NCBI RefSeq assembly: GCF_004366375.1
Contig: NZ_SOEF01000001.1
Coordinates: forward strand, 62,001-126,000
DNA length: 64,000 nt
Source: Halanaerobium congolense
GTDB taxonomy: Bacteria; Bacillota; Halanaerobiia; Halanaerobiales; Halanaerobiaceae
Direction: 5' to 3'
Below are positions 1 to 64,000 of the stretch, one piece after another. Position 1 is the stretch's first letter. Each line of letters begins with the position of its first letter. The position numbers and the translations under genes were made by a program. The notes beneath the pieces are model-generated. The model was not told where the DNA came from. It searched no databases and saw only the letters and a program-made list of their open reading frames with translations.

Positions 1-406
1 GTTCTCTAGGAATCCCATAAAATATAGGATTTAAAATCAAATTAGCTCCTGCCATTACAGCAGTCATTGCAATTGAACCAATAACCAGACCTTTGATAGC
101 ACCAAGCTTATTATGATGCTGCTGATAAAAATATCCGGCACACCCGGCAAATACACCGGTTGCTAAAAAATGCATAAAAGCTCCAAACGGACCTCCAAGA
201 CCTGTAAAAACAGCCATTAAAATTGATAAAATAAAAGTTGCTCCCAGTGCTGCGCCAGGGCCAAACAAAAATGCAATTATCAATATCGGAATATCTCCTG
301 GTTCATAAATTAAAAATGGTAAAAAGATCGGAAAACGAATCAGCAGCATTAAAACTAAAGAAAAAGCTGCTAGAACTGCGGTTGTAGTTATTTTTTTAGT
401 ATCCAT
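1..406 (-). CDS. ribU: ECF transporter S component, probable riboflavin transporter RibU (partial)
   Basis: This is the N-terminal 135 residues of a hydrophobic protein whose 3' part lies beyond the left edge of the window. It starts at ATG 404-406 behind a GAGGAG ribosome site. The visible part has several membrane segments, and an EPGDIPILI-like stretch after the first helix resembles the substrate-binding (S) subunits of energy-coupling-factor vitamin transporters. Riboflavin is assigned because an FMN riboswitch and terminator hairpin lie directly upstream. RibU proteins capture riboflavin and share the EcfA/A'/T energising module, which is not encoded here. The family call comes from sequence style; the substrate call rests mainly on the riboswitch. 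Confidence 0.82.
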   Translation of the reverse strand, partial: MDTKKITTTAVLAAFSLVLMLLIRFPIFLPFLIYEPGDIPILIIAFLFGPGAALGATFILSILMAVFTGLGGPFGAFMHFLATGVFAGCAGYFYQQHHNKLGAIKGLVIGSIAMTAVMAGANLILNPIFYGIPRE

Positions 407-447
407 TCTCTGTCTCCTCGTATATTTATTTATTATCTTCAATTTTG

Positions 448-480
448 GCAAAAAATTAACCCTGCTTAAAAAACAGGGCC
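448..480 (-). terminator. Riboswitch-associated intrinsic terminator
   Basis: A CCCTG/CAGGG hairpin (arms 460-464 and 474-478), extended by flanking bases, is followed on the minus strand by a T-rich run (449-459). It sits between the FMN aptamer and the ribU start codon, where an expression-platform terminator is expected. Premature termination when FMN is bound is inferred from the family. Confidence 0.65.
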
Positions 481-493
481 TCTAAATAATTTA

Positions 494-606
494 ATCTTCT
501 TTATTCCGGACTTTACCGTCGGTACTGGAATTTCACCAGTTCAGCTCAAGCTCGTGGACTATACCACCGGTTAGGATTTGCTAAAAGCTCACCATACCCT
601 GAAGAT
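494..606 (-). promoter_or_regulatory. FMN riboswitch (RFN element)
   Basis: Read on the minus strand, the segment has the conserved RFN blocks. The closing P1 helix is ATCTTC (601-606) with GAAGAT (494-499). Between them are AGGGTATGGTGA, ACCGGTGGTATAGTCCACGAGC, GGTGAAATTCCAGTACCGACGG and AGTCCGGA-like blocks in the usual order. The element binds FMN and controls riboflavin genes; here the regulated gene is the ECF transporter ribU. Recognition is by direct motif reading. Confidence 0.93.
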
Positions 607-626
607 AATATTTTATTGATATTTTA

Positions 627-655
627 ATTATAAGGAATAACTGCTGTAAAAGCAA
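627..655 (-). promoter_or_regulatory. Promoter for the FMN riboswitch-ribU transcript
   Basis: On the minus strand, TTGCTT (650-655) and a perfect TATAAT (627-632) are separated by 17 bases. This places transcription start about 15 nt before the aptamer. The site lies just beyond the stop codon of the SpoIID gene, so ribU is a separate unit. Confidence 0.6.
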
Positions 656-656
656 A

Positions 657-2786
657 TTATTTTTGTAAATTATAGTTAATTATTTCAACTCCGGGATAAA
701 AATGCTGAATAATCTCCCGATAATCCCAATCAGCTGCAGCCATTCCAGCAGAAGCAGATTGATCAAGTCCTAAATTGTGGCCCCAGCCTGATCCAAAAAC
801 AAGTAGTTCTTTTAAATAGCCATCTTTATCATAATGGCTGTTAAAATAAAAACGGCTGCTTTTTAAACCACCAAGAACTCTTCTAATCTGGGATACACTG
901 TAATTTTTTTCTGACTCTTCTCCATAAATTGTTAAAGAAGTTATTGTTCCACCTCGAGCCCGCTGATTAACTTCGATCCTTTTTATTTTATCTAAACCAC
1001 TGCGGTATTCGATTATTTCTGCAGGAACTTTTAGCTGCCAGCGGTAATTACTGCTGCCATAATCTTTAGAATATGATTCTGGAGCAGAAAAAAGCCACTG
1101 CTGCAGTTCTAAAGGAGTTAAAGGAAAATCATAGTTATCTTCCTTCATCTGATTTGAGCCCCTAAGATAAGGTAAGTCTGCTGACCAAATTTGATCACTG
1201 CGCTCAGTATAACCGCCACTATTGCTGCTGAAAACCGCCTCAATAATTCGGCCTTCATAAACTGCAGTTTCTCCCTGGGTCTCCAATACAGCTTCAGTAG
1301 TCCGCTGATCCTCACTTATAATTCCATTATAAGCGGCACAGTGAACACTGGAACAGAGATCATATCCCTCTCTGCTGTGGCGTCCTAAATTATTTAAGGT
1401 ATAACTTCTTGCTGCTATTGCCTGAGCTTTCAATGCTTCTTCAGGCCAGCTGGCATAAATTTCAGAAGGAACTACAGAAATCAAATATGAAGTTAATTCT
1501 ACCTGATTTATTAAAGTAAAATTATCTCCTTCACCTTTAATAATCATATTACCTCTATATTGTCTATTACCACTTCCCTGCCAGAAATATCCCTGACCAT
1601 AGTTGATATTATAAACATAAAATGAAGAGTTTTCCTGACTGCTGTAAAGCTGATATTCTAATTTCGAGTCACCAAGTTTAATTTTTTGATCACGACTGCT
1701 GATATAAATTGATTCATTATCAAGCTCCAATAAATAATTTTCTTTAGCCCTACCTTTAAATATTATTCTTCCCTGATAAATAATAGCAAAGGGATCCGAA
1801 TACTGAAAAAGTAAGTGTTCATTAGCTTCCTGCAGCCCTATTCTTAACATCTCTATTTTTTTCTGATTTTTAAGTTTTTGCGGCTCCTGCCAGGAAGCTT
1901 CCAAACCAAAAGGGTCAACTTCTTCAGGCTGATCTAAATCTTCTGTTTTTTGTTTTAAGTTCGGATATTTTTCCTGATAAAAGTTAATTTTTTGATAGGC
2001 CAGCTCTTCAAACCACCCATAATTTAGTGCTCGCTGCCAGTGATTATAAGCTTTTATTTCTTCACCTGATTTTTCCAGCATTTGAGCCATGTCCTTATAG
2101 AGATAACTCTGGGATCTATTTGCCTGATATGCACTTTCATAATCATTAAAGGCTGCAGAATAATTTTTTTGAAGTTTATTTAATTCAGCCCTAAGCAGAT
2201 AAAATTCTGAAGTACTCCCATTTAAATCACTAAGTTCTGCTAAATATTTTTGAACTTTCTCATAATTTTCTAGTTCTAAATTATTCTTGACTAGATAATA
2301 ATATTTTTGAAAAATAAAATTATCAGATTCAGTTTCTGAATTTAGCTGCTTATTTTCATCATTTTTATTAATTTTGGTTTCTAAAATATAATTTGAGGCT
2401 AGATTATTATTTAACTCATAGAAATTAACAGCTAAATTTAAATAATCATGCTTATTTTGACTTAAAATAGAAGTCTCAAGTAAAACTCTATTTTCCTCTC
2501 TTAATTTATTTTGATCACTATAAACTACTGCTAAATTTCTCCTGCTTTCTAAATTATAGGGAGCAAGTTCAATTATCTGCTGATAATAATACTCTGCAGA
2601 TTGATAATTAGCCTCATAAAAAGCTTCTTTTGCTAATTTGAAAAATTCTTCAATGTTCCTATCTCTGCTCTCCTGGGCCAGCATTATAGTCTTTTTGGTT
2701 CCTTCTTCATAAAAATAATCAAAAACTGGAATTAAAATCCCCAAAAGGAGAGCAGAAATAATTATTAATCTAAAAACTTTTTTCAT
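657..2786 (-). CDS. SpoIID/LytB-domain protein with N-terminal TPR repeats
   Basis: A 709-residue envelope protein. Residues about 5-22 are a hydrophobic signal/anchor. Residues about 30-300 are TPR-like helical repeats (NLESRRNLAVVYSDQ, YQSAEYYYQQII). The C-terminal ~300 residues are a SpoIID/LytB domain with the typical VVPSEIYASWPEEALKAQA and AARSYTLNN motifs and a GWGHNLGLDQ end block. SpoIID-type domains act on peptidoglycan: SpoIID is a lytic transglycosylase, and LytB is an amidase enhancer. Start: the upstream TTG at 2795 overlaps the AGGAGT ribosome site, so ATG 2784-2786, 8 nt after it, is preferred. The gene follows phoH by 17 bases, probably in one operon. It is longer than sporulation SpoIID (~340 aa), so a vegetative wall role is likely; that is inference. 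Confidence 0.85.
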   Translation of the reverse strand: MKKVFRLIIISALLLGILIPVFDYFYEEGTKKTIMLAQESRDRNIEEFFKLAKEAFYEANYQSAEYYYQQIIELAPYNLESRRNLAVVYSDQNKLREENRVLLETSILSQNKHDYLNLAVNFYELNNNLASNYILETKINKNDENKQLNSETESDNFIFQKYYYLVKNNLELENYEKVQKYLAELSDLNGSTSEFYLLRAELNKLQKNYSAAFNDYESAYQANRSQSYLYKDMAQMLEKSGEEIKAYNHWQRALNYGWFEELAYQKINFYQEKYPNLKQKTEDLDQPEEVDPFGLEASWQEPQKLKNQKKIEMLRIGLQEANEHLLFQYSDPFAIIYQGRIIFKGRAKENYLLELDNESIYISSRDQKIKLGDSKLEYQLYSSQENSSFYVYNINYGQGYFWQGSGNRQYRGNMIIKGEGDNFTLINQVELTSYLISVVPSEIYASWPEEALKAQAIAARSYTLNNLGRHSREGYDLCSSVHCAAYNGIISEDQRTTEAVLETQGETAVYEGRIIEAVFSSNSGGYTERSDQIWSADLPYLRGSNQMKEDNYDFPLTPLELQQWLFSAPESYSKDYGSSNYRWQLKVPAEIIEYRSGLDKIKRIEVNQRARGGTITSLTIYGEESEKNYSVSQIRRVLGGLKSSRFYFNSHYDKDGYLKELLVFGSGWGHNLGLDQSASAGMAAADWDYREIIQHFYPGVEIINYNLQK

Positions 2787-2803
2787 TAAATACAACTCCT
2801 AGT

Positions 2804-4126
2804 TTAAAGAAGGTTACTAGCAATTTCAGCCAGCTCTGATCTTTCACCCTCTTTTAACATAATATGACCGGCAATTTTTTGGTCATGAAATTTATGAGCC
2901 AGATAATTCAAACCATTTTTATGGAAATTTAAATAAGGATTATCTATCTGGAAGGGGTCTCCCGTAAAAATTAATTTTGAACCCTCTCCAGCTCTGGTTA
3001 CAATTGTTTTTACTTCATGTAAAGATAAATTTTGAGCCTCATCTATTACAATAAACTGATCAGGTACTGAACGACCTCTAATATAGGTCAGAGCTTCAAC
3101 CTGAATTAAATCTTTATCCAATAATTTTTGATAAGCATACATTGCATCTTTATTACGATGGACTATAAAATCTAAATTATCAAAAATAGGTTTCATCCAG
3201 GGACCCATCTTCTCTTCTACATCTCCCGGCAGAAATCCAAGTTCTTTTCCCATTGGTTGAATTGGTCTGGCTACAAGCAGTTTTGAAAAAGACTGCTCAT
3301 CAACTACTTTTGCAAGACCAGCAGCGAGTGCCAGTAAAGTTTTACCTGTCCCTGCTTTACCAGACATTGTCACTAATTTTATTTCATCATCAAGCAGCAG
3401 CTCCATAGCCATCTGCTGTTCTCTATTTCTGGCTCTAATTTTGGCAGGCTGACTCTTATTATAGCGAAGAGGTACCAGGTTTTCACCATCAAAACGGGCC
3501 AGAGCAGTATTTTTATTGCGGTCATCTGCTGTTAACTGAACAAATTCATTCGGATATAGAGAATCATCAAGTTGATTAAGCTCCGATAAAGAAATCTTTT
3601 CTTCTTCGTAAAATTTATTAATTAGATCTGCACCACACATTATTTCTTTAAAACCTGAATAAATTTCTTCTTCTTTTAGGCGGCTAGAACTATGCTCTTC
3701 AGCCTCTAAGCCATAGGCATCACAGATTAAACGCATATTAATATCATCAGAAATCATAATAACTTTACGGTCTGCATTTTCTTTTTTTATTTCGTTTTTT
3801 AGATGAATAGCAGTAGAAATAATCCGGTTATCCATCTTGCTGGAACTTAAACCGCGGGGAAGCTCTAATTTACCATTGATTATAATTTTAACTGTACCAC
3901 CTGAGTCTAATTCCACACCATCATGAAGATTACCACTCTCTCTAATTTCTTCTAAAATCCTGGAACTTTCACGAGCATTGTAACCTAAATCAGAGCTTTT
4001 GGTTTTTAAATTATCAATTTCTTCTAAAACAGCGAGTGGAATAACAACATCATTATCCTCAAAACTATAAATAGCACGAGGGTCATTCAGAAGTACATTT
4101 GTATCTAAAACAAATATTTTTTTCAT
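2804..4126 (-). CDS. PIN domain-PhoH ATPase fusion (PhoH2 type)
   Basis: The 440-residue protein opens with a PIN nuclease domain (FVLDTNVLLNDP, first acidic residue in LDTN; further acidic residues near MISDDINMR). It ends with a PhoH-type P-loop ATPase carrying Walker A (GKAGTGKT) and Walker B (FIVIDEAQN). PhoH2 proteins couple ATP hydrolysis to RNA unwinding and PIN-mediated RNA cleavage; the closest well-known layout is Bacillus YlaK. A strong GGGAGG ribosome site precedes ATG 4124-4126. It lies 18 bases after nth and 17 before the SpoIID gene, which suggests co-transcription. Length and architecture are normal for the family. The physiological RNA target is not known from sequence. Confidence 0.92.
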   Translation of the reverse strand: MKKIFVLDTNVLLNDPRAIYSFEDNDVVIPLAVLEEIDNLKTKSSDLGYNARESSRILEEIRESGNLHDGVELDSGGTVKIIINGKLELPRGLSSSKMDNRIISTAIHLKNEIKKENADRKVIMISDDINMRLICDAYGLEAEEHSSSRLKEEEIYSGFKEIMCGADLINKFYEEEKISLSELNQLDDSLYPNEFVQLTADDRNKNTALARFDGENLVPLRYNKSQPAKIRARNREQQMAMELLLDDEIKLVTMSGKAGTGKTLLALAAGLAKVVDEQSFSKLLVARPIQPMGKELGFLPGDVEEKMGPWMKPIFDNLDFIVHRNKDAMYAYQKLLDKDLIQVEALTYIRGRSVPDQFIVIDEAQNLSLHEVKTIVTRAGEGSKLIFTGDPFQIDNPYLNFHKNGLNYLAHKFHDQKIAGHIMLKEGERSELAEIASNLL

Positions 4127-4144
4127 TTTGCTTCCTCCCTCAAA

Positions 4145-4789
4145 TTAATTATTTTGATAATATCTGCAGATATGACTGGCAAAACAATTTTTACAATCTG
4201 GATTTTGTGCCTTACATATTGCTCGACCGTGATCAATTAACCAGTGATGGAAATCTATCCAATATTTTTTTGGAATTAATTTAGTTAATTCTTTTTCTGT
4301 CTGGTTAACATTTTTGCCGCTGCTTAAACCAAGACGCTCTGAAACTCTAAATACATGAGTATCCACCGGAAAAGCAGCCTTATAAAAAGCGTTGGCTAAA
4401 ACTACATTAGCAGTCTTACGTCCAACACCTGCTAATTTAAGCAGTTCCTTTCTAGTTGATGGTACTTCTCCCCCAAAATCATCAATTAACATTCGGCAGG
4501 TCTTTAAAATATATTTAGTTTTATTCCTATAAAGACCGATACTATTAATTTTTTCTTCTAACTCTTTTTGACTAAGCTTTAACACCGCTTTAGGAGTATT
4601 ATACTCTTTAAAAAGCTCTTTAGTAACTTTATTAACCTGAACATCTGTCGTTTGAGCTGATAAGATTGTTGCAATTAAAAGCTCAAAAGATGAGTTGTGT
4701 TCTAACGCCGTTCCCGGTTCAGGATAATGTTTAGAAAATAGTTCAACTAATTCTTCTACTTTTTCTCTTTTATTTATTTTTTTAGTCAA
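4145..4789 (-). CDS. nth: Endonuclease III (DNA glycosylase/AP lyase)
   Basis: Base-excision repair enzyme removing oxidised pyrimidines. The 214-residue product has the helix-hairpin-helix LAGVGRKTANVV, the following VDTHVFRVSERLGL with the catalytic Asp, a Lys in the preceding GLYRNKTKYI region, and the C-terminal 4Fe-4S motif C-x6-C-x2-C-x5-C (CKAQNPDCKNCFASHIC). Start: the longest frame begins at 4825, but a perfect AGGAGG (4797-4802) lies 7 nt before TTG 4787-4789. That start gives the normal family length, so it is preferred. It is first in a minus-strand run with phoH and the SpoIID gene. Confidence 0.95.
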   Translation of the reverse strand: MTKKINKREKVEELVELFSKHYPEPGTALEHNSSFELLIATILSAQTTDVQVNKVTKELFKEYNTPKAVLKLSQKELEEKINSIGLYRNKTKYILKTCRMLIDDFGGEVPSTRKELLKLAGVGRKTANVVLANAFYKAAFPVDTHVFRVSERLGLSSGKNVNQTEKELTKLIPKKYWIDFHHWLIDHGRAICKAQNPDCKNCFASHICRYYQNN

Positions 4790-4969
4790 ATTTCTACCTC
4801 CTCTAAGCACCATTCTTAATACCATTTTACTCTATATTTTAGCAAAAATAAAGCTAAACCAATAATTCTGATAAATGTTCATAGTATCTAGACATAGCAA
4901 TTAATTAATGATAGTATAATAAAAAGTGTGGACAAAGTTTAGCTAATTAGGTTCATATAATTTTGTTGA

Positions 4970-4997
4970 AAATATAATGTTAAAAATATAATGTTAA
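4970..4997 (+). repeat. 14-bp tandem repeat carrying two TATAAT boxes upstream of the nucleotidase gene
   Basis: The unit AAATATAATGTTAA occurs twice head to tail (4970-4983 and 4984-4997). Each copy holds TATAAT (4973-4978 and 4987-4992). A TTGTTG at 4963-4968 sits 18 bases before the second box, so this is probably the promoter region of the plus-strand gene at 5028. The duplication is directly visible; promoter function is inferred. Confidence 0.5.
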
Positions 4998-5027
4998 AAA
5001 GTTTAATTTATAAATGAGGTGTTAATT

Positions 5028-5627
5028 ATGAAATACAATTTTGGTATTGATATTGATGGAGTTTTAACTGATGAAGGACCGGATAATAACAGTATCTGGC
5101 AGCAAAAAATGAATGAATTTTTTGATCGCGAAATTACTCTAAAAGAATATACTTATGATCTAGCAGAGGCTTTTGCAATCAACAATCAGGAATTAAATGA
5201 GTTTATTCAGGCAAAAATAGAAGATGTATACAGCAGTGTTCAACCAGCGGCTGAGGCCAAAGAGATACTGAATGAACTATATCAGGAAGGTCACCGCTTA
5301 ATCTTAATCACAGCCCGCCATGAAGAACATCGTCCTCTAACTGAAAAATGGTTAGCTAAACATGGGATTCCCTATCATGAGCTGCATCATGAGCATAATA
5401 AGGCTCCCTTAGCTGTTAAAAAAAATATTTCTTTATTTATTGATGATAAGAAAGAAAACGCACTAGAGATTGCAGCTAAGGATATTCCGGTTTTCCTGGT
5501 CAGTAAGTATCATAACTATGATTTTGATGGTAACAGTAAAATCACTAAGGTTAATAACTGGGATGAGATTAGAAAAAATATAAAGCTATTTCTCTCTAAA
5601 AACGCTCATGCCGGTAAACTCTCTTAA
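5028..5627 (+). CDS. HAD-family 5'-nucleotidase-like protein (NT5C/YqfW type)
   Basis: A 199-residue HAD-superfamily phosphatase. Motif I is IDIDGVLTDE near the N terminus. A LITARHEEHR block corresponds to motif II. SLFIDDKKENALEI is the C-terminal acidic motif. The pattern matches the deoxy-(pyrimidine) 5'-nucleotidase C-type family that includes Bacillus YqfW; the actual substrate cannot be read from the sequence. Start is ATG 5028-5030, 7 nt after GAGGT; the upstream GTG at 5019 overlaps that ribosome site. It is the only plus-strand gene in the first 35 kb. Its last 42 bases overlap the 3' end of the convergent nucleoside kinase gene. Confidence 0.75.
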   Translation: MKYNFGIDIDGVLTDEGPDNNSIWQQKMNEFFDREITLKEYTYDLAEAFAINNQELNEFIQAKIEDVYSSVQPAAEAKEILNELYQEGHRLILITARHEEHRPLTEKWLAKHGIPYHELHHEHNKAPLAVKKNISLFIDDKKENALEIAAKDIPVFLVSKYHNYDFDGNSKITKVNNWDEIRKNIKLFLSKNAHAGKLS

Positions 5628-7235
5628 AATTGAGGTAAATGGAACTTCATTATCAGGTATAGCTTTAAAATTACTCAGAATTTCAAGCAGCCGTTGTGCC
5701 TGATGATAATTTTTATTTGTTTTATCTATCTGTTTTAATAAGGGCTCAACATAATTTTTTAAGACAGATAGTTCATAGATTAAAGCAGAATTAAACATCA
5801 CATCTGCATTTTCCTGATAAGGAAAAATATTTTCTTCCTCACCCCGACGAACACTCTGCCATAAATTTAAAGTATCGGCAGCTGATAAACCTCGATATTG
5901 ATTATCTCTTACAACTCTCCTAATTAAACGAGTATCTGTTGTTGGAATCCTATTATGACAGTCAATATTCAGCTGAGTTAGAGCACTAATATAAATTTTG
6001 AATTTTAAATCCTGAGGAATTACTTCGGTCATTATATCATTAAGACCATGAATCCCCTCAATTAAGATTGGCTGATCATCATCCAATTTTAAAAACTTAC
6101 CGCTGTTTTCTCTAATTCCTTTTTCAAAATTAAATTTTGGCAGCTCAACCTCTTCTCCCTGGATCAGCTGTAAAAGATGGTTATTAAACAATTCTAAATT
6201 TATTGCTTCAATTGATTCAAAATCAGGTTCTCCATTTTCGTCAAGTGGAGTATTTTCTCGATTAACGAAGTAATCATCACCCGAAATTTGAACTGGTCTT
6301 AAACCATTAATTTTTAATTGAGTTGATAAACGATGAGTAAAGGTTGTTTTACCAGAGGAACTTGGTCCGGCAATTAAAATTATTTTATTTCTGGGCATCC
6401 CACTTTTAATTCGATCTGCTATTTCTGCAATTTTTTTCTCGTGTAAGGCTTCTGCAATTCTAATTAATTCATTGTATTCGTTGGCTTCAATACACTGATT
6501 TAATTCTGCAACATTATTAACACCTAAAATTTTCCCAAGCCGTTCATATTCTAAAAATACATTTGCAAGTTTTGGCTGTTCTTTAAATTTAGGAAGCTCT
6601 TTATTAGTAAAAAATTTTGGAAAAAGCAGTACAAATCCTGGAATCCTTAAATGTAAATCAAATTTTTTTAAATATGAAGTTGAAGGAACCATATTGTAGT
6701 AAAAATAGTCATAGTAACCATCTAATTCATATAAAGTATAATAATCCTTGTCCTGCTGCTCCAGCAGCTCTCGCCTGAAAGCACAGTTTTCCTGAGCAAT
6801 TATTTCTAAAACTTTTTCTTTTTTTAATTTATGTTTTTTAATTTTATAATCAGCATCAATTATCTCCTGCATTCTTATTTTTAGCTTATTTAAATCACTT
6901 TTGCTCAAACTTGGCTTATTTTCCAGTTCACAATAAATCCCATTGCTAATTGAAATTTCAATTTTTAAAATAGTTTCTGGAAATAATTCATAAATTGCCT
7001 TTGCCATTACAAAATAGAGACTTCTTCTGTAAATTCTATTTCCTAATTCTGAGGCAATATTAACTGTTTTCAGTTCAGCGTCTCGATCAAGTTCTTCGGT
7101 TAAATCATAAACTTCATTTTCAATAATAACAGCCATTATATCTTTTTTGTTTTCAAGGCTGGTTTCAGCTATTATATTTTCGATACTGCTTTTTTCAATA
7201 ACTTTCAGTTTTTCATTGTCCACTTTAAGATCCAT
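5586..7235 (-). CDS. Uridine kinase-like nucleoside kinase with ThrRS-like N-terminal domains
   Basis: The 549-residue protein has an N-terminal half resembling the TGS and second additional domains of threonyl-tRNA synthetase (VYDLTEELDRDAEL, then a YFVMAKAIYELFPE segment). Its C-terminal half is a P-loop kinase of the uridine kinase/phosphoribulokinase family with Walker A GPSSSGKTTF and a following ISGDDYFVNRENTP motif. This architecture is a recognised family in Thermotogae and Firmicutes, usually named nucleoside kinase or Udk-like. Nucleoside phosphorylation is inferred. ATG 7233-7235 follows GAGGAGG. The start overlaps the end of queG by 11 bases, suggesting translational coupling. Its 3' end overlaps the convergent nucleotidase by 42 bases. 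Confidence 0.85.
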   Translation of the reverse strand: MDLKVDNEKLKVIEKSSIENIIAETSLENKKDIMAVIIENEVYDLTEELDRDAELKTVNIASELGNRIYRRSLYFVMAKAIYELFPETILKIEISISNGIYCELENKPSLSKSDLNKLKIRMQEIIDADYKIKKHKLKKEKVLEIIAQENCAFRRELLEQQDKDYYTLYELDGYYDYFYYNMVPSTSYLKKFDLHLRIPGFVLLFPKFFTNKELPKFKEQPKLANVFLEYERLGKILGVNNVAELNQCIEANEYNELIRIAEALHEKKIAEIADRIKSGMPRNKIILIAGPSSSGKTTFTHRLSTQLKINGLRPVQISGDDYFVNRENTPLDENGEPDFESIEAINLELFNNHLLQLIQGEEVELPKFNFEKGIRENSGKFLKLDDDQPILIEGIHGLNDIMTEVIPQDLKFKIYISALTQLNIDCHNRIPTTDTRLIRRVVRDNQYRGLSAADTLNLWQSVRRGEEENIFPYQENADVMFNSALIYELSVLKNYVEPLLKQIDKTNKNYHQAQRLLEILSNFKAIPDNEVPFTSILREFTGMSVFREK

Positions 7236-8322
7236 TATTATCCTCCTCTGAAACTAAAATCTTCTTTATTTTATTTTTATATTCACTATTTTGTTCCTGA
7301 TTGAGATATTCTTTTACAATCTTTTTCGCCTTTTTGAAATCAATTTTAAGCAGAGAATAAGCTGCATAATAACGAATTATCGGAGAATTATCATTTAATT
7401 TTTGTTTAATTTTATTAAAAAATCTTTTTTCTTTTAAATTAGCTGCTGCCAGCATTGCATTACGAAGTAAAATTCTGCTGCCCCTCCAAGTTACAGCTGT
7501 ATTATCTAATTCTGCAGGCACTTCTTTGCTTTCTAAATTAAGAAAATATTCTAGATTTTTATTAAAAAATTGAAGTTTTTTGGCTGCAGAGGCTTTACTT
7601 TTCTTATTATAAGGACAGACATCTTTACAATCATCACAACCCCAGATATGGTGGCCAATTTTTTTAATTTCTGATTCTGTAAGTATTCCTTTTTTTTGAG
7701 TTAAATAAGCAGTACAATCCTCAGCAGCCAGCAGATTAGCTTCTTTAAGTGCCTGAACCTGACAGCTTTCAAGACAGAGTCTGCAGCTGCCGCAGTCAAG
7801 ATCTAAAGGCTGATCTACTGCTATTTCTAAATCTGTAAAAATCTCTCCTAAAAATAAATTTGAGCCTAGCTTAGGGTTAATTAAAAGAGTGTTTTTGCCG
7901 ATAAAACCAAGACCAGCTTTTTGGGCTAAAGCTTTTTCTAAAAATGGTGCCTGATCAACAAATATTTTATAGTTAAAACTGTAGTTTAATTTTTGCTGCA
8001 GTCGGGATGCCAGTTTTTCTAATTTATTTTCCAGATAGCTGTGATAATCCTCTACAGTTACATAATTAGATAAAAAAAGGTTAGCTTCATTATGATTATA
8101 ACTAACTGCAGCTGCAATAATTGATTTTAAGTTAGGAAAGTGCAGAACCGGTGTTGTCAGTTCTTCAAGATTCTGATTAGCAAATGGTTGGGGCCAGAAT
8201 TGACCCTGACTTCTTTCTTTTAAAATTTCAAACTCTGTTTCCAACTTTTGATTATCGGTAACCCTACAGATATCAATATTTAACTCAGCAGCACATTCTT
8301 TAACCAGTTTATTAATCTGCAT
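7225..8322 (-). CDS. queG: Epoxyqueuosine reductase
   Basis: Last step of queuosine tRNA modification: reduction of epoxyqueuosine in the anticodon loop, using a cobalamin cofactor and two 4Fe-4S clusters. In the 365-residue product the cluster ligands are visible as CGSCRLCLESC and, further on, CDDCKDVCPYNKK. The motif KAGLGFIGKNTLLINPKLGS is typical of the family. A C-terminal HEAT-like segment (SPIIRYYAAYSLLKI) is also typical. Start is ATG 8320-8322 after AAGGAG. The gene overlaps both neighbours by 11 bases, consistent with one operon with the MFS gene and the nucleoside kinase. No other queuosine genes are in the window. Confidence 0.93.
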   Translation of the reverse strand: MQINKLVKECAAELNIDICRVTDNQKLETEFEILKERSQGQFWPQPFANQNLEELTTPVLHFPNLKSIIAAAVSYNHNEANLFLSNYVTVEDYHSYLENKLEKLASRLQQKLNYSFNYKIFVDQAPFLEKALAQKAGLGFIGKNTLLINPKLGSNLFLGEIFTDLEIAVDQPLDLDCGSCRLCLESCQVQALKEANLLAAEDCTAYLTQKKGILTESEIKKIGHHIWGCDDCKDVCPYNKKSKASAAKKLQFFNKNLEYFLNLESKEVPAELDNTAVTWRGSRILLRNAMLAAANLKEKRFFNKIKQKLNDNSPIIRYYAAYSLLKIDFKKAKKIVKEYLNQEQNSEYKNKIKKILVSEEDNNGS

Positions 8323-9454
8323 CCAGTTTTAACTCCTTCTCCTTTTTAAATATATAGAGGCTGTAAATTATACCTGCAGCAGCTGAAACTAAAGCCCAAA
8401 AAAAATACATACTCTCTCCCCCAGATAGCTGATAAATCTTACCACCAATTAAACTACCTGAAATAGCACTTAAACCCATAAATACTCCTGCATAAAGGTT
8501 TTGTCCTGTCGCTCTAAACTTTTCTCCACTTATCTTATCAACATAGTCGACTCCAACTGCAAAAAACAGACCAAAGGTAATACTATGCAGCAGCTGGGAA
8601 AATAATATAATTGGAGTGAATGGAAAAAACGAAAGTAGAAGCCAGCGGATAATAAAACCAATACTAATAATAACTATTATACTGCTGAATTTATTTCCTT
8701 TAATGATTCTATCAGAAAAGAAAAATGCTAAAATTTCACTTGCAGAAGAAACCGTTAAAGCCACTCCAATTAAAAATTCTCCCCCGCCATGTGCCACAAT
8801 ATATAAAGGAAAATAACTATAATTTGCATTCATTGCTGTCTGCAGAATAAACACAAAGAATAAAAAGTAAAGCAGCCTTCTTTTTTTAAATATTTTTTTA
8901 AAGTCTCCCGGATTTAAAACTTCAATTTCTCTTTCACTTTTCGGAAGAAATTTTAATAAAAACATTGATAAAATTAAGATGACTGCATAAACATAAAATA
9001 AATTGGCAGAAGAAGTAGCTTCCAAAAAGTAGCCCATTACAGAAACCGAAAGCATATAACCAGCTGAACCCCACAGTCGAAACTTACCATAATGATTGGA
9101 TTTATCACCAAGATAATCTAATAAAAGGCTGTCAGAAAGAGGAATGATTGGATTTTGAAATAATGTATAAAAAAACATCAGCAGCATTAAAATTTTAAAT
9201 GAAGTTGTCTGAGGAAAAAAAATAACTGTCAATAAAGTCCCTGTTAAGGTAATAAACAGAACTTTTTTATTTTCATGAAAATAATCGGTTAAAAATCCCC
9301 AAAATGGCATCAAAAGCAGAGCAAAGATTCTAGGAATAGCATTTACCAAACCAATTTGAAAAGAATCAAGCCCTGCATCTTGAAAATAAATATTGAAATA
9401 GCCAAAAGCTGCCATTGTAATATAAAAAATAAAGTTATAAAGCTTAAAAGCCAA
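8312..9454 (-). CDS. MFS transporter (MFS_1-like family)
   Basis: A 380-residue, highly hydrophobic protein with about twelve predicted membrane segments and the short cytoplasmic loop motif GFLTDYFHENKK after helix 2, as in the major facilitator superfamily. A PLSDSLLLDYLG segment resembles the LacY/NupG-like (PF12832) branch. The substrate cannot be deduced. TTG 9452-9454 is taken as start, 9 nt after GAGGA. It lies 5 bases after the M16 peptidase gene and overlaps queG by 11 bases. Confidence 0.85.
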   Translation of the reverse strand: MAFKLYNFIFYITMAAFGYFNIYFQDAGLDSFQIGLVNAIPRIFALLLMPFWGFLTDYFHENKKVLFITLTGTLLTVIFFPQTTSFKILMLLMFFYTLFQNPIIPLSDSLLLDYLGDKSNHYGKFRLWGSAGYMLSVSVMGYFLEATSSANLFYVYAVILILSMFLLKFLPKSEREIEVLNPGDFKKIFKKRRLLYFLFFVFILQTAMNANYSYFPLYIVAHGGGEFLIGVALTVSSASEILAFFFSDRIIKGNKFSSIIVIISIGFIIRWLLLSFFPFTPIILFSQLLHSITFGLFFAVGVDYVDKISGEKFRATGQNLYAGVFMGLSAISGSLIGGKIYQLSGGESMYFFWALVSAAAGIIYSLYIFKKEKELKLDAD

Positions 9455-9459
9455 AAAAA

Positions 9460-10743
9460 TCAGTCCTCATTTATAATTATTGATTCAACCATTAGATCTT
9501 TATTAAATATTTTATCTGAATAAGACAGTAATTCAGGAAGAGTGATGTTATCAATTATTGAAGCTAAATCGAAAATATCAATTCCCAAACGACGGTAATT
9601 AATAAATTCAGCCGCTAAATGATTAAAGTTATTGAATAATCTAATATAACTCCCCTGGTATTTTCTTTTAATCCGCTCAAAATTATCTCTGATTTCATCA
9701 TGGTCAATATCAACCAATTTATCTTTAATTTTTCCCCGCATTAAATCTGGTCTGTTACTTTCCCCATGTAGATGTACATAAGCATAATCAGGTTTTTTAT
9801 GATAAGTGCTGGAAAAACTGTTGTCAATAATACCCTGTTCTAAAAGCTGATTATAGTTTTTACTGCTGCGCCCAAAAACTATATCTAAAAGAAGATTAAC
9901 AATATATTCTTTTTTTATTATTTCAACAGGTTCTTCACCTGTAACCGGGTCTTTAAAGGCGATCTGAACCATCGGTCGCGAAATATTCATTTTTTCTTCT
10001 ACTAGTTTTTTGGCTACTGCAGATGGTTCTTCCTCAATAATTCTAACAGGATTTTTGAAATGAGGAAAATGCTTTTTTGCCTGATTTTCTTTGATTAAAT
10101 TAATTATTTTCTGAGGCTCAAGATCCCCAATTAAAATCAAATCCATATTAGATGGCAGATAAAAATTATAATAACAAATATATAAATCCTCTGGAGTTAT
10201 TGACATTACACTTTCTTCAGTCCCAGCTATATCGTTTTTAACCGGATGTTTGGAATATAGTGCTGATAAAAGATTAAAATATGATTTCCAATAGGGGTTA
10301 TCCTGATACATTTTAATTTCCTGCACAATAATCCCCTGTTCTTTTTTTACATTTTCTTCACTAAAATAAGGATCCTGAACAAATTCAATTAAATTAATTA
10401 AGGAATCTTCGAAATTGCTGCTGCTTGAAAAAAGATAATTAGTACTGTCAAAATTAGTATAAGCATTAGCCGAAGCACCAAGATCAGCAAACTTATCAAA
10501 AATACTCTTTTCCTTATCTTCAAAAAGTTGATGCTCTAAAAAATGAGCAATTCCTAAAGGCATATTTCTTTTACGTCCATTTTTGACATCAATGAATTCA
10601 ATATCATTTGAGCCAAAATTTACGGAAAGCATTGCGTATTGTTTAACATAATCCTTTTTAGGAAATATATATACATTTAGACCATTATCCAATTTAGTTT
10701 TCACTAATCTTTCATCCATTATCTTATTATAAATATTTTCCAA
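9460..10743 (-). CDS. M16-family zinc metallopeptidase, active type (YmfH-like)
   Basis: The 427-residue protein carries the inverted zinc motif H-x-x-E-H (HFLEH within PLGIAHFLEHQLFED) and a downstream glutamate in GIIVQEIKMYQDNPYW. These mark a catalytically competent pitrilysin/M16 peptidase. M16 enzymes of this class often pair with a motif-less partner, and the next gene upstream is such a partner, as in Bacillus ymfF-ymfH. TTG 10741-10743 follows GAGGG by about 9 nt. The start sits just after the partner gene's stop, indicating coupled translation. The substrate is unknown; peptide processing or quality control is inference. Confidence 0.9.
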   Translation of the reverse strand: MENIYNKIMDERLVKTKLDNGLNVYIFPKKDYVKQYAMLSVNFGSNDIEFIDVKNGRKRNMPLGIAHFLEHQLFEDKEKSIFDKFADLGASANAYTNFDSTNYLFSSSSNFEDSLINLIEFVQDPYFSEENVKKEQGIIVQEIKMYQDNPYWKSYFNLLSALYSKHPVKNDIAGTEESVMSITPEDLYICYYNFYLPSNMDLILIGDLEPQKIINLIKENQAKKHFPHFKNPVRIIEEEPSAVAKKLVEEKMNISRPMVQIAFKDPVTGEEPVEIIKKEYIVNLLLDIVFGRSSKNYNQLLEQGIIDNSFSSTYHKKPDYAYVHLHGESNRPDLMRGKIKDKLVDIDHDEIRDNFERIKRKYQGSYIRLFNNFNHLAAEFINYRRLGIDIFDLASIIDNITLPELLSYSDKIFNKDLMVESIIINED

Positions 10744-10748
10744 ATTTA

Positions 10749-12026
10749 TCAGCCCTCACTTTTCAATAAGTATACAGTGTCTAATTTCAACTTTTCAGCA
10801 GCATTAATTATGTCATCTATTTTGACTTTTTCTACCTCGGCAATAGTTTTTTTGATTGACTCTCTTTTGTTATTAACCAGGCTTAAAAGATAATGAGCAG
10901 AAAGAGCACGATTGCTGTCTAAATCCTGTTTCAAATGGTTGATAATACTCTTTTTAGAGCGTATAAAATCTTCCTGACTGAAGTCACCCTCAGCTGCTGA
11001 ATTAATTTCTTTTTTAACCAGTTCTACAACTTCCGCCTGGTTTTCAGCATTGATACCACTGTTGATTAATAATAAACCTTTAGTAGTCTCAATAGATGAA
11101 CTGACATAATAAGCTAAACTTCTCTTTTCTCTAATTTCTCTAAATAATTTAGAATGAGTTGAGCCTCCGATTAAACTATTGAAAACTAAAAGTGAGTAGT
11201 AATCTTGGTCTTTCCTAGTAATTCCAGTCCTAAAACCCATAGACAATCTGGCCTGATTAACTTTCATTTGCTGATCATAAAAGTCAACTTCCTTATCACG
11301 GTAAACCACTTCAGTGTTCTCATCAAAAATATCTGTTCCAGCACTCAGCTTAGTTTTAGTGAGTGTCTGCTCAACAAAAGCACTTTTAAAATCACCAATT
11401 AAAAACAGCGATCTTTTTGCTTCATTAATAATTTTTTGATAATGATTATAAAGTTCCTGATTTGTTATTTCTGCTAGAGCAGAGACTGAGCCCATTTTAT
11501 AAATTCTATATTTTTCATTTCTGCACATTTTCTGCAGACAATTTTCAACTGTAAAATTATATTTATCATTGATCAATGACAAAATATCCTGCTTTAAAAT
11601 TTCTTTTTCCTGCTCAAAATAATTTTGTTTAAACTTTCCAGCTTCAACTACAGGATTAAAAATTACATCATTTAGAAGCTCAAAGGCATTTTCTGTTAAA
11701 TTGCTTTTATGAGTTAAAAACTTTTCGTTAACTATTTCTAAAGAAAATCTTAAAATTTGATTTTCTCCTCTTTTTAAAATATTGGAACTCATATTAGATC
11801 CGTATAAATTTTCTAGTTCAGTTTTTATTATCTGATTGTCCTTATATTTTTGGGAACCTCTCTCTAAAATATATGGGATCAAGGCATTCATGGCTGCCTC
11901 TTTTTCGCTTACAAGAGGCAGCATGAAATATATTTGAATTAGATTTGTTTTAAATTTATCTGTTGCTAAATGATGGGTATTGAATCTGTTCTCATATACT
12001 TTAAATTCTAAGTCATTCATAGACAT
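10749..12026 (-). CDS. M16-family protein lacking the zinc motif (YmfF-like partner)
   Basis: The 425-residue protein has the M16 fold signature in its C-terminal half (FNSLIGGSTHSKLFREIRE then KRSLAYYVSSS, the R/Y-type substrate-binding region). Where the HxxEH motif should be, it reads LIPYILERGSQKY, with no histidines. It is therefore probably a non-catalytic half of a heterodimer with the downstream active M16 protein. It begins at ATG 12026 after AGGAG, and the stop codon of the UPF0182 gene is immediately adjacent, so the two are translationally linked. Confidence 0.88.
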   Translation of the reverse strand: MSMNDLEFKVYENRFNTHHLATDKFKTNLIQIYFMLPLVSEKEAAMNALIPYILERGSQKYKDNQIIKTELENLYGSNMSSNILKRGENQILRFSLEIVNEKFLTHKSNLTENAFELLNDVIFNPVVEAGKFKQNYFEQEKEILKQDILSLINDKYNFTVENCLQKMCRNEKYRIYKMGSVSALAEITNQELYNHYQKIINEAKRSLFLIGDFKSAFVEQTLTKTKLSAGTDIFDENTEVVYRDKEVDFYDQQMKVNQARLSMGFRTGITRKDQDYYSLLVFNSLIGGSTHSKLFREIREKRSLAYYVSSSIETTKGLLLINSGINAENQAEVVELVKKEINSAAEGDFSQEDFIRSKKSIINHLKQDLDSNRALSAHYLLSLVNNKRESIKKTIAEVEKVKIDDIINAAEKLKLDTVYLLKSEG

Positions 12027-14858
12027 TTACTCTCCTATTCTGCTTAATTGGTTTAAAACTTTCCCTAAATCAGTTATTATTTCACCATAAGCTGCAAAGT
12101 CACCATTTTGCAGAGCTTGCTGTGCCTGCTGATAAAGGTTGTTGGCTTCTTGAATCAGTTCAGAACTGTTGGTAGAAGTAATAGTTCCCATTCCCTGTTC
12201 TACTTGAGAAGGTTGTGTAGGTTCAGAAGCTGTTCCTGCTTGCCCTGGTTGACCTTTTTCTGTAAACTGCTGTACCTGCTCTATCTCTTCTTCTGGAACT
12301 GCTGAACTTTTATCACTTTTTAGTAATGCAGTTAGAGCCTCCTGTAAATTTTCCCGCATAATAATCTCGTTTTTATGAGCAACTATAACTCGAATCATTT
12401 CAGGAATACCTCCATTTTCAGCCTGCAAAAAGATCGGTTCAACATAGAGAACACTATTATTAATTGGAATTACAAGCAGATTACCTCTAATTACACTAGA
12501 ACCCCTCTGACTCCATAAAGTAAGCATTCTTGAAATTTCTGATTCCTGATCAATTCTAGATTCAATCTGACTTGGTCCATATACAAGCTGGTCTTTAGGG
12601 AATCTATAGGTGAATAATTCTCCATAATTTTCTCTGTCATTACGAGCTGCCATCCAGGCAACCATATTATTTCTGTTGGCTGGGGTAAAAGGAGTCATTA
12701 AAGTAAATTCTGCTTCTTTTTCTCCAGGCAGCTGATTCATTAAATAATAAGGCTCTACCGGAATCGTTGAACCCTGGTAGTTTTCCTGAGGAATAGCCCA
12801 GACATCTTCGCGATTATAATAAACCACAGGGTCATTCATATGATAGGTACTATAAATATTAGACTGAATTTTAAATAAATCCTGGGGATAACGAATATGC
12901 TGTTTGAGTGACTCAGGCATCTGGTCAGCAGATTTAAATAAGTCATCAAAAATCTTGCTGTAGGTGACAGCAATAGGATCATTCTCATCCATTAAATAAT
13001 AATCCAGGGTGCCATTGTAGGCATCTACCACAACTTTTATTGAATTCCGAATATAATTATCGCTCCTATTAAAAGGTTGAGAATAGGGATAAAGTCCAGT
13101 AGTCGTATAGGCATCATAAATCCAGTATAATTGACCCTCAGCGTGAACAAGATAGGGATCGCTATCATACTTTAAAAATGGGGCTGCTTTTCTTACCCGC
13201 TGATGAATATTACGTTCGTACATTATCTGACTTTGATCATTGATGTCATTCGATAAAATCATTTTCAGCGTACCAAATTTAAGTGCATAGATAGCTTCTC
13301 TGAATAAGTTTGTAATCTTTACTCCACCTGTACCCTCATATTGAGTAAATACATTTTGAGAACCCATTGGATAGTGAAATTCAGTTTGGTCTGTATTAAC
13401 AATTACATAATTATTTGTTTTTTCTCCATAATAAATTGAATTGTTATCTAAAGTAATGTGTTCACTATTTGATATAGGAGGAATATCCTGAACTAAAAAC
13501 TCAGGCAGACCGTTCTCTCTAACTTTACCAACAGGACTCATTGCAAATCCCAGTCCATGAGTATATTTTAATGTCTTATTAACCCAGGTTTGAGCCTGTG
13601 AAGCCAGTGCATTCTGATCTAATTCCCTTGCCCCCAGCATAACCTGAGTATAATTATCACCTAACTGATAGCGGTCAACATCAATATCTTCAAAAGTATA
13701 ATACTGCCTCAAAGCCTGAATCTGGTTATAAGTGGTTTTTAAAGGACGATAATCCTGGAGCCTAATATTATTAACCACTGTTTCATATTCCATCAATTCA
13801 GCATAGGTTAATTCAGTCTGAGAAATTTCGAAATCTTTTGTCTGAACACTGTCAAGCTGATAAGCTTTCTGAGTCATTTCAATATTATTTTTAATATATT
13901 CTTTTTCTAAATTAATTTCATTTGGTTCGACCCTGTACTGCTGCATAAAAGCGGGGTATACTCCTGTAAAAACAATTGAAAGTATAATCCAGGCTCCAAT
14001 ACCCCAGACCAGAGGTTTATAATTATTTTTAAATAAACTGTATAGCACAGCGAGTGCCACAAAAATAACTGTTACAAATAAAATTTTATAGCCTAATAGG
14101 TCAGCATTGACATTTGTATAACCGGCTCCAAAGACTACTCCAGTAGGAGAAAATAAAATATCGTACATTTTCAACCTGTAATCCCAGGCTTTGAAAAGTA
14201 AAAAGACAAAGATTAGGATTGACATATGCTTTTTAGCTCTACTGCTTAATTTAGACGAAATTTCGCTAACTGAATGAATTCCGGTAAAAATCATATAAAT
14301 AGTTCCAACCAAAATTAAAGAAATTACTACTACTACCATTCCCATTTCGCGCAAAAATGAATAAAACGGAAGTGAAAAAACATAAAATGAAATATCATTA
14401 TTAAAGATTGGATCAAGTGTATTGAATTCTGTTTTGTTGAAAAACTTTAAAACCATCTTCCAGCTTTCACTAGAAATTGAAGAAAATAAAAATCCAAAAA
14501 TCAAACTGGCAAATAGATAAGCTAAATTTAGTCTTTTTTTGTTAAGCCAATCAAAAATTTGATTTCTTTCCTCGCCAAAGAGATTTTCAACTTGGTTATT
14601 ACTTCTAATCTTTATATAATTGATAATCGGTTTCTTAGTAAAATGTAAATTCAGATAAATTAAAGCTGCAAAAATCGCTCCAACTAGAACCCTTAGAATA
14701 AAATTGGATAAAAACATAATTGTAAATGTTTTTTCAAAATTTAGTTCTTTAAACCAAAGCCAATCCGTATAAATATTAGCCCCTGTGGTTAGAAAAAAGA
14801 TTAATACAATTGCTGCTATAACAAAAATGGAGAGAAAAAACCTAATAGTTTTACTCAT
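12027..14858 (-). CDS. UPF0182-family large membrane protein
   Basis: A 943-residue protein with about seven transmembrane segments in the first 320 residues and a long extracytoplasmic region. That region carries family-typical blocks such as TYTHGLGFAMSPVG-like and PFLKYDSDPYLV-like sequence, and it ends in a Gln/Ser/Thr-rich linker and a short helical tail (about residues 850-943). This matches UPF0182, found widely in Actinobacteria, cyanobacteria and Firmicutes, with no established function. The start ATG follows AAAGGAG. It is the first gene of a run with two M16 genes. Confidence 0.9.
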   Translation of the reverse strand: MSKTIRFFLSIFVIAAIVLIFFLTTGANIYTDWLWFKELNFEKTFTIMFLSNFILRVLVGAIFAALIYLNLHFTKKPIINYIKIRSNNQVENLFGEERNQIFDWLNKKRLNLAYLFASLIFGFLFSSISSESWKMVLKFFNKTEFNTLDPIFNNDISFYVFSLPFYSFLREMGMVVVVISLILVGTIYMIFTGIHSVSEISSKLSSRAKKHMSILIFVFLLFKAWDYRLKMYDILFSPTGVVFGAGYTNVNADLLGYKILFVTVIFVALAVLYSLFKNNYKPLVWGIGAWIILSIVFTGVYPAFMQQYRVEPNEINLEKEYIKNNIEMTQKAYQLDSVQTKDFEISQTELTYAELMEYETVVNNIRLQDYRPLKTTYNQIQALRQYYTFEDIDVDRYQLGDNYTQVMLGARELDQNALASQAQTWVNKTLKYTHGLGFAMSPVGKVRENGLPEFLVQDIPPISNSEHITLDNNSIYYGEKTNNYVIVNTDQTEFHYPMGSQNVFTQYEGTGGVKITNLFREAIYALKFGTLKMILSNDINDQSQIMYERNIHQRVRKAAPFLKYDSDPYLVHAEGQLYWIYDAYTTTGLYPYSQPFNRSDNYIRNSIKVVVDAYNGTLDYYLMDENDPIAVTYSKIFDDLFKSADQMPESLKQHIRYPQDLFKIQSNIYSTYHMNDPVVYYNREDVWAIPQENYQGSTIPVEPYYLMNQLPGEKEAEFTLMTPFTPANRNNMVAWMAARNDRENYGELFTYRFPKDQLVYGPSQIESRIDQESEISRMLTLWSQRGSSVIRGNLLVIPINNSVLYVEPIFLQAENGGIPEMIRVIVAHKNEIIMRENLQEALTALLKSDKSSAVPEEEIEQVQQFTEKGQPGQAGTASEPTQPSQVEQGMGTITSTNSSELIQEANNLYQQAQQALQNGDFAAYGEIITDLGKVLNQLSRIGE

Positions 14859-14914
14859 AATTTTCTCCTTTCAAATTTTTAAATTTAATTACAGTAACTA
14901 AGTAAAGATTCAAC

Positions 14915-16216
14915 CTAATTAAAATTCGCTGCAATTTTTAATGCTCTTTTTTCGGCTTCATAGAATATTTTTTCCTGATCAAGTCTTTTAAGTTCTGAAC
15001 TTTCCATTATTACTTTGCCATCTATAATTACTGTGTCAATACTGCGGCTGTCTGCTGCATAAAATAAATTTGATAAATTGTTATGATGGGGATAGAAAAA
15101 ACTATCTTTTTTTGTGTCAATTAATAATAAATCAGCCAGCTGATTTTCCTCCAGCAGTCCAAGTTTTTTAATGCCCAATGCTTCTGCTCCATTTACAGTT
15201 AAAATTTTTAGCATAGATTTAGTATCAACTGCTGTCGGATCTTGATACTTTATTTTCTGCAGGTATGAAGCCATTTTTGCTTCTTTGAGCATAGCCAAAG
15301 AATTATTACTTGAAACACCATCAGTACCTAAAGCAACATTGATCCCATTTTTTAAATATTCTCGAACAGGTGCAATTCCATTTGCAAGCTTAGCATTACT
15401 CATTGGATTGTGAGCTACATGTACATTTTTTTCTTTTAAGATTTCCAAATCTCCTGCTTCTAAATGCACACAATGAGCTGCCAGTATATGATTATCATCA
15501 AAAAAATCTAAATCGGCTAAGTATTTAATGGGTGATTTTTGATACTGCTGCAGAAAATTATTAACCTCATTTTTGCTTTCTGAAAGATGAATATGCAGTC
15601 CTAAATTATTTTCTCGGGCCAGCTCCTTGATCTGCAGCAGATAGTCTCGACCACAGGTATAAGGTGCATGTGGAGCCATCATTGTTTTAATCCTACCTTC
15701 AGCACTATTATTATATTTTAAAGCATAATTCAAAGATTTCTTTAAACCCTCCTGCCCATCATTAGCTTCAATTAGACCTTCGGATAAAACAGCTCTCATC
15801 CCACTTTGATCAACTATTTCAGCAATTTTATCTACTGCAAAATACATATCTGAAAAAGTGGTTGTGCCGGTTTTAATCATTTCAACAACTGCTAATGCTG
15901 TTCCCCAGTATATATCATCAGGCTTTATTTTGCTTTCAAAAGGCCAGATTTTATTCTGAAGCCACTGATCCAGGGGCATATCGTCAGCATAAGCTCTCAT
16001 CAGGGTCATAGCAGCATGAGTGTGGGTATTTATAAACCCGGGCAGAGCTATCATACCATCAGCATCAATAATCCGGTCATAATCACTTATTTCATCAATT
16101 TTTGTCATCTTATCTATTCTTTTTATTTTATTATCTTCTATTAAAATAAACTGCTCCTGCCTAACTTTAGTACCAGAGCTGTGTATTTCATCAATATTTT
16201 TTATTAAAATTCTCAA
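14915..16216 (-). CDS. mtaD: 5-methylthioadenosine/S-adenosylhomocysteine deaminase
   Basis: Amidohydrolase of 433 residues that converts SAH or MTA to the inosine derivatives. Metal ligands are visible in order: FINTHTHAAM (HxH), HAPYTC, HIHLSES, AAHCVHL and the terminal GTDGVSSNNS aspartate. MRAYADDMPLDQWL and FSDMYF are typical of the TM0936-like MtaD group. Start: a long frame begins with TTG at 16243 and an ATG lies at 16223-16225, but the latter overlaps the GAAAGGA ribosome site. TTG 16214-16216, 8 nt after it, fits best and gives MRILIKN. A link to the SAM cycle (metK is in this window) is inference. Confidence 0.88.
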   Translation of the reverse strand: MRILIKNIDEIHSSGTKVRQEQFILIEDNKIKRIDKMTKIDEISDYDRIIDADGMIALPGFINTHTHAAMTLMRAYADDMPLDQWLQNKIWPFESKIKPDDIYWGTALAVVEMIKTGTTTFSDMYFAVDKIAEIVDQSGMRAVLSEGLIEANDGQEGLKKSLNYALKYNNSAEGRIKTMMAPHAPYTCGRDYLLQIKELARENNLGLHIHLSESKNEVNNFLQQYQKSPIKYLADLDFFDDNHILAAHCVHLEAGDLEILKEKNVHVAHNPMSNAKLANGIAPVREYLKNGINVALGTDGVSSNNSLAMLKEAKMASYLQKIKYQDPTAVDTKSMLKILTVNGAEALGIKKLGLLEENQLADLLLIDTKKDSFFYPHHNNLSNLFYAADSRSIDTVIIDGKVIMESSELKRLDQEKIFYEAEKRALKIAANFN

Positions 16217-16246
16217 AGTGTACATCCTTTCAAAATTAATCAAAAT

Positions 16247-16759
16247 TTATTTAAAAATTCTTTTGTAAGCTTTGATAGAATAATCTACAGCAGAATATAT
16301 ATTAATTGGTATCACAATATAAAATAACAAATTACCAAAATAATTTATATTTAATAATTTTAAAGCTATTGCCAAATATAAAAGAGCAATAGACAATTTG
16401 CCAATAAAACTTGGATTAATAAAGTTAAGACCATAAATATAAGTTATAATTCCGGATAAAAATATAAAAATTTCTCTTGCTAAAATTACATAGGAAAGCA
16501 TTCTTGGTATAATATTTAAATAAATCAAAACCAGCAAAATACTAATAATTGTAATCTTATCAGCTAAAGGATCTAATAACTTGCCGACCTTAGATTCCAA
16601 ATTATATTTTCGAGCAATAAAACCATCCACAAAATCTGTAATTGCTGAAAGAGCAAAAAAGAAAGCTGCTGCTGCCAAATTTCCCTGAATAAAATAATAT
16701 AAATATACTGGAATTAATAATATTCTAGCAAGGGTAATATAGTTTGGTAGATTATGCAA
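16247..16759 (-). CDS. pgsA: CDP-diacylglycerol-glycerol-3-phosphate phosphatidyltransferase
   Basis: Membrane enzyme making phosphatidylglycerol phosphate. The 170-residue product has the complete CDP-alcohol phosphotransferase motif (DFVDGFIARKYNLE then KVGKLLDPLADK), a starting NLPNYITLARILLIP typical of PgsA, and about four to five membrane segments. GGAG (16768-16771) lies only 2 nt before an ATG but 8 nt before TTG 16757-16759. The TTG start gives MHNLPN, which aligns with family starts, so it is chosen. It follows the 107-residue Cys protein gene closely and precedes mtaD. Confidence 0.92.
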   Translation of the reverse strand: MHNLPNYITLARILLIPVYLYYFIQGNLAAAAFFFALSAITDFVDGFIARKYNLESKVGKLLDPLADKITIISILLVLIYLNIIPRMLSYVILAREIFIFLSGIITYIYGLNFINPSFIGKLSIALLYLAIALKLLNINYFGNLLFYIVIPINIYSAVDYSIKAYKRIFK

Positions 16760-16764
16760 GGTCA

Positions 16765-17088
16765 TCACTCCAGAAATTGATTATTTTCAAACTCCGCTTT
16801 AGCTATAATCTTTCCTTGATCAACTTCCTGATTTATAATATTATATTGCTTATCAAATTCTAAATGAAGATCAATTTTATTATAACAACTATCGCAGACA
16901 ACAACTTTTTTTACTTCATAGGCAGCTTCTCTATTATCTTCATAAACTTTTGGGATATCATAATTTTTTCTGAAGATAAGTTTCATCTGGTTTCCACATT
17001 TATCATCTTCAATGTAAATATCAATTAAATTAGATTGACTACCACCATTACCATTAAAAATTGATTTTATTTTATCAAATAAGCCCAT
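16765..17088 (-). CDS. Small protein with Cys pair, unknown function
   Basis: I do not recognise this 107-residue protein by name. It starts MGLFDKIKSIF (possibly an amphipathic helix), has a Gly/Asn/Ser linker, and then a compact domain with cysteines in DDKCGNQ and VVCDSCYNK, which could bind metal as a minimal zinc ribbon. The second half is charged and could be a beta sandwich. It immediately precedes pgsA and is probably co-transcribed with it, after the terminator that follows ferritin. Coding status is supported by a clean frame, good codon use and a ribosome site (GGGGGTTTTGAA) before ATG 17086-17088. Confidence 0.7.
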   Translation of the reverse strand: MGLFDKIKSIFNGNGGSQSNLIDIYIEDDKCGNQMKLIFRKNYDIPKVYEDNREAAYEVKKVVVCDSCYNKIDLHLEFDKQYNIINQEVDQGKIIAKAEFENNQFLE

Positions 17089-17114
17089 TTCAAAACCCCC
17101 GTCATAATTAATAG

Positions 17115-17150
17115 ATAGAGATATGCCTTATCTAATAGGCATATCTCTAT
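17115..17150 (-). terminator. Perfect 14-bp hairpin after ferritin
   Basis: ATAGAGATATGCCT (17115-17128) is exactly complementary to 17137-17150 across an 8-base loop. It lies 29 bases after the ferritin stop and before the next gene. The T content on the minus side is modest, so it may act as a terminator or RNA-stabilising hairpin. Confidence 0.6.
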
Positions 17151-17178
17151 ATTATTAATTGCTATATTTAAATATTAA

Positions 17179-17697
17179 TTACTCTACACTTTCTTCTGCA
17201 GCATTTGTTTTCTTTCTTTCAGCAAGTTTATCATCCATCATAAATAGACCCTGTGTAGAATCTCCAACCAATTTTAGTTTATCTACAATTTCTCCAACAG
17301 AATCTTCTTCTTCAACCTGTTCATCAACAAACCACTTTAAAAAAGATTTAGTTGCATAGTCTTTTTCTTCATCTGCTAATGAAACCAATTTATTAATCAT
17401 TGCAGTAATCTTTTCTTCATGGGCCAAAGAATCTTCAAAAACTTCTAGGTTAGAATTCCATTCATTCTTAGGCTTTTCAATTCCACTTAAAATAACTCTG
17501 CCTCCTCTTTCATTTATAAAATCATAAATCTTTCGTGCATGAATCATCTCTTCATCAGCCTGCCGATCCATCCACTGGGCAAAACCAGCCAGGCTTTTAT
17601 TTTCAAAATACGCTGCCATAGATTGGTACAAATATGCTGAATATAATTCAGCATTTATCTGTTCGTTTAATGCCTTTTCTACTTTTTCTTTTAACAT
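17179..17697 (-). CDS. ftn: Non-haem ferritin
   Basis: Iron-storage protein of 172 residues with the ferroxidase-centre residues in their usual places: NAELYSAYLYQSMA (first Glu), DEEMIHARKIYDF (E-x-x-H), and later glutamates in AHEEKI and DEQVEEEDS. The four-helix-bundle length is normal, and a short charged C-terminal tail (AERKKTNAAEESVE) extends beyond the bundle. It forms 24-mer cages storing Fe(III). A GGAGG ribosome site precedes the ATG. It is monocistronic by appearance, with a hairpin downstream and a 170-base AT-rich region upstream in which I could not confidently place a promoter or a Fur/PerR box. Confidence 0.94.
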   Translation of the reverse strand: MLKEKVEKALNEQINAELYSAYLYQSMAAYFENKSLAGFAQWMDRQADEEMIHARKIYDFINERGGRVILSGIEKPKNEWNSNLEVFEDSLAHEEKITAMINKLVSLADEEKDYATKSFLKWFVDEQVEEEDSVGEIVDKLKLVGDSTQGLFMMDDKLAERKKTNAAEESVE

Positions 17698-17867
17698 AAA
17701 TAATACCTCCTTAATATTTTATAAAAAATATACTTCTTCACTACTATATTTATTCAACAATGAGTACTAATATCCTGCTTTTAAACATGATTAAAATTTA
17801 ATTAAATTCTCTAATTAAACATTTTCAGCTTCAAGCTCATTTATCTTTTCTATTATATTTTTCTTAA

Positions 17868-18683
17868 CTAACAAATTTTTGTCCCTTCATCAAAATGAAC
17901 ATCAAGCTGAGGATAAGGAATCCCAATACCTGCTTCATCAAAGGCATCTTTAACATCTTCGTGCATATCAAAGTAAACATTCCAATAATCAGGTCCTTTA
18001 ACCCAAACTTTACAAGCAATATTAATTGAACTGCCTGCATGTTCAGTTACCCTAATAATTGGCTCGGGATTATCCAGAATAAGTTCATGCTTAAAAACAA
18101 GGTCTTTTAATAATGAAATTGCTTCATGAAAATCATCATCATAGCCTATACCAAATGTTAAATCAACTCTTCTAGTATCCATAGCTGAATAATTTGTAAT
18201 GCTGTCAGTTGCTACATTCCCATTAGGTATAAAGATTTTCTTGTTGTCAAAAGTAGTCATGATTGTATAAAGAATTTGAATTTCCTGTACTTTACCTTTG
18301 TAACCTGATACTTCAATAGTATCTCCTGCAGAAAACGGTCTAAAAATTAAAAGCATTACTCCGCCAGCAAAGTTAGACAAACTCCCCTGTAAAGCAAAAC
18401 CTACAGCAAAGGAAGCTGCTCCTAAAACTGCAACAAAAGAAGCTACCTCAATTCCAATAGTTGAAGCAATAGAAATAAATAATAGAATTAAAAGTACTGC
18501 CCGAGTAATGGACATTAAAAAGCTTGTCAATGTCCTCTCAAATTTTCCCTGTATATTTTTTTCAATAAGTTTTACTACAAACTTGATCACCCATAAACCA
18601 ACTAACAAAAGAATAATAGCTAATAAAAGCTTCATTCCATAATTAGCAATAATTGATTGTAAACCACCCGTAATTTGATCCAT
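17868..18683 (-). CDS. MscS-family mechanosensitive channel
   Basis: A 271-residue membrane protein with three N-terminal transmembrane segments. The third holds the pore-lining GAASFAVGFALQGSLSNFAGG pattern of small-conductance channels. It is followed by the beta domain (FRPFSAGDTIEV) and a cytoplasmic alpha/beta domain ending GIPYPQLDVHF. MscS channels release solutes on hypo-osmotic shock, which fits an organism facing salt changes. Start ATG 18681-18683 follows GGGGAGG. It is flanked by non-coding DNA on both sides and is probably a single-gene unit. Confidence 0.93.
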   Translation of the reverse strand: MDQITGGLQSIIANYGMKLLLAIILLLVGLWVIKFVVKLIEKNIQGKFERTLTSFLMSITRAVLLILLFISIASTIGIEVASFVAVLGAASFAVGFALQGSLSNFAGGVMLLIFRPFSAGDTIEVSGYKGKVQEIQILYTIMTTFDNKKIFIPNGNVATDSITNYSAMDTRRVDLTFGIGYDDDFHEAISLLKDLVFKHELILDNPEPIIRVTEHAGSSINIACKVWVKGPDYWNVYFDMHEDVKDAFDEAGIGIPYPQLDVHFDEGTKIC

Positions 18684-18828
18684 AAATTATTTGCCTCCCC
18701 TTTAAATTAAATATTGTGTTTAAGCTTATACTACTACTTACTATACTACTAATTTCTAGTTAATTCTTTACATTCCTGCAAACCATTAAAAGTTTTTTAA
18801 CATTTGTTTTAAAATAATAAATTTTGAT

Positions 18829-18857
18829 AAAAAAAGAAGAACCGGATATTCCGGTTC
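18829..18857 (-). terminator. Intrinsic terminator after the HU gene
   Basis: GAACCGGA (18839-18846) and TCCGGTTC (18850-18857) form a perfect 8-bp stem with a 3-base loop, followed on the minus strand by a T-rich run (18829-18838). It lies 23 bases after the HU stop codon. Confidence 0.85.
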
Positions 18858-18879
18858 CCCCAAATAAGTAAAAAAAATA

Positions 18880-19179
18880 TTAAACGTCAACTGTTTCTTT
18901 AAAAGATTTACCACTTCTAAATACAGGCACCTTACGTGCTGGAATCTGAATTTCTTCTCCAGTTTGAGGATTGCGTCCTTTTCTAGCACTTCTATCTTTA
19001 ACTTCAAAAGTACCAAAACCTATTAATTGAACATTATCACGCTTATCTTCAGCTTTTTTAGCCTCAGACTTCAAGTGATTCATGATAGTATCAATAGCTT
19101 CATTAACAACTTCCCCTGTATCCTTTTTTGTGACACCAGTTTTTTCTGCAACGGCATCAATAAGTTCGTTCTTAGTCAT
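18880..19179 (-). CDS. hup: DNA-binding protein HU, with charged insertion
   Basis: Histone-like nucleoid protein of 99 residues. It has TKNELIDAVAEKTG at the start, VQLIGFGTFEV, and the DNA-binding arm SARKGRNPQTGEE with the conserved Pro. Compared with Bacillus HBsu (about 92 aa), it carries roughly eight extra, mostly charged residues (SEAKKAEDKRDN) between helix 2 and the first strand. Start: GTG 19188 is part of the GGGGGTG ribosome site, so ATG 19177-19179 is used. A clear terminator follows. Confidence 0.95.
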   Translation of the reverse strand: MTKNELIDAVAEKTGVTKKDTGEVVNEAIDTIMNHLKSEAKKAEDKRDNVQLIGFGTFEVKDRSARKGRNPQTGEEIQIPARKVPVFRSGKSFKETVDV

Positions 19180-19283
19180 AAAATTCACCCCCTTTTATAA
19201 CTTTAACTTTTACTGTCATTATTCATTAATTCTCGCTATAACAGCGATTTCCTGCTTATTCATAGAAAAAATTTATAATTTTT

Positions 19284-20315
19284 CTAGATATTCCATAAAG
19301 AATTATCAACAACTGATTCCATTTCGTGTTTTTTACTCCGCAGCATTAGTTCTTCCACAGCCTGCTCAGGATCTTTATCTTCAAATAATACCTGATAAAC
19401 CTCTTTAGTTATTGGCATTTCAAGCTCTCGATTTTTAGAATTCAACCATTTATAAATTGCTTTAGCTGTTTTAACTCCTTCTACAACCTGTTTTACCTTG
19501 TTTTTAGCTTCAACAAGAGTTTTACCTTTACCAATTTCGATTCCAAAACGTCTATTTCTGCTGTGCATACTCGTACAGGTAACAACAAGGTCTCCCATTC
19601 CCGACAGCCCGGATAGAGTCATGGTTTTGGCTCCGTGATAATTTATAAAATGACTCATTTCATTTAAAGCTCTTGTAATTAAAGCAGCTCTTGTATTATC
19701 ACCATAATTTAAACCATCACAAATACCGCTGGCCACAGCAATAACATTTTTTAAGGCACCCCCTAGTTCAACTCCTTTTACATCAGGATTTGTATAAACT
19801 CTAAAGTATTTAGACATAAATAAATCCTGTACTTTTTCTGCATTTTCCTTACTCTCTGCAGCTGATACTATTGCAGTGGGTAATTTTTCCATAACCTCTT
19901 CTGCGTGAGTCGGTCCAGATAAAACAACTACATTTTGAAAACCAAATTCCTTAATCATTTCAGAATTAGTTTTAAAAGATTTTTCATCTATCCCTTTAGC
20001 GGTAGAAACAATAATAGTATCCTGATCAATTAAAGCTCCTGCATCATTTAAAACAGTTTTAAGAGCTGAAGTTGGCACAGAAATAACAATTACTTCAACG
20101 TTTTCTAAACAGGCCTCCAAATCATTAGAAGCCTTTAAATTTTTATTTAATTTATATCCTGAAAAGTATTTAAAATTATAATTCTCTTCATTAATTGAAC
20201 CAACAACTTCAGCATCTCTGGCATATATTTTAACCTGATTTCCGTTTTCAGCTAATAAATTGGCCAGAGCCGTTCCCCAACTTCCAGCTCCAATTACTGC
20301 AATTTTTGCTGTCAT
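19284..20315 (-). CDS. gpsA: Glycerol-3-phosphate dehydrogenase [NAD(P)+]
   Basis: Makes sn-glycerol-3-phosphate from dihydroxyacetone phosphate for phospholipid synthesis. The 343-residue product has the N-terminal dinucleotide motif GAGSWGTALANLLAENG, the VVLSGPTHAEEV block, the catalytic Lys region GGALKNVIAVASGI, and LSGMGDLVVTCTS with SRNRRFG. The start overlaps the last base of plsY, so the two are coupled. The order der-plsY-gpsA is a common Firmicutes arrangement. Confidence 0.96.
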   Translation of the reverse strand: MTAKIAVIGAGSWGTALANLLAENGNQVKIYARDAEVVGSINEENYNFKYFSGYKLNKNLKASNDLEACLENVEVIVISVPTSALKTVLNDAGALIDQDTIIVSTAKGIDEKSFKTNSEMIKEFGFQNVVVLSGPTHAEEVMEKLPTAIVSAAESKENAEKVQDLFMSKYFRVYTNPDVKGVELGGALKNVIAVASGICDGLNYGDNTRAALITRALNEMSHFINYHGAKTMTLSGLSGMGDLVVTCTSMHSRNRRFGIEIGKGKTLVEAKNKVKQVVEGVKTAKAIYKWLNSKNRELEMPITKEVYQVLFEDKDPEQAVEELMLRSKKHEMESVVDNSLWNI

Positions 20316-20932
20316 TACTTTTTACCACTCTTTCCTAAATTTTCTGGATCCATTCTATTTTCCTCACCATTAAGCAGCCTTTTAATATTAGCTCTGTGAG
20401 TGTACATTACAAAAAGCCACAATAAAGCCGCAAAAATTACATGTTTGGTAGCAAATGAAGTAAAATAAAGTGTTAAAGGTAATGACATTGAGCCAATAAT
20501 TGATCCTAAAGAAACATAACGAGTTGTTAAAACAAGTGCCAGCCAAATTAAAGCGTAAATTAAAAATGCTAAAGGATAAAGTCTTAAAATAACACCAAAA
20601 GTTGTTGCAACACCTTTCCCCCCCGAAAAACCTAAAAAGATAGACCAATCATGACCTGCAATAGCAGCAATAGCAACAAATAAAATAGCTGTACTTAAAT
20701 TATCACCTAATATTGCCTGTCCAACCATCACTCCAAGATAACCCTTTAAAATATCAAATACGGCAACTAAAATACCAGATTTTAACCCCATTACTCTGGC
20801 TACATTAGTGGCTCCAATATTTCCACTTCCATACTGCCTAACATCTTTTTTCATAACATATTTAGTAAGAAGAAAACCAGATGGAATTGAACCGATCAAA
20901 TAACTGATTAAAATAGCAATAAATATCCTCAT
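20315..20932 (-). CDS. plsY: Acyl-phosphate:glycerol-3-phosphate acyltransferase
   Basis: Integral membrane enzyme that transfers the acyl group from acyl-phosphate (made by PlsX, present at 30757-31770) to glycerol-3-phosphate, producing lysophosphatidate. The 205-residue product has the three conserved motifs: SYLIGSIPSGFLLTK, GSGNIGATNVARVMG and FSGGKGVATTFG. About five membrane segments are visible. It lies 9 bases after der and overlaps gpsA by one base. Confidence 0.96.
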   Translation of the reverse strand: MRIFIAILISYLIGSIPSGFLLTKYVMKKDVRQYGSGNIGATNVARVMGLKSGILVAVFDILKGYLGVMVGQAILGDNLSTAILFVAIAAIAGHDWSIFLGFSGGKGVATTFGVILRLYPLAFLIYALIWLALVLTTRYVSLGSIIGSMSLPLTLYFTSFATKHVIFAALLWLFVMYTHRANIKRLLNGEENRMDPENLGKSGKK

Positions 20933-20941
20933 AATAACCCC

Positions 20942-22258
20942 CTAATTGCGCTGCTTTAGTTTAAATTTCATAGGATTCCCAACATAACCAAAAGCTTCTC
21001 GAAGAACATTTTCTAAATATCTTTGATAAGCAAAGTGCATTAAGTTTGGATCATTAACAAAAAAGACAAATGTCGGAGCTTTAATTCCTACCTGACTTGC
21101 ATAATAAATTTTAAGCCTTTTCCCTTTTCTACTAGGCGGCTCACGCAGTTGAACAGCTTCTGTGATTACCTCATTTAAAATACCTGTTTTAATTCTAAGA
21201 GTACTTTGATCAACTACAAATTCTAATAATGATAAAAGCTCATCAATTCTTTCTCCTGTTAAAGCAGAGATATAGGTTACAGGAACGTAATTCAAAAACT
21301 TAAGCTGATAGTATACTTCATCAGTATATCTTTCCATTGTTTTGGAATCTTTCTCCATTAAATCCCATTTGTTAATAGCTATAACCATTGCCTTACCCTC
21401 ATCATGGGCATAACCAGCTATTTTTTTATCTTGATCTGTGACACCATGTTGGGCATCGATCATCATTAAAACAGCATCAGATCTATCAACTGATTTTAAA
21501 GCCCTTAAATTACTATAATATTCCACATCTTCTTTTACCTTAGATTTTCTTCTTAAACCGGCTGTATCAATAAAATTAAATTTAACATCTTTCCACTCAA
21601 TCAATGTATCAACAGCATCTCTAGTTGTACCCGGCATATCACTTACAATAACTCTTTCTTTACCCAATAAATGATTAATCAAACTTGATTTACCAACATT
21701 AGGTTTCCCAATTACTGCAATATTAATTTTATCCTCATCTTTCTCAGTCTCTTCCTCTTCTGGAAGTTTTGCAGTAACTTGATCCAATAATTCACCTGTG
21801 TTTTTACCATGTTCAGCTGAAATAAGAATTGGATCCCCAAATCCAAGTGAATAAAACTCCCAACTTATTTCTTCCTGATTAGAAAAGTCTTCAACCTTGT
21901 TTACTACTAAAATAACCTCTTTGTTAGTTCGATACAGCAGCTGAGCAATATCCTGATCCACACCAGTCATCCCGGTTCTTGAATCGACTACAAATAATAT
22001 GATATCTGCTTCTTCCATTGCTACTTCAGCCTGATATTTTATTTGATTTTTAATCTTGTCATTATCATGAAGGACAATTCCTCCAGTATCAATAACATTG
22101 AATTTTCTATTAAGCCATTCAGCTTCTCCATAGATTCTATCTCTAGTTACATTTGGCTCACCTTCTACTATAGCTCTGCGGCCGCCAACCAATCTATTAA
22201 AAAGTGTAGATTTTCCTACATTTGGTCTTCCTACAATTGCAGCTGTAGATTTAGCCAT
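20942..22258 (-). CDS. der: Ribosome-assembly GTPase Der (EngA)
   Basis: A 438-residue double GTPase essential for 50S subunit maturation. Both G domains are complete: GRPNVGKSTLFN with VTRDR, DTGG and NKVE in the first; GKPNVGKSSLIN, TTRD, DTAG and NKWD in the second. A C-terminal KH-like domain follows (RIKTGILNEVI to MHFAYQRYLENV). ATG 22256-22258 follows GGAGG. The first codons overlap the end of the DUF512 gene by 8 bases. Confidence 0.97.
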   Translation of the reverse strand: MAKSTAAIVGRPNVGKSTLFNRLVGGRRAIVEGEPNVTRDRIYGEAEWLNRKFNVIDTGGIVLHDNDKIKNQIKYQAEVAMEEADIILFVVDSRTGMTGVDQDIAQLLYRTNKEVILVVNKVEDFSNQEEISWEFYSLGFGDPILISAEHGKNTGELLDQVTAKLPEEEETEKDEDKINIAVIGKPNVGKSSLINHLLGKERVIVSDMPGTTRDAVDTLIEWKDVKFNFIDTAGLRRKSKVKEDVEYYSNLRALKSVDRSDAVLMMIDAQHGVTDQDKKIAGYAHDEGKAMVIAINKWDLMEKDSKTMERYTDEVYYQLKFLNYVPVTYISALTGERIDELLSLLEFVVDQSTLRIKTGILNEVITEAVQLREPPSRKGKRLKIYYASQVGIKAPTFVFFVNDPNLMHFAYQRYLENVLREAFGYVGNPMKFKLKQRN

Positions 22259-23549
22259 TTTTTATCACCTCCATTAGTTCTTTTAAATTACTTACAAATT
22301 TTATCTTATAATTAGATAATTCGGCAGTAAACTCTTCTTTAGTTTGTTCATCTAAAAATTTATTTTGATCATTTAAAACAATCTCTGATATAAAAATTTG
22401 GTCATATTCTATAGGATTGATTTTTTTTATATTCTTTTTCAAGTCTTGAGCAGTTAAAAGACCAGTAACAGTAACGGTCTCACCAAAAAATTCATTTTTA
22501 ACAACTTTCAGCTCAAGCTTAAGCTTATCAATTTTTTTTATCTTTTCTGCAAATTCACTTAATGATTTCTTTCCTAAAACTGAAGTCATAACTGCAGTAT
22601 TTTTAACTTTACTTAAAAATTCAGGTAGCTCAACTTTTTCTAATTCGTGATTCATTAAAGCTGTTAGACCAATTCCATTTTCCAACTGGGGAAAATCGTT
22701 ATATTCCTGATAATTAGGCAGTTCAGAGTCTGTGTTCAAATAAAATTCATCAGCAGCATAAATGATGTTTTCCCCATACATTTTTTTTGATTTTTGCTGC
22801 CAGTATTCTATTTGTGCTAAAGAGTCCTGCATTTCTGCTGGAGTTAAAGTCCTAAGATCTGACAACCCCTCTCGATATTTGGTAATCCCAACCGGAACTA
22901 TACCGATTGATAATATCTGGGGATAAAATGCTAATAAATCTTTTAGAGTTTTGTCCAATTCCTCCTGATCATTATACTCTGGACAGAGTACTATTTGAGT
23001 ATGAAATTGAATATTATTTTTCTGAAAAAGTTTTAAGAGTCGATTAATATCTGCTGCTTTTGGATTTTTCATCATTTCAACCCTTAATTCAGGGTTTGTT
23101 GTATGTACAGAAATATTTATCGGACTTAAATTTTTATCAATAATCCTTTGAATTTCTTTGGCTTCAAGATTAGTTAAAGTAACAAAACTCCCCTGTAAAA
23201 AAGAAAAACGATAATCATCATCCATTTGATTTAAACTTGACCTCATATTTTGTGGCTGCTGTTTAACAAAACAAAAAATACAGTTATTTTTACACTGCTT
23301 AAGACCATCAAAAACAATTTCTTTAAATTCTATGCCCAATTCTTCTCCAAGTTTTCTTTCCAGTTCAATTTTTTTAATTTGATTATCCTTAGTTTTTAGT
23401 TTTAAACTAATAATTGGTTCTGAAATTTGGTACAAATAATCTATATAATCATTAATTTCCTGACCATTAATAGTGATAATTTTATCCTTTGAATTCAAAC
23501 CTGCTTTTGCAGCGGTAGAATTTGGAATAACATTTTCAATTTTAACCAT
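22251..23549 (-). CDS. DUF512 PDZ/radical-SAM-like protein
   Basis: A 432-residue protein. The N-terminal PDZ-like domain covers about residues 1-65 (PNSTAAKAGLNSKDKIITING). A C-x3-C-x2-C motif (CKNNCIFC) resembles a radical SAM cluster site. It is followed by an elongated C-terminal DUF512 region. The family is conserved beside der in many Clostridia, and its biochemical role is not established. Start: a longer frame begins at 23603, but AGGAGG (23560-23565) points to ATG 23547-23549, giving MVKIENVIP. Confidence 0.88.
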   Translation of the reverse strand: MVKIENVIPNSTAAKAGLNSKDKIITINGQEINDYIDYLYQISEPIISLKLKTKDNQIKKIELERKLGEELGIEFKEIVFDGLKQCKNNCIFCFVKQQPQNMRSSLNQMDDDYRFSFLQGSFVTLTNLEAKEIQRIIDKNLSPINISVHTTNPELRVEMMKNPKAADINRLLKLFQKNNIQFHTQIVLCPEYNDQEELDKTLKDLLAFYPQILSIGIVPVGITKYREGLSDLRTLTPAEMQDSLAQIEYWQQKSKKMYGENIIYAADEFYLNTDSELPNYQEYNDFPQLENGIGLTALMNHELEKVELPEFLSKVKNTAVMTSVLGKKSLSEFAEKIKKIDKLKLELKVVKNEFFGETVTVTGLLTAQDLKKNIKKINPIEYDQIFISEIVLNDQNKFLDEQTKEEFTAELSNYKIKFVSNLKELMEVIKNG

Positions 23550-23619
23550 CTTCCAACTACCTCCTGTAAGCTTGATAATATCATATTTAAGAAAACTAAG
23601 CAATAATCTCCATTAAGCG

Positions 23620-23655
23620 TAAAAAAACCCGCCGCCCAGATTTTGGACAGCGGGT
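23620..23655 (-). terminator. Intrinsic terminator after ispH-S1
   Basis: A GC-rich hairpin with outer arms ACCCGC (23627-23632) and GCGGGT (23650-23655) is followed on the minus strand by a run of seven Ts. It lies 11 bases after the stop codon of the IspH-S1 gene. Confidence 0.9.
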
Positions 23656-23665
23656 GCTTTTTTAA

Positions 23666-25906
23666 TTATTCACCCTGATCAAAAATATCTCCAACAATTT
23701 CTCTAATAGTAGCTCCTCCAGATGATGAACTATCATCACTATCACTGCTGCTCTTAGATTTAGAGCTGCCGCTTTTACTTGAGCTTTGAGAACTTCTGCT
23801 GGATTCCTGCTTAGGTTCAGGCTTTTCTTCTAACTCTTTTAAGCTTAAACCTACTCTTTCCTGATCAGCATCAATATTAATAATCTTAGCTTCTCTTACA
23901 TCACCAACATTAACTACTTCATCAGCAGTTTTAACGTGGCGGTGTGATAATTGGGAAATGTGAATTAGTCCTTCAATACCTTTTTCAACTTCCATAAAGG
24001 CACCAAAATCAACTAATTTAGTAATTTTACCTTCAATAACTTCTCCTTCATAGTGCTTATCAGCAAATTCTTCCCATGGATCAGGTAAAAGCTGCTTTAG
24101 GCCAAGAGAAATCCTTTCTTCTTCTTTATTAACTCCAAGAACTTTAACTTCAACTTCTTCACCTTCAGAAAGAACTTCAGCTGGACTCTCAATTCTACCC
24201 CATGACATTTCAGAAATGTGAAGCAGACCTTCAATGCCACCAAGGTCAATAAAGGCACCAAAATCAACTAATTTTGTTACTGTACCTGTAACTGTCTGTC
24301 CTTCTTCTAAAGCTTCTAAAGTTTCTTCTTTTTGAGCTGCTCTTTCTTTTTCTAGGACTTTTTTAGCAGAAAGAACTACATTGTTGTTATCTCTTTCAAC
24401 TTCAATTACTTTTAGACGAAGAGTTTCTCCAACATAGTCACTTAAATTATCAACATAACCAATTGCTACATGAGAAGCAGGGATAAATCCTCTAACTCCT
24501 ACATCTACAACAAGGCCACCTTTAACTTCTTTTGTAACTTCAGCTTCAATGATTTCATCATTTTCATATGCCTCAACGATTTTTTCCCAAGCCTGCTCAT
24601 AATCTGCTTGCTTTTTAGATAAGATCATATTGCCCTCATCATCTTCTAAAGTTAAGATAACTACTTCAATTTCATCATCCATACTTACAATATCATGAGC
24701 ATCTTCAACAGAACGATGGCTTAAATGGCGCAGTGGAATAAATCCATCTGTTTTATAATTAACATCTACATAAACACCATTATCGTTAATTTCAACTACA
24801 GTACCAGTTACTTTCTGTCCTTTTCTTAAATCAGCAATATCATTATCGCTATATTTAAATTCAGCTTCTGCTTCAGCTTCTTCAGCTTCTGCTGTTTCTT
24901 CTTCCTCAGCTTCTGCTGCCTCTTCACTGTCGTCAGCTTCCTTTTTCTCTGTAGTTTCTTCAGTAACTTCAGTTGTTTCTTCGACCTCTTCTACCTGCTC
25001 TTCTACCTCCTCTACCACTTGTTCTTCTTTTTCCTCATTGTTCTCTGTTGACTCAACATTTACTTCTTTGTTTTCTTCGTTCATTAACTGAACAACCTCC
25101 CTTATTAACCAGTCTGGAGTCGATGCTCCAGCTGTAATTCCAACTTTATTTTTTCCAGACAGCCACTCTTTTTCTATTTCAGCGGCTGTTTCTATATGAT
25201 AAGTAGGGGTGTTTGTGGCTGTACAAATTTCTGCAAGCCTTGTAGTGTTAGCACTATTGTGACCCCCAATTACAAACATTATATCTACATCTTCTGCTAA
25301 TTTTTTAGCTGAAGATTGTCGAACATCTGTAGTATTACAAATAGTGTTAAAAACTTTTAACTCTTTAACTTTAGTTACTACTAAATTAATAATTTCCCGA
25401 AAAGACTCAGGAGATTTTGTTGTTTGAGCTATAAATCCCACTCTAGATTTTAACTCAACAGACTCTAAGTCATCTTTGTCCCTGATTATAACTGCTTTTC
25501 CATCACTTGCACCATAAATGCCCTGAACTTCAGGATGATCTTCATCTCCATAAATAAATGTTTGATAACCCTCATCTATCAATTGTTTGGCATATTTTTG
25601 AGCATTTTTAACAAAGGGACAGGTAGCATCTATAATTTTCAGGTTCTTCGCTCTTGCCGCTGTTATAACTTCTGGTGCTACTCCATGAGAACGGATAATA
25701 ACAATCCCAGAATCAATTTCGGCAAGTGAAGAGGCAACTTTCACATTTTTTGCTTCTAATTTTTCAACAACTTGTGGATTATGGATCAGCGGCCCCAGTG
25801 TATAGACTTCAAGTTCTTCATTTTCACCGGCAGCTTCCAGAACCATTTCAATAGCTCTTTCAACACCAAAACAAAATCCAGCCTCTTCTGCTGTAATAAC
25901 CTCCAG
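23666..25906 (-). CDS. ispH: IspH-ribosomal S1 fusion (HMBPP reductase with four S1 domains)
   Basis: A 746-residue bifunctional protein. Residues 1-277 are 4-hydroxy-3-methylbut-2-enyl diphosphate reductase, the last step of the MEP isoprenoid pathway, with cluster cysteines C12 (GFCFGV), C96 (DATCPF) and C190 (NTICNTT). A strongly acidic Glu/Ala linker (about 278-350) leads to four S1 RNA-binding domains (for example GTVTKLVDFGAFIDLGG and GKITKLVDFGAFMEV) and a Ser-rich tail. IspH-S1 fusions are known in Clostridia. Start: the frame opens at TTG 25945, but AAGGAGG (25915-25921) lies 8 nt before CTG 25904-25906. That gives (M)EVITAEEAGFCFG, which aligns with family N termini, so a CTG start is proposed. 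A terminator follows. Confidence 0.93.
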   Translation of the reverse strand: MEVITAEEAGFCFGVERAIEMVLEAAGENEELEVYTLGPLIHNPQVVEKLEAKNVKVASSLAEIDSGIVIIRSHGVAPEVITAARAKNLKIIDATCPFVKNAQKYAKQLIDEGYQTFIYGDEDHPEVQGIYGASDGKAVIIRDKDDLESVELKSRVGFIAQTTKSPESFREIINLVVTKVKELKVFNTICNTTDVRQSSAKKLAEDVDIMFVIGGHNSANTTRLAEICTATNTPTYHIETAAEIEKEWLSGKNKVGITAGASTPDWLIREVVQLMNEENKEVNVESTENNEEKEEQVVEEVEEQVEEVEETTEVTEETTEKKEADDSEEAAEAEEEETAEAEEAEAEAEFKYSDNDIADLRKGQKVTGTVVEINDNGVYVDVNYKTDGFIPLRHLSHRSVEDAHDIVSMDDEIEVVILTLEDDEGNMILSKKQADYEQAWEKIVEAYENDEIIEAEVTKEVKGGLVVDVGVRGFIPASHVAIGYVDNLSDYVGETLRLKVIEVERDNNNVVLSAKKVLEKERAAQKEETLEALEEGQTVTGTVTKLVDFGAFIDLGGIEGLLHISEMSWGRIESPAEVLSEGEEVEVKVLGVNKEEERISLGLKQLLPDPWEEFADKHYEGEVIEGKITKLVDFGAFMEVEKGIEGLIHISQLSHRHVKTADEVVNVGDVREAKIINIDADQERVGLSLKELEEKPEPKQESSRSSQSSSKSGSSKSKSSSDSDDSSSSGGATIREIVGDIFDQGE

Positions 25907-26063
25907 AACCTTCACCTCCTTCCAGCACAACACCAACAAATTCAATCTACCCTGAAATAAACAAGGGTATCTTTTAAACTTTTTTCTCTATCAAAGTTGA
26001 AAATCCTGCTTGAAATTGAAAAAAATTTAAAAATCTTAATAAATCAGCTCTTATCAGTACCTA

Positions 26064-26654
26064 TTATTTATAATTTAATTCTTTTTTTATTTTATCTTTA
26101 ATAAATTTAGATGCTTTTTTTCTTTCTTCTTTGGATAATCTTTTTTTAGAAAACTTCTCCATAGTAAAAGGTTCACCAATATTGACAGTAATTACTCCAT
26201 CTTTTTTTATATTTTTAATTCCAATCGGAACAATTGGAGCCCCACTTTTTATGGCCAGCATAACCGAGCCTGATTTAGGAGTACCTAATTTCCCTTCAGG
26301 CCTTCTTGTACCTTCAGGAAATATTCCTAACACCTCACCGTTTCTAATAACTGATAGAGCATTTTTAACAGCCGTAATATCATTTTTACTGCGGTCAACT
26401 GGAAAAGCATCTGCTAAATATAAGACAAATCTCATAATAGGATTTTTAAATAATTCTTTTTTAGCCATAAACCTTACTGGTCTAGAAAATATAGCTGCTA
26501 ATAATGGTGGATCATAAGCACTTATGTGATTTGACATTAAAACAACTCCACCTTCAGCAGGTAAATTTTCCTTACCTCTGACTTTAATTCCAAAAAATAT
26601 TTTAAAAACAGCTAAAAGAATTAACCTAATAGATTGATAGATAAAATTTTTCAC
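26064..26654 (-). CDS. plsC: 1-acyl-sn-glycerol-3-phosphate acyltransferase
   Basis: A 196-residue acyltransferase with one N-terminal membrane segment that completes phosphatidate synthesis from the PlsX/PlsY product. The H-x4-D catalytic motif is NHISAYDPP, and the substrate-binding FPEGTRRPEGKLG block is present. Start is GTG 26652-26654, sharing one base with the cmk stop codon after a GGGTGA ribosome site. It lies between cmk and ispH, as in many Clostridia (cmk-plsC-ispH). Confidence 0.93.
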   Translation of the reverse strand: MKNFIYQSIRLILLAVFKIFFGIKVRGKENLPAEGGVVLMSNHISAYDPPLLAAIFSRPVRFMAKKELFKNPIMRFVLYLADAFPVDRSKNDITAVKNALSVIRNGEVLGIFPEGTRRPEGKLGTPKSGSVMLAIKSGAPIVPIGIKNIKKDGVITVNIGEPFTMEKFSKKRLSKEERKKASKFIKDKIKKELNYK

Positions 26655-27310
26655 TAGGATTCACCCTTAATAAGCGATATCATTTTTTTAAGAACCTCAT
26701 CTATTGTAAGGTTAGTAGTATCAATTAAAACGGCATCTTCAGCCTGCTTTAGGGGAGAGTATTTCCGCTCACTATCTAATTTATCTCTGCGGGCTATGCT
26801 TTTTTTAATCTCCTCAAAATCAGCATTTTTACCCTTTGATTTGACTTCTTCATAACGCCTTTTGGCTCTTTCATTTAACGAAGCTGTTAAAAAGAATTTG
26901 TGTTCAGCTTCTGGTAAAACAACAGTTGTAATATCTCGCCCATCCATTACAACTTTATTATTACGAGCCAACTGCTGCTGTTTATTGACTAAGATATCTC
27001 TAACACCTTTGACTGCTGCTGTTTGAGAAACATGTTCATTTACCTTAGAACTTCTTATTTCTTCACTAACATTTTTGCTGTTTAGAAATATTTCACCATT
27101 TTCATTAAAACTAATGTTGACCTTTTTAGCTATTTTAGTAAGCAGTTTCTTGTTATTAAAATCAACATCTTCTTTTAAAGCAGCAAGAGTAATAGCCCTG
27201 TACATAGCACCTGTATCAAGATGAAGATAATTTAATTTTTTTGCCAAGAGCTTTGCAATTGTACTCTTACCAGCTCCACCCGGGCCATCAATTGCTATAA
27301 CATTTTTCAT
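26654..27310 (-). CDS. cmk: Cytidylate kinase
   Basis: Phosphorylates CMP/dCMP. The 218-residue product has Walker A GPGGAGKSTIAKLLAK, the CMP-binding LDTGAMYRAIT and DGRDITTVVLPEAE, and a lid region RRYEEVKSKG. The frame extends upstream to 27346, but the family start is ATG 27308-27310 (MKNVIAIDGPG) behind AGGTGAG. It lies 37 bases after aroH. Confidence 0.95.
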   Translation of the reverse strand: MKNVIAIDGPGGAGKSTIAKLLAKKLNYLHLDTGAMYRAITLAALKEDVDFNNKKLLTKIAKKVNISFNENGEIFLNSKNVSEEIRSSKVNEHVSQTAAVKGVRDILVNKQQQLARNNKVVMDGRDITTVVLPEAEHKFFLTASLNERAKRRYEEVKSKGKNADFEEIKKSIARRDKLDSERKYSPLKQAEDAVLIDTTNLTIDEVLKKMISLIKGES

Positions 27311-27347
27311 CAACTTTGTCTCACCTTTTAATATATATTTATCCAAC

Positions 27348-27704
27348 TTATTTGACTAAATCAGGCCTTAATTTTCTAGCTTTTTCCAAATATTGATGTT
27401 TTACTTCAGTTTTAGCTTTAGTCCCTTCAACATACACTAATAATCTTATCATTTTTTCACTACTATTTTCAACCTTCATTTCCTGCATACATAAAATAGG
27501 AGTTGAATTATAGCCCAATTCTCTAATAGCTTTACCGGGATAAAGTTTAGTCAAATCATCAGTTGCAGTAGTTATGATACTTATTAAATCCGCTTCTGCT
27601 AAATTGTTTTCCTGCATTAAAGATTTTGTTAACTTTTTTGTAGCTTCTGCTATATATTGCTCTTCATTAGCTTTAACACTAATTGCTCCTCTAACTGCAT
27701 ACAT
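27348..27704 (-). CDS. aroH: Chorismate mutase, AroH class
   Basis: A 118-residue monofunctional chorismate mutase that converts chorismate to prephenate for Phe and Tyr synthesis. The trimeric AroH fold is recognised by YAVRGAISV (catalytic Arg near residue 5), KAIRELGYNSTPILCMQEM and HQYLEKARKLRPDL, all closely matching Bacillus AroH. It has a GGAGG ribosome site. It lies 20 bases after rnc and 38 bases before cmk. No other aromatic pathway gene is present. Confidence 0.94.
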   Translation of the reverse strand: MYAVRGAISVKANEEQYIAEATKKLTKSLMQENNLAEADLISIITTATDDLTKLYPGKAIRELGYNSTPILCMQEMKVENSSEKMIRLLVYVEGTKAKTEVKHQYLEKARKLRPDLVK

Positions 27705-27723
27705 TCTCTAAGCCTCCAATTTG

Positions 27724-28437
27724 CTAATCTAATTTATTCAGTTTATCTAAAGCAACTTTTGCTGCTTCCTGTTCAGCTTCCTTTTTACTTGATCCCTGTC
27801 CAGAACCAAGACTATCTTCATTTAATTTTACAGCTACTACAAAGGTCTTATTGTGATCTGGACCTTCTTCGTCTACAACTTCATATTCAGGTCGGTCACT
27901 GCCATTTTCTTGAATTACTTCCTGCAGCATTGTCTTATAATCCTGGATATGATTACCTGCTGCTACATTTATAATATCAACCTTCAATAAATCTAGAATA
28001 AAATCTGCAGCTGCTGTAAAACCCTGATCAAGATATAAAGCACCAAAAATTGCTTCCATTGTATCTGCCAGTATAGAATCTCTTTCTCTACCACCTGTCA
28101 TTTCTTCTCCCTTGCCTAAAAAGACATATTTCCCTAAATCAATTCTTTTAGCAACATCTGCTAAAATAGGTGCACTAACAATTACTGCTCTCATTTTTGC
28201 TAATTCACCTTCTGGAAAATCTGAAAACTTGTTAAAAATATAGGTGCTGACAGAAAGACTTAAGACCGAGTCTCCTAAAAATTCTAATCTTTCATTGTCC
28301 TTTAACTTCAAATTTCTGTTTTCATTCGGAAATGATTTGTGAGTCAAAGCTCTCTGGACCAAAATTTTATTGTTAAAATTTAAGTCTAAAGAATCCTCAA
28401 ATTCGTTTATTATACTTTGATTAAACAACTGATTCAT
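27724..28437 (-). CDS. rnc: Ribonuclease III
   Basis: Double-strand RNA endonuclease for rRNA and mRNA processing. The 237-residue product has the signature ERLEFLGDSVLSL, a second acidic site (DTMEAIFGALYLD), and a C-terminal double-stranded RNA-binding domain (DYKTMLQEVIQENG to KKEAEQEAAKVAL). A longer frame exists to 28500, but GGTGAT 7 nt before ATG 28435-28437 marks the likely start, and the extra residues overlap the terminator of acpP. Confidence 0.95.
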   Translation of the reverse strand: MNQLFNQSIINEFEDSLDLNFNNKILVQRALTHKSFPNENRNLKLKDNERLEFLGDSVLSLSVSTYIFNKFSDFPEGELAKMRAVIVSAPILADVAKRIDLGKYVFLGKGEEMTGGRERDSILADTMEAIFGALYLDQGFTAAADFILDLLKVDIINVAAGNHIQDYKTMLQEVIQENGSDRPEYEVVDEEGPDHNKTFVVAVKLNEDSLGSGQGSSKKEAEQEAAKVALDKLNKLD

Positions 28438-28460
28438 TTTATATATCACCATCCATAAAA

Positions 28461-28502
28461 ATAATAAAAAGGGATGAAAACTCCACAGTGGGAGCCTCAT
28501 CC
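28461..28502 (-). terminator. Hairpin terminator after acpP
   Basis: Outer arms GGATGA (28472-28477) and TCATCC (28497-28502) enclose an inner CTCC/GGAG stem, followed on the minus strand by a T-rich run (28461-28471). It separates acpP from rnc, so rnc depends on read-through or another start. Confidence 0.7.
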
Positions 28503-28513
28503 GTCATTATTTA

Positions 28514-28747
28514 TTAAAGAATATCTTCTAAATAACTTACAGCATCCTCAACTGTGCGAATATTTTCAGCATCCTCATCAGGAATTTCTACATCAAATTC
28601 TTCTTCAAATGCCATAACTAATTCTACAACATCTAAAGAATCTGCTCCAAGATCTTCTATAAATGAAGAGTCTTCAGTAACTTCATCTCTGTCAACTGCT
28701 AATTCTTCTGCTACAATATCAATAACTTTATCCAAAATATTATCCAC
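28514..28747 (-). CDS. acpP: Acyl carrier protein
   Basis: A 77-residue acidic carrier protein for fatty acid synthesis. The phosphopantetheine attachment serine is in [18 protein letters not shown]. The start is GTG 28745-28747, 8 nt after the AGGAGG core; an upstream GTG at 28754-28756 is part of that ribosome site and the ATG between them is out of frame. A separate promoter and a structured leader lie upstream (see the regulatory entries), and a terminator follows, so acpP can be expressed independently of fabG. Confidence 0.96.
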
Positions 28748-28766
28748 TCCATTCACCTCCTTTCAC

Positions 28767-28884
28767 TGAGTCTTCATTTTATAACGCAATGTTGACTCAC
28801 AAATCTTTCTTTTTATATCGAATAGATAGATTTGCGTTAGCACATCGAGTGCGTCACAGCACTAGGGCATCGAGCCCGCCGCAC
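28767..28884 (-). promoter_or_regulatory. Structured acpP leader, candidate cis-regulatory RNA
   Basis: Between fabG and acpP the minus-strand RNA can form several stems. Small hairpins GGGC/GCCC (28865-28877) and GCAC/GTGC (28840-28852) both have the loop TCGAT. A long-range stem uses AACGCA (28783-28788) and AAATCT (28801-28806) against 28828-28838, with a third TCGAT in its loop. A TGAGTC/GACTCA stem (28767-28772 with 28794-28799) lies just before the ribosome site. AGTGC/GCACT (28848-28852 with 28859-28863) competes with the second hairpin. The pairings are visible; regulation is inferred. It does not match a riboswitch class I recognise. Confidence 0.45.
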
Positions 28885-28912
28885 TATATATTTTTGAAAA
28901 TATTTATAACAA
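28885..28912 (-). promoter_or_regulatory. Candidate acpP promoter
   Basis: On the minus strand, TTGTTA (28907-28912) and TATATA (28885-28890) are 16 bases apart, just before the GC-richer leader. Both boxes deviate from consensus, so support is moderate. Confidence 0.4.
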
Positions 28913-28953
28913 AGGGATTATTAATACATGCCTAACCAAAGTTAGAATAGTAT

Positions 28954-29700
28954 CTAGGCTCCCATGCCGCCATCAATTTTAATTACTTCCCCATTTATGT
29001 AGTTTGCGTTATCTGAAGCTAAAAATGCTGTTAAATCAGCAACTTCTTCAGCCTGACCCAAACGAGCTAATGGTACTTGAGAAATAATATTAGCCTTAAC
29101 TTTATCACTTAACTCTTCTGTCATTTCAGTATCAATAAAACCAGGTGCAATTGCATTAGAGCAGACACCTTTTGAAGCTAGTTCTTTAGCCATTGTTTTA
29201 GTAAATCCAACTATTCCAGCCTTAGCTGCAGAATAATTCGCCTGACCGGCATTACCATTAATACCAACTACAGATGATAAATTAATTAATTTCCCATTCT
29301 CAGCTTTAAGTAGATATCTAACTGCGTTTTTGGTGCAGTTAAAAACTCCTTTTAAATTAATATCTAAAACACTATCCCAGTCAGCTTCTTTCATTCTCAA
29401 AAGCAGCTTATCTCTGGTGATTCCGGCATTGTTAACTAATACATTTAAACCATCCATCTTGTTATAAGCAGTTTTTACTAATTCAGCTGCCTGATCAAAG
29501 TCACTTACATCAGCCTGAACTACATGAGCTGTGCCACCTGCTGCTTCAATCTCTCTTTTTACTGCTTCTGCTCGACTTTGAGAGTTAGCATAATTTATAG
29601 TTATTTCAGCACCTAAAGCAGCCATTTTTTTAGCTATTTCTGCTCCAATACCTCGTGAACTTCCTGTAATTAAGACTTTCTTGTTTTTAAGGTCTATCAA
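28954..29700 (-). CDS. fabG: 3-oxoacyl-ACP reductase
   Basis: NADPH-dependent short-chain reductase of fatty acid elongation, 248 residues. It has the cofactor motif TGSSRGIGAEIA, the NNAG motif and the catalytic Ser-Tyr-Lys set (INLSSVVG, then NYSAAKAG). A C-terminal GEVIKIDGGMG is typical. The frame can begin at GTG 29709, but that overlaps GAGG; TTG 29698-29700, 8 nt downstream, gives MIDLKNKKVLITG and is preferred. It lies about 110 bases after fabK. Confidence 0.95.
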   Translation of the reverse strand: MIDLKNKKVLITGSSRGIGAEIAKKMAALGAEITINYANSQSRAEAVKREIEAAGGTAHVVQADVSDFDQAAELVKTAYNKMDGLNVLVNNAGITRDKLLLRMKEADWDSVLDINLKGVFNCTKNAVRYLLKAENGKLINLSSVVGINGNAGQANYSAAKAGIVGFTKTMAKELASKGVCSNAIAPGFIDTEMTEELSDKVKANIISQVPLARLGQAEEVADLTAFLASDNANYINGEVIKIDGGMGA

Positions 29701-29808
29701 ATTAGACACCTCTTTACTTAATGTTGAAATCTAAATTTAACTAAATAATAAAACTTAAAATATAATAATCTAATAATCTAAATTAAGTTATTGTGATTTA
29801 AAACTAAA

Positions 29809-30756
29809 TTAATTTAATAAATTATAATTGCTTTTAATTGTTTCTTCTGCTTTTAACAATATTTCTTCAATTATTTCTTTGACAGATTTAATTTCAGAAA
29901 TCATACCGGAAATTTGTCCGGCCATTACACTACCTTCTTTAACATTTCCATCAATAACAGCATCTCTAAGTTTACCTGAGCCAATTTCTTCAATCTTTTT
30001 GGGATCTACGCCCTGACTTTCTAATTTGTCCATTTCTTTAGTCAGCTTATTTTTTAAGTTTCTAACCGGATGACCGGTACTACGTCCAGTAACAACTGCA
30101 TCTCTATCTCTAGCTCCTACAATTGCCTTTTTAAAGTTCAAAGATGCGGTGCATTCCTCAGAACAAACAAATCTAGTTCCAATTTGAACACCACTGGCTC
30201 CTAAGGCTAAAATAGCTGCTAAACCTCTGCCATCACCAACACCACCTGCTGCAATAACAGGGATATCCACGGCATCAACTACCTGTGGTACAAGGGCCAT
30301 GGTTGTCAGCTCTCCTACATGACCTCCTGCCTCAGTTCCTTCTGCAATTACTGCATCAACATCCAATCTTGCCATTCTTTTAGCAAGAGCAACTGAAGGA
30401 ACAACTGGTATTACCTTTGAACCAATCTCCTGAAATCTTTTTACATATTTACCAGGGTTACCAGCACCTGTAGTAATAACAGGAACTTCTTTTGCAATAG
30501 CCAAATCAATTATATCTTCAGCAAAAGGGGAAAGCAACATAATATTTAAACCAAATGGTTTATCAGTCAATTTCCTTACCTTATCAATTTCCTTTTCAAT
30601 TACATCAGCTGGTGCACTTCCAGCACCAATTACACCCAGGCCTCCTGCATTAGACACTGCTGCTGCCAGTTCACCGGTAGCAACCCAGGCCATTCCTCCT
30701 TGAATAATTGGCTTTTCAATCTCCAATAAATCACAAAGCTCTGTTTTCAATGCCAT
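29809..30756 (-). CDS. fabK: Enoyl-ACP reductase II (FMN-dependent)
   Basis: A 315-residue flavoprotein of the nitronate monooxygenase/FabK superfamily. The sequence follows pneumococcal FabK closely: PIIQGGMAWVATGELAAAVS, NIMLLSPFAEDI, TTGAGNPGKYVKRF, AEGTEAGGHVGELTT and GSVMAGQISGMI. FabK reduces the enoyl intermediate in the last step of chain elongation and replaces triclosan-sensitive FabI. Its place directly after plsX (no gap) and before fabG supports this over nitropropane dioxygenase. ATG follows GAGGAG. Confidence 0.93.
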   Translation of the reverse strand: MALKTELCDLLEIEKPIIQGGMAWVATGELAAAVSNAGGLGVIGAGSAPADVIEKEIDKVRKLTDKPFGLNIMLLSPFAEDIIDLAIAKEVPVITTGAGNPGKYVKRFQEIGSKVIPVVPSVALAKRMARLDVDAVIAEGTEAGGHVGELTTMALVPQVVDAVDIPVIAAGGVGDGRGLAAILALGASGVQIGTRFVCSEECTASLNFKKAIVGARDRDAVVTGRSTGHPVRNLKNKLTKEMDKLESQGVDPKKIEEIGSGKLRDAVIDGNVKEGSVMAGQISGMISEIKSVKEIIEEILLKAEETIKSNYNLLN

Positions 30757-31770
30757 TTATTCCAACTCCTCATTCTTTTCTAACTCAACTTTAATCAATT
30801 CTACTATATCTTCTTTTACAGTCTTTTTAGCAGTCTTGACCGCATTATAAATAGCTGTGCTGTCAGAACTGCCGTGACTAATAATCACAATACCATTTAC
30901 TCCTAATAAAGGCGCTCCTCCATATTGTCTATAATCAATTTTTTTTAAAACTTTTTTCAAATATGGTTTTATTAAAAAAGCAGCAATTTTAGAACGTAAA
31001 TTTGTTTTAAAACTCTCTTTAATTAAATCAAGAAAAAACGAAGCTGCTCCTTCTGTTGTTTTGAGAACTACATTTCCAACAAAGCCATCTGTTACAACAA
31101 CATCAACTTTGTCACTAAAGATATCTCTACCTTCAACATTACCAATAAAATTTTTTATTCTTGGATCATCACTTAAAACTTGATAACTTTCTTTACTTAA
31201 ATTATTACCCTTTGTCTTCTCTTCTCCAATATTTAAAAGAGCTACCTTAGGATTTTCTATTTTCATTACATTTTTTGCATAAAGCTGTCCCATTAAAGCA
31301 AACTGCTGTAAATTTTCAGGACTGCAGTCTGTATTAGCACCATTATCTAAAACTAAAGTGCTTCCTTCAGCAGCAGGAAATTGAATTGCGATAGGCGGGC
31401 GGGAAACTCCCTTAATCCTTCCAACTCTTAACAAACCAGCTGCCATTACTGAACCAGTATTACCTGGAGATATAAAAGCATCAACTTCCGATTTTTTTAA
31501 AAGAGCTGCCCCAACATTTACTGTGGCATTCTTTTTTTTGCGCAGGGCTTTAATTGGTGATTCATCCATTGTTATAATTTCATCTGCATTTTCAATTTTA
31601 AGCCTTTTCGAATCATAGTCAGTTTTTGCTAACTCTTCGCTTATAATATCATATTCACCAATCAGGGTCAATTCTATTTCTTTATCTTCTTTTAAAGCCT
31701 TTAAAGCTCCTGCAATTAATTCGGATTCATCTTTTTCTCCACTCATTATATCAACAGCTATTCTATACAA
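30757..31770 (-). CDS. plsX: Phosphate acyltransferase
   Basis: Converts acyl-ACP to acyl-phosphate for PlsY. The 337-residue protein has the family blocks IAVDIMSGE, ISPGNTGSVMAAGLLRVGR, LDNGANTDCSPENL and a C-terminal YGGAPLLGVNG. The usual DAMGGD motif is altered to DIMSGE. The start is TTG 31768-31770, 8 nt after GGGAGG (31779-31784). It has its own promoter upstream (31830-31858) with a palindrome in the spacer. It is directly followed by fabK with no intergenic base. Confidence 0.94.
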   Translation of the reverse strand: MYRIAVDIMSGEKDESELIAGALKALKEDKEIELTLIGEYDIISEELAKTDYDSKRLKIENADEIITMDESPIKALRKKKNATVNVGAALLKKSEVDAFISPGNTGSVMAAGLLRVGRIKGVSRPPIAIQFPAAEGSTLVLDNGANTDCSPENLQQFALMGQLYAKNVMKIENPKVALLNIGEEKTKGNNLSKESYQVLSDDPRIKNFIGNVEGRDIFSDKVDVVVTDGFVGNVVLKTTEGAASFFLDLIKESFKTNLRSKIAAFLIKPYLKKVLKKIDYRQYGGAPLLGVNGIVIISHGSSDSTAIYNAVKTAKKTVKEDIVELIKVELEKNEELE

Positions 31771-31829
31771 TATTGCCGCCTCCCAGAGTCCAAAAAAACA
31801 AAAATTTATATCTTTATCATTTGCAAAAC

Positions 31830-31858
31830 ATTATATCTCAACCGTCGGTCAATTGCAA
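31830..31858 (-). promoter_or_regulatory. plsX-fabK promoter with internal palindrome
   Basis: TTGCAA (31853-31858) and a perfect TATAAT (31830-31835) are separated by 17 bases on the minus strand. Within the spacer is an ACCG-T-CGGT dyad (core 31841-31849), a plausible operator position. It does not match the FapR consensus TTAGTACCTAGTCTTAA. Confidence 0.6.
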
Positions 31859-31869
31859 GTTTGTGGTAA

Positions 31870-31908
31870 GAAAAAAACAGAGAATCTCCAGCTCAGAGAT
31901 CTCTGTTT
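31870..31908 (-). terminator. Intrinsic terminator after rpmF
   Basis: AACAGAGAATCTC (31876-31888) pairs, with one mismatch, with GAGATCTCTGTTT (31896-31908), and seven Ts follow on the minus strand. It ends the yceD-rpmF unit before the plsX promoter. Confidence 0.85.
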
Positions 31909-31920
31909 ATCTAAAATGAT

Positions 31921-32094
31921 TTAATTTCCAGTCACCTTTTTTCCATCATAATGTCCACATTCTGGGCATACATGATGAGGTAAAATTTTCTCATGGCAGT
32001 TTGAACATTCTACAAGACTAGGTGCACTCAGTTTTTTGTGAGTACGTCTTTTGCGCTTACGTGTTTTAGAAGTCCGTTTTTTAGGTACAGCCAT
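31921..32094 (-). CDS. rpmF: Ribosomal protein L32 (zinc form)
   Basis: A 57-residue basic protein of the large subunit. It starts [17 protein letters not shown] and has a complete zinc-binding C-x2-C ... C-x2-C set (CSNC and CPEC). ATG 32092-32094 follows GGAGG; the upstream GTG at 32103 belongs to the ribosome site. It follows yceD by 18 bases, the standard pairing, and has a terminator directly after it. Confidence 0.97.
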
Positions 32095-32112
32095 TCTATA
32101 CACCTCCTTTAA

Positions 32113-32589
32113 TTATTCTTGATCATTATAAAATTCTTTAAGTTTTGCCAGACGAGGATCTACTGTTTCTATCTCGCAATCACATTCTCCCTCATTTAAA
32201 TCCTGACCACATTGAGGACAAATGCCCTTACAATCTTCTGAACAGAGAGGTTTCATTGGTAAGGATAGAATTATATTATCCACAATTATATCGTCTAGAT
32301 ATAGTTCTTCCTCATCTTCCATTTCACTTTTCATTACATCTTCAGAAATATCCAATTTTATTGTAGAACTATACTTTTGTAAACAACGACTGCAGCTTAA
32401 AATTAGTTCAGCTTCTAAAGTTCCTTGAACAAGAAAAGAATCCTCTGTATTATAAATTTCAAGTTCAAGCTGAACCTTATCTTTTATTTCAATTTCACGA
32501 TCTACAAATTCTAAGTTGTGAAATTTCAGCTCCAGTGAGACATTTTTTCTGCCTCCGATTTCTTTTAAATCACTGAGGTTAATATCCAA
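32113..32589 (-). CDS. YceD/DUF177 family protein
   Basis: A 158-residue protein of the DUF177 family, nearly always encoded before rpmF and linked genetically to 23S rRNA accumulation. Cysteines in CSRCLQKY and in the C-terminal CSEDCKGICPQCGQDL block suggest metal binding. TTG 32587-32589 follows GGGGTGA. A near-consensus promoter lies about 35 bases upstream, so yceD-rpmF is a two-gene operon. Confidence 0.88.
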   Translation of the reverse strand: MDINLSDLKEIGGRKNVSLELKFHNLEFVDREIEIKDKVQLELEIYNTEDSFLVQGTLEAELILSCSRCLQKYSSTIKLDISEDVMKSEMEDEEELYLDDIIVDNIILSLPMKPLCSEDCKGICPQCGQDLNEGECDCEIETVDPRLAKLKEFYNDQE

Positions 32590-32623
32590 TTTATTTGATC
32601 ACCCCTGTAAATAGCCACGTTTT

Positions 32624-32652
32624 ATTATATAAAAAGCAGCCTGAACTGTCAA
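32624..32652 (-). promoter_or_regulatory. Consensus promoter for yceD-rpmF
   Basis: On the minus strand TTGACA (32647-32652) and TATAAT (32624-32629) are both perfect and separated by 17 bases. Of the promoters I could read in this window, this one and the lysW one match consensus best. Confidence 0.85.
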
Positions 32653-32660
32653 GCAAAAAT

Positions 32661-33857
32661 TTACTGATTTACTAATTCCATTGTATCTTTTGCAATTACT
32701 AATTCCTCATTTGTTGGAACCACCATTGCCTTAACTTTAGAATCAGCAGTAGAAATAAATACTTCTTTTCCCCGGCAGTCATTAGCTTCCTGGTCGAGCT
32801 CAATACCTAAATATTCTAATCCTTCTAAAATCTCTGCACGAGTATCAATCGAATTTTCTCCGATGCCTGCAGTAAAGACAATTGCATCAACTCCACCCAT
32901 TGCAGCTGAATAAGCTCCGATATATTTTTTAACTCTATAATTAAATAATTTTATTGCAATTTCTGCCTGATGATTACCTGCAGCTGCTGCATCTTCTACA
33001 TCACGTGAGTCACTGCTGACTCCAGAAACTCCCAGCAGACCGCTTTTCTTATTTAAAATATCGTCCATCTCCGAAGCGGAAATGTTTTCTTTAGCCATAA
33101 TAAATGGAATTATCGCTGGATCAATATCTCCACAACGGGTTCCCATAACTAATCCTTCAAGTGGAGTTAGGCCCATACTTGTATCTACTGATTTACCATT
33201 TTTAACTGCAGCTACACTAGCTCCATTACCAAGATGACAGGTTATAATTTTTAGTTCAGATAAATCTTGGTCCATCATTTCGGCAGCTCTTTTAGCTACA
33301 TAACCGTGTGATGTACCATGAAAACCATATCTTCTAACTCCATATTCTTCATAATATTCGTAAGGAAGAGCATAAATATATGCTTTTTCTGGCATGCTCT
33401 GGTGGAAAGCTGTATCAAAAACTCCAACCTGTGGTTTGTCAGGCATTAATTCTTTACAAACCTTAACTCCCATAATATTAGGTGGATTATGCAGAGGAGC
33501 TAAATCTGAAACAGACTCTACTTTTTCAATGGTTTCTTCATCAATAATTGTTGAATGAGCAAAAGCTTCTCCACCATGAACAATTCGATGCCCTATTGCT
33601 TCAACTTCGTCCATATCTTTCAAAACTCCGTGATCTTCTGATAACAGAGTTTCGATTAATAATTCAATTCCTACTTTATGGTTAGGAATATCTTTTTCTA
33701 TTACAATTTCATCTCCACTACCATTTTCATATTCTAAATATGAATCAGTGATTCCAATTCTTTGAATAAGTCCTTTTGCCAAGACAATTTCTGTCTCCAT
33801 ATTGAATAACTGATATTTTAGAGATGAGCTGCCGCTATTAATTACAAGTATTTTCAT
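32661..33857 (-). CDS. ackA: Acetate kinase
   Basis: Converts acetyl phosphate and ADP to acetate and ATP, a main energy-yielding step in fermentation. The 398-residue product has VINSGSSSLKYQLF at the N terminus, VFDTAFHQSMP, RYGFHGTSHGYV, CHLGNGASVAAV and a TAGIGENS block. It lies 29 bases after pta, and the two form the acetate-producing pathway. Confidence 0.97.
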   Translation of the reverse strand: MKILVINSGSSSLKYQLFNMETEIVLAKGLIQRIGITDSYLEYENGSGDEIVIEKDIPNHKVGIELLIETLLSEDHGVLKDMDEVEAIGHRIVHGGEAFAHSTIIDEETIEKVESVSDLAPLHNPPNIMGVKVCKELMPDKPQVGVFDTAFHQSMPEKAYIYALPYEYYEEYGVRRYGFHGTSHGYVAKRAAEMMDQDLSELKIITCHLGNGASVAAVKNGKSVDTSMGLTPLEGLVMGTRCGDIDPAIIPFIMAKENISASEMDDILNKKSGLLGVSGVSSDSRDVEDAAAAGNHQAEIAIKLFNYRVKKYIGAYSAAMGGVDAIVFTAGIGENSIDTRAEILEGLEYLGIELDQEANDCRGKEVFISTADSKVKAMVVPTNEELVIAKDTMELVNQ

Positions 33858-33886
33858 TCTTTTCCTCCTAAGTTTTATGTTATTTA

Positions 33887-34882
33887 TTAATTTTGAGCTT
33901 GAACTGCTGTAATTGCAGTTAAATTAACAACATCATCAACTGAACAACCGCGAGAAAGGTCATTAATTGGTGCTGCAAGCCCCTGTAAAATTGGCCCAAC
34001 AGCATCTGCACCTGCCAGTCTCTGAACTAATTTATAGCCGATATTACCGGACTGCAGGTCAGGGAAAATCAATACATTTGCTTTACCTGCTATTTCACTG
34101 CCAGGAGCTTTTCTGCTGCCAACACTTTCTACTAATGCTGCATCAGCCTGCATTTCTCCATCAATTTTTAAATGAGGAGCATTTTTATGAGCAATTCCAA
34201 CTGCATTTCTAACATTATCTACATTCTCATGTTTGGCACTACCCATTGTTGAAAATGACAGCATAGCCACTCTTGGTTCAAAACCTAACAATCTTTTTGT
34301 TGTATCAGCTGTAGTTATTGCAATTTCAGCCAGCTGATCTGAGTTTGGAGCTGGATTTACGGCACAATCAGATACAACTAAGACTCCATCTTCCCCAAAT
34401 GATTTATCTTTTAATACCATTATGATAGCACTTGAAACTGTTGAAATACCTTCAGCAGTCTTAACAATTTGGAAAGCAGGTCTTAATACATTACCAGTAG
34501 CATTTGCTGCTCCTGCAACCATTCCATCTGCCTTATTAGTATAAATCATCATAGTAGCAAAATACAAAGGGTCTTTTACAATTTTCTCAGCCTCTTCTTT
34601 TGCAATACCTTTATGTTTTCTTAGCTCATAAAATTCATCTGTAAATTCTGCTATGTATTCAGATTTCTCAGGATTAATAATTTCAATCCCACTTAAGTCA
34701 ACACCATATTCTTCAGCCTGCTTTTGAATAGATTCTGCTTCAGCTAAAATAATAATTTTAGCAATTTTTTCTGCCTCTACTTCTGCTGCAGCTCTAATTA
34801 TTCTTTCATCATCACCTTCAGCAAAAATAATTGTCTGTAGATTAGAAGCAGCTTTCTCTTTAAAATCTTTTAATACATCCAT
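33887..34882 (-). CDS. pta: Phosphate acetyltransferase
   Basis: Makes acetyl phosphate from acetyl-CoA. The 331-residue protein is the short (catalytic-domain-only) form, with AEGDDERIIRAAAE, MVAGAANATGNVLRPA, DCAVNPAPNSDQLAEIA, and ANVLIFPDLQSGNIGYKLVQRLAGA. A GGGGGAGG ribosome site precedes ATG 34880-34882. It is divergent from tmcAL across a 189-base AT-rich region that should hold both promoters. Confidence 0.97.
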   Translation of the reverse strand: MDVLKDFKEKAASNLQTIIFAEGDDERIIRAAAEVEAEKIAKIIILAEAESIQKQAEEYGVDLSGIEIINPEKSEYIAEFTDEFYELRKHKGIAKEEAEKIVKDPLYFATMMIYTNKADGMVAGAANATGNVLRPAFQIVKTAEGISTVSSAIIMVLKDKSFGEDGVLVVSDCAVNPAPNSDQLAEIAITTADTTKRLLGFEPRVAMLSFSTMGSAKHENVDNVRNAVGIAHKNAPHLKIDGEMQADAALVESVGSRKAPGSEIAGKANVLIFPDLQSGNIGYKLVQRLAGADAVGPILQGLAAPINDLSRGCSVDDVVNLTAITAVQAQN

Positions 34883-34947
34883 TTAAATTTCCTCCCCCGT
34901 GGTTTTAAAAATAAGTTATTTGTTCTTTCTTTATATATTTGCTATTA

Positions 34948-34975
34948 TATATATAATACTATATTAAAGTTTCAA
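34948..34975 (-). promoter_or_regulatory. Candidate pta-ackA promoter
   Basis: TTGAAA (34970-34975) lies 16 bases before TATATA (34948-34953) on the minus strand; a TATAAT overlaps slightly further downstream. The surrounding DNA is very AT-rich, so the exact boxes are uncertain. Confidence 0.35.
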
Positions 34976-35071
34976 ACCCTTTTTTATTAAAAGAAGTTCG
35001 AAAAATAAAACTTTTATTTAAATTGGAACAATATATTGAAAATATTAAATTAATAATTTGGAGTGTTACTA

Positions 35072-36361
35072 ATGAAAACAACTGCCTTAATAGTTGAATA
35101 TAATCCCTTCCACAATGGTCATCAGTATCATCTCCAAAAAAGCAGAGAAATTACCGGAAATGATGATTTGATTGTGATTATGAGTGGTAATTTTACTCAG
35201 CGTGGAGATGCAGCAATTCTTGACAAGTGGGCCAGAACTAAACAGGCTTTAAGCTGTGGTGTTGATCTGGTTTTGGAATTGCCCTTCGTCTATGATATCC
35301 GCAGTGCAGAATATTTTGCCCACTACTCTGTTTTAAGCCTTGAAAAAACTAATCTAGTTGACTCTATTGTCTTCGGTAGTGAAGCCGGTGATCTAGAACT
35401 CCTCTCTGCTGCTGCAGAAGCTCTAACAAAAGAAAGTCCCGCTTTCAAAAAATCATTACAAAATTATTTAAAAAATGGCTTAGACTTTCCAACTGCCAGA
35501 GCTAAGGCATTACTTAATACTTATCAAGATTTTAATGATTTAGCAAAATTTAATTCAAAAAAAATTGAAAAAGTCTTAGCAGCACCAAATAATATTCTGG
35601 CTATCGAATACCTGAAATCATTATTTAAATTAGATTCTAAGATAAAAGCATATACTATTAAAAGAATGGGCACCAATTATCACAGCCAGGAAATAAATAA
35701 AAACTATGCAAGTGCCTCTTTAATCAGAAATTTATTCAATAATCGAAATCAAAAAGAAGCTCTACAGGTTGTTAAAAAGTTAATGCCAGAACCAGCCTGG
35801 TCAATCTTAAAAAAGGAAGTTGAATTAGGGAGATATGTAAAAAATAGTTCCCAAAAGCAAATCATTGTAAAAACTATAGATCAAATCAGACGTCTGCAAG
35901 CTGAAGACTTAACAAAATATAATGGGATAAATAACGGTTTGGAAAATCGTTTTATCAATACAGCTGCAGCTGAATTTAAGGCTGAATCATTTTTAGAAGC
36001 CTTAAAAGCCAAAAATCTAACCGAAAGCAGAATTAAAAGGAAAATTCTACAGCTTTATTTTTCCTTAGATACTGCAAAAATTGAACTGGTAGAAAATAAT
36101 GCCCCCCATTACCTGCGTGTTCTTGGGGTAAAAAAGGGTAAAGAATATCTACTTTCTAAACTGCAGGCTGAAGCAGAGGCAGAAGTCATTATTAACCCTG
36201 CTGAAAAAATTAATGAGATCAATATCCAGGCTGAAGCTGCTCTAGAACTTTCTTTAAGCTATGATCTGCTGGCCAGCGATCTTTATGCACTTTTATATGA
36301 AAACCAGAAACACAGTCAGTCCCACAGAGATTTCCACCAGCGTTTAATCAAAATATATTGA
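35072..36361 (+). CDS. tmcAL: tRNA(Met) cytidine acetate ligase
   Basis: A 429-residue nucleotidyltransferase-like enzyme (formerly YlbM/DUF795) that activates acetate with ATP to form N4-acetylcytidine at the wobble position of elongator tRNA-Met. The N-terminal ALIVEYNPFHNGHQYHL contains the HxGH-type ATP site; IVIMSGNFTQRGDAAILDKW and LVLELPFVYDIRSAEYFA are family hallmarks. Start is ATG 35072-35074 after GGAG; GTG 35063 overlaps that site. It is divergent from pta-ackA, the acetate-producing pair, which fits its need for acetate. The last bases face the PDZ-Lon gene tail to tail. Confidence 0.93.
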   Translation: MKTTALIVEYNPFHNGHQYHLQKSREITGNDDLIVIMSGNFTQRGDAAILDKWARTKQALSCGVDLVLELPFVYDIRSAEYFAHYSVLSLEKTNLVDSIVFGSEAGDLELLSAAAEALTKESPAFKKSLQNYLKNGLDFPTARAKALLNTYQDFNDLAKFNSKKIEKVLAAPNNILAIEYLKSLFKLDSKIKAYTIKRMGTNYHSQEINKNYASASLIRNLFNNRNQKEALQVVKKLMPEPAWSILKKEVELGRYVKNSSQKQIIVKTIDQIRRLQAEDLTKYNGINNGLENRFINTAAAEFKAESFLEALKAKNLTESRIKRKILQLYFSLDTAKIELVENNAPHYLRVLGVKKGKEYLLSKLQAEAEAEVIINPAEKINEINIQAEAALELSLSYDLLASDLYALLYENQKHSQSHRDFHQRLIKIY

Positions 36362-36414
36362 CCCTCCTCGGGGCAAGCCCACGAGATTTGCAAGCAGACT
36401 TTCACTCTATCACT

Positions 36415-37425
36415 TTATAGCTTGAGATCTTTTTCTAAATGACTAATTATATCGGAAATTGTTTTTACCTTTAATAATTCTAAACCATCAGCATATTCAG
36501 CAGCTGTCTCATAATTTTCTTCAGGTACAATAAATAGATCTACTCCAACTTCTTTGGCCGCCATTATTTTATATTTAACCCCATCAATTCGACCAATTTC
36601 ACCATCTAAACTTATTGTTCCGGTTCCAGCTATTTTTCTACCACCAGTAATATCTTCTGGAATCAGCTGGTTATAAATTTCCATTGTAAAAACACTGCCG
36701 GCTGAGGGTCCAATTATATTATCTGTCTTAAAGTTAACTTCACCCGGTATCTCATATTCTAAACCTTTGGAGCTAATTAAGACTCCAATTGAAGGGTTAC
36801 CCTCATTTCCTTCAAGTTCTAATGTTTTTAAATTAAAAATCAGCTCTTTCTCATTTCTAATAACTTTGATTTCTACGGTATCGCCAATATTTCTATTTTT
36901 TATTATATTTACAGCATCTGCTGCCATTTCTACTTTTTTACCATCAACAGCAGTTATCAAATCTCCTTTTTTTAGATTATTATATGCTGATCCCTCTTTC
37001 ATAACTTCAACTACTTCTGCTCCCTCTCCTGTTACTTGAACATTATACCCAGCCTGCCTAAAAGCTACAGCCTGTGCCTGGAGTTTGCTTTCTTCCATTA
37101 GCTCAGCCATTAAATCGATATATTCGTTCATATCCATATTTTCAGGCAGCTGATCAGCTATTGAAGTTAACTCTCGGTCATCAGGTGAAAATAGAGTCAA
37201 GTAAAAATAATCCCAGGCCATTGCTCTTCTGGTACTGACTGCAGTTAATAAGAACTCACCTTGATTATCATAACCATTTTTCACTTTTATCATTGGTGAT
37301 AATTCTGCTGCTATTCCAGGCTCCATTATTTGATAAGGAACAGGAACAAAATTACTGATTATAAATACAATTAAAATTATTCCAATTAAGCGCGAATAAA
37401 ACTTATTTATATAATTCTTTTTCAT
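36415..37425 (-). CDS. PDZ-domain Lon-type serine protease (YlbL/SepM-like)
   Basis: A 336-residue membrane-anchored protease. The N-terminal hydrophobic anchor covers about residues 10-30. A PDZ domain lies near 125-200 (KKGDLITAVDGKKVEM). A Lon-like proteolytic domain follows, with the catalytic Ser in IGPSAGSVFTM and the Lys in GVKYKIMAAKEVG. Related proteins process secreted or membrane peptides in Bacillus and Streptococcus. The active site faces outside by topology. GAGGAAG precedes ATG 37423-37425. Confidence 0.92.
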   Translation of the reverse strand: MKKNYINKFYSRLIGIILIVFIISNFVPVPYQIMEPGIAAELSPMIKVKNGYDNQGEFLLTAVSTRRAMAWDYFYLTLFSPDDRELTSIADQLPENMDMNEYIDLMAELMEESKLQAQAVAFRQAGYNVQVTGEGAEVVEVMKEGSAYNNLKKGDLITAVDGKKVEMAADAVNIIKNRNIGDTVEIKVIRNEKELIFNLKTLELEGNEGNPSIGVLISSKGLEYEIPGEVNFKTDNIIGPSAGSVFTMEIYNQLIPEDITGGRKIAGTGTISLDGEIGRIDGVKYKIMAAKEVGVDLFIVPEENYETAAEYADGLELLKVKTISDIISHLEKDLKL

Positions 37426-37533
37426 ATCTATCTTCCTCTTTAGATAATTTTTTGAATGCCAAATTTATAAAAACCAACACTACTATTATATATGATAAAT
37501 ACTTCTAAATGCAAAGTTTTTTTTGCAGATTCC

Positions 37534-37562
37534 TTGACATCGATTATTTGCTAAGTTATAAT
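37534..37562 (+). promoter_or_regulatory. Consensus promoter for the lysine riboswitch-lysW transcript
   Basis: TTGACA (37534-37539) and TATAAT (37557-37562) are both perfect with a 17-base spacer, about 70 bases upstream of the riboswitch aptamer. Of the 502 bases between the PDZ-Lon and lysW genes, this promoter, the riboswitch and the terminator account for most. Confidence 0.85.
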
Positions 37563-37613
37563 CGATATAAATTAAATATCTGAGATTTGATTAGCAGTTT
37601 GACTAATCATAAA

Positions 37614-37637
37614 ATACCTCATCCCTTTGGTGAGGTA
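37614..37637 (+). promoter_or_regulatory. Hairpin competing with riboswitch P1
   Basis: TACCTCA and TGAGGTA form a perfect 7-bp stem around a 9-base loop. Its 3' arm is the same TGAGGTA that forms the 5' strand of aptamer helix P1. The two pairings are mutually exclusive, so this may tune folding of the lysine sensor. The function is inferred. Confidence 0.45.
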
Positions 37638-37812
37638 GAGGTGCAGAAAAAATCAGTAACCTTTTATATTTCCCCCGAACCAGGATTATAAATTAAAGGT
37701 GAAAGGTTTTTCTGCCGAAGTGAATTTTTTTTGGTTCAAAAAATTTACTGGGGCTGTATATAAAATATACAGAACTGTCATAATAATTCATTTATTATGT
37801 TGTGCTATCTCA
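37631..37812 (+). promoter_or_regulatory. Lysine riboswitch (L box)
   Basis: The aptamer is closed by P1 TGAGGTAG (37631-37638) with CTATCTCA (37805-37812). It contains the conserved blocks in order: AGAGGTGCAG, AGTAACC, AAGGTGAAAGG, CTGCCGAAGTGAA, TACTGGGGCTGTAT, ATACAGAACTGTCAT. Lysine riboswitches repress lysine synthesis and uptake genes. The regulated gene is the NhaC-type transporter at 37928. The call is by direct recognition of the conserved core. Confidence 0.95.
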
Positions 37813-37849
37813 AGTAAGAATAAAGAAGATGAGGCGATTTTTGCTATTA

Positions 37850-37876
37850 ACCCGGCATATCGCCGGGTATTTTTTA
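37850..37876 (+). terminator. Riboswitch-controlled intrinsic terminator
   Basis: ACCCGGC (37850-37856) and GCCGGGT (37862-37868) form a 7-bp stem followed by ATTTTTT. An alternative GGCGAT (37833-37838)/ATCGCC (37859-37864) pairing overlaps it and could act as the antiterminator when lysine is low. Confidence 0.85.
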
Positions 37877-37927
37877 TGCCTTTAAAATTAGTTACTAATC
37901 AAAACAAAAAAACAAGGAGGATTTATT

Positions 37928-39472
37928 ATGGAAAGTTACGGTATTATATCTTTACTCCCACCTCTGCTGGCAATTATTTTAGCCTGGTGGAGTAAGCAGG
38001 TTGTATTATCTTTATTTTTAGGAGTTTTTGCAGGTGCATTAATTACCAATGCATATAATCCGCTTTTTGCTTTTATGCACACTTTAGATAATTATATTTT
38101 AGCATCACTTGCAGATTCCTGGAATGCTGGAATTATATTATTTTTATTAGCTATGGGTGGAATGATTGGAATTATTAACAAATCAGGTGGAATTATTGCA
38201 ATTGGTGAATATGTTGCTGAAAGAGCAAATTCAGTTGTTAAAACACAGTTTGCCGCCTGGGTAATGGGTGTGCTTATCTTTTTTGATGACTATGCTAACA
38301 CCTTAATTGTTGGAAATACAATGCGTCCAATTACCGATAAAATGAGAATTTCTAGAGAAAAATTAGCTTTTATAGTTGACTTAACTGCTGCTGCAGTTTC
38401 AAGTATAGTTCCAATTTCAACCTGGATTGCCTTTGAAGTTGGTGTAATTAGAGATGGTTTTGACTCTTTAGGATTAGAAATTAGTGCTTATGGAACTTTT
38501 GTGCAGACAATACCTTATCGTTTTTATAGTATTTTTGCCCTTGGTTTTGCTTTAATCATTATTTTTACAGCTAAAGATTTTGGCCCAATGTTAAAAGCAG
38601 AAAAGAGAGCCCGCTCTACAGGAGAAACTTTGAGACCTGGATCCACACCAATGGTTTCACAGGAAATGGAAGAAATTGAACAACCTGAAGGTGAAAGCTT
38701 TACTTTTGCAAACTCATTTTTACCCATAATTGGTGTTATTTTAGTTACTTTAGTAGGTCTCTGGTACAACGGTGGTGGTTTAGAAGCTGGAACCTCCATT
38801 AGAGATGCTTTTGGGAATGCAGATGCCAGTATTGTTCTTCTCTGGGCGGCAATTAGTGGTAGTTTTATTGCTGGAATTCTCGCTTTAGCAAAAGGGATTT
38901 TAACAATCGGTGAAACTGTAGACGGCTGGATTGATGGTGCAAAGTCAATGTTTATTGCCTGTCTAATCCTTATTTTAGCCTGGTCAATTGGAAGCATCAC
39001 TGATGATTTAGGTACTGCAAATTATTTAGTTTCTATTTTAGAAGGTAATATAATTCCTGAAATTGTACCTGTAATGATTTTTGTTTTTTCGGCTTTTATA
39101 GCCTTTACAATTGGAAGTTCCTGGGGAACAGTTGCTATTGTAATGCCGCTGGCAATTCCTTTAGCTAATTCAATTGGAATCCCAATGCTGCCAACAATTG
39201 CTGCGGTTTTAACTGCAAGTGTTATGGGAGACCACTGCTCACCGATTTCCGATACAACAATTATGTCTTCTACCGCTTCGGCTGTCGACCATATGGATCA
39301 TGTTACTACTCAAATGCCATATGCCCTAACAGTTGGTCTGGTTGCAGCTTTATTTGGCTTCTTACCAGCAGGTTTTGGTTTCTCTGCAGTATTTTTATTA
39401 CCTCTTGGTTTAGTGGCTCTATATATTATAGTTAGCATCTTTGGTAAAAGAGCTGATGACCTAGTTTCATAA
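37928..39472 (+). CDS. lysW: NhaC-family transporter, predicted lysine permease LysW
   Basis: A 514-residue polytopic membrane protein with about eleven or twelve hydrophobic segments and NhaC-family blocks (LLAMGGMIGIINKSGG, FFDDYANTLIVGN, ASVMGDHCSPISDTTIMSS). NhaC relatives exchange Na+ or H+. A branch controlled by lysine riboswitches has been named LysW and proposed to import lysine. The upstream lysine riboswitch and terminator make that the best call here. An AAGGAGG ribosome site precedes ATG 37928-37930, and a strong palindromic terminator follows. The family assignment is firm; the substrate is inferred from regulation. Confidence 0.85.
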   Translation: MESYGIISLLPPLLAIILAWWSKQVVLSLFLGVFAGALITNAYNPLFAFMHTLDNYILASLADSWNAGIILFLLAMGGMIGIINKSGGIIAIGEYVAERANSVVKTQFAAWVMGVLIFFDDYANTLIVGNTMRPITDKMRISREKLAFIVDLTAAAVSSIVPISTWIAFEVGVIRDGFDSLGLEISAYGTFVQTIPYRFYSIFALGFALIIIFTAKDFGPMLKAEKRARSTGETLRPGSTPMVSQEMEEIEQPEGESFTFANSFLPIIGVILVTLVGLWYNGGGLEAGTSIRDAFGNADASIVLLWAAISGSFIAGILALAKGILTIGETVDGWIDGAKSMFIACLILILAWSIGSITDDLGTANYLVSILEGNIIPEIVPVMIFVFSAFIAFTIGSSWGTVAIVMPLAIPLANSIGIPMLPTIAAVLTASVMGDHCSPISDTTIMSSTASAVDHMDHVTTQMPYALTVGLVAALFGFLPAGFGFSAVFLLPLGLVALYIIVSIFGKRADDLVS

Positions 39473-39487
39473 ATAACAAAAGATTAA

Positions 39488-39511
39488 AACCGCTGTCTTA
39501 AGACAGCGGTT
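39488..39511. terminator. Bidirectional terminator between lysW and ttcA
   Basis: A 24-base perfect palindrome (AACCGCTGTCTT and its reverse complement) is followed by T-rich sequence on the plus strand and by TTTTAATCTTTT on the minus strand, so it can serve both convergent genes. Confidence 0.85.
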
Positions 39512-39571
39512 CTTTTATGAATATATAGCTTTTATTTCAGCTGCCGTCATTAGCTTAACAAAATCATATCC

Positions 39572-40348
39572 CTATCCCTTTTCCCAATAATTTTTCATTT
39601 TTTTAGTTAAAATTTGTTTATCCATCTCTGCCAGCCATAATTCTCTATTATTTTTTTCCCGCATTGCAGAAACTAAATTTGAGAACAATAAGTCATCTTC
39701 AAAAAATTTATTGAATTCTTTTCGTATTTCTGATCTTATAGTTCTGCCATCATATGGACAGGAGCTTTTAAGAACAGTAATATCTTTATTTTCAATTTCC
39801 TCTTCTATAATATCTTCACGAAGATAAATCAAAGGTCTAATTATTTCAATTTTATTTTTACTTAAATATCTTTTAGCCTGCAGGGTTTTTAGCTGACCGG
39901 AATAAAAGATACTCATCAGATACGTTTCTACTGCATCATCTAGATGATGACCAAAAGCTAATTTATTAAAATTATTATCTTTTAAATAATTAATAATTGC
40001 TCCTTTACGAAAATGAGCACATTTAGAGCAGGGATTATCTTCTTCTTTTGCTGCTATATAATCCGAAATATTTGTTTTTATAATTTTAATTTTAAGATCT
40101 AAAGCAGCTGTTATTTTTTTTAATTCTAAAGCTGTAGAATCATCAAAACCAGGATCCACATGCACAGCTTCTAAAATAAAATCATTTTTAAAATGCTGAT
40201 TAAACAATTTTAAAATTAAAAGCAGAAATGTACTATCCTTGCCTCCAGAAAGGCCCACAGCAATTTTATCTCCATCATTAATTAAATCAAATTCGGCTAT
40301 CGCTTTAACTACTTTAGCAGTAATACTGTTGTCAAAAGATAAATTCAT
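39572..40348 (-). CDS. ttcA: TtcA-family tRNA 2-thiolation ATPase
   Basis: A 258-residue PP-loop ATPase with SGGKDSTFLLL near the N terminus, a C-x2-C pair in NPCSKCAHFRKG, GHHLDDAVETYLM and a third Cys in KSSCPYDG. This is the TtcA/TtuA group that thiolates tRNA, with an Fe-S cluster held by the cysteines. The exact tRNA position (C32 or other) is not fixed by sequence. ATG 40346-40348 is used; the nearest good ribosome site (AAGGAG) is about 15 nt away, which is unusually far. Confidence 0.85.
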   Translation of the reverse strand: MNLSFDNSITAKVVKAIAEFDLINDGDKIAVGLSGGKDSTFLLLILKLFNQHFKNDFILEAVHVDPGFDDSTALELKKITAALDLKIKIIKTNISDYIAAKEEDNPCSKCAHFRKGAIINYLKDNNFNKLAFGHHLDDAVETYLMSIFYSGQLKTLQAKRYLSKNKIEIIRPLIYLREDIIEEEIENKDITVLKSSCPYDGRTIRSEIRKEFNKFFEDDLLFSNLVSAMREKNNRELWLAEMDKQILTKKMKNYWEKG

Positions 40349-40350
40349 AA

Positions 40351-40428
40351 TTATTTATTAATCTCCTTTAGCCAGCTATTTAATGCATCTGATTGTGTTT
40401 CTGCTATTTTAAAAGCTGCAGCGCACAT
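40351..40428 (-). pseudogene. Possible small gene or coding remnant before ttcA
   Basis: A 25-codon frame (MCAAAFKIAETQ then SDALNSWLKEINK) ends at TAA 40351-40353, just before ttcA. It can be extended a few codons upstream to a stop but has no ribosome site. Its composition looks protein-like, so it may be the tail of a lost gene; it could also be chance. Confidence 0.2.
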
Positions 40429-40456
40429 TTTTGAGTCTGCAATTTATAAATACATC

Positions 40457-40828
40457 TTAACTATATTTTCTAATATCTTTTCCAAAAGGCATTAATGATA
40501 AATAAGCAAGTTTTAAACTCTGCTTTGCAAAAGGAATTCCAATAATTGTCAAAGCAAATATCAGAGCAGAAATCAAGTTAGCTACTGCTAATTCCCACCC
40601 AAAAACAAGGACCCAAATAATATTGGCTATTAAACCCAAAGATGAACTATCTTTTTCAATCACCTCTTTACCAAAAGGGGCAATCTGCATTTTAGCCATT
40701 TTAAAACACTGTTTACCAATTGGAATTCCAATAATGGTTATTGATGATAAAACACCAGCAGCAAACCAAAATATTGCTTCAATTAAGCCTCCAAAAATAA
40801 ACCAAATAATATTCCCGAGTAATGTCAT
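40457..40828 (-). CDS. YccF-domain inner membrane protein
   Basis: A 123-residue membrane protein with two copies of the YccF repeat: NIIWFIFGGLIEAIFWFAAG and NIIWVLVFGWELAVANLISA, each followed by an I-T-I-I-G-I-P-x-(G/A)-K-Q motif. The conserved APFGKEV and MPFGKDI segments are typical. The function is unknown in the family. An AAGGAG ribosome site precedes ATG 40826-40828. It lies between ttcA and the UbiA gene on the same strand. Confidence 0.9.
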   Translation of the reverse strand: MTLLGNIIWFIFGGLIEAIFWFAAGVLSSITIIGIPIGKQCFKMAKMQIAPFGKEVIEKDSSSLGLIANIIWVLVFGWELAVANLISALIFALTIIGIPFAKQSLKLAYLSLMPFGKDIRKYS

Positions 40829-40847
40829 AATAATTCTCCTTTTTAGA

Positions 40848-41786
40848 TTAGAATAAAATAGCTAAAATCATAGTAACTGCTGTTGTATAATTGATGATCA
40901 TAAAGTTATTAACCGCTAAAACAAATGTATCTTTTTTAGTCTGTTTTTTTTCGAATTTATTAATATTTTGTTGAACTTTAAAAATTGATAATAATGCCAG
41001 CAGAGCAATTAAAGGCAAAATATTAAAAATCACTGAAATTACGATACTTAAATAAGAAAAATAATATAAATATTTGAAAAGTTTCAGGCTCTTATTGCGA
41101 GATAAATAGATCGATAGTGTATAGCGATTATTTTCTAAATCATCTTCTATATCACAAATATTATTTGCCAGCATAATATTCGCAATCCCAAAAATTAAAG
41201 GTAATGAAAAAACAAATATTTTTAAAATTGCTGAGTACTGAAATTCCAGGATTAAGCTTTCAGATTCTAAAAAAATATTTATTAAATTTAAATTATGAAT
41301 ATAAACTGCCAGAAATGTAATAAAAAAACCCATAGTAAATCCTGAAAAAACTTCGCCTAATGGGGTTCTAGAAATTGGAACTGGACCTGATGTATATAAA
41401 ATACCAATAATAAATGATATGATACCAATAAATAAAACTATAACATCAGTTTTTAAATAAAGCAGCAAACCAGTTACTACAGCTAAGGAAAAAAGAATGA
41501 ATATAGTCTTCTTAACAGTTTTTTGACTTAAATTATAATTTACTACTGCATTATGCTGTTCATAATTGAAGCCCTCTTTTTTTTCAGCTTTCAAATAATC
41601 CTGATAGTTGTTAATAGCTGTCGTTCCCATATCAACAGAAAGCAGTGAAATAAACATTAAGATAAAATTAGTAATTTTAAAATTAGAATAATGATATAAT
41701 AAATACAAGTTTCCCATTAAAAAAGGAGTAAAACTTGCAATTTTAGTCTGAATTTCTACAAGTTTCAAAAAAGCAGTTGCTGTCAA
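40848..41786 (-). CDS. UbiA-family prenyltransferase (MenA-like)
   Basis: A 312-residue membrane protein with about eight helices. The first Asp-rich motif reads INNYQDYLKAEK, where MenA proteins have NDYYD-like sequence (here the first Asp is Asn). The second reads NNICDIEDDLENNRYTLS, matching MenA (NNIRDxxxD...NGRKTL). MenA attaches a prenyl chain to dihydroxynaphthoate, but no other menaquinone gene is in the window, so the acceptor is uncertain. The GTG at 41795 overlaps GAGG; TTG 41784-41786, 8 nt downstream, is chosen. It is followed by yccF after 19 bases. Confidence 0.8.
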   Translation of the reverse strand: MTATAFLKLVEIQTKIASFTPFLMGNLYLLYHYSNFKITNFILMFISLLSVDMGTTAINNYQDYLKAEKKEGFNYEQHNAVVNYNLSQKTVKKTIFILFSLAVVTGLLLYLKTDVIVLFIGIISFIIGILYTSGPVPISRTPLGEVFSGFTMGFFITFLAVYIHNLNLINIFLESESLILEFQYSAILKIFVFSLPLIFGIANIMLANNICDIEDDLENNRYTLSIYLSRNKSLKLFKYLYYFSYLSIVISVIFNILPLIALLALLSIFKVQQNINKFEKKQTKKDTFVLAVNNFMIINYTTAVTMILAILF

Positions 41787-41797
41787 AACAGTCACCT

Positions 41798-42286
41798 CTA
41801 TTTTTTAGTTGAAAGTTTAGCTTTTAATTTATGATAAACAAAATCAGGAACTAGTTCACTAATGTCTCCCTCAAAATAAGCAGCTTCTTTAATTACACTA
41901 GAACTTAAAAAGGCATATTTAGTATCTGTCATTAAAAAGATAGTTTCAATACTATCATCCAAGTGTTTATTCATTGATGCCATTTGAAACTCCCCTTCAA
42001 AATCAGACACAGCTCTTAACCCCCTCAGAATTGCCTCCCCCCCAATTGATTTCACATATTTAGTAGTTAAACCAGAAAAAGAGTCTACTTTTACATTATC
42101 TAAATCTTTAGCAGCTCTTTCTAACATTTCTACTCTCTCACCCATTGAAAAAACTGGCTCTTTATTTGGATTATGAAATACAGAAACAATAACTTCATCA
42201 AAAATATTTGCTGCCCTCTCTACAATATCAAGATGGCCATTTGTAATTGGATCAAAGCTTCCCGGATATACTATTTTTTTTGCCAT
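41798..42286 (-). CDS. coaD: Phosphopantetheine adenylyltransferase
   Basis: Fourth step of coenzyme A synthesis: transfer of AMP to phosphopantetheine. The 162-residue product has YPGSFDPITNGHLDI (HxGH-type site), LRGLRAVSDFEGEFQMA, and the C-terminal FLSSSVIKE. Length is normal. It follows rsmD by 21 bases, the common rsmD-coaD pairing. Confidence 0.97.
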   Translation of the reverse strand: MAKKIVYPGSFDPITNGHLDIVERAANIFDEVIVSVFHNPNKEPVFSMGERVEMLERAAKDLDNVKVDSFSGLTTKYVKSIGGEAILRGLRAVSDFEGEFQMASMNKHLDDSIETIFLMTDTKYAFLSSSVIKEAAYFEGDISELVPDFVYHKLKAKLSTKK

Positions 42287-42307
42287 TCTACCCTTTCCCC
42301 CTTATTA

Positions 42308-42847
42308 TTATTTGAGTTGATAAATTGTAATTAATGAATTTCCATATTTTTTGTTTTTTATGATATTTAGTTCTGTAAATTCTTCAACCTCTTCTGCTTC
42401 AGATCTCTCACTAATAATCAAAGCTTTTTCCTTTAATAGTCCATTCTCAATTATTAATTTAACAGCCTCAGCACTCATATTTTTTTCATACGGAGGATCC
42501 ATAAAAATAATATCATATTTCTGCTTACAGCTTTTTAGATATAAATAAACATCCCGCTTAAAAAGTTTAGCTAAATCAAAAAGCTTAGCTTTTTTCAAAT
42601 TATCTTCAATAACTTTTAAATGTGTTTTATTAATCTCTACAAAATCTGCTTTTTTTGCCCCTCGACTGAGAGCTTCAATACCCAAACTACCAAAACCCGC
42701 AAATAAATCTAAAACTTCTGCTCCAGGTAAATCAAAAGCAATAATATTAAACATTGATTCTTTAACTCTATCTAAGGTAGGTCTTACATCTCTTCCTTTC
42801 AAACTTTTCAACTTTAAACCACCAGCTCTGCCGGCAATAATTCTCAT
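42308..42847 (-). CDS. rsmD: 16S rRNA (guanine966-N2)-methyltransferase
   Basis: A 179-residue SAM-dependent methyltransferase with the N-terminal MRIIAGRAGGLKLKS, the SAM motif VLDLFAGFGSLGIEALSRGA, and the catalytic DPPY (FMDPPYEKN). GGAGG, 8 nt before ATG 42845-42847, sets the start rather than the upstream frame opening at 42862. It lies between recG and coaD, a common Firmicutes order. Confidence 0.95.
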   Translation of the reverse strand: MRIIAGRAGGLKLKSLKGRDVRPTLDRVKESMFNIIAFDLPGAEVLDLFAGFGSLGIEALSRGAKKADFVEINKTHLKVIEDNLKKAKLFDLAKLFKRDVYLYLKSCKQKYDIIFMDPPYEKNMSAEAVKLIIENGLLKEKALIISERSEAEEVEEFTELNIIKNKKYGNSLITIYQLK

Positions 42848-42868
42848 TTTAAGTTCCTCCAAACATGC

Positions 42869-44926
42869 TTAGATCTTTAATTCTATTTGCGAAATTATTT
42901 CAGCTAAATTCTTATATTCTTGCTGCCAATTTTTATTTTTTACTATTAAAGCAGCTTCATCTCTAGCCTTCACTAAAAGATTTTGGTCGTCAATTAAACT
43001 AGCTGCTTTTAAGTCATCAATTCCATGCTGTTTAGTTCCGAAAAACTCTCCCGGCCCCCGCATTTTTAAATCTTCTTCAGCAATTAAAAATCCATTATTA
43101 CTTTTACACATGATTTCTAATCTATGAGCTGAATCTTCACCGGAGGGATCAGAGATTAAAATACAATATGACTGATGTTTTCCGCGACCAACTCGTCCTC
43201 TTAATTGATGGAGTTGAGCCAGACCAAACCTTTCCGCATTTTCTATAATCATGATGCTGGCATTACTGACATCTACTCCAACCTCTATTACTGTAGTTGC
43301 AATTAAAATATCTACTCCACCATCTCTGAACTTTTCCATTATTTCCTTTTTCTCATCAGCTGCAATCGAACTGTGCAGTAAGGCCAGATTATAATCTGCA
43401 AAAAAACCTGAATTAAGATCCTGATATAATTCTTCAGCTGAAATTAATTTAGGCATTTCTTCTGATTTTTCAATTAAAGGACAAACAATGTAGGCCTGTC
43501 TTCCTGTGTTGACCTTTTCTTTCAGAAATTGATAAATTTGCTTTCTTCTATTTTCTCTCCTCCAAAAGGTCGCAATTTTTTTTCTTCCCGGAGGCATCTC
43601 ATCAATTACAGATAGATCTAAATCGCCATAAATTAACATAGCCATTGATCTAGGAATTGGGGTTGCTGTCATAATCAGCAAATCAGGATTGTCTCCTTTT
43701 TCTTTTAAACTGTGCCGCTGCTCAACTCCAAAACGATGCTGTTCATCGATTACTATCAAACCTGGATTATCATAATTTAAGCTTTCCTGAAAAAGAGCAT
43801 GAGTTCCAATTATTAAGTCACTATTACCTTTTTCAATTTTGGCTTCAATATCTTTGCGTTCAGCTTGTTTAACACTTCCTGTTAAAAGCTCAATGTTGTA
43901 GTTAAATTCACTTAAAAGCTCCTTAAAATTTAAATAGTGCTGTTCTGCTAAAATTTCTGTAGGTGCCATAAAAACACCCTGATAACCATTAGCCATTGTT
44001 TCCAGCAGAGCTAATGCTGCTACCACAGTTTTACCGGATCCAACATCCCCCTGTAATAACCTGGACATTGTCTGAGGGGATTCCATATCCTTTCTTATTT
44101 CTGACCAAACTCTATTTTGAGCAGAGGTTAAATCAAAATCAAGTTTTTCTAAAAATTTTCTATTTTCAGCTTTAATAAACTGATGTTTAATTCCTTTTAA
44201 ATCATTATATTTTTTCTTCTCTTCTAAAGCATAAAGCTGCAGATAGAAAAATTCTTCAAAGGCTAAACGTCTTCGTGAATATTTTTGATGTTTTTCATTT
44301 TTTGGAAAGTGCATTCCAAGAATAGAGGTTTTTAAATTAAGAAAACTATATTTTTTTAGAATAAATTGTGGGAGCTGATCTTTAAGTAATGGTGCGTGAC
44401 TTTTTAAAGCATTAGCAATAATTCGACGCAGACGTCGCTGAGTTAAGCCTTCTGTTAATGAATAAACCGGAACAATGCGCCCGGTATTTAAAACTGAGGC
44501 TTCAGAATCTAATTTTTCATAGACTGGATTGTTAATTTCTTTTCTATTATATTTTCTCCAGTTTTTTTCACTTATTTTACCACTAATTAAATACTTATCA
44601 CCTTTATTAAATTGTTCACGAAGATATGACTGATTATACCAAATCCCGTTAACCACACCACTACCATCTGAAAAAGAAACTCTTAACAGATCAAGGTTAT
44701 TACGTATTCGTTGATAATTTATCTTTAAGACTTCAACCTTAAAATTTGCTTTTTCACCAACAGCAGTATATTTGATTTGACTTATTTGGCTGCGGTCTTC
44801 ATATTCACGGGGAAAATAATATAAGAGATCTTTAACAGTTTTTATCTCTAATTTTGAAAGGCGCTCGGCCCATCTGGGCCCAACACCTTTAATAAATTGA
44901 ACTTTATCTGAAAGTTTTAATTTCAT
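42869..44926 (-). CDS. recG: ATP-dependent DNA helicase RecG
   Basis: Reverses stalled replication forks and branch-migrates Holliday junctions. The 685-residue protein has an N-terminal wedge/OB domain, Walker A GDVGSGKT, the DEQH box (IDEQHRFGVEQR), TATPIPRS, and a C-terminal helicase half ending QLRGRVGRG. All helicase motifs are intact, in contrast to priA in this window. The start overlaps the DegV gene by 4 bases. Confidence 0.97.
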   Translation of the reverse strand: MKLKLSDKVQFIKGVGPRWAERLSKLEIKTVKDLLYYFPREYEDRSQISQIKYTAVGEKANFKVEVLKINYQRIRNNLDLLRVSFSDGSGVVNGIWYNQSYLREQFNKGDKYLISGKISEKNWRKYNRKEINNPVYEKLDSEASVLNTGRIVPVYSLTEGLTQRRLRRIIANALKSHAPLLKDQLPQFILKKYSFLNLKTSILGMHFPKNEKHQKYSRRRLAFEEFFYLQLYALEEKKKYNDLKGIKHQFIKAENRKFLEKLDFDLTSAQNRVWSEIRKDMESPQTMSRLLQGDVGSGKTVVAALALLETMANGYQGVFMAPTEILAEQHYLNFKELLSEFNYNIELLTGSVKQAERKDIEAKIEKGNSDLIIGTHALFQESLNYDNPGLIVIDEQHRFGVEQRHSLKEKGDNPDLLIMTATPIPRSMAMLIYGDLDLSVIDEMPPGRKKIATFWRRENRRKQIYQFLKEKVNTGRQAYIVCPLIEKSEEMPKLISAEELYQDLNSGFFADYNLALLHSSIAADEKKEIMEKFRDGGVDILIATTVIEVGVDVSNASIMIIENAERFGLAQLHQLRGRVGRGKHQSYCILISDPSGEDSAHRLEIMCKSNNGFLIAEEDLKMRGPGEFFGTKQHGIDDLKAASLIDDQNLLVKARDEAALIVKNKNWQQEYKNLAEIISQIELKI

Positions 44927-45798
44927 TCTCCCAATAATTCTCCTCTATAAATAACTATTCCATAAACAAGCGGACCTGTATGAGAACTTAGTACAGTTCC
45001 AATTTTATTTTCTAAAATATTGTACTTATATTGATTTTGTTTTTGAAGCTCAGCTGTAAATAATTCTTTAAACTGCAAAAAGTTATCACTTTCTTCACCA
45101 TAAACATAAGCAAAGTTTACCTGATCACTATTTCCAGCTGCCTCTAATGCCAGCTCAATCATTTTTTGATTGGTTTTTTTATAACCTCTAATTTTTTCTT
45201 TAGGGGTTATTTCACCTACTTCAGTAGAAAGTTCTAGAATTGGGTTAAAATTAAAAATACTCCCCAAAAATGCCTGAGCTTTTCCAATTCTACCCCCTTT
45301 TTCTAAATAAGTTAACTCATTAACCGTAAAATAAATTGTTAGCTTTTCTCTTTCTACTGACAGAGTTTCCTTAATTTCTTCAACGCTTTTTCCTGACTCT
45401 ATCATTTCTGCTGCAAGTAAAACTAAAAATCCGAGCCCACTGCTTGTAGATTTAGAATCAATTACTTCAACCGCGATATCCTCCACCTGCTGAGCCGCTA
45501 ACCTGGCTGACTCAAGAGTTCCACTTAAAGCAGAAGATATATGGATAGAAATAATCTGATCGTATTCAGCAGCTAGTTTTTGATATTTTTCTATAAAAAG
45601 GCCCACAGATGGCTGTGAAGTTGTAGGTAGTTCATCAGAATTCTCCATCATAGAAAATAATTTATCACTATCAAGATCAATTTTATCGTAATAGGTATCT
45701 TCTTTAAAATGAACAATTAAGGGTACAAATTCTATTGAATATTTTTCCATAAATTCTGCTGGTAAATCACAGGTGCTGTCAGTCACTATGGCAATCAT
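44923..45798 (-). CDS. DegV family fatty-acid-binding protein (FakB-like)
   Basis: A 291-residue DegV protein with TDSTCDLP at the N terminus, TTSQPSVG, and the SSALSGTLESAR block. Such proteins hold fatty acids for phosphorylation by FakA. FakA is the next gene upstream (11 bases away), so this is probably its FakB partner. Ligand preference is not predictable from sequence. ATG 45796-45798 follows AGGATG. Confidence 0.88.
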   Translation of the reverse strand: MIAIVTDSTCDLPAEFMEKYSIEFVPLIVHFKEDTYYDKIDLDSDKLFSMMENSDELPTTSQPSVGLFIEKYQKLAAEYDQIISIHISSALSGTLESARLAAQQVEDIAVEVIDSKSTSSGLGFLVLLAAEMIESGKSVEEIKETLSVEREKLTIYFTVNELTYLEKGGRIGKAQAFLGSIFNFNPILELSTEVGEITPKEKIRGYKKTNQKMIELALEAAGNSDQVNFAYVYGEESDNFLQFKELFTAELQKQNQYKYNILENKIGTVLSSHTGPLVYGIVIYRGELLGE

Positions 45799-45809
45799 AT
45801 TAACACATC

Positions 45810-47606
45810 CTATTCTAATGAAATTATAAAGGGGTATAGGGGCTGTCCACCGAGATAAACTTCAATTTCATCAAAATCAAAGTTATTCTCCATAACTTGC
45901 TTAATTGCTTCTGCTTCAGCCTCTGTTATTCCTTCACCATAATAGATAGTCGCTAATTCTTCATCTTCAGCAACTTCATCTAATAATTTTTTCACTGTTT
46001 CTTTTTCATTATCTGCACTAACTAAAATATCTCCATTTTTTAAACCAATATAATGATCTTTTTTTATTTCAAGACCATTAACTTTAGAATCTTTAACTGC
46101 TTGAGTGATTTCAAGAGTTTTTACATATTTAATTTCAGCTTCCATTTCTTCTTTTAGCTTTTCTAGCTCCAGCTGATCATCAAAAACCATAAGCGCACTT
46201 ATAGCTTGTGGAATGGACCTAGTTTCAATAATAGCAATCTCTTTTTCACTCAGCTCTGATACCTGTTTAGCTGCAGAAATGATGTTTTTATTATTAGGTA
46301 GTATAATAATTTTTTCAGTATCCATCCGTTCTACAACTTCTAGAAAATCATTAGTAGAAGGATTCATAGACTGACCACCTTTAATCACATGATCAACACC
46401 TAATTCTTTTAGAATATTAATGATCCCTTCACCATTTGCAACAGAAATAATTCCAATGTTTTTAGCAGCTTTAATTACTGCATCAGCTTCAGCAGTTTCA
46501 TTATCTTGATTTATTTCCTGCTGGCCGCTGTTTTTTATTTCAGCTTCTTTAACATCAACATCATCTTTAAGCTCGGTATCTAAACTTTCAGCAGCGGCTT
46601 CATTATGATTTGGATGGAATTGAGAATGATCAAAATCATCACTTTCCCGCTTTACTTTTTCTTCATTCTGTTTTCGCATATTATCAATCTTAATATCAAA
46701 AACTTTTCCTTTTTTTAGGCCGTACTCCAGCAGTACTCCTGGATGATTGCTGTGAATATGAATTTTAATTACATCGTCACTACCAACAACCATAATCGAG
46801 TCCCCATAACTCTGCATATCTTTTCTTATTTTATCAATTAATCTATCTATATTAGATTTAAAGTTGTCAATTTGAATTAACATCTGAGTGCAATAGGTAA
46901 ATTTTATATCCTCTGCAGCCTTAGGTTTTTTAGCTGGCTTTTCTACAGCAGCTGCAGCTTGATATTCTACTTTCTCACCTTTTAAGCCTTTTAACATCCC
47001 TTCGAGAATAGTTAAATAGCCCTGTCCACCTGCATCAACAACCTCTGCTTCTTTTAAAGCATCAAGCAGCTCAGGTGTCCGCTCTAAGGATTCCTCCGCA
47101 GCTTTAATAGTGATCTCTAATAATTCTAGTATATCTTCAGTTGAATCCACCTCTACAGCGGCTTTTTCAGCTGCTTCCCGAGAAACAGTTAAAATAGTAC
47201 CCTCAACAGGTTTTAAAACACCATGATATGCTACCTCAGAAGCCTTTGTTAAAGCATTAGCTAAGTCTTTTGCTTTCATTTTTTTCTTGTTTTTTAGTGC
47301 CTGAGCAAAACCTCTAACCAGCTGAGATAAAATAACACCTGAATTACCTCTAGCTCCCATTAAAGCACCTTTAGAAAGCTCAGCAGACAGTTCTGAAACA
47401 CTATTAGATTTACTATTCTCAAGATTGGATACTGCCTCTTTAAAGGTTAAATACATATTTGTTCCCGTATCACCATCTGGGACCGGGAAAACATTTAATG
47501 AATCGATAAAAGATTTTTGTTTTTTTAACCAGTATAATGATGTAAACATCATATTTTTAAATTCTTCTGCATCAACTGCAGTTATTTTCTGATTATTAAT
47601 TGGCAT
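45810..47606 (-). CDS. fakA: Fatty acid kinase FakA (DAK2-domain protein YloV)
   Basis: A 598-residue kinase. The N-terminal DAK2 domain carries FPVPDGDTGTNMY, SKGALMGARGNSGVILSQL and EVVDAGGQGY. The middle and C-terminal domains bind FakB. A variable acidic segment lies about residues 330-370. FakA phosphorylates fatty acids held by FakB for direct use in phospholipid synthesis. Start: ATG 47604-47606 sits 6 nt after GAGGG, preferable to the TTG two codons earlier. It overlaps the Asp23 gene by 11 bases. Confidence 0.93.
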   Translation of the reverse strand: MPINNQKITAVDAEEFKNMMFTSLYWLKKQKSFIDSLNVFPVPDGDTGTNMYLTFKEAVSNLENSKSNSVSELSAELSKGALMGARGNSGVILSQLVRGFAQALKNKKKMKAKDLANALTKASEVAYHGVLKPVEGTILTVSREAAEKAAVEVDSTEDILELLEITIKAAEESLERTPELLDALKEAEVVDAGGQGYLTILEGMLKGLKGEKVEYQAAAAVEKPAKKPKAAEDIKFTYCTQMLIQIDNFKSNIDRLIDKIRKDMQSYGDSIMVVGSDDVIKIHIHSNHPGVLLEYGLKKGKVFDIKIDNMRKQNEEKVKRESDDFDHSQFHPNHNEAAAESLDTELKDDVDVKEAEIKNSGQQEINQDNETAEADAVIKAAKNIGIISVANGEGIINILKELGVDHVIKGGQSMNPSTNDFLEVVERMDTEKIIILPNNKNIISAAKQVSELSEKEIAIIETRSIPQAISALMVFDDQLELEKLKEEMEAEIKYVKTLEITQAVKDSKVNGLEIKKDHYIGLKNGDILVSADNEKETVKKLLDEVAEDEELATIYYGEGITEAEAEAIKQVMENNFDFDEIEVYLGGQPLYPFIISLE

Positions 47607-47958
47607 CGCCAACCCTCACTCCCCTTACATTAACATCTATAGTAACAACTTCAATTCCAACTTTCTTTTCAAGGGTATAGCGAACTCGTTCCATAACATT
47701 ATGAGCTACCTCATGAATATTAGTTCCATATTCAACAATAATATTTAAATCTAGATAAACTTTATCCTCACTAATATCAACACCAACACCCTTACTAATA
47801 TTGTCCCAACCTAAAAGATCTGCAAGACCATCCTGCACACTTCTAGAAGACATTCCAACAAGGCCATAGCATTCCATAACAGCAATTCCTGCTGTTTTAG
47901 CTATTACCTCTTCGTCAATTACAATTCTACCTAGTTCATTTTTTAATTCTTTTTCCAT
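47596..47958 (-). CDS. Asp23/Gls24 family envelope protein (YloU)
   Basis: A 120-residue Asp23 domain protein with IDEEVIAKTAGIAVMECYGLVGM and a C-terminal VTIDVNVRGVRVG. The family is membrane-associated and linked to the cell envelope. Its place just before fakA is conserved in Firmicutes. ATG 47956-47958 follows AGAGGTG. A good promoter candidate lies about 28 bases upstream. Confidence 0.93.
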   Translation of the reverse strand: MEKELKNELGRIVIDEEVIAKTAGIAVMECYGLVGMSSRSVQDGLADLLGWDNISKGVGVDISEDKVYLDLNIIVEYGTNIHEVAHNVMERVRYTLEKKVGIEVVTIDVNVRGVRVGDAN

Positions 47959-47985
47959 TCTTTACACCTCTTTTCATACATAATT

Positions 47986-48014
47986 ATTCTATCTTATCTA
48001 AAGCCTCTATGCAA
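47986..48014 (-). promoter_or_regulatory. Candidate promoter for the yloU-fakA unit
   Basis: On the minus strand TTGCAT (48009-48014) and TAGAAT (47986-47991) are separated by 17 bases, 28 bases before the gene. Four of six and five of six bases match consensus. Confidence 0.55.
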
Positions 48015-48130
48015 GAATAAAATTATTTAGACATTTTTAATTATCTACTCATTTATATATTAATTCAAGATAAATTTATACTTTCCTGCAAATAAAAACT
48101 TATATTTTTCTCTAAACAGCACTAATAAAC

Positions 48131-48160
48131 TTGCTAAAGAGTCTTTATCTATGTTAAAAT
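48131..48160 (+). promoter_or_regulatory. Candidate rpmB promoter
   Basis: TTGCTA (48131-48136) and TAAAAT (48155-48160) are 18 bases apart, 45 bases before the rpmB start. Confidence 0.45.
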
Positions 48161-48204
48161 GTAATCTGACAGAGATTTTATTTTTAGATAGGAGGTGTTT
48201 TTCT

Positions 48205-48435
48205 ATGTCCAGAGTCTGCGAGATTTGTGGTAAAGGTGGAAATACAGCCAACAGCATACAAAGACGTGGTAAAGCTAAGAAAAAAGGAGGAGTTGGACGT
48301 AATATTACTAGTTCTACAAAAAGAACTCAGCGTCCAAATCTAAAAAAAGTTAAAGCAATTGTTGATGGATCACCAAAAAGAATTAAGGTGTGTACTCAAT
48401 GTCTTAAATCAGGTAAAGTTGAAAGAGCTTACTAA
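48205..48435 (+). CDS. rpmB: Ribosomal protein L28 (zinc form)
   Basis: A 76-residue basic large-subunit protein. It has CEICGKGG at the N terminus and CTQCLKSGKVERAY at the C terminus, giving two C-x2-C pairs for zinc. ATG 48205-48207 follows AGGAGG; the upstream frame (from 48151) has no ribosome site. It is the usual single-gene unit, divergent from yloU, with a strong terminator. Confidence 0.97.
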   Translation: MSRVCEICGKGGNTANSIQRRGKAKKKGGVGRNITSSTKRTQRPNLKKVKAIVDGSPKRIKVCTQCLKSGKVERAY

Positions 48436-48450
48436 TTTAGATTTAGATAA

Positions 48451-48488
48451 AAAGGGAGCAGAATTTATTAATAAATTCTGCTCCCTTT
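48451..48488. terminator. Bidirectional terminator between rpmB and malic enzyme
   Basis: AAAGGGAGCAGAATTTA (48451-48467) pairs perfectly with 48472-48488 over a 4-base TTAA loop, giving a 17-bp stem with T-rich sequence leaving on both strands. Confidence 0.85.
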
Positions 48489-48500
48489 AGTACTTTTATC

Positions 48501-49721
48501 TTAGTTTAAACTTTTAGCAATTTTTTCTTTTATCTCTTGCTCACTTATTTCCAGACCTGCTAAGTTATTTTCAACTGCACTTTTAGCAACTGCAAAAGCA
48601 ACTGCTGGTACTACACGTTGATCAAAGGGATCTGGAATAATATATTCATAATCAAGTTTATCCCCAACCAGAGATGCTATAGCTTCTGCAGCAGCAATTT
48701 TCATCTCTTCACTAATTTCTACTGCTCTTAAATCCAGCGCTCCTCTAAAAATACCGGGAAATGCCAGTACATTATTGATTTGATTTGGATAGTCGGATCG
48801 TCCAGTGGCAATAACAGCTGCTCCAGCTTCTAATGCCAATTCTGGTTTTATTTCCGGGGTTGGATTTGCCATTGCAAAAACTAAAGGTTCGGCCGCCATT
48901 TTTTTAACCATTTCAGCTTTTAAGATATTACCAACAGAAAGACCAATAAACAAATCAGCATTTGCAACAGCTTCTTCAAGACCACCACTTAAATTTTGAG
49001 GATTTGTTCTCTCAATTAGTTTCTGTCTTAAAGGATCATATTGTTCAAGATTATTTTTATTTAAAATTCCTATTTTATCATTTATGATTAAATTTTTTGC
49101 TCCAGCATCTAACAAAAGTTTAGACACAGCTGTTGCTGCAGCGCCTGCACCGTTAACAATAATTTTTATTTCTTCTAATTTTTTATCTACTAATTTCAAG
49201 GCATTAATCACTGCTGCCAGAACAACTACTGCTGTTCCGTGCTGATCATCATGAAATACTGCCATATTAGTTTCTTCTTTTAATTTTTTTTCAATTTCAA
49301 AACACTTAGGTGCAGAAATATCTTCCAAATTTATACCAGCAAAGGTTGGTTCCAATAATTTAACAAACTGAACTATTTCATCTACCTCTCTGCTGCCTAC
49401 GCAAAGCGGAAAGGCATCAACATTCGCAAATTCTTTAAATAAAACGGCCTTCCCTTCCATAACCGGCAGAGCAGCCTCTGGCCCAATATCTCCTAATCCT
49501 AGAACTGCTGTACCAGAAGAGACAACTGCTACCTGATTTCCACGAGCTGTATATTCATAAGCTTTATCTCTGTCTTTTGCTATTTCCCGACAGGGCTCTG
49601 CAACTCCTGGAGAATAAGCAAGGCTTAATTCTTCTCTGTTTCTAACTCTGACTTTAGACTTAACCTCAATTTTACCACGATTTTCACTATGTAATTTTAA
49701 AGCTTTTTGATAAATATCCAT
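48501..49721 (-). CDS. NAD(P)-dependent malic enzyme
   Basis: Oxidative decarboxylation of malate to pyruvate. The 406-residue product is the short bacterial form without a phosphotransacetylase domain. Landmarks are LAYSPGVAEPCREIA, the metal-binding FHDDQHGTAVVVLAA, the dinucleotide site VNGAGAAATAVSKLLLDAG, and FAMANPTPEI. Start: ATG 49719-49721, 5 nt after GGAGG. It is separated from thiN by 26 bases and ends at a terminator. Cofactor preference cannot be read reliably. Confidence 0.93.
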   Translation of the reverse strand: MDIYQKALKLHSENRGKIEVKSKVRVRNREELSLAYSPGVAEPCREIAKDRDKAYEYTARGNQVAVVSSGTAVLGLGDIGPEAALPVMEGKAVLFKEFANVDAFPLCVGSREVDEIVQFVKLLEPTFAGINLEDISAPKCFEIEKKLKEETNMAVFHDDQHGTAVVVLAAVINALKLVDKKLEEIKIIVNGAGAAATAVSKLLLDAGAKNLIINDKIGILNKNNLEQYDPLRQKLIERTNPQNLSGGLEEAVANADLFIGLSVGNILKAEMVKKMAAEPLVFAMANPTPEIKPELALEAGAAVIATGRSDYPNQINNVLAFPGIFRGALDLRAVEISEEMKIAAAEAIASLVGDKLDYEYIIPDPFDQRVVPAVAFAVAKSAVENNLAGLEISEQEIKEKIAKSLN

Positions 49722-49747
49722 TATAACCTCCACTTACTTACTGCTCT

Positions 49748-50404
49748 CTAATCTAAATTTTCTAAAACATAAAATAACACACCATTTTCTATAATAACTT
49801 CAGCTTTCTCCTCTTCAATTAAATTACTAATACCTCTACTTTTAGATCTTTTTATATCCTGATTTTCCAAATTATATTTGCAGCCTTTGATAGTTACCCC
49901 TTCAACTTTTTTGCTCTGAGGAATCAGAGAAAGTCTATAACCCTTTTTATGCTCAAATTGATGATTATTTTTAATTAGAGCAATTTCTATTTTTTGAGAA
50001 ATTATTTTAGCTTCCAAATTTATTTCATCAATATATTCTAAAAGATTTAAATTAGCCAGCTGTTGATCGATTCGCCCCCCGAGAGCAGCAAATAAATATA
50101 TTTTATTTATTCCATATTCCAGGCAGTAATCTACCGCGATTTCGCTATCAGTCTGATCTTTTTCCACAGGATATTTTAATAAGTCGATATTCTTTCGGCT
50201 GTAATAATCTTTATTTTGTTTAGTTATTGAATCAAGATCTCCTAAAATCAGATCTGGCAAAACTTCTAATTCTCGAATATTATTAGCCCCACCATCAACT
50301 GCTATAATTTTATCTATCTGATAATTTTTTATTTTTTCTGCAAATTCATCTTTGTCTAAATCCAATACGCCATTTAAAATTAAAGCTGCTGTTTTATCAG
50401 ACAT
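49748..50404 (-). CDS. thiN: Thiamine pyrophosphokinase
   Basis: Converts thiamine to thiamine diphosphate. The 218-residue protein has the family motifs AVDGGANNIREL, LPDLILGDLDSI, DQTDSEIAVDYCL and FAALGGRIDQQLANL. Overlap of 8 bases with rpe indicates coupling. The rsgA-rpe-thiN order is the normal Firmicutes arrangement. Confidence 0.95.
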   Translation of the reverse strand: MSDKTAALILNGVLDLDKDEFAEKIKNYQIDKIIAVDGGANNIRELEVLPDLILGDLDSITKQNKDYYSRKNIDLLKYPVEKDQTDSEIAVDYCLEYGINKIYLFAALGGRIDQQLANLNLLEYIDEINLEAKIISQKIEIALIKNNHQFEHKKGYRLSLIPQSKKVEGVTIKGCKYNLENQDIKRSKSRGISNLIEEEKAEVIIENGVLFYVLENLD

Positions 50405-51053
50405 CAGCTGCTATACTCCTCATTTCAGACAGGGCAGCTGCAGGTTTTTTTGCACCAAAAATTGCAGAACCAGCAACAATAATATCTGCTCCAGCCTCAA
50501 CAATTTCTTTCAGATTAAAAGTCTTTATACCTCCATCTACTTCAATTTTACAGTCATAATTATTAGCCTCAATGATTTTATTTAATTTAGCAATCTTTTC
50601 AGTCATCTGAGGAATATATGATTGACCACCAAAACCAGGATTAACAGACATAATTAATACCTGATCCAGTTCTGGTAAAAGATATTCCAGAGTTTCAATA
50701 GGAGTTGCGGGGTTAAGGGAAACACCGGCTTTAATTCCCTCAGCTTTTATCAGCTGAATAACTCGATGAATATGATCTGTTGCTTCTAAGTGAACTGTTA
50801 AAATATCAGAACCGGCCTCAGCAAAGTCTTTAATGTATCTCTCTGGTTTAGTAATCATTAAATGGGTATCAAAAGGAAGAGCAGTATGTTTTTTTATAGC
50901 TTTTATTAAACCAGGGCCAAAAGTAATATTAGGAACAAAAACTCCATCCATTACATCTAAATGTAAATAGTCGGCTTCCTTAATTAATTGAATCTGATCT
51001 TTTAATTGGCTAAAATCTGATGCAAGCAGTGAAGGTGCAAATTCTGTTTTCAT
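50397..51053 (-). CDS. rpe: Ribulose-phosphate 3-epimerase
   Basis: Pentose-phosphate enzyme of 218 residues. It has FAPSLLASDFSQL, LHLDVMDGVFVPNITFGP, HLMITKPERYI, SVNPGFGGQSYIPQM and VDGGI, covering the metal-binding and phosphate-binding residues of the TIM barrel. It shares one base with the rsgA stop. Confidence 0.96.
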   Translation of the reverse strand: MKTEFAPSLLASDFSQLKDQIQLIKEADYLHLDVMDGVFVPNITFGPGLIKAIKKHTALPFDTHLMITKPERYIKDFAEAGSDILTVHLEATDHIHRVIQLIKAEGIKAGVSLNPATPIETLEYLLPELDQVLIMSVNPGFGGQSYIPQMTEKIAKLNKIIEANNYDCKIEVDGGIKTFNLKEIVEAGADIIVAGSAIFGAKKPAAALSEMRSIAADV

Positions 51054-51913
51054 TAGTATCTTCTCTCCTTTTTTTCTAGTTCATTATATATTTGTTTATA
51101 ACTTTTATATCTTCTCTCAGATATTTCTCCGTTTTTAACTTTCTTTTGAACCACACATCCAGGTTCATGCAAATGGCTGCATCTATTGAATTTGCAGTCA
51201 TTATTATATTGTGCTATTTCAGGGAAATACCAGGATAAATCTTCGGGTTCAATCTCAAAATTAATCTTAGTCATTGAAGAAAAACCAGGAGTATCTGCAA
51301 CCCAGCCCTGATTTGGTAAAGATAACAATTCTACCATTCTGGTTGTATGAACTCCTTTTTTTAGCTTTTTACTCACTGCAGCAGTTCTCAAATCTGCATT
51401 CTCAATTACTTTATTTAAAAATGATGATTTACCAGCTCCAGAAGGACCAGTTAAAACATTAATTTTATCATTCAATCTCTCAAATAATTTATCTAAATTA
51501 ATATTTTCTTTAACACTGATAAAATGAAGTTCATAACCAGCTTCTTTATATTCTTCAAAATCAGCTTCAAAGCCTACTTCAGCCTGATCAATTTTGTTAA
51601 TAACAATTAGCGGTTCGAAACCAGAACTTTCAACAAGCAGTAAAAATCTATCTAATAATGATGGTGTGAATTCCGGATCTTTAATAGAATGCATAATTAC
51701 TACCTGATCAACATTAGCAACTTTTGGTCTTTTAAGCAAATTATTTCTGGGATAATAATCTTCAAGTATTTTATTTTCTTTATCAATCTCTACATAATCA
51801 CCTGGATATATTTTTTCTCTAATCTTTCCTCTAATTCTGCACTGATATATCTCTTTAGAACGAGAAGCTACAAAGAAAAAACCTCCAATCGACTTAATCA
51901 AAATGCCCTTCAT
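51053..51913 (-). CDS. rsgA: Small-subunit biogenesis GTPase RsgA
   Basis: A 286-residue circularly permuted GTPase that helps 30S maturation. It has an N-terminal OB domain, G4 NKID before G1 GPSGAGKSSFLN, then DTPGFSS (G3), and a C-terminal zinc motif (CKFNRCSHLHEPGC). The permuted motif order is visible. It follows prkC by 8 bases. Confidence 0.96.
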   Translation of the reverse strand: MKGILIKSIGGFFFVASRSKEIYQCRIRGKIREKIYPGDYVEIDKENKILEDYYPRNNLLKRPKVANVDQVVIMHSIKDPEFTPSLLDRFLLLVESSGFEPLIVINKIDQAEVGFEADFEEYKEAGYELHFISVKENINLDKLFERLNDKINVLTGPSGAGKSSFLNKVIENADLRTAAVSKKLKKGVHTTRMVELLSLPNQGWVADTPGFSSMTKINFEIEPEDLSWYFPEIAQYNNDCKFNRCSHLHEPGCVVQKKVKNGEISERRYKSYKQIYNELEKKERRY

Positions 51914-51921
51914 CTAGACTA

Positions 51922-53901
51922 TCATCCCCCAAAACTCTCTGATTTAATTAATTGATCATCAAAATAAATTCTCAGTTCTGTTTCACCCTGACTTTGAATA
52001 TCCCTGACAATATTATCTCCAGGCTCATGGACTGCCTGATAAACCTGTTCTTCACCATTATCATCTTCAATCACAATTCTTACCTCTCTCCGCTCAGAAC
52101 CCGTAACATTAATAGAAATTCGATTTGAATGAAAATCCTCCGCTGAAGAATTTGTAGAACCTCTGCTGATTACAAAATCGACTGCAATTCCTCTTGGTAA
52201 ATATTCCCCCGCTTTTATACTTTGAGAAATAACCTGTCCATCAATAAAACGATTAGAACTTTCAACACTAATCTGACCAACATTAAGTCCTTTTTCTCTA
52301 ATTAAGTTAACAGCTTCTGCTTGTTCTAAACCAGTTAAATCCGGCATTCTGACTGAAATATTTCTTTCACCCCGGCTGACAAATAGAGTAACTTCACTGT
52401 TTTTTTCAACCTCTGCTCCAGCAGCAGGTATTTGATTAATTACAGTTCCTGGTTCTTCAGATAATCTAAAAATATACTGGATATCTCCACTTTTGAGTGA
52501 AAGATTATCAAGTTCAATTAAGGCCTCCCTTAAAGAACTACCAATAAAATCAGGAATTTTAATTAGCTGTGGACCTTTACTTACAGTAATATTTATGGAC
52601 CGGCTCTGTTTTATCCTTTCCCCAGGTCTCGGCTGCTGATTGACAATATAATTTTCAGCTAATTCTTCGCTAAATACTCGCTCTTCATTTTCTAATAAAC
52701 TTAAGCCAACTTCAGAAGCCATATTTCTTGCTTCACTTAAACTTTTACCTTCAATATCTGGCACCTGAACAATTGGTACATTAGTGTATTGGTTAAAAAA
52801 GAATAAGACTCCTCCAATTGAAACTAGAAAAAATAATAATATACCTGCAATGATAAATAACGGCTTTTTATATTTATTATTGTTTTCACCTTTAGAATCT
52901 GAATTTTCTGCTCCTGCTTTGCTTTCATTTTTATTTTTCTGGAGTTTATCAGTATTTTTATGATTAGTATTATTTTGCTTATGATCAGAATTATTTAAAA
53001 AAGAAAAGTCGGGTTTTTTCATTACCTTAGTTTCATCAGCATTAAATTTTTCTTTTTTAGTTTGCTTTTTGCCTTTGTTTTTAAGATTTTTGAGACAATA
53101 TGTTATCTGCTGCCTCATTTCATAAGCATCTTGATAACGATCAGCAGGATCTTTAGCAATTGCTTTCATGATCAGTTTATTAACCTCTTCTGGAATATCA
53201 CTATTTATATGTGAAGGCTCAACTGGTTTTTGCTGGATATGTTTCAGAGCAACTGAAATAGGACTTTCTCCCTGAAAAGGGAGCTCACCTGTTGTCATTT
53301 CATATAATACTACTCCTAAAGAATAGACATCAGAATAAGCCTTGATTTCTCCACCTTTAGCCTGTTCAGGTGAAAAATAATGAGCACTTCCGACAACAGT
53401 TTCTGTTACTTTTACAGTTGAATTACTTAGAGCCCTTGCAATTCCAAAATCAGTAACTTTAACTTCCATATCGTCATTTAAAATAATATTGTGTGGTTTA
53501 ATATCACAATGAACAATTTGGTTACCATGAGCAACTGACAAAGCAGCAGCAATTTGTCTTGCTATCTCTAACGATTCTGCAATAGAAAGTTTATTTCTTT
53601 CTTTTATAATATCTTTTAAAGTTTTTCCTTCAACAATTTCCATTACAAGATAAATTCTTTCATCATCTACCACAATATCATAAATACTGACCACATTAGG
53701 ATGAGATAATCTTGCTACAGCTCGTGCTTCCTGTCTGAACTTATCTATAAATTCAGCATCTGATTTATATTCCGGACGCAGCATTTTCAAAGCAACTGTT
53801 CTTTCCAACAGAGTATCTCGAGCGGAATAGACAATTGCCATTCCACCTCGGCCAATTTCTTTTATTATCTTATAACGGTTATTTAAAATCTTACCCTGCA
53901 T
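51922..53901 (-). CDS. prkC: PASTA-domain Ser/Thr protein kinase
   Basis: A 659-residue transmembrane kinase sensing cell-wall fragments. The cytoplasmic kinase domain (1-270) has GRGGMAIVYSARD, ALKML, HCDIKPHNII and VTDFGIA; the catalytic loop is HCD rather than HRD, so it is a non-RD kinase. A charged linker, one membrane helix near residue 350 (FIIAGILLFFLVSIGGV), three PASTA repeats, and a C-terminal beta-rich extension follow. It lies 33 bases after its phosphatase gene and before rsgA, as in Bacillus and Clostridium. Confidence 0.95.
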   Translation of the reverse strand: MQGKILNNRYKIIKEIGRGGMAIVYSARDTLLERTVALKMLRPEYKSDAEFIDKFRQEARAVARLSHPNVVSIYDIVVDDERIYLVMEIVEGKTLKDIIKERNKLSIAESLEIARQIAAALSVAHGNQIVHCDIKPHNIILNDDMEVKVTDFGIARALSNSTVKVTETVVGSAHYFSPEQAKGGEIKAYSDVYSLGVVLYEMTTGELPFQGESPISVALKHIQQKPVEPSHINSDIPEEVNKLIMKAIAKDPADRYQDAYEMRQQITYCLKNLKNKGKKQTKKEKFNADETKVMKKPDFSFLNNSDHKQNNTNHKNTDKLQKNKNESKAGAENSDSKGENNNKYKKPLFIIAGILLFFLVSIGGVLFFFNQYTNVPIVQVPDIEGKSLSEARNMASEVGLSLLENEERVFSEELAENYIVNQQPRPGERIKQSRSINITVSKGPQLIKIPDFIGSSLREALIELDNLSLKSGDIQYIFRLSEEPGTVINQIPAAGAEVEKNSEVTLFVSRGERNISVRMPDLTGLEQAEAVNLIREKGLNVGQISVESSNRFIDGQVISQSIKAGEYLPRGIAVDFVISRGSTNSSAEDFHSNRISINVTGSERREVRIVIEDDNGEEQVYQAVHEPGDNIVRDIQSQGETELRIYFDDQLIKSESFGG

Positions 53902-53934
53902 AAATTCACCTCAATTATCATCAAAAAATATTTG

Positions 53935-54651
53935 TTATTCTTCACTGTAACCAACTACTATCAAAGTTATATTATCAAAGCCACCACTAGTTAGAGATTC
54001 CTGCAGCAGCTGCTCAGCTATTGCTTCAGTTTGATTGTTTTTAAAAAAGATTTCTTCAATTTTACTTTTTTTAATCATATCTGACAAACCATCAGTACAT
54101 AATAATAGATAATCATCTTTAGCTACTTTAATCTCACCTATATCTAAATCTAAATCATCATCCAAACCTAAAGCCTGAGTAACAATATTTTTTTGAGGAT
54201 GATTGAAGGCCTCTGCTTCTGTAATTTTATTTTCTCGCAGCAGCTTTCCGACCAATGAATGGTCTTTAGATATTTTTTTCAATTCTCTATTATTTCGATT
54301 ATAAAGATAAATTCTGCTGTCTCCTAAGTTAACATAATAGATTTTACTATCCTGAATTATTACAGCAGCAAAGGTTGTACCCATTCCCATATATTCTTGA
54401 TTTGAATTACTTTTTCTAATAATCTCACGATTAATTGAAAAAGTTAAACTGCTCAAACTAGCCAGAGGATTAGATAAATCAAAGTCAAAATCAGCGGCAA
54501 AGCTTGCTGCAATCTGACTTGCTACTTCGCCAGCAGCATGTCCTCCCATACCATCAGCAACCATAAAAAAATTAATTTCTTCATCTATATAAAAATTATC
54601 TTCGTTTGTACTGCGTTTATTTCCTTTATCAGTTAGAGCTTTAAACCGCAT
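53935..54651 (-). CDS. prpC: PP2C-family Ser/Thr phosphatase
   Basis: Partner of the PASTA kinase. The 238-residue protein has the metal-binding motifs DNFYIDEEINFFMVADGMGGH and LLCTDGLSD, plus GGFDNITLIVV at the C terminus. ATG 54649-54651 follows GGGAGG. It reverses phosphorylation by PrkC and is part of the rlmN-prpC-prkC-rsgA chain. Confidence 0.95.
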   Translation of the reverse strand: MRFKALTDKGNKRSTNEDNFYIDEEINFFMVADGMGGHAAGEVASQIAASFAADFDFDLSNPLASLSSLTFSINREIIRKSNSNQEYMGMGTTFAAVIIQDSKIYYVNLGDSRIYLYNRNNRELKKISKDHSLVGKLLRENKITEAEAFNHPQKNIVTQALGLDDDLDLDIGEIKVAKDDYLLLCTDGLSDMIKKSKIEEIFFKNNQTEAIAEQLLQESLTSGGFDNITLIVVGYSEE

Positions 54652-54707
54652 CTTTTTCCTCCCTCTTTATATTAAGATTATCTCTTTAATACTAGCTTAT
54701 GTTATTT

Positions 54708-55751
54708 TTAATTTTTATTTCTTTTTAGTTGACCACAGGCCGCATCAATTTGAGTACCCATTTCTTTTCTAAGTGTTACCTGAATTCCATTCCGATCCAA
54801 AGTTTCATAAAAACTATCTATTACTTTCTGTACTGGTCTTTCGATACCTAATTCAGGAACTGGATTAGCGGGGATTAAATTTACATGACAGTTTATCCCA
54901 CGCAACAATTCAGCCAGCTGTACTGACAATTCAGGGCTATCATTTACACTATCCATTAAAACATATTCAAAAGTAACCCTTCTACCTGTCTTTTCAATAT
55001 ATTTAATAACAGCAGTTAAAAGTTGATTTAAATTATATTTTTTGTTGATAGGCATAATCTTATTTCTTAAACGGTCATTAGGAGCATGTAGAGAAACTGC
55101 AAGTCCTATTTGATCATTAGTTCGGGCCAGTTTTTTAATTTCTGGCACCAACCCAGCTGTAGAAATAGTCATTTTTCTCATGCCAATATTAAGTCCCTGG
55201 TCAGCATTAATTATTTCTACTGCTTTCATCAAGTTATCAAAATTAGCCAATGGTTCTCCCATTCCCATAAAAACAACATTGCTTAATCTTGGCTCGGCAA
55301 AATTTGAGCCGCTAATATCTTTTTGAATTTTTATTACCTGATCAACTATCTCACCTGTAGTTAAATTTCTCTGTAGTCCATCAATTCCTGTTGCACAAAA
55401 TGAACATCCAAGTCCACAGCCAACCTGAGTTGAAATACAGGTGCTGTGACGTCCTGATTTTGGGAAAGGAAGGTATACCCCCTCAATATTTTCTCCATCA
55501 TTTAGTTCCCACAAATATTTAACAGTGCCGTCAACTGCTGTACTTCTGTTTATTTCTTTTAGATCACTAAGCTCATAATTTTCATCTATAAACTGACGCA
55601 TCTTTTTAGGAATATTTTTCATTTCTTCTACAGCAGAAACACCATTCTTATATAACCAGTTAAACACCTGTTCTCCTCTATATGAGGGAAATCCAGCCTT
55701 TTCAAATTCGTCTATTAACTCACTTCGATTAAGTTCTTTTAAATCCTTCAT
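54708..55751 (-). CDS. rlmN: Dual 23S rRNA A2503/tRNA A37 C2-methyltransferase
   Basis: Radical SAM methyltransferase of 347 residues from the chosen start. The cluster motif C-x3-C-x2-C is in VGCGLGCSFCATG, the GEPLANFDN and ISTAGLVP blocks follow, and the C-terminal AACGQL holds the second catalytic Cys. Two starts are possible: ATG 55749-55751 (used) and GTG 55764-55766, which overlaps the rsmB end by 8 bases; neither has ideal ribosome-site spacing. Confidence 0.94.
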   Translation of the reverse strand: MKDLKELNRSELIDEFEKAGFPSYRGEQVFNWLYKNGVSAVEEMKNIPKKMRQFIDENYELSDLKEINRSTAVDGTVKYLWELNDGENIEGVYLPFPKSGRHSTCISTQVGCGLGCSFCATGIDGLQRNLTTGEIVDQVIKIQKDISGSNFAEPRLSNVVFMGMGEPLANFDNLMKAVEIINADQGLNIGMRKMTISTAGLVPEIKKLARTNDQIGLAVSLHAPNDRLRNKIMPINKKYNLNQLLTAVIKYIEKTGRRVTFEYVLMDSVNDSPELSVQLAELLRGINCHVNLIPANPVPELGIERPVQKVIDSFYETLDRNGIQVTLRKEMGTQIDAACGQLKRNKN

Positions 55752-55758
55752 CTTAAAA

Positions 55759-57108
55759 TTAATCACTCTCCACTTTTTTTAATAACGCATAGAAAAAGCC
55801 TTCAGAATCCACTTCTCCAGGTAAAAGCTCTAAATATTTATTTTCATTTTTTAAATTCAAAGCACTGACTTCTTCTAATATTTTATTAATATTTACTAAT
55901 TCAAAATTATTATTTTCTGTTAGAATTCTATTAATTAAATCCTGGTTTTCTTCTTGACTTAAAGTACATGTTGAATAAAGCAATTTACCACCCGGCTTCA
56001 GTTTTGACAGATTATTACTCAGAATATCATACTGCAGTGAAGCCATTTGTTTAATAACTGATTCGCTTTTTTCCCATTTGATCTCAGGCTTAGAGGCAAT
56101 AAGCCCCAATCCTGAACAGGGTAAATCGGCAAGTATTCTATCATATTTTTTGCTATCTTGATATTTAACTGCATCTTCCATTTTTAAAACTACATTTTTT
56201 ACCCCTAATCGTTCTATATTTTCTCTGATTAAATTAAGTCTGCTCTGGCTGACATCTAAAGCTGTGATTTGTCCTGAATTCTTCATTAAAACAGCTAAAT
56301 GTGTTGTTTTACCACCTGGAGCAGCAGCTAAATCTAGAACACTCATATTTTCTTTGGGATCTAATAGTAAAGAAGCCAAACCAGCAGAAGTACCCTGAAT
56401 ATAAGCAGCTCCGTTTTTGAAAACCTGAGTTTCAGCCGGATTATTTACCTCCTTTAATCTATAAAAAGAATCTAAAAAAGTATTCTCATATTTTATACCA
56501 TCTTGATCCATTAATCTTTCAAATTCATTCTTTTCCATTTTTAAAGGATTAAAACGGTAAATAACCTCAGCTCTTTTATTTCCAGCTTTTAAGATTTTTT
56601 CTGTCTTTTTAAATCCATATTGATCTAAAAAGCGTTTGATAATCCAGATAGGGTAGGAATATTTAACTGATAAATATTCTTTTTTGGACTCAGTTTTAGT
56701 GGGTAAAGTTAACTCGTTTCCTTTTCTGTTAATATTCCTCAAAACTCCATTTGTAAACGAAACTGCACCTTTTCTACTGGCGGGAAGTATTAGTTTAACA
56801 GCTTCTACACTTTCATAAATTGCTGCTCTTGCTGGTATTTTATCAAGAAAAAAGAGCTGATAAACCCCTATTCTCAGCCCCGTTAATACTTCTTTATCCA
56901 TTTTATGCAGTGGAGTTTTAGAAAAACTCTCTATTACATAATCTAAATATAATTTATTTCTGATAACACCATAAAATATTTCAGTAAAAAGATTTTTATC
57001 TCTTTGATCTTTAATCTTTTTTAATTCGGAATCTAATAAAAGATTTGAATAACTTCCACTTTCTACCCGCAGTAATGCTTTTAAAATTTTAGAACGTAAG
57101 TTTTTCAA
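55759..57108 (-). CDS. rsmB: 16S rRNA (cytosine967-C5)-methyltransferase
   Basis: A 449-residue protein with an N-terminal NusB-like RNA-binding domain and a C-terminal SAM domain: VLDLAAAPGGKTTHLAVL, ADLPCSGLG (nucleophile Cys region) and YSTCTLSQEENQ (second Cys). TTG 57106-57108 after GGGTGATG is the start. It directly follows the zinc protease gene with no gap. Confidence 0.95.
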   Translation of the reverse strand: MKNLRSKILKALLRVESGSYSNLLLDSELKKIKDQRDKNLFTEIFYGVIRNKLYLDYVIESFSKTPLHKMDKEVLTGLRIGVYQLFFLDKIPARAAIYESVEAVKLILPASRKGAVSFTNGVLRNINRKGNELTLPTKTESKKEYLSVKYSYPIWIIKRFLDQYGFKKTEKILKAGNKRAEVIYRFNPLKMEKNEFERLMDQDGIKYENTFLDSFYRLKEVNNPAETQVFKNGAAYIQGTSAGLASLLLDPKENMSVLDLAAAPGGKTTHLAVLMKNSGQITALDVSQSRLNLIRENIERLGVKNVVLKMEDAVKYQDSKKYDRILADLPCSGLGLIASKPEIKWEKSESVIKQMASLQYDILSNNLSKLKPGGKLLYSTCTLSQEENQDLINRILTENNNFELVNINKILEEVSALNLKNENKYLELLPGEVDSEGFFYALLKKVESD

Positions 57109-57798
57109 TTAATCATCACCCAAACCAGCTAAGAGCAGTATTCTTAACATATTTGCCAGTGCAACAAGTGTAGTAGCGACATAGGTAAAGGCTGCAGCTT
57201 TTAATACTTTTTTTGCACCTTTAATTTCTTGATCTGTTAACAAATTAGTCCTTTTAAGATTGCTTATAGCTCTATTGCTGGCATTAAATTCTACCGGTAA
57301 GGTTACCAGATGGAATAAAAATGCAGCAGAAAAAAGTACAAAACCTGTCATAATCAAGAAATCGGCTCTAATAAAAAAACCAAAAATAGCTAAAGGAAGC
57401 CCAAAACTAGATCCAATATTAGCTGCTGGAACAAGTGAGGCTCTCAAAGAAAGTGGTCTGTAATCTTCTTTATCCTGAATTGCATGTCCAACTTCGTGAG
57501 CAGCAACTCCTACTGCAGAAATTGAACTATTATTATATACTTCAGATGATAAGTTAAGGGTTTTATTTTTAGGATCATAATGATCACTTAACTTGCCATC
57601 AGTTCTTCTAATTTCAACATTATCCAAATTATTATTCAAAAGTATCTTTCTAGCAGCTTCTGCTCCGCTTAAATTATTATTAACCTGTATTTCATCATAT
57701 TTATTAAAAGTATTTTTCACCTTATATTGTGCATAAAAAGCAATCATTAAGGCAGGAATGATCACAATCATTGTTGGATCAAAGAAAAATGGATACAT
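57109..57798 (-). CDS. YugP-family zinc metallopeptidase
   Basis: A 229-residue membrane protein with three or four hydrophobic segments and the zinc motif HEVGHAIQ in VAAHEVGHAIQDKEDYRPL. This is DUF2227/YugP-type, commonly found between fmt and rsmB. The substrate is unknown. AAGGAGG precedes ATG 57796-57798. Confidence 0.9.
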   Translation of the reverse strand: MYPFFFDPTMIVIIPALMIAFYAQYKVKNTFNKYDEIQVNNNLSGAEAARKILLNNNLDNVEIRRTDGKLSDHYDPKNKTLNLSSEVYNNSSISAVGVAAHEVGHAIQDKEDYRPLSLRASLVPAANIGSSFGLPLAIFGFFIRADFLIMTGFVLFSAAFLFHLVTLPVEFNASNRAISNLKRTNLLTDQEIKGAKKVLKAAAFTYVATTLVALANMLRILLLAGLGDD

Positions 57799-57817
57799 AA
57801 ATCTACCTCCTTAATAA

Positions 57818-58762
57818 TTAATTAGTACCTAATTTTTCCTCAGAGCTAAGCTGATAACCGTTAAGAAAATCTTCAGCTTCAATTTTTTTGGAACCTGGAA
57901 GCTGTAATTTTTCAATTGCTAATATGCCATCACCTGTTTGTACTAATATACCATCTTTTATATTTGCTTTGACTATAGTACCTGGTTCGAAATCGGTGTT
58001 TTCTAATTTACTAACACTGCTCTCCCAAAGCTTTAATCTTTTTCCCTTTAAAAATGAATAAGCCCCAGGCCAAGGGTTTACACCTCTAATTAAATTATGA
58101 ATTTCCTGTGCGCTCTGCTTCCAATCAATTTCGCCCAAACTTTTATCAATTTTGTAAGCAAATGTTGCTTTAGAATCATCCTGTTCAATTCGTGGTGCCT
58201 GACCTGCTTCTATATCCTTCAAAGTCTTAAGTAGAAGCTCTGCTCCTGCTTCAGCTAATTTATCATGTAAGATACCGACTGTATCATCTTCAGCAATCTC
58301 AATCTCCTGTTGATAGATAATGTCGCCATCATCCCAACCCTCATCCATATACATCGTAGTGTTTCCAGTAACTTTTTTACCATCAATAATTGCCTTATGA
58401 ATTGGACTAGAGCCTCGATATTCAGGCAGTAAAGATGCATGAAGATTTATACATCCATATTTAGGTATTTCTAATAATTCAGGACTTAACTTCTGGCCAA
58501 AAGCAACAACTACAATAAAATCTGGTTCAATTTTAACTAATTTATCTAAAAATCCTTTTTGGTTAACATTTTTACTCTGCATAACTTCCAAATCATTTTC
58601 TAAGGCTTTTTCTTTAATATCTGAGTAATGAACTTTCTGGCCGCGTCCGCTTTTTCGATCAGGTTGAGTTACAACTGCCTCAACTTCAATTTCTTGATCA
58701 TTATTTAATTTTAGTAGTGAGGGTACTGCAAATTCAGGTGTTCCCATAAATACTATTTTCAT
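57818..58762 (-). CDS. fmt: Methionyl-tRNA formyltransferase
   Basis: Formylates initiator Met-tRNA. The 314-residue product has KIVFMGTPEFAVPSLL, the catalytic Asn-His-Asp region (CINLHASLLPEYRGSSPI, then GWDDGDII) and a C-terminal OB domain (PWPGAYSF onwards). ATG 58760-58762 is 7 nt after GGAG; the longer frame to 58777 overlaps def. Coupled with def, which removes the formyl group. Confidence 0.96.
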   Translation of the reverse strand: MKIVFMGTPEFAVPSLLKLNNDQEIEVEAVVTQPDRKSGRGQKVHYSDIKEKALENDLEVMQSKNVNQKGFLDKLVKIEPDFIVVVAFGQKLSPELLEIPKYGCINLHASLLPEYRGSSPIHKAIIDGKKVTGNTTMYMDEGWDDGDIIYQQEIEIAEDDTVGILHDKLAEAGAELLLKTLKDIEAGQAPRIEQDDSKATFAYKIDKSLGEIDWKQSAQEIHNLIRGVNPWPGAYSFLKGKRLKLWESSVSKLENTDFEPGTIVKANIKDGILVQTGDGILAIEKLQLPGSKKIEAEDFLNGYQLSSEEKLGTN

Positions 58763-58766
58763 CAAA

Positions 58767-59219
58767 TCACTCCACAAGTTTTACAATTTTATCGACAAAT
58801 AAGACTCCATCTAAATGATCCATCTCATGTTGGATTGCTCTGGCTTCAAAACCTTCTGCTTCAAATTCAATTTGCTTACCTTCACGATTTAAGCTTCTAA
58901 CTTTAATTTTTTGTGATCTTATTACATCACCGGTCTCACCTGGAATACTAAGGCAACCTTCTTCCATTATTGCCTTTCCTTCTTCTTCGATTATTTCCGG
59001 ATTTATTAAAACCACCTTATTATCTTCCCTAATATCTACAACTGCAATTCTTTTTAAAATTCCAACCTGTGGTGCTGCCAAGCCAACACCATCTTCTTCA
59101 TACATTGTATCAAACATATTATCTATTAAATCATTTGTTTTTTTAGTTACTTTATCTATTTTTTTTGATTTACTTCTTAATACTGGGTCACCAATTTCTC
59201 TAATTTGTAACAAAGCCAT
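58767..59219 (-). CDS. def: Peptide deformylase
   Basis: Removes N-formyl groups from new proteins. The 150-residue metalloenzyme has all three motifs: GVGLAAPQVG, EEGCLSIPG and QHEMDHLDG. AGGAGG precedes ATG 59217-59219. It follows priA by 23 bases and precedes fmt. Confidence 0.97.
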   Translation of the reverse strand: MALLQIREIGDPVLRSKSKKIDKVTKKTNDLIDNMFDTMYEEDGVGLAAPQVGILKRIAVVDIREDNKVVLINPEIIEEEGKAIMEEGCLSIPGETGDVIRSQKIKVRSLNREGKQIEFEAEGFEARAIQHEMDHLDGVLFVDKIVKLVE

Positions 59220-59242
59220 AAATATCTACCTCCTAAATTATA

Positions 59243-61468
59243 TTATAACATTCTATAGGGATCCACATCAATACGAATTTCTACTGAATCATCATTATTT
59301 TCTTCTATGAATTTTTTTTCAATTAGCTGAATTATATATTCTCGATTACGAATCGAGCTAAACTTTAAAATGATCTGCCGCCTGTATTTTTTCCTAATTT
59401 TACTCAGCGGAGCAGGAGCTTCTCCTAATTTTTCTAAGTATTTAGCTTTAAATTGATCTAAAAAATTAGATAACTTTTTGCTTTCAGCAGCAGCCTTATT
59501 TTCACTTTGGCTGCTTATTATAATATTTAATAGACGACAAAATGGGGGATAATTTCTCTTTTTTCTAATTTGACCTTCCTGTTCATAAAAAGAATTATCT
59601 GTTTGATCAAGAGCAGCTTTAATACTGTAATGTTCTGGCTGAAAACTTTGAACCAAAAATTTGCTCTGATCGGTATTTTTTAACAGTGATTTTAATTCTT
59701 TTAAAATAAAATAATTTGTCTCTGCTGATCTAAAATTAGAACTATTAAGTGCTGTATCTGCAGAAATCACAGCTATCAATTTAAGTTCTTCATAAAACTG
59801 CTTCTTTATTAAAATAGAGGTGCCTACTAAAATATCAATTTTATTATTCTTAAAGTCATTTAACCTCTTTTTTACTTCTTTTTCTTTTAAGTCACTATCA
59901 ACTCTTTTAATTCTGGCTGCTGAATATATTTTTTTTAGCTCTTCAATTATTTTTTCAGTTCCAACCCCAGCCTGGGAAATAAAAGCACTACCACAGTCGG
60001 GACATTTTTGGGGCATTTCTTTTTTTAAACCACAATAGTGACATCGTAATTCCTGTTCTTGCTGATGATAATTCAAAGAAATATCACAGTTTTCACATTT
60101 GAGAACATGCCCACATTTTCTACAAATTATATAATTAGACATCCCCAGACGATTTAAAAATAATATCACTTTATTTCCTGCAGACAGCTGATTTTTAATT
60201 TCAGCTTTTAATTTACTACTTAAGTCACCCAAATTTCCTCTTTCAACTTCTTTTTTCATATCAATAATTTCACTGCTTATTTTATTTTCTTCAGCAGCTA
60301 AATTAATCTGTTGATATTCACCTTTATCGGCTAAAGTTTTGCTTTCTAAAGAAGGTGCAGGGGATTCTAATATTAAAAGTGACTTTTTATTTTTTAATCT
60401 CTTAACAGCAATTTGTCTGGCGTGATATAAAGGATGCTCCTGTTCTTTATAGTTTTCGTTATTTTCTTCCATTAAGATGACGGCATCGAGACTTGAAAAT
60501 GGAGCAAAAATTGCTGATCTTGCTCCAACAACAATCTGCACTTCTCCCTTTCTAATCTGCTGCCACTGATCAAAGCGCTCAGCTTGAGAAAGCTGGCTGT
60601 GCAAAAAGGCTATTTTATCAGAAAAATAGTTTGCTAGCTGCTCTAAAAATATATAATCTTTTTCAATTTCAGGAATTAATAAAATAATATTTTTCTGCTG
60701 AACTGCTAATTTTTCTAAAAGCTTTATAATAAAATTATATCTCTTTGAACTATTTTTTGTTGTTAAAAGGTAACTATTTTTTCCAGAATTAAAATCAACA
60801 ATTTGCTCCAGCAATTCTGCATCAGTTTGAGAAATGGTAATTTCTTTGTTCATTGAACTCTTTAAATTACTATTAATTATTGGTCTTCGATTTTCATACT
60901 TATTATATAAAATAATCAAATCTTTGTCTATTAAACGGTAAACAGTCTGCCGAGAAGTATCTGCAGCTGCTAACACAGTTTCCAATTTATTCCTTTGATC
61001 ATTTTTTTCTAATAAGTAATTTAGAATTAAGTATTGTTTTGGAGCTCTTTTTTCTAATTTTTCTAGTTCAGATTTATAATTATTTATCTGATCATTTAGT
61101 TTTAGATATTCTACTTCTTTTTTTTTGATTTTTTGATCAACTATACCTGGTGGTAGAGCTGATTTAATTACTTGAGCCAGATAAGCATGGTAATATGCTG
61201 CAGTCCAATAGAAAAGGTCTAATAATTTCTGCTCAAAAAAACTTTCCGAATAAAATATAGAATCAATTTCTTTAAGTTTTGATTTTTCCAAATCAGATTT
61301 TACATCAAGTTGAGTCACAAAAGCAGATATTTTCCTTCTGCCAAAAGGAACTTTAACAATTTGACCTATTTTAATCGAATTTTTAAATTTATCTGGAAGC
61401 AGATAATCAAATTCTTTATTCAATTTTCTTAAAGGTAAATCAACAACTACTTTTATTATTTGCTGCAT
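59243..61468 (-). CDS. priA: PriA-like primosomal protein with degenerate helicase motifs
   Basis: A 741-residue PriA homologue by length, N-terminal DNA-binding domain and position between metK and def-fmt. All eight zinc cysteines are present between residues 449 and 492 (CRKCGH, CENCD, CHYCG, CPDCG). However, the helicase signatures are eroded: the Walker A site reads TTKNSSKRYN (about 236-245), the DEEH box reads MEEN (333-336), the SATPS motif reads SPAPS, and the motif V region reads GTSILIKKQF (about 549). No motif VI GRAGR is present. The frame is intact, so this looks like a fixed ATPase-dead variant keeping a structural or loading role. ATG 61466-61468 follows AAGGGA. Confidence 0.88.
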   Translation of the reverse strand: MQQIIKVVVDLPLRKLNKEFDYLLPDKFKNSIKIGQIVKVPFGRRKISAFVTQLDVKSDLEKSKLKEIDSIFYSESFFEQKLLDLFYWTAAYYHAYLAQVIKSALPPGIVDQKIKKKEVEYLKLNDQINNYKSELEKLEKRAPKQYLILNYLLEKNDQRNKLETVLAAADTSRQTVYRLIDKDLIILYNKYENRRPIINSNLKSSMNKEITISQTDAELLEQIVDFNSGKNSYLLTTKNSSKRYNFIIKLLEKLAVQQKNIILLIPEIEKDYIFLEQLANYFSDKIAFLHSQLSQAERFDQWQQIRKGEVQIVVGARSAIFAPFSSLDAVILMEENNENYKEQEHPLYHARQIAVKRLKNKKSLLILESPAPSLESKTLADKGEYQQINLAAEENKISSEIIDMKKEVERGNLGDLSSKLKAEIKNQLSAGNKVILFLNRLGMSNYIICRKCGHVLKCENCDISLNYHQQEQELRCHYCGLKKEMPQKCPDCGSAFISQAGVGTEKIIEELKKIYSAARIKRVDSDLKEKEVKKRLNDFKNNKIDILVGTSILIKKQFYEELKLIAVISADTALNSSNFRSAETNYFILKELKSLLKNTDQSKFLVQSFQPEHYSIKAALDQTDNSFYEQEGQIRKKRNYPPFCRLLNIIISSQSENKAAAESKKLSNFLDQFKAKYLEKLGEAPAPLSKIRKKYRRQIILKFSSIRNREYIIQLIEKKFIEENNDDSVEIRIDVDPYRML

Positions 61469-61529
61469 AAAAATCCCTTCCAAATAATTATTTCATTAAT
61501 TTAAAATTATACTTAAATCATATATTAAA

Positions 61530-61559
61530 TATTAAAAGCCGAAGGTAAAAACCTTCGGC
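61530..61559 (-). terminator. Intrinsic terminator after metK
   Basis: GCCGAAGGT (61538-61546) and ACCTTCGGC (61551-61559) form a perfect 9-bp stem with a 4-base loop and TTTTAATATTT beyond on the minus strand, 29 bases after the metK stop. Confidence 0.85.
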
Positions 61560-61587
61560 AGCATATCAAATAATCATAAATTATTAT

Positions 61588-62772
61588 TTATTCTAAACCA
61601 GCTTTCTTTCTTAAACTATCCACTCTATCGATTTTTTCCCAGGGAAGGTCTAAATCATGACGACCAAAATGACCATAAGCGGCTACCTGTTTGTAAATAG
61701 GCTTTCTTAAATTTAGATTTTTAATTATTTGAGCTGGTCTTAAATCAAATTCATTTTTAACAATTTTTTCTAATTTGTTTTCATCAATAACTGCAGTACC
61801 AAAAGTATCGATCATAACAGATAAAGGTTTTGCAACTCCAATGGCATAAGCCATCTGCACCTCACACCTTGCTGCAAGATCTGCTGCAACAATATTTTTA
61901 GCAATATAACGGGCAGCATAAGAAGCAGAGCGATCAACTTTTGTCGGATCTTTACCGGAAAAAGCTCCTCCTCCATGATGTGCGGTTCCACCATAGGTGT
62001 CAACTATGATTTTCCTACCTGTTAAACCTGTATCTCCATTTGGTCCACCAATTACAAAACGACCTGTTGGGTTGACGAAAATTTCAGTATCTTCTCTAAA
62101 TAATTTTTCATCAATTATTTCTTTAATTACATGTTTTGTGATATCTTCTTTAATTTGTTTTTGAGTAACTTTAGGATGGTGTTGAGAAGATATTAAAATT
62201 TTATCAACATAAATAGGTTTATTATCCTTATAAGCAATTGTAACTTGAGTTTTTCCATCAGGACGGAGATACTTCAAGGGCCCATTTTTTCTGACTTCAG
62301 CCAATCTGCGGGCCAATTTATGTGATAACATAATTGGCAGCGGCATTAATTCTTCAGTTTCATTAGAAGCATATCCAAACATTAAACCCTGATCACCAGC
62401 TCCTAAATCTGAATTTGATGACCCCTCTTTTTCTTCTAAAGAATGATCAACTCCTAATGCAATATCTCCAGATTGTTCGTCAATTGCTGTTAAAACAGCA
62501 CAAGTTTCTCCATCAAAACCATATTTAGCTCTGGTATATCCAATATCCTTGACTGTTTCTCTTGCAATCTTTTTTAAATCAACATAACAGGAAGTTGTTA
62601 TTTCTCCTGCAATTAATATTAATCCTGTTGTTACCATGGTTTCACAAGCAACTCTCGCCTCAGGATCTTTTGCAAGAATTGCATCTAAAACAGCATCAGA
62701 AATTTGATCAGCAACTTTATCTGGATGTCCTTCAGTCACTGATTCTGAGCTAAATAAATATTTACGTGTCAT
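61588..62772 (-). CDS. metK: S-adenosylmethionine synthetase
   Basis: Makes SAM from methionine and ATP. The 394-residue product has [33 protein letters not shown], and the phosphate-binding [17 protein letters not shown]. Start is ATG 62770-62772 ([12 protein letters not shown]) behind AAGGTGA. It is the single gene between its own promoter and terminator; a short leader of about 70 nt shows no SAM riboswitch. Confidence 0.97.
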
Positions 62773-62846
62773 AATATCACCTTTCATCTATCAGCATCTT
62801 CTTAACTTAAAATTAAAATCTATTCATTCACTAACTTAATAAATTT

Positions 62847-62875
62847 AGTTTAGCACATTAAGCTTATACTGTCAA
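62847..62875 (-). promoter_or_regulatory. metK promoter
   Basis: On the minus strand TTGACA (62870-62875) is perfect and TAAACT (62847-62852) is a good -10, with a 17-base spacer. It overlaps the gap just after the lgt stop codon. Confidence 0.7.
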
Positions 62876-62876
62876 T

Positions 62877-63671
62877 TTACTCTACTTTTTTAAAATCTCT
62901 TCTTTTTCTAATATAGTATAGTAATAAACAACCTGCAATTATCATCAAAACACTGACCAGTTTAGCCACCTGTATTTCTCCACTAATTAGTAAACTATCT
63001 GTCCTCTGCTCTTCAATAAAGAACCTAAAAATTGAATAAAATATTAAATAAAGAGAAAATATTTCTCCATCTTTTTTCTGCTTAGAATTTAGATAAAAAA
63101 CTAAGATAATAAAGAGAAGAAAATTAAGAACTGACTCATATAAAAAAGCAGCTTCTCGATAAGAACCATCAATCCACATCTGATTTTTTATAAATTCAGG
63201 AAAAAAATTATAATAACTCTCATTTACTATTTGTCCATAGGCTTCTTGATTCATAAAATTACCCCAACGACCTACAGCCTGAGCAAAAGCTGTTATCGGT
63301 GCCAAATAATCAAGAGCTTTTAGAAATTTTTTGTTTCTTTTTCTAGTCAGAAAAAAAAGAACTGCTATTCCCATCAGCAGCCCTCCATGTATTGCAAGTC
63401 CACCTTCATTAATAGCTAAAATTTTCAAAGGTTCTTCAAGATAATAATCTAAATTAAAAATTACATAATACAGTCTTGCTGATATTATACCTAAAGGCAG
63501 AGCTATAATAATATAATCTAAAAAAAATTCAAAGTCAAACTCATCCTCACCCTGCAGAAGATAATTTAAAATAATCAGTGAAATAATAATTCCAGAAACT
63601 ATTATAACACCATACCATCTTATAGGTAGAGAAAATATTTCTATCATTACTGGATCAATAATTTTAATCAC
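62877..63671 (-). CDS. lgt: Prolipoprotein diacylglyceryl transferase
   Basis: First enzyme of lipoprotein maturation: moves diacylglycerol from phosphatidylglycerol to the lipobox Cys. The 264-residue, seven-helix protein has the signature GRWGNFMNQEAYG, the GLAIHGGLLMG block and EIFSLPIRWYGV near the N terminus. The start is uncertain: GTG 63669-63671 is used, but its ribosome site is too close. It is placed 6 bases after the ABC permease gene. Confidence 0.95.
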   Translation of the reverse strand: MIKIIDPVMIEIFSLPIRWYGVIIVSGIIISLIILNYLLQGEDEFDFEFFLDYIIIALPLGIISARLYYVIFNLDYYLEEPLKILAINEGGLAIHGGLLMGIAVLFFLTRKRNKKFLKALDYLAPITAFAQAVGRWGNFMNQEAYGQIVNESYYNFFPEFIKNQMWIDGSYREAAFLYESVLNFLLFIILVFYLNSKQKKDGEIFSLYLIFYSIFRFFIEEQRTDSLLISGEIQVAKLVSVLMIIAGCLLLYYIRKRRDFKKVE

Positions 63672-63677
63672 CCTACT

Positions 63678-64000
63678 TTAAACGTTCTTCATTTTTGGAT
63701 CTAGTGCATCGCGCAGGCCGTCACCTAGAAGGTTAAAACCTAAAACACCAAAAATAATTGCTAAACCTGGAAAAGTTGCAACCCAGGGAGCTCTCTGCAG
63801 TGAAGATCTGGCATCACTCAGCATGGCACCCCACTCTGGAGAAGGTGGTTGAGCACCTAAACCTAAAAAACTTAATGCTGCTGCTTCTAAAATAGCTGTC
63901 GCAATACTTAAAGTAGTTTGTACAATCAGTGGTGCCATAGCATTAGGTAATAAATGTTTAAAAATTATTCTAAAATCTCCAGCACCCAAAGCTCTAGCTG
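63678..64000 (-). CDS. Peptide/nickel ABC transporter permease, C-terminal part (DppC/OppC type)
   Basis: The last 107 residues of a binding-protein-dependent transport permease; the gene begins beyond the right edge. The visible [12 protein letters not shown] and [13 protein letters not shown] form the EAA loop that contacts the ATPase. [19 protein letters not shown] and [14 protein letters not shown] are hallmarks of the DppC/OppC family. The transported substrate is probably a peptide but cannot be fixed. Confidence 0.93.

Follow-up and report, generated by a model that had tools for sequence, protein, structure and literature searches.

The window, i.e. the whole stretch of 64,000 nucleotides from Halanaerobium congolense that was analysed, carries on its minus strand the orthologous priA gene of the organism, which is present in single copy. 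The gene, its neighbours and the conserved parts of its product are as follows:

59243–61468, minus strand: priA, 741 amino acids, ATG start at 61468 (the mechanical open reading frame begins at a TTG at 61483)
61588–62787, minus strand: metK, upstream neighbour, synteny in 20 genomes
58767–59219, minus strand: def, downstream neighbour, then fmt and others, synteny in 20 genomes
61151–61468, minus strand: 3'-end DNA-binding domain (3'BD; amino acids 1–106), Pfam PF17764 at 7.8e-26, background evolutionary rate
59246–59548, minus strand: C-terminal domain (CTD; amino acids 641–741), Pfam PF18074 at 1.6e-18, background rate (ratio 0.43)
59993–60124, minus strand: eight zinc-binding cysteines, all kept (amino acids 449, 452, 458, 461, 476, 479, 489 and 492)

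Matches over the cut-offs were obtained for the Pfam models PriA_3primeBD, Zn_ribbon_PriA, Helicase_C (partial) and PriA_C, TIGR00595 scored 439 bits (cut-off 230), and solved PriA chains from the PDB aligned over most of the length of the protein with E-values of about 1e-80. Together, these matches gave the domain order of a PriA orthologue, namely 3'BD, helicase lobes, zinc ribbon and PriA C-terminal domain. The gene order metK-priA-def-fmt, continuing on to stkP, was kept in 20 genomes and confirmed orthology by position. A previous sequence-only reading of this stretch had assigned the gene to PriA by its length, gene context and eight zinc cysteines and had described the frame as open throughout, and both descriptions were borne out by the full-length homology, the complete set of cysteines, the conserved neighbourhood and the uninterrupted 741 codons. 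Full-length homology, domain order and zinc module are common to the window protein and canonical PriA (PDB 4NL4, 6DGD, 8FAK), whereas the intact ATP site of the latter is not.

The possibility of a second PriA elsewhere had also been raised. The organism's own genome (99.91% complete) contained one PriA match over the cut-off, with the other matches being weak and located in frames of 691, 1169 and 680 amino acids. One match per genome was likewise found in the congeners with a full-length priA, including two single-contig genomes, and the Walker A pattern was missing from all 12 genomes of the genus, excluding a second copy within the limits of these data. A contig scan with the window protein retrieved one locus in a Bacillales MAG, which was ruled out, as it is not the PriA of that genome. 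No relative of the window PriA was found in the viral contigs searched.

The helicase motifs were assigned by alignment. Five of them were replaced, and two elements were kept:

60734–60769, minus strand: former Walker A, LLTTKNSSKRYN replacing LLHGVTGSGKT
60461–60472, minus strand: former DEEH (Walker B), MEEN
60350–60364, minus strand: former SATPS, SPAPS
59801–59824, minus strand: former motif V, GTSILIKK replacing GTQMxAKG (then HD)
59675–59698, minus strand: former motif VI, ELKSLLKN replacing QVAGRTGR with loss of the arginines (inside 59657–59704, the region named for it before)
60506–60526, minus strand: kept motif GARSAIF, near-identical across 10 of 10 congeners
60413–60451, minus strand: kept loop YKEQEHPLYHARQ, with Y340, K341, P346, Y348 and R351 invariant in 10 of 10 congeners

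The kept loop sits at a place that we take to be that of the aromatic-rich loop of PriA. All five replaced strings had been pointed out in the earlier reading and were found at their minus-strand places. Intact versions elsewhere in the protein were sought in an alignment with 19 intact orthologues and none was detected, with the altered residues lying in homologous columns. Motif IV is also changed in this species (NRLGM), whereas eight of the 10 congeners have NRRG. RecG, which had been reported as intact in the same window, indeed carries GDVGSGKT, DEQH and QLRGRVGR (42872–44944, minus strand); the exact string SATPIPRT was not found in it.

Walker A, DEEH, GSAT, motif V and motif VI, which mark an active SF2 helicase, were replaced in all 10 congeners, and we infer that the ATPase activity of the window PriA is lost. 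That nucleotide might still be bound or hydrolysed through a new, non-canonical site is very unlikely; basic residues do occur in the former P-loop region (K/R at 242–243 in most congeners), but the P-loop glycines and threonine were lost along with the Walker B aspartate and the motif VI arginines, and an exchange of K to R alone abolishes the ATPase of E. coli PriA according to work cited in PMC4504706.

The phylogenetic extent of the loss was assessed in the order (38 genomes, of which 30 PriA proteins were aligned). In the genus, 10 of 12 genomes have a readable full-length priA, with gene fragments only in one (G019) and none in another (G020), both incomplete. Walker A was gone in all 10 proteins, with HGVTGSGKTE being replaced by, for example, TTKNSSKRYN, ETNNNRRRYI or ESSHHKQRFS. 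The DEEH site reads M/L-E/D-E-N/G throughout, so that the aspartate and the histidine were lost and the second glutamate was retained in 10/10; motif III lacks GSAT, motif V lacks GHD, and no trace of QVAGRxGR was left. In the sister genus (G022), DQEH and SPTPS are still present but Walker A and motifs V and VI are gone, and the PriA of this genus is, judged by these motifs, an intermediate stage of motor loss. The motifs were intact in G021, the next genus in the family, and in all others read in the order. Rather than being shared across the order, as had been considered, the loss thus extends no further than the genus and a single sister genus. On the DNA level, neither G022 nor any of the 12 genomes of the genus has the PriA-type Walker A pattern, which was found in 44 of the other 46 genomes of the class; the two exceptions among these were a genome in which priA is broken by contig ends (G006) and one with no priA match (G035). 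The latter, from the order, is 93% complete, and the missing PriA is probably an assembly gap. The degenerate clade, comprising the genus and G022, received 100% support, and the PriA tree agrees with a tree of eight neighbour genes, both placing G021 next. These findings are best explained by PriA having become a pseudohelicase in the common ancestor of the genus and its sister genus, which we consider very probable.

The locus would be explained without any loss by an error of sequencing or assembly, or by intact motifs hidden elsewhere in the protein. This is improbable in the extreme, since the changes affect the same columns in 10 separate assemblies, including two single-contig ones, and a GxTGSGKT pattern was not present in any genome of the genus; sequence error, which the sequence-only reading had named as a possible source, was thus ruled out.

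At 61538–61559 of the window, in the interval from metK to priA, a perfect hairpin GCCGAAGG-TTTTTA-CCTTCGGC is followed by TTTT. It is likely the metK terminator, and priA therefore probably has its own promoter here. In intact relatives (L088:954–2000 and L091:966–2048), metK and priA are separated by a gene for an LPG_synthase_TM membrane protein, which has a four-base overlap with the priA start codon. This gene is missing from the interval (61468 to 61588 in the window) in the degenerate genus and the sister genus, where paralogues of about 30% identity are found elsewhere only; its loss maps to the branch on which PriA changed.

A loss of catalytic motifs might also mark a decaying pseudogene, in which PriA-dependent restart was abandoned and the frame is eroding only slowly. 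Nei-Gojobori dN/dS values of four congener pairs, another check that had been proposed, were 0.12, 0.19, 0.13 and 0.15 for the whole gene and 0.10–0.18 for the two helicase lobes; some dS values exceeded 1 and are rough. Branch lengths were additionally fitted on a fixed species tree and expressed as the length of the degenerate clade relative to the rest. The ratio was 2.23 for lobe 1 and 2.05 for lobe 2C, about four times the background, and 0.51 for neighbouring control genes, 0.55 for 3'BD, 0.70 for the winged helix (WH), 0.90 for CRR and 0.43 for CTD. Columns invariant among the 19 intact orthologues were lost in 10/10 congeners at 16 of 60 positions in lobe 1 and 15 of 48 in lobe 2C, as compared to 1 of 16 in lobe 2N, 1 of 15 in CRR and 0 of 22 in 3'BD, WH and CTD together. 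The lost columns are mostly ATP-site residues, and GARSAIF, Y340-K341-P346-Y348-R351 and the eight cysteines were kept. Rates and lost columns thus indicate relaxed constraint confined to the motor, with the present lobes under purifying selection. For a pseudogene, the fourfold acceleration of the lobes over the clade would be expected, but the full-length open frame in 10/10 congeners, the low dN/dS values including those of the lobes, the background rates of the structural and DNA-binding domains and the retention of all eight cysteines largely refute this explanation, which is extremely unlikely. The sequence pattern is that of a pseudohelicase, with the catalytic motifs lost and PriA otherwise conserved under selection.

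The partner genes were compared between genomes with intact and with degenerate PriA. On contig C12 of the organism's own genome (L057), a DnaB_2-domain protein (378 amino acids), a DnaI/DnaC-like AAA+ loader (341 amino acids) with an intact P-loop GPIGSGKS and DnaB adjoin in a row, showing that the machinery to be loaded exists. The same arrangement of a DnaB_2 gene, a DnaI/DnaC-like gene and a third gene was present in 10/10 congeners, in G022, in the intact G021 and in G031. As DnaD/B and DnaI are also found in the intact G021, this is evidence that a loader exists and not that the loader changed. Elsewhere among the genomes read, the next gene after that for DnaB_2 codes for about 460 amino acids and is DnaB where tested. 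In family f1 and G031, a DnaI/DnaC-like gene separates the DnaB_2 gene from dnaB; the other families read lack it at this place (L057–L076). A loss of DnaD was considered as a correlate and rejected; the DnaD model of 73 positions misses most congeners, yet the partner is detected with the DnaB_2 model and seen in the operon, and the loss is therefore not real.

A compensating helicase was also sought, and no helicase gain or loss tracked the PriA change in the genomes compared. RecQ, absent from three congeners and from G022, and a second UvrD/PcrA-like gene, which is patchy, were rejected as compensators, as their distribution does not follow the PriA loss. PcrA is found in every genome of the genus and is close to universal overall. 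The second UvrD/PcrA-like gene is open in most congeners and contains three in-frame stops (two TGA, one TAA) in one single-contig relative (G013:C1:1999720–2001786).

Most likely, the window PriA is a pseudohelicase that would work as an ATP-independent fork-binding platform for DnaB loading, and our confidence in this reading is high. The 3'-end-binding domain, winged helix and C-terminal domain would recognise the branched fork, and the two dead RecA-like lobes with the kept YKxQ..YHAR loop, together with the zinc module, would hold the lagging-strand template. The complex of PriA and fork may then recruit the DnaD/DnaB-like protein and the DnaI-like loader, which would load the replicative helicase DnaB. 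The duplex of the lagging arm might be opened by another helicase, for which PcrA is a candidate, or the cells may do without. As sequence proxies for fork binding and helicase contact, 3'BD, WH and CTD evolve at or near the background rate and the loader operon is present; an AlphaFold model from the single window-protein sequence reached a pLDDT of 36 and was too poor for use. Replication restart without PriA helicase activity, one of the two explanations offered at first, is the best-supported reading, with the loss of the ATPase itself deduced from sequence.

The sequence conservation seen in the dead lobes could also reflect a function different from restart. PriA might even have been repurposed so that it no longer starts a primosome, e.g. 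as a fork-protecting or regulatory DNA-binding protein, with restart proceeding by another route. The long-lasting change in the lobes and new residues shared genus-wide (K270, V310, E368, Y446 and L592 in 10/10) would fit such a role, but the primosome partners are conserved as an operon, no other initiator was found in the genomes searched, every PriA-specific domain is retained, and the PriA of D. radiodurans kept its DnaB contact (PMC4504706). We regard repurposing as unlikely, though it is the least improbable of the alternatives to a fork-binding platform.

The term pseudohelicase was given to the PriA of D. radiodurans, which binds both forks and DnaB but neither hydrolyses ATP nor unwinds DNA (Lopper et al. 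2015, PMC4504706). This protein shares with the window PriA orthology, ruined Walker A and B motifs fixed in a whole lineage and, as predicted for the window protein, retained DNA binding. Unlike the Deinococcus case, the window clade is a separate lineage with a loader of the DnaD/B and DnaI type, has also lost motifs V and VI, and has a partly degraded sister genus. In E. coli, PriA devoid of helicase and ATPase is viable and assembles primosomes, as cited in PMC4504706, and priA300 (K230R) has been used as a helicase-inactive allele with an effect on D-loop unwinding (PMC4752480). The window PriA is predicted to resemble this mutant, as far as these sources describe it, but K230R is a laboratory point mutant and not a natural conserved form, and E. 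coli loads DnaB via PriB, DnaT and DnaC, whereas the window clade has DnaD/B-like and DnaI-like genes. A literature search found no paper joining Halanaerobium and PriA, and among papers on PriA and pseudohelicases, judged by title and abstract, only the Deinococcus paper concerns a PriA pseudohelicase. Taken by its motifs and rates, the window PriA is a clade-wide, selected pseudohelicase; it adds a new independent case to the kind known from Deinococcus and has a transitional form in the sister genus.

Helicase motifs are also noted by UniProt as missing in actinobacterial PriA. To look for further losses, 197 genomes from the class of the Bacillales MAG (G059) were pattern-screened, and 80 of the 85 pattern-negative genomes were searched for the PriA family, with a match in 45. 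The GKT/GKS P-loop is kept in 23 of these, where small variations let them escape the pattern, whereas 21 (L122–L142) have no Walker A, no recognisable motif VI and a changed DEEH. The remaining one (L143; 685 amino acids, weak score) was too divergent to call; being doubtful as a PriA, it did not enter the topology test. A single PriA match at 1e-30 was obtained in every one of the 21 genomes lacking Walker A. Their PriAs form two clades with 100% support each, and in both, lobes 1 and 2C are faster than 3'BD and CTD; the zinc cysteines are partly lost in five (L126, L127, L131, L134 and L140). Forcing the window clade and these degenerate PriAs into one clade costs 230 log units and was rejected (AU p=0.0007), whereas a single origin within the Bacilli-type set was not rejected (p=0.11). 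Loss of the PriA motor is thus probably a recurrent transition, with the motor lost independently at least two or three times outside Deinococcus-Thermus, namely in the window clade and once or twice in the Bacilli-type class, accompanied by fast lobes and conserved fork-binding domains.

For annotators, some caution is advisable, as TIGR00595 (NCBIfam) labels such proteins 'replication restart helicase PriA' when helicase activity is not to be expected. PriA proteins widely retain their helicase motifs, although E. coli can do without the activity in the laboratory. A natural clade without the motor, flanked by one intermediate and one intact sister genus that share its partner genes, allows a direct test of the step that requires ATP, and the Bacilli-type repeats make the comparison statistical rather than anecdotal. 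If the recurrence holds true, the selected core function of PriA would be ATP-independent fork recognition and helicase loading, and the window clade with its half-degraded sister genus would record the dismantling of the motor.
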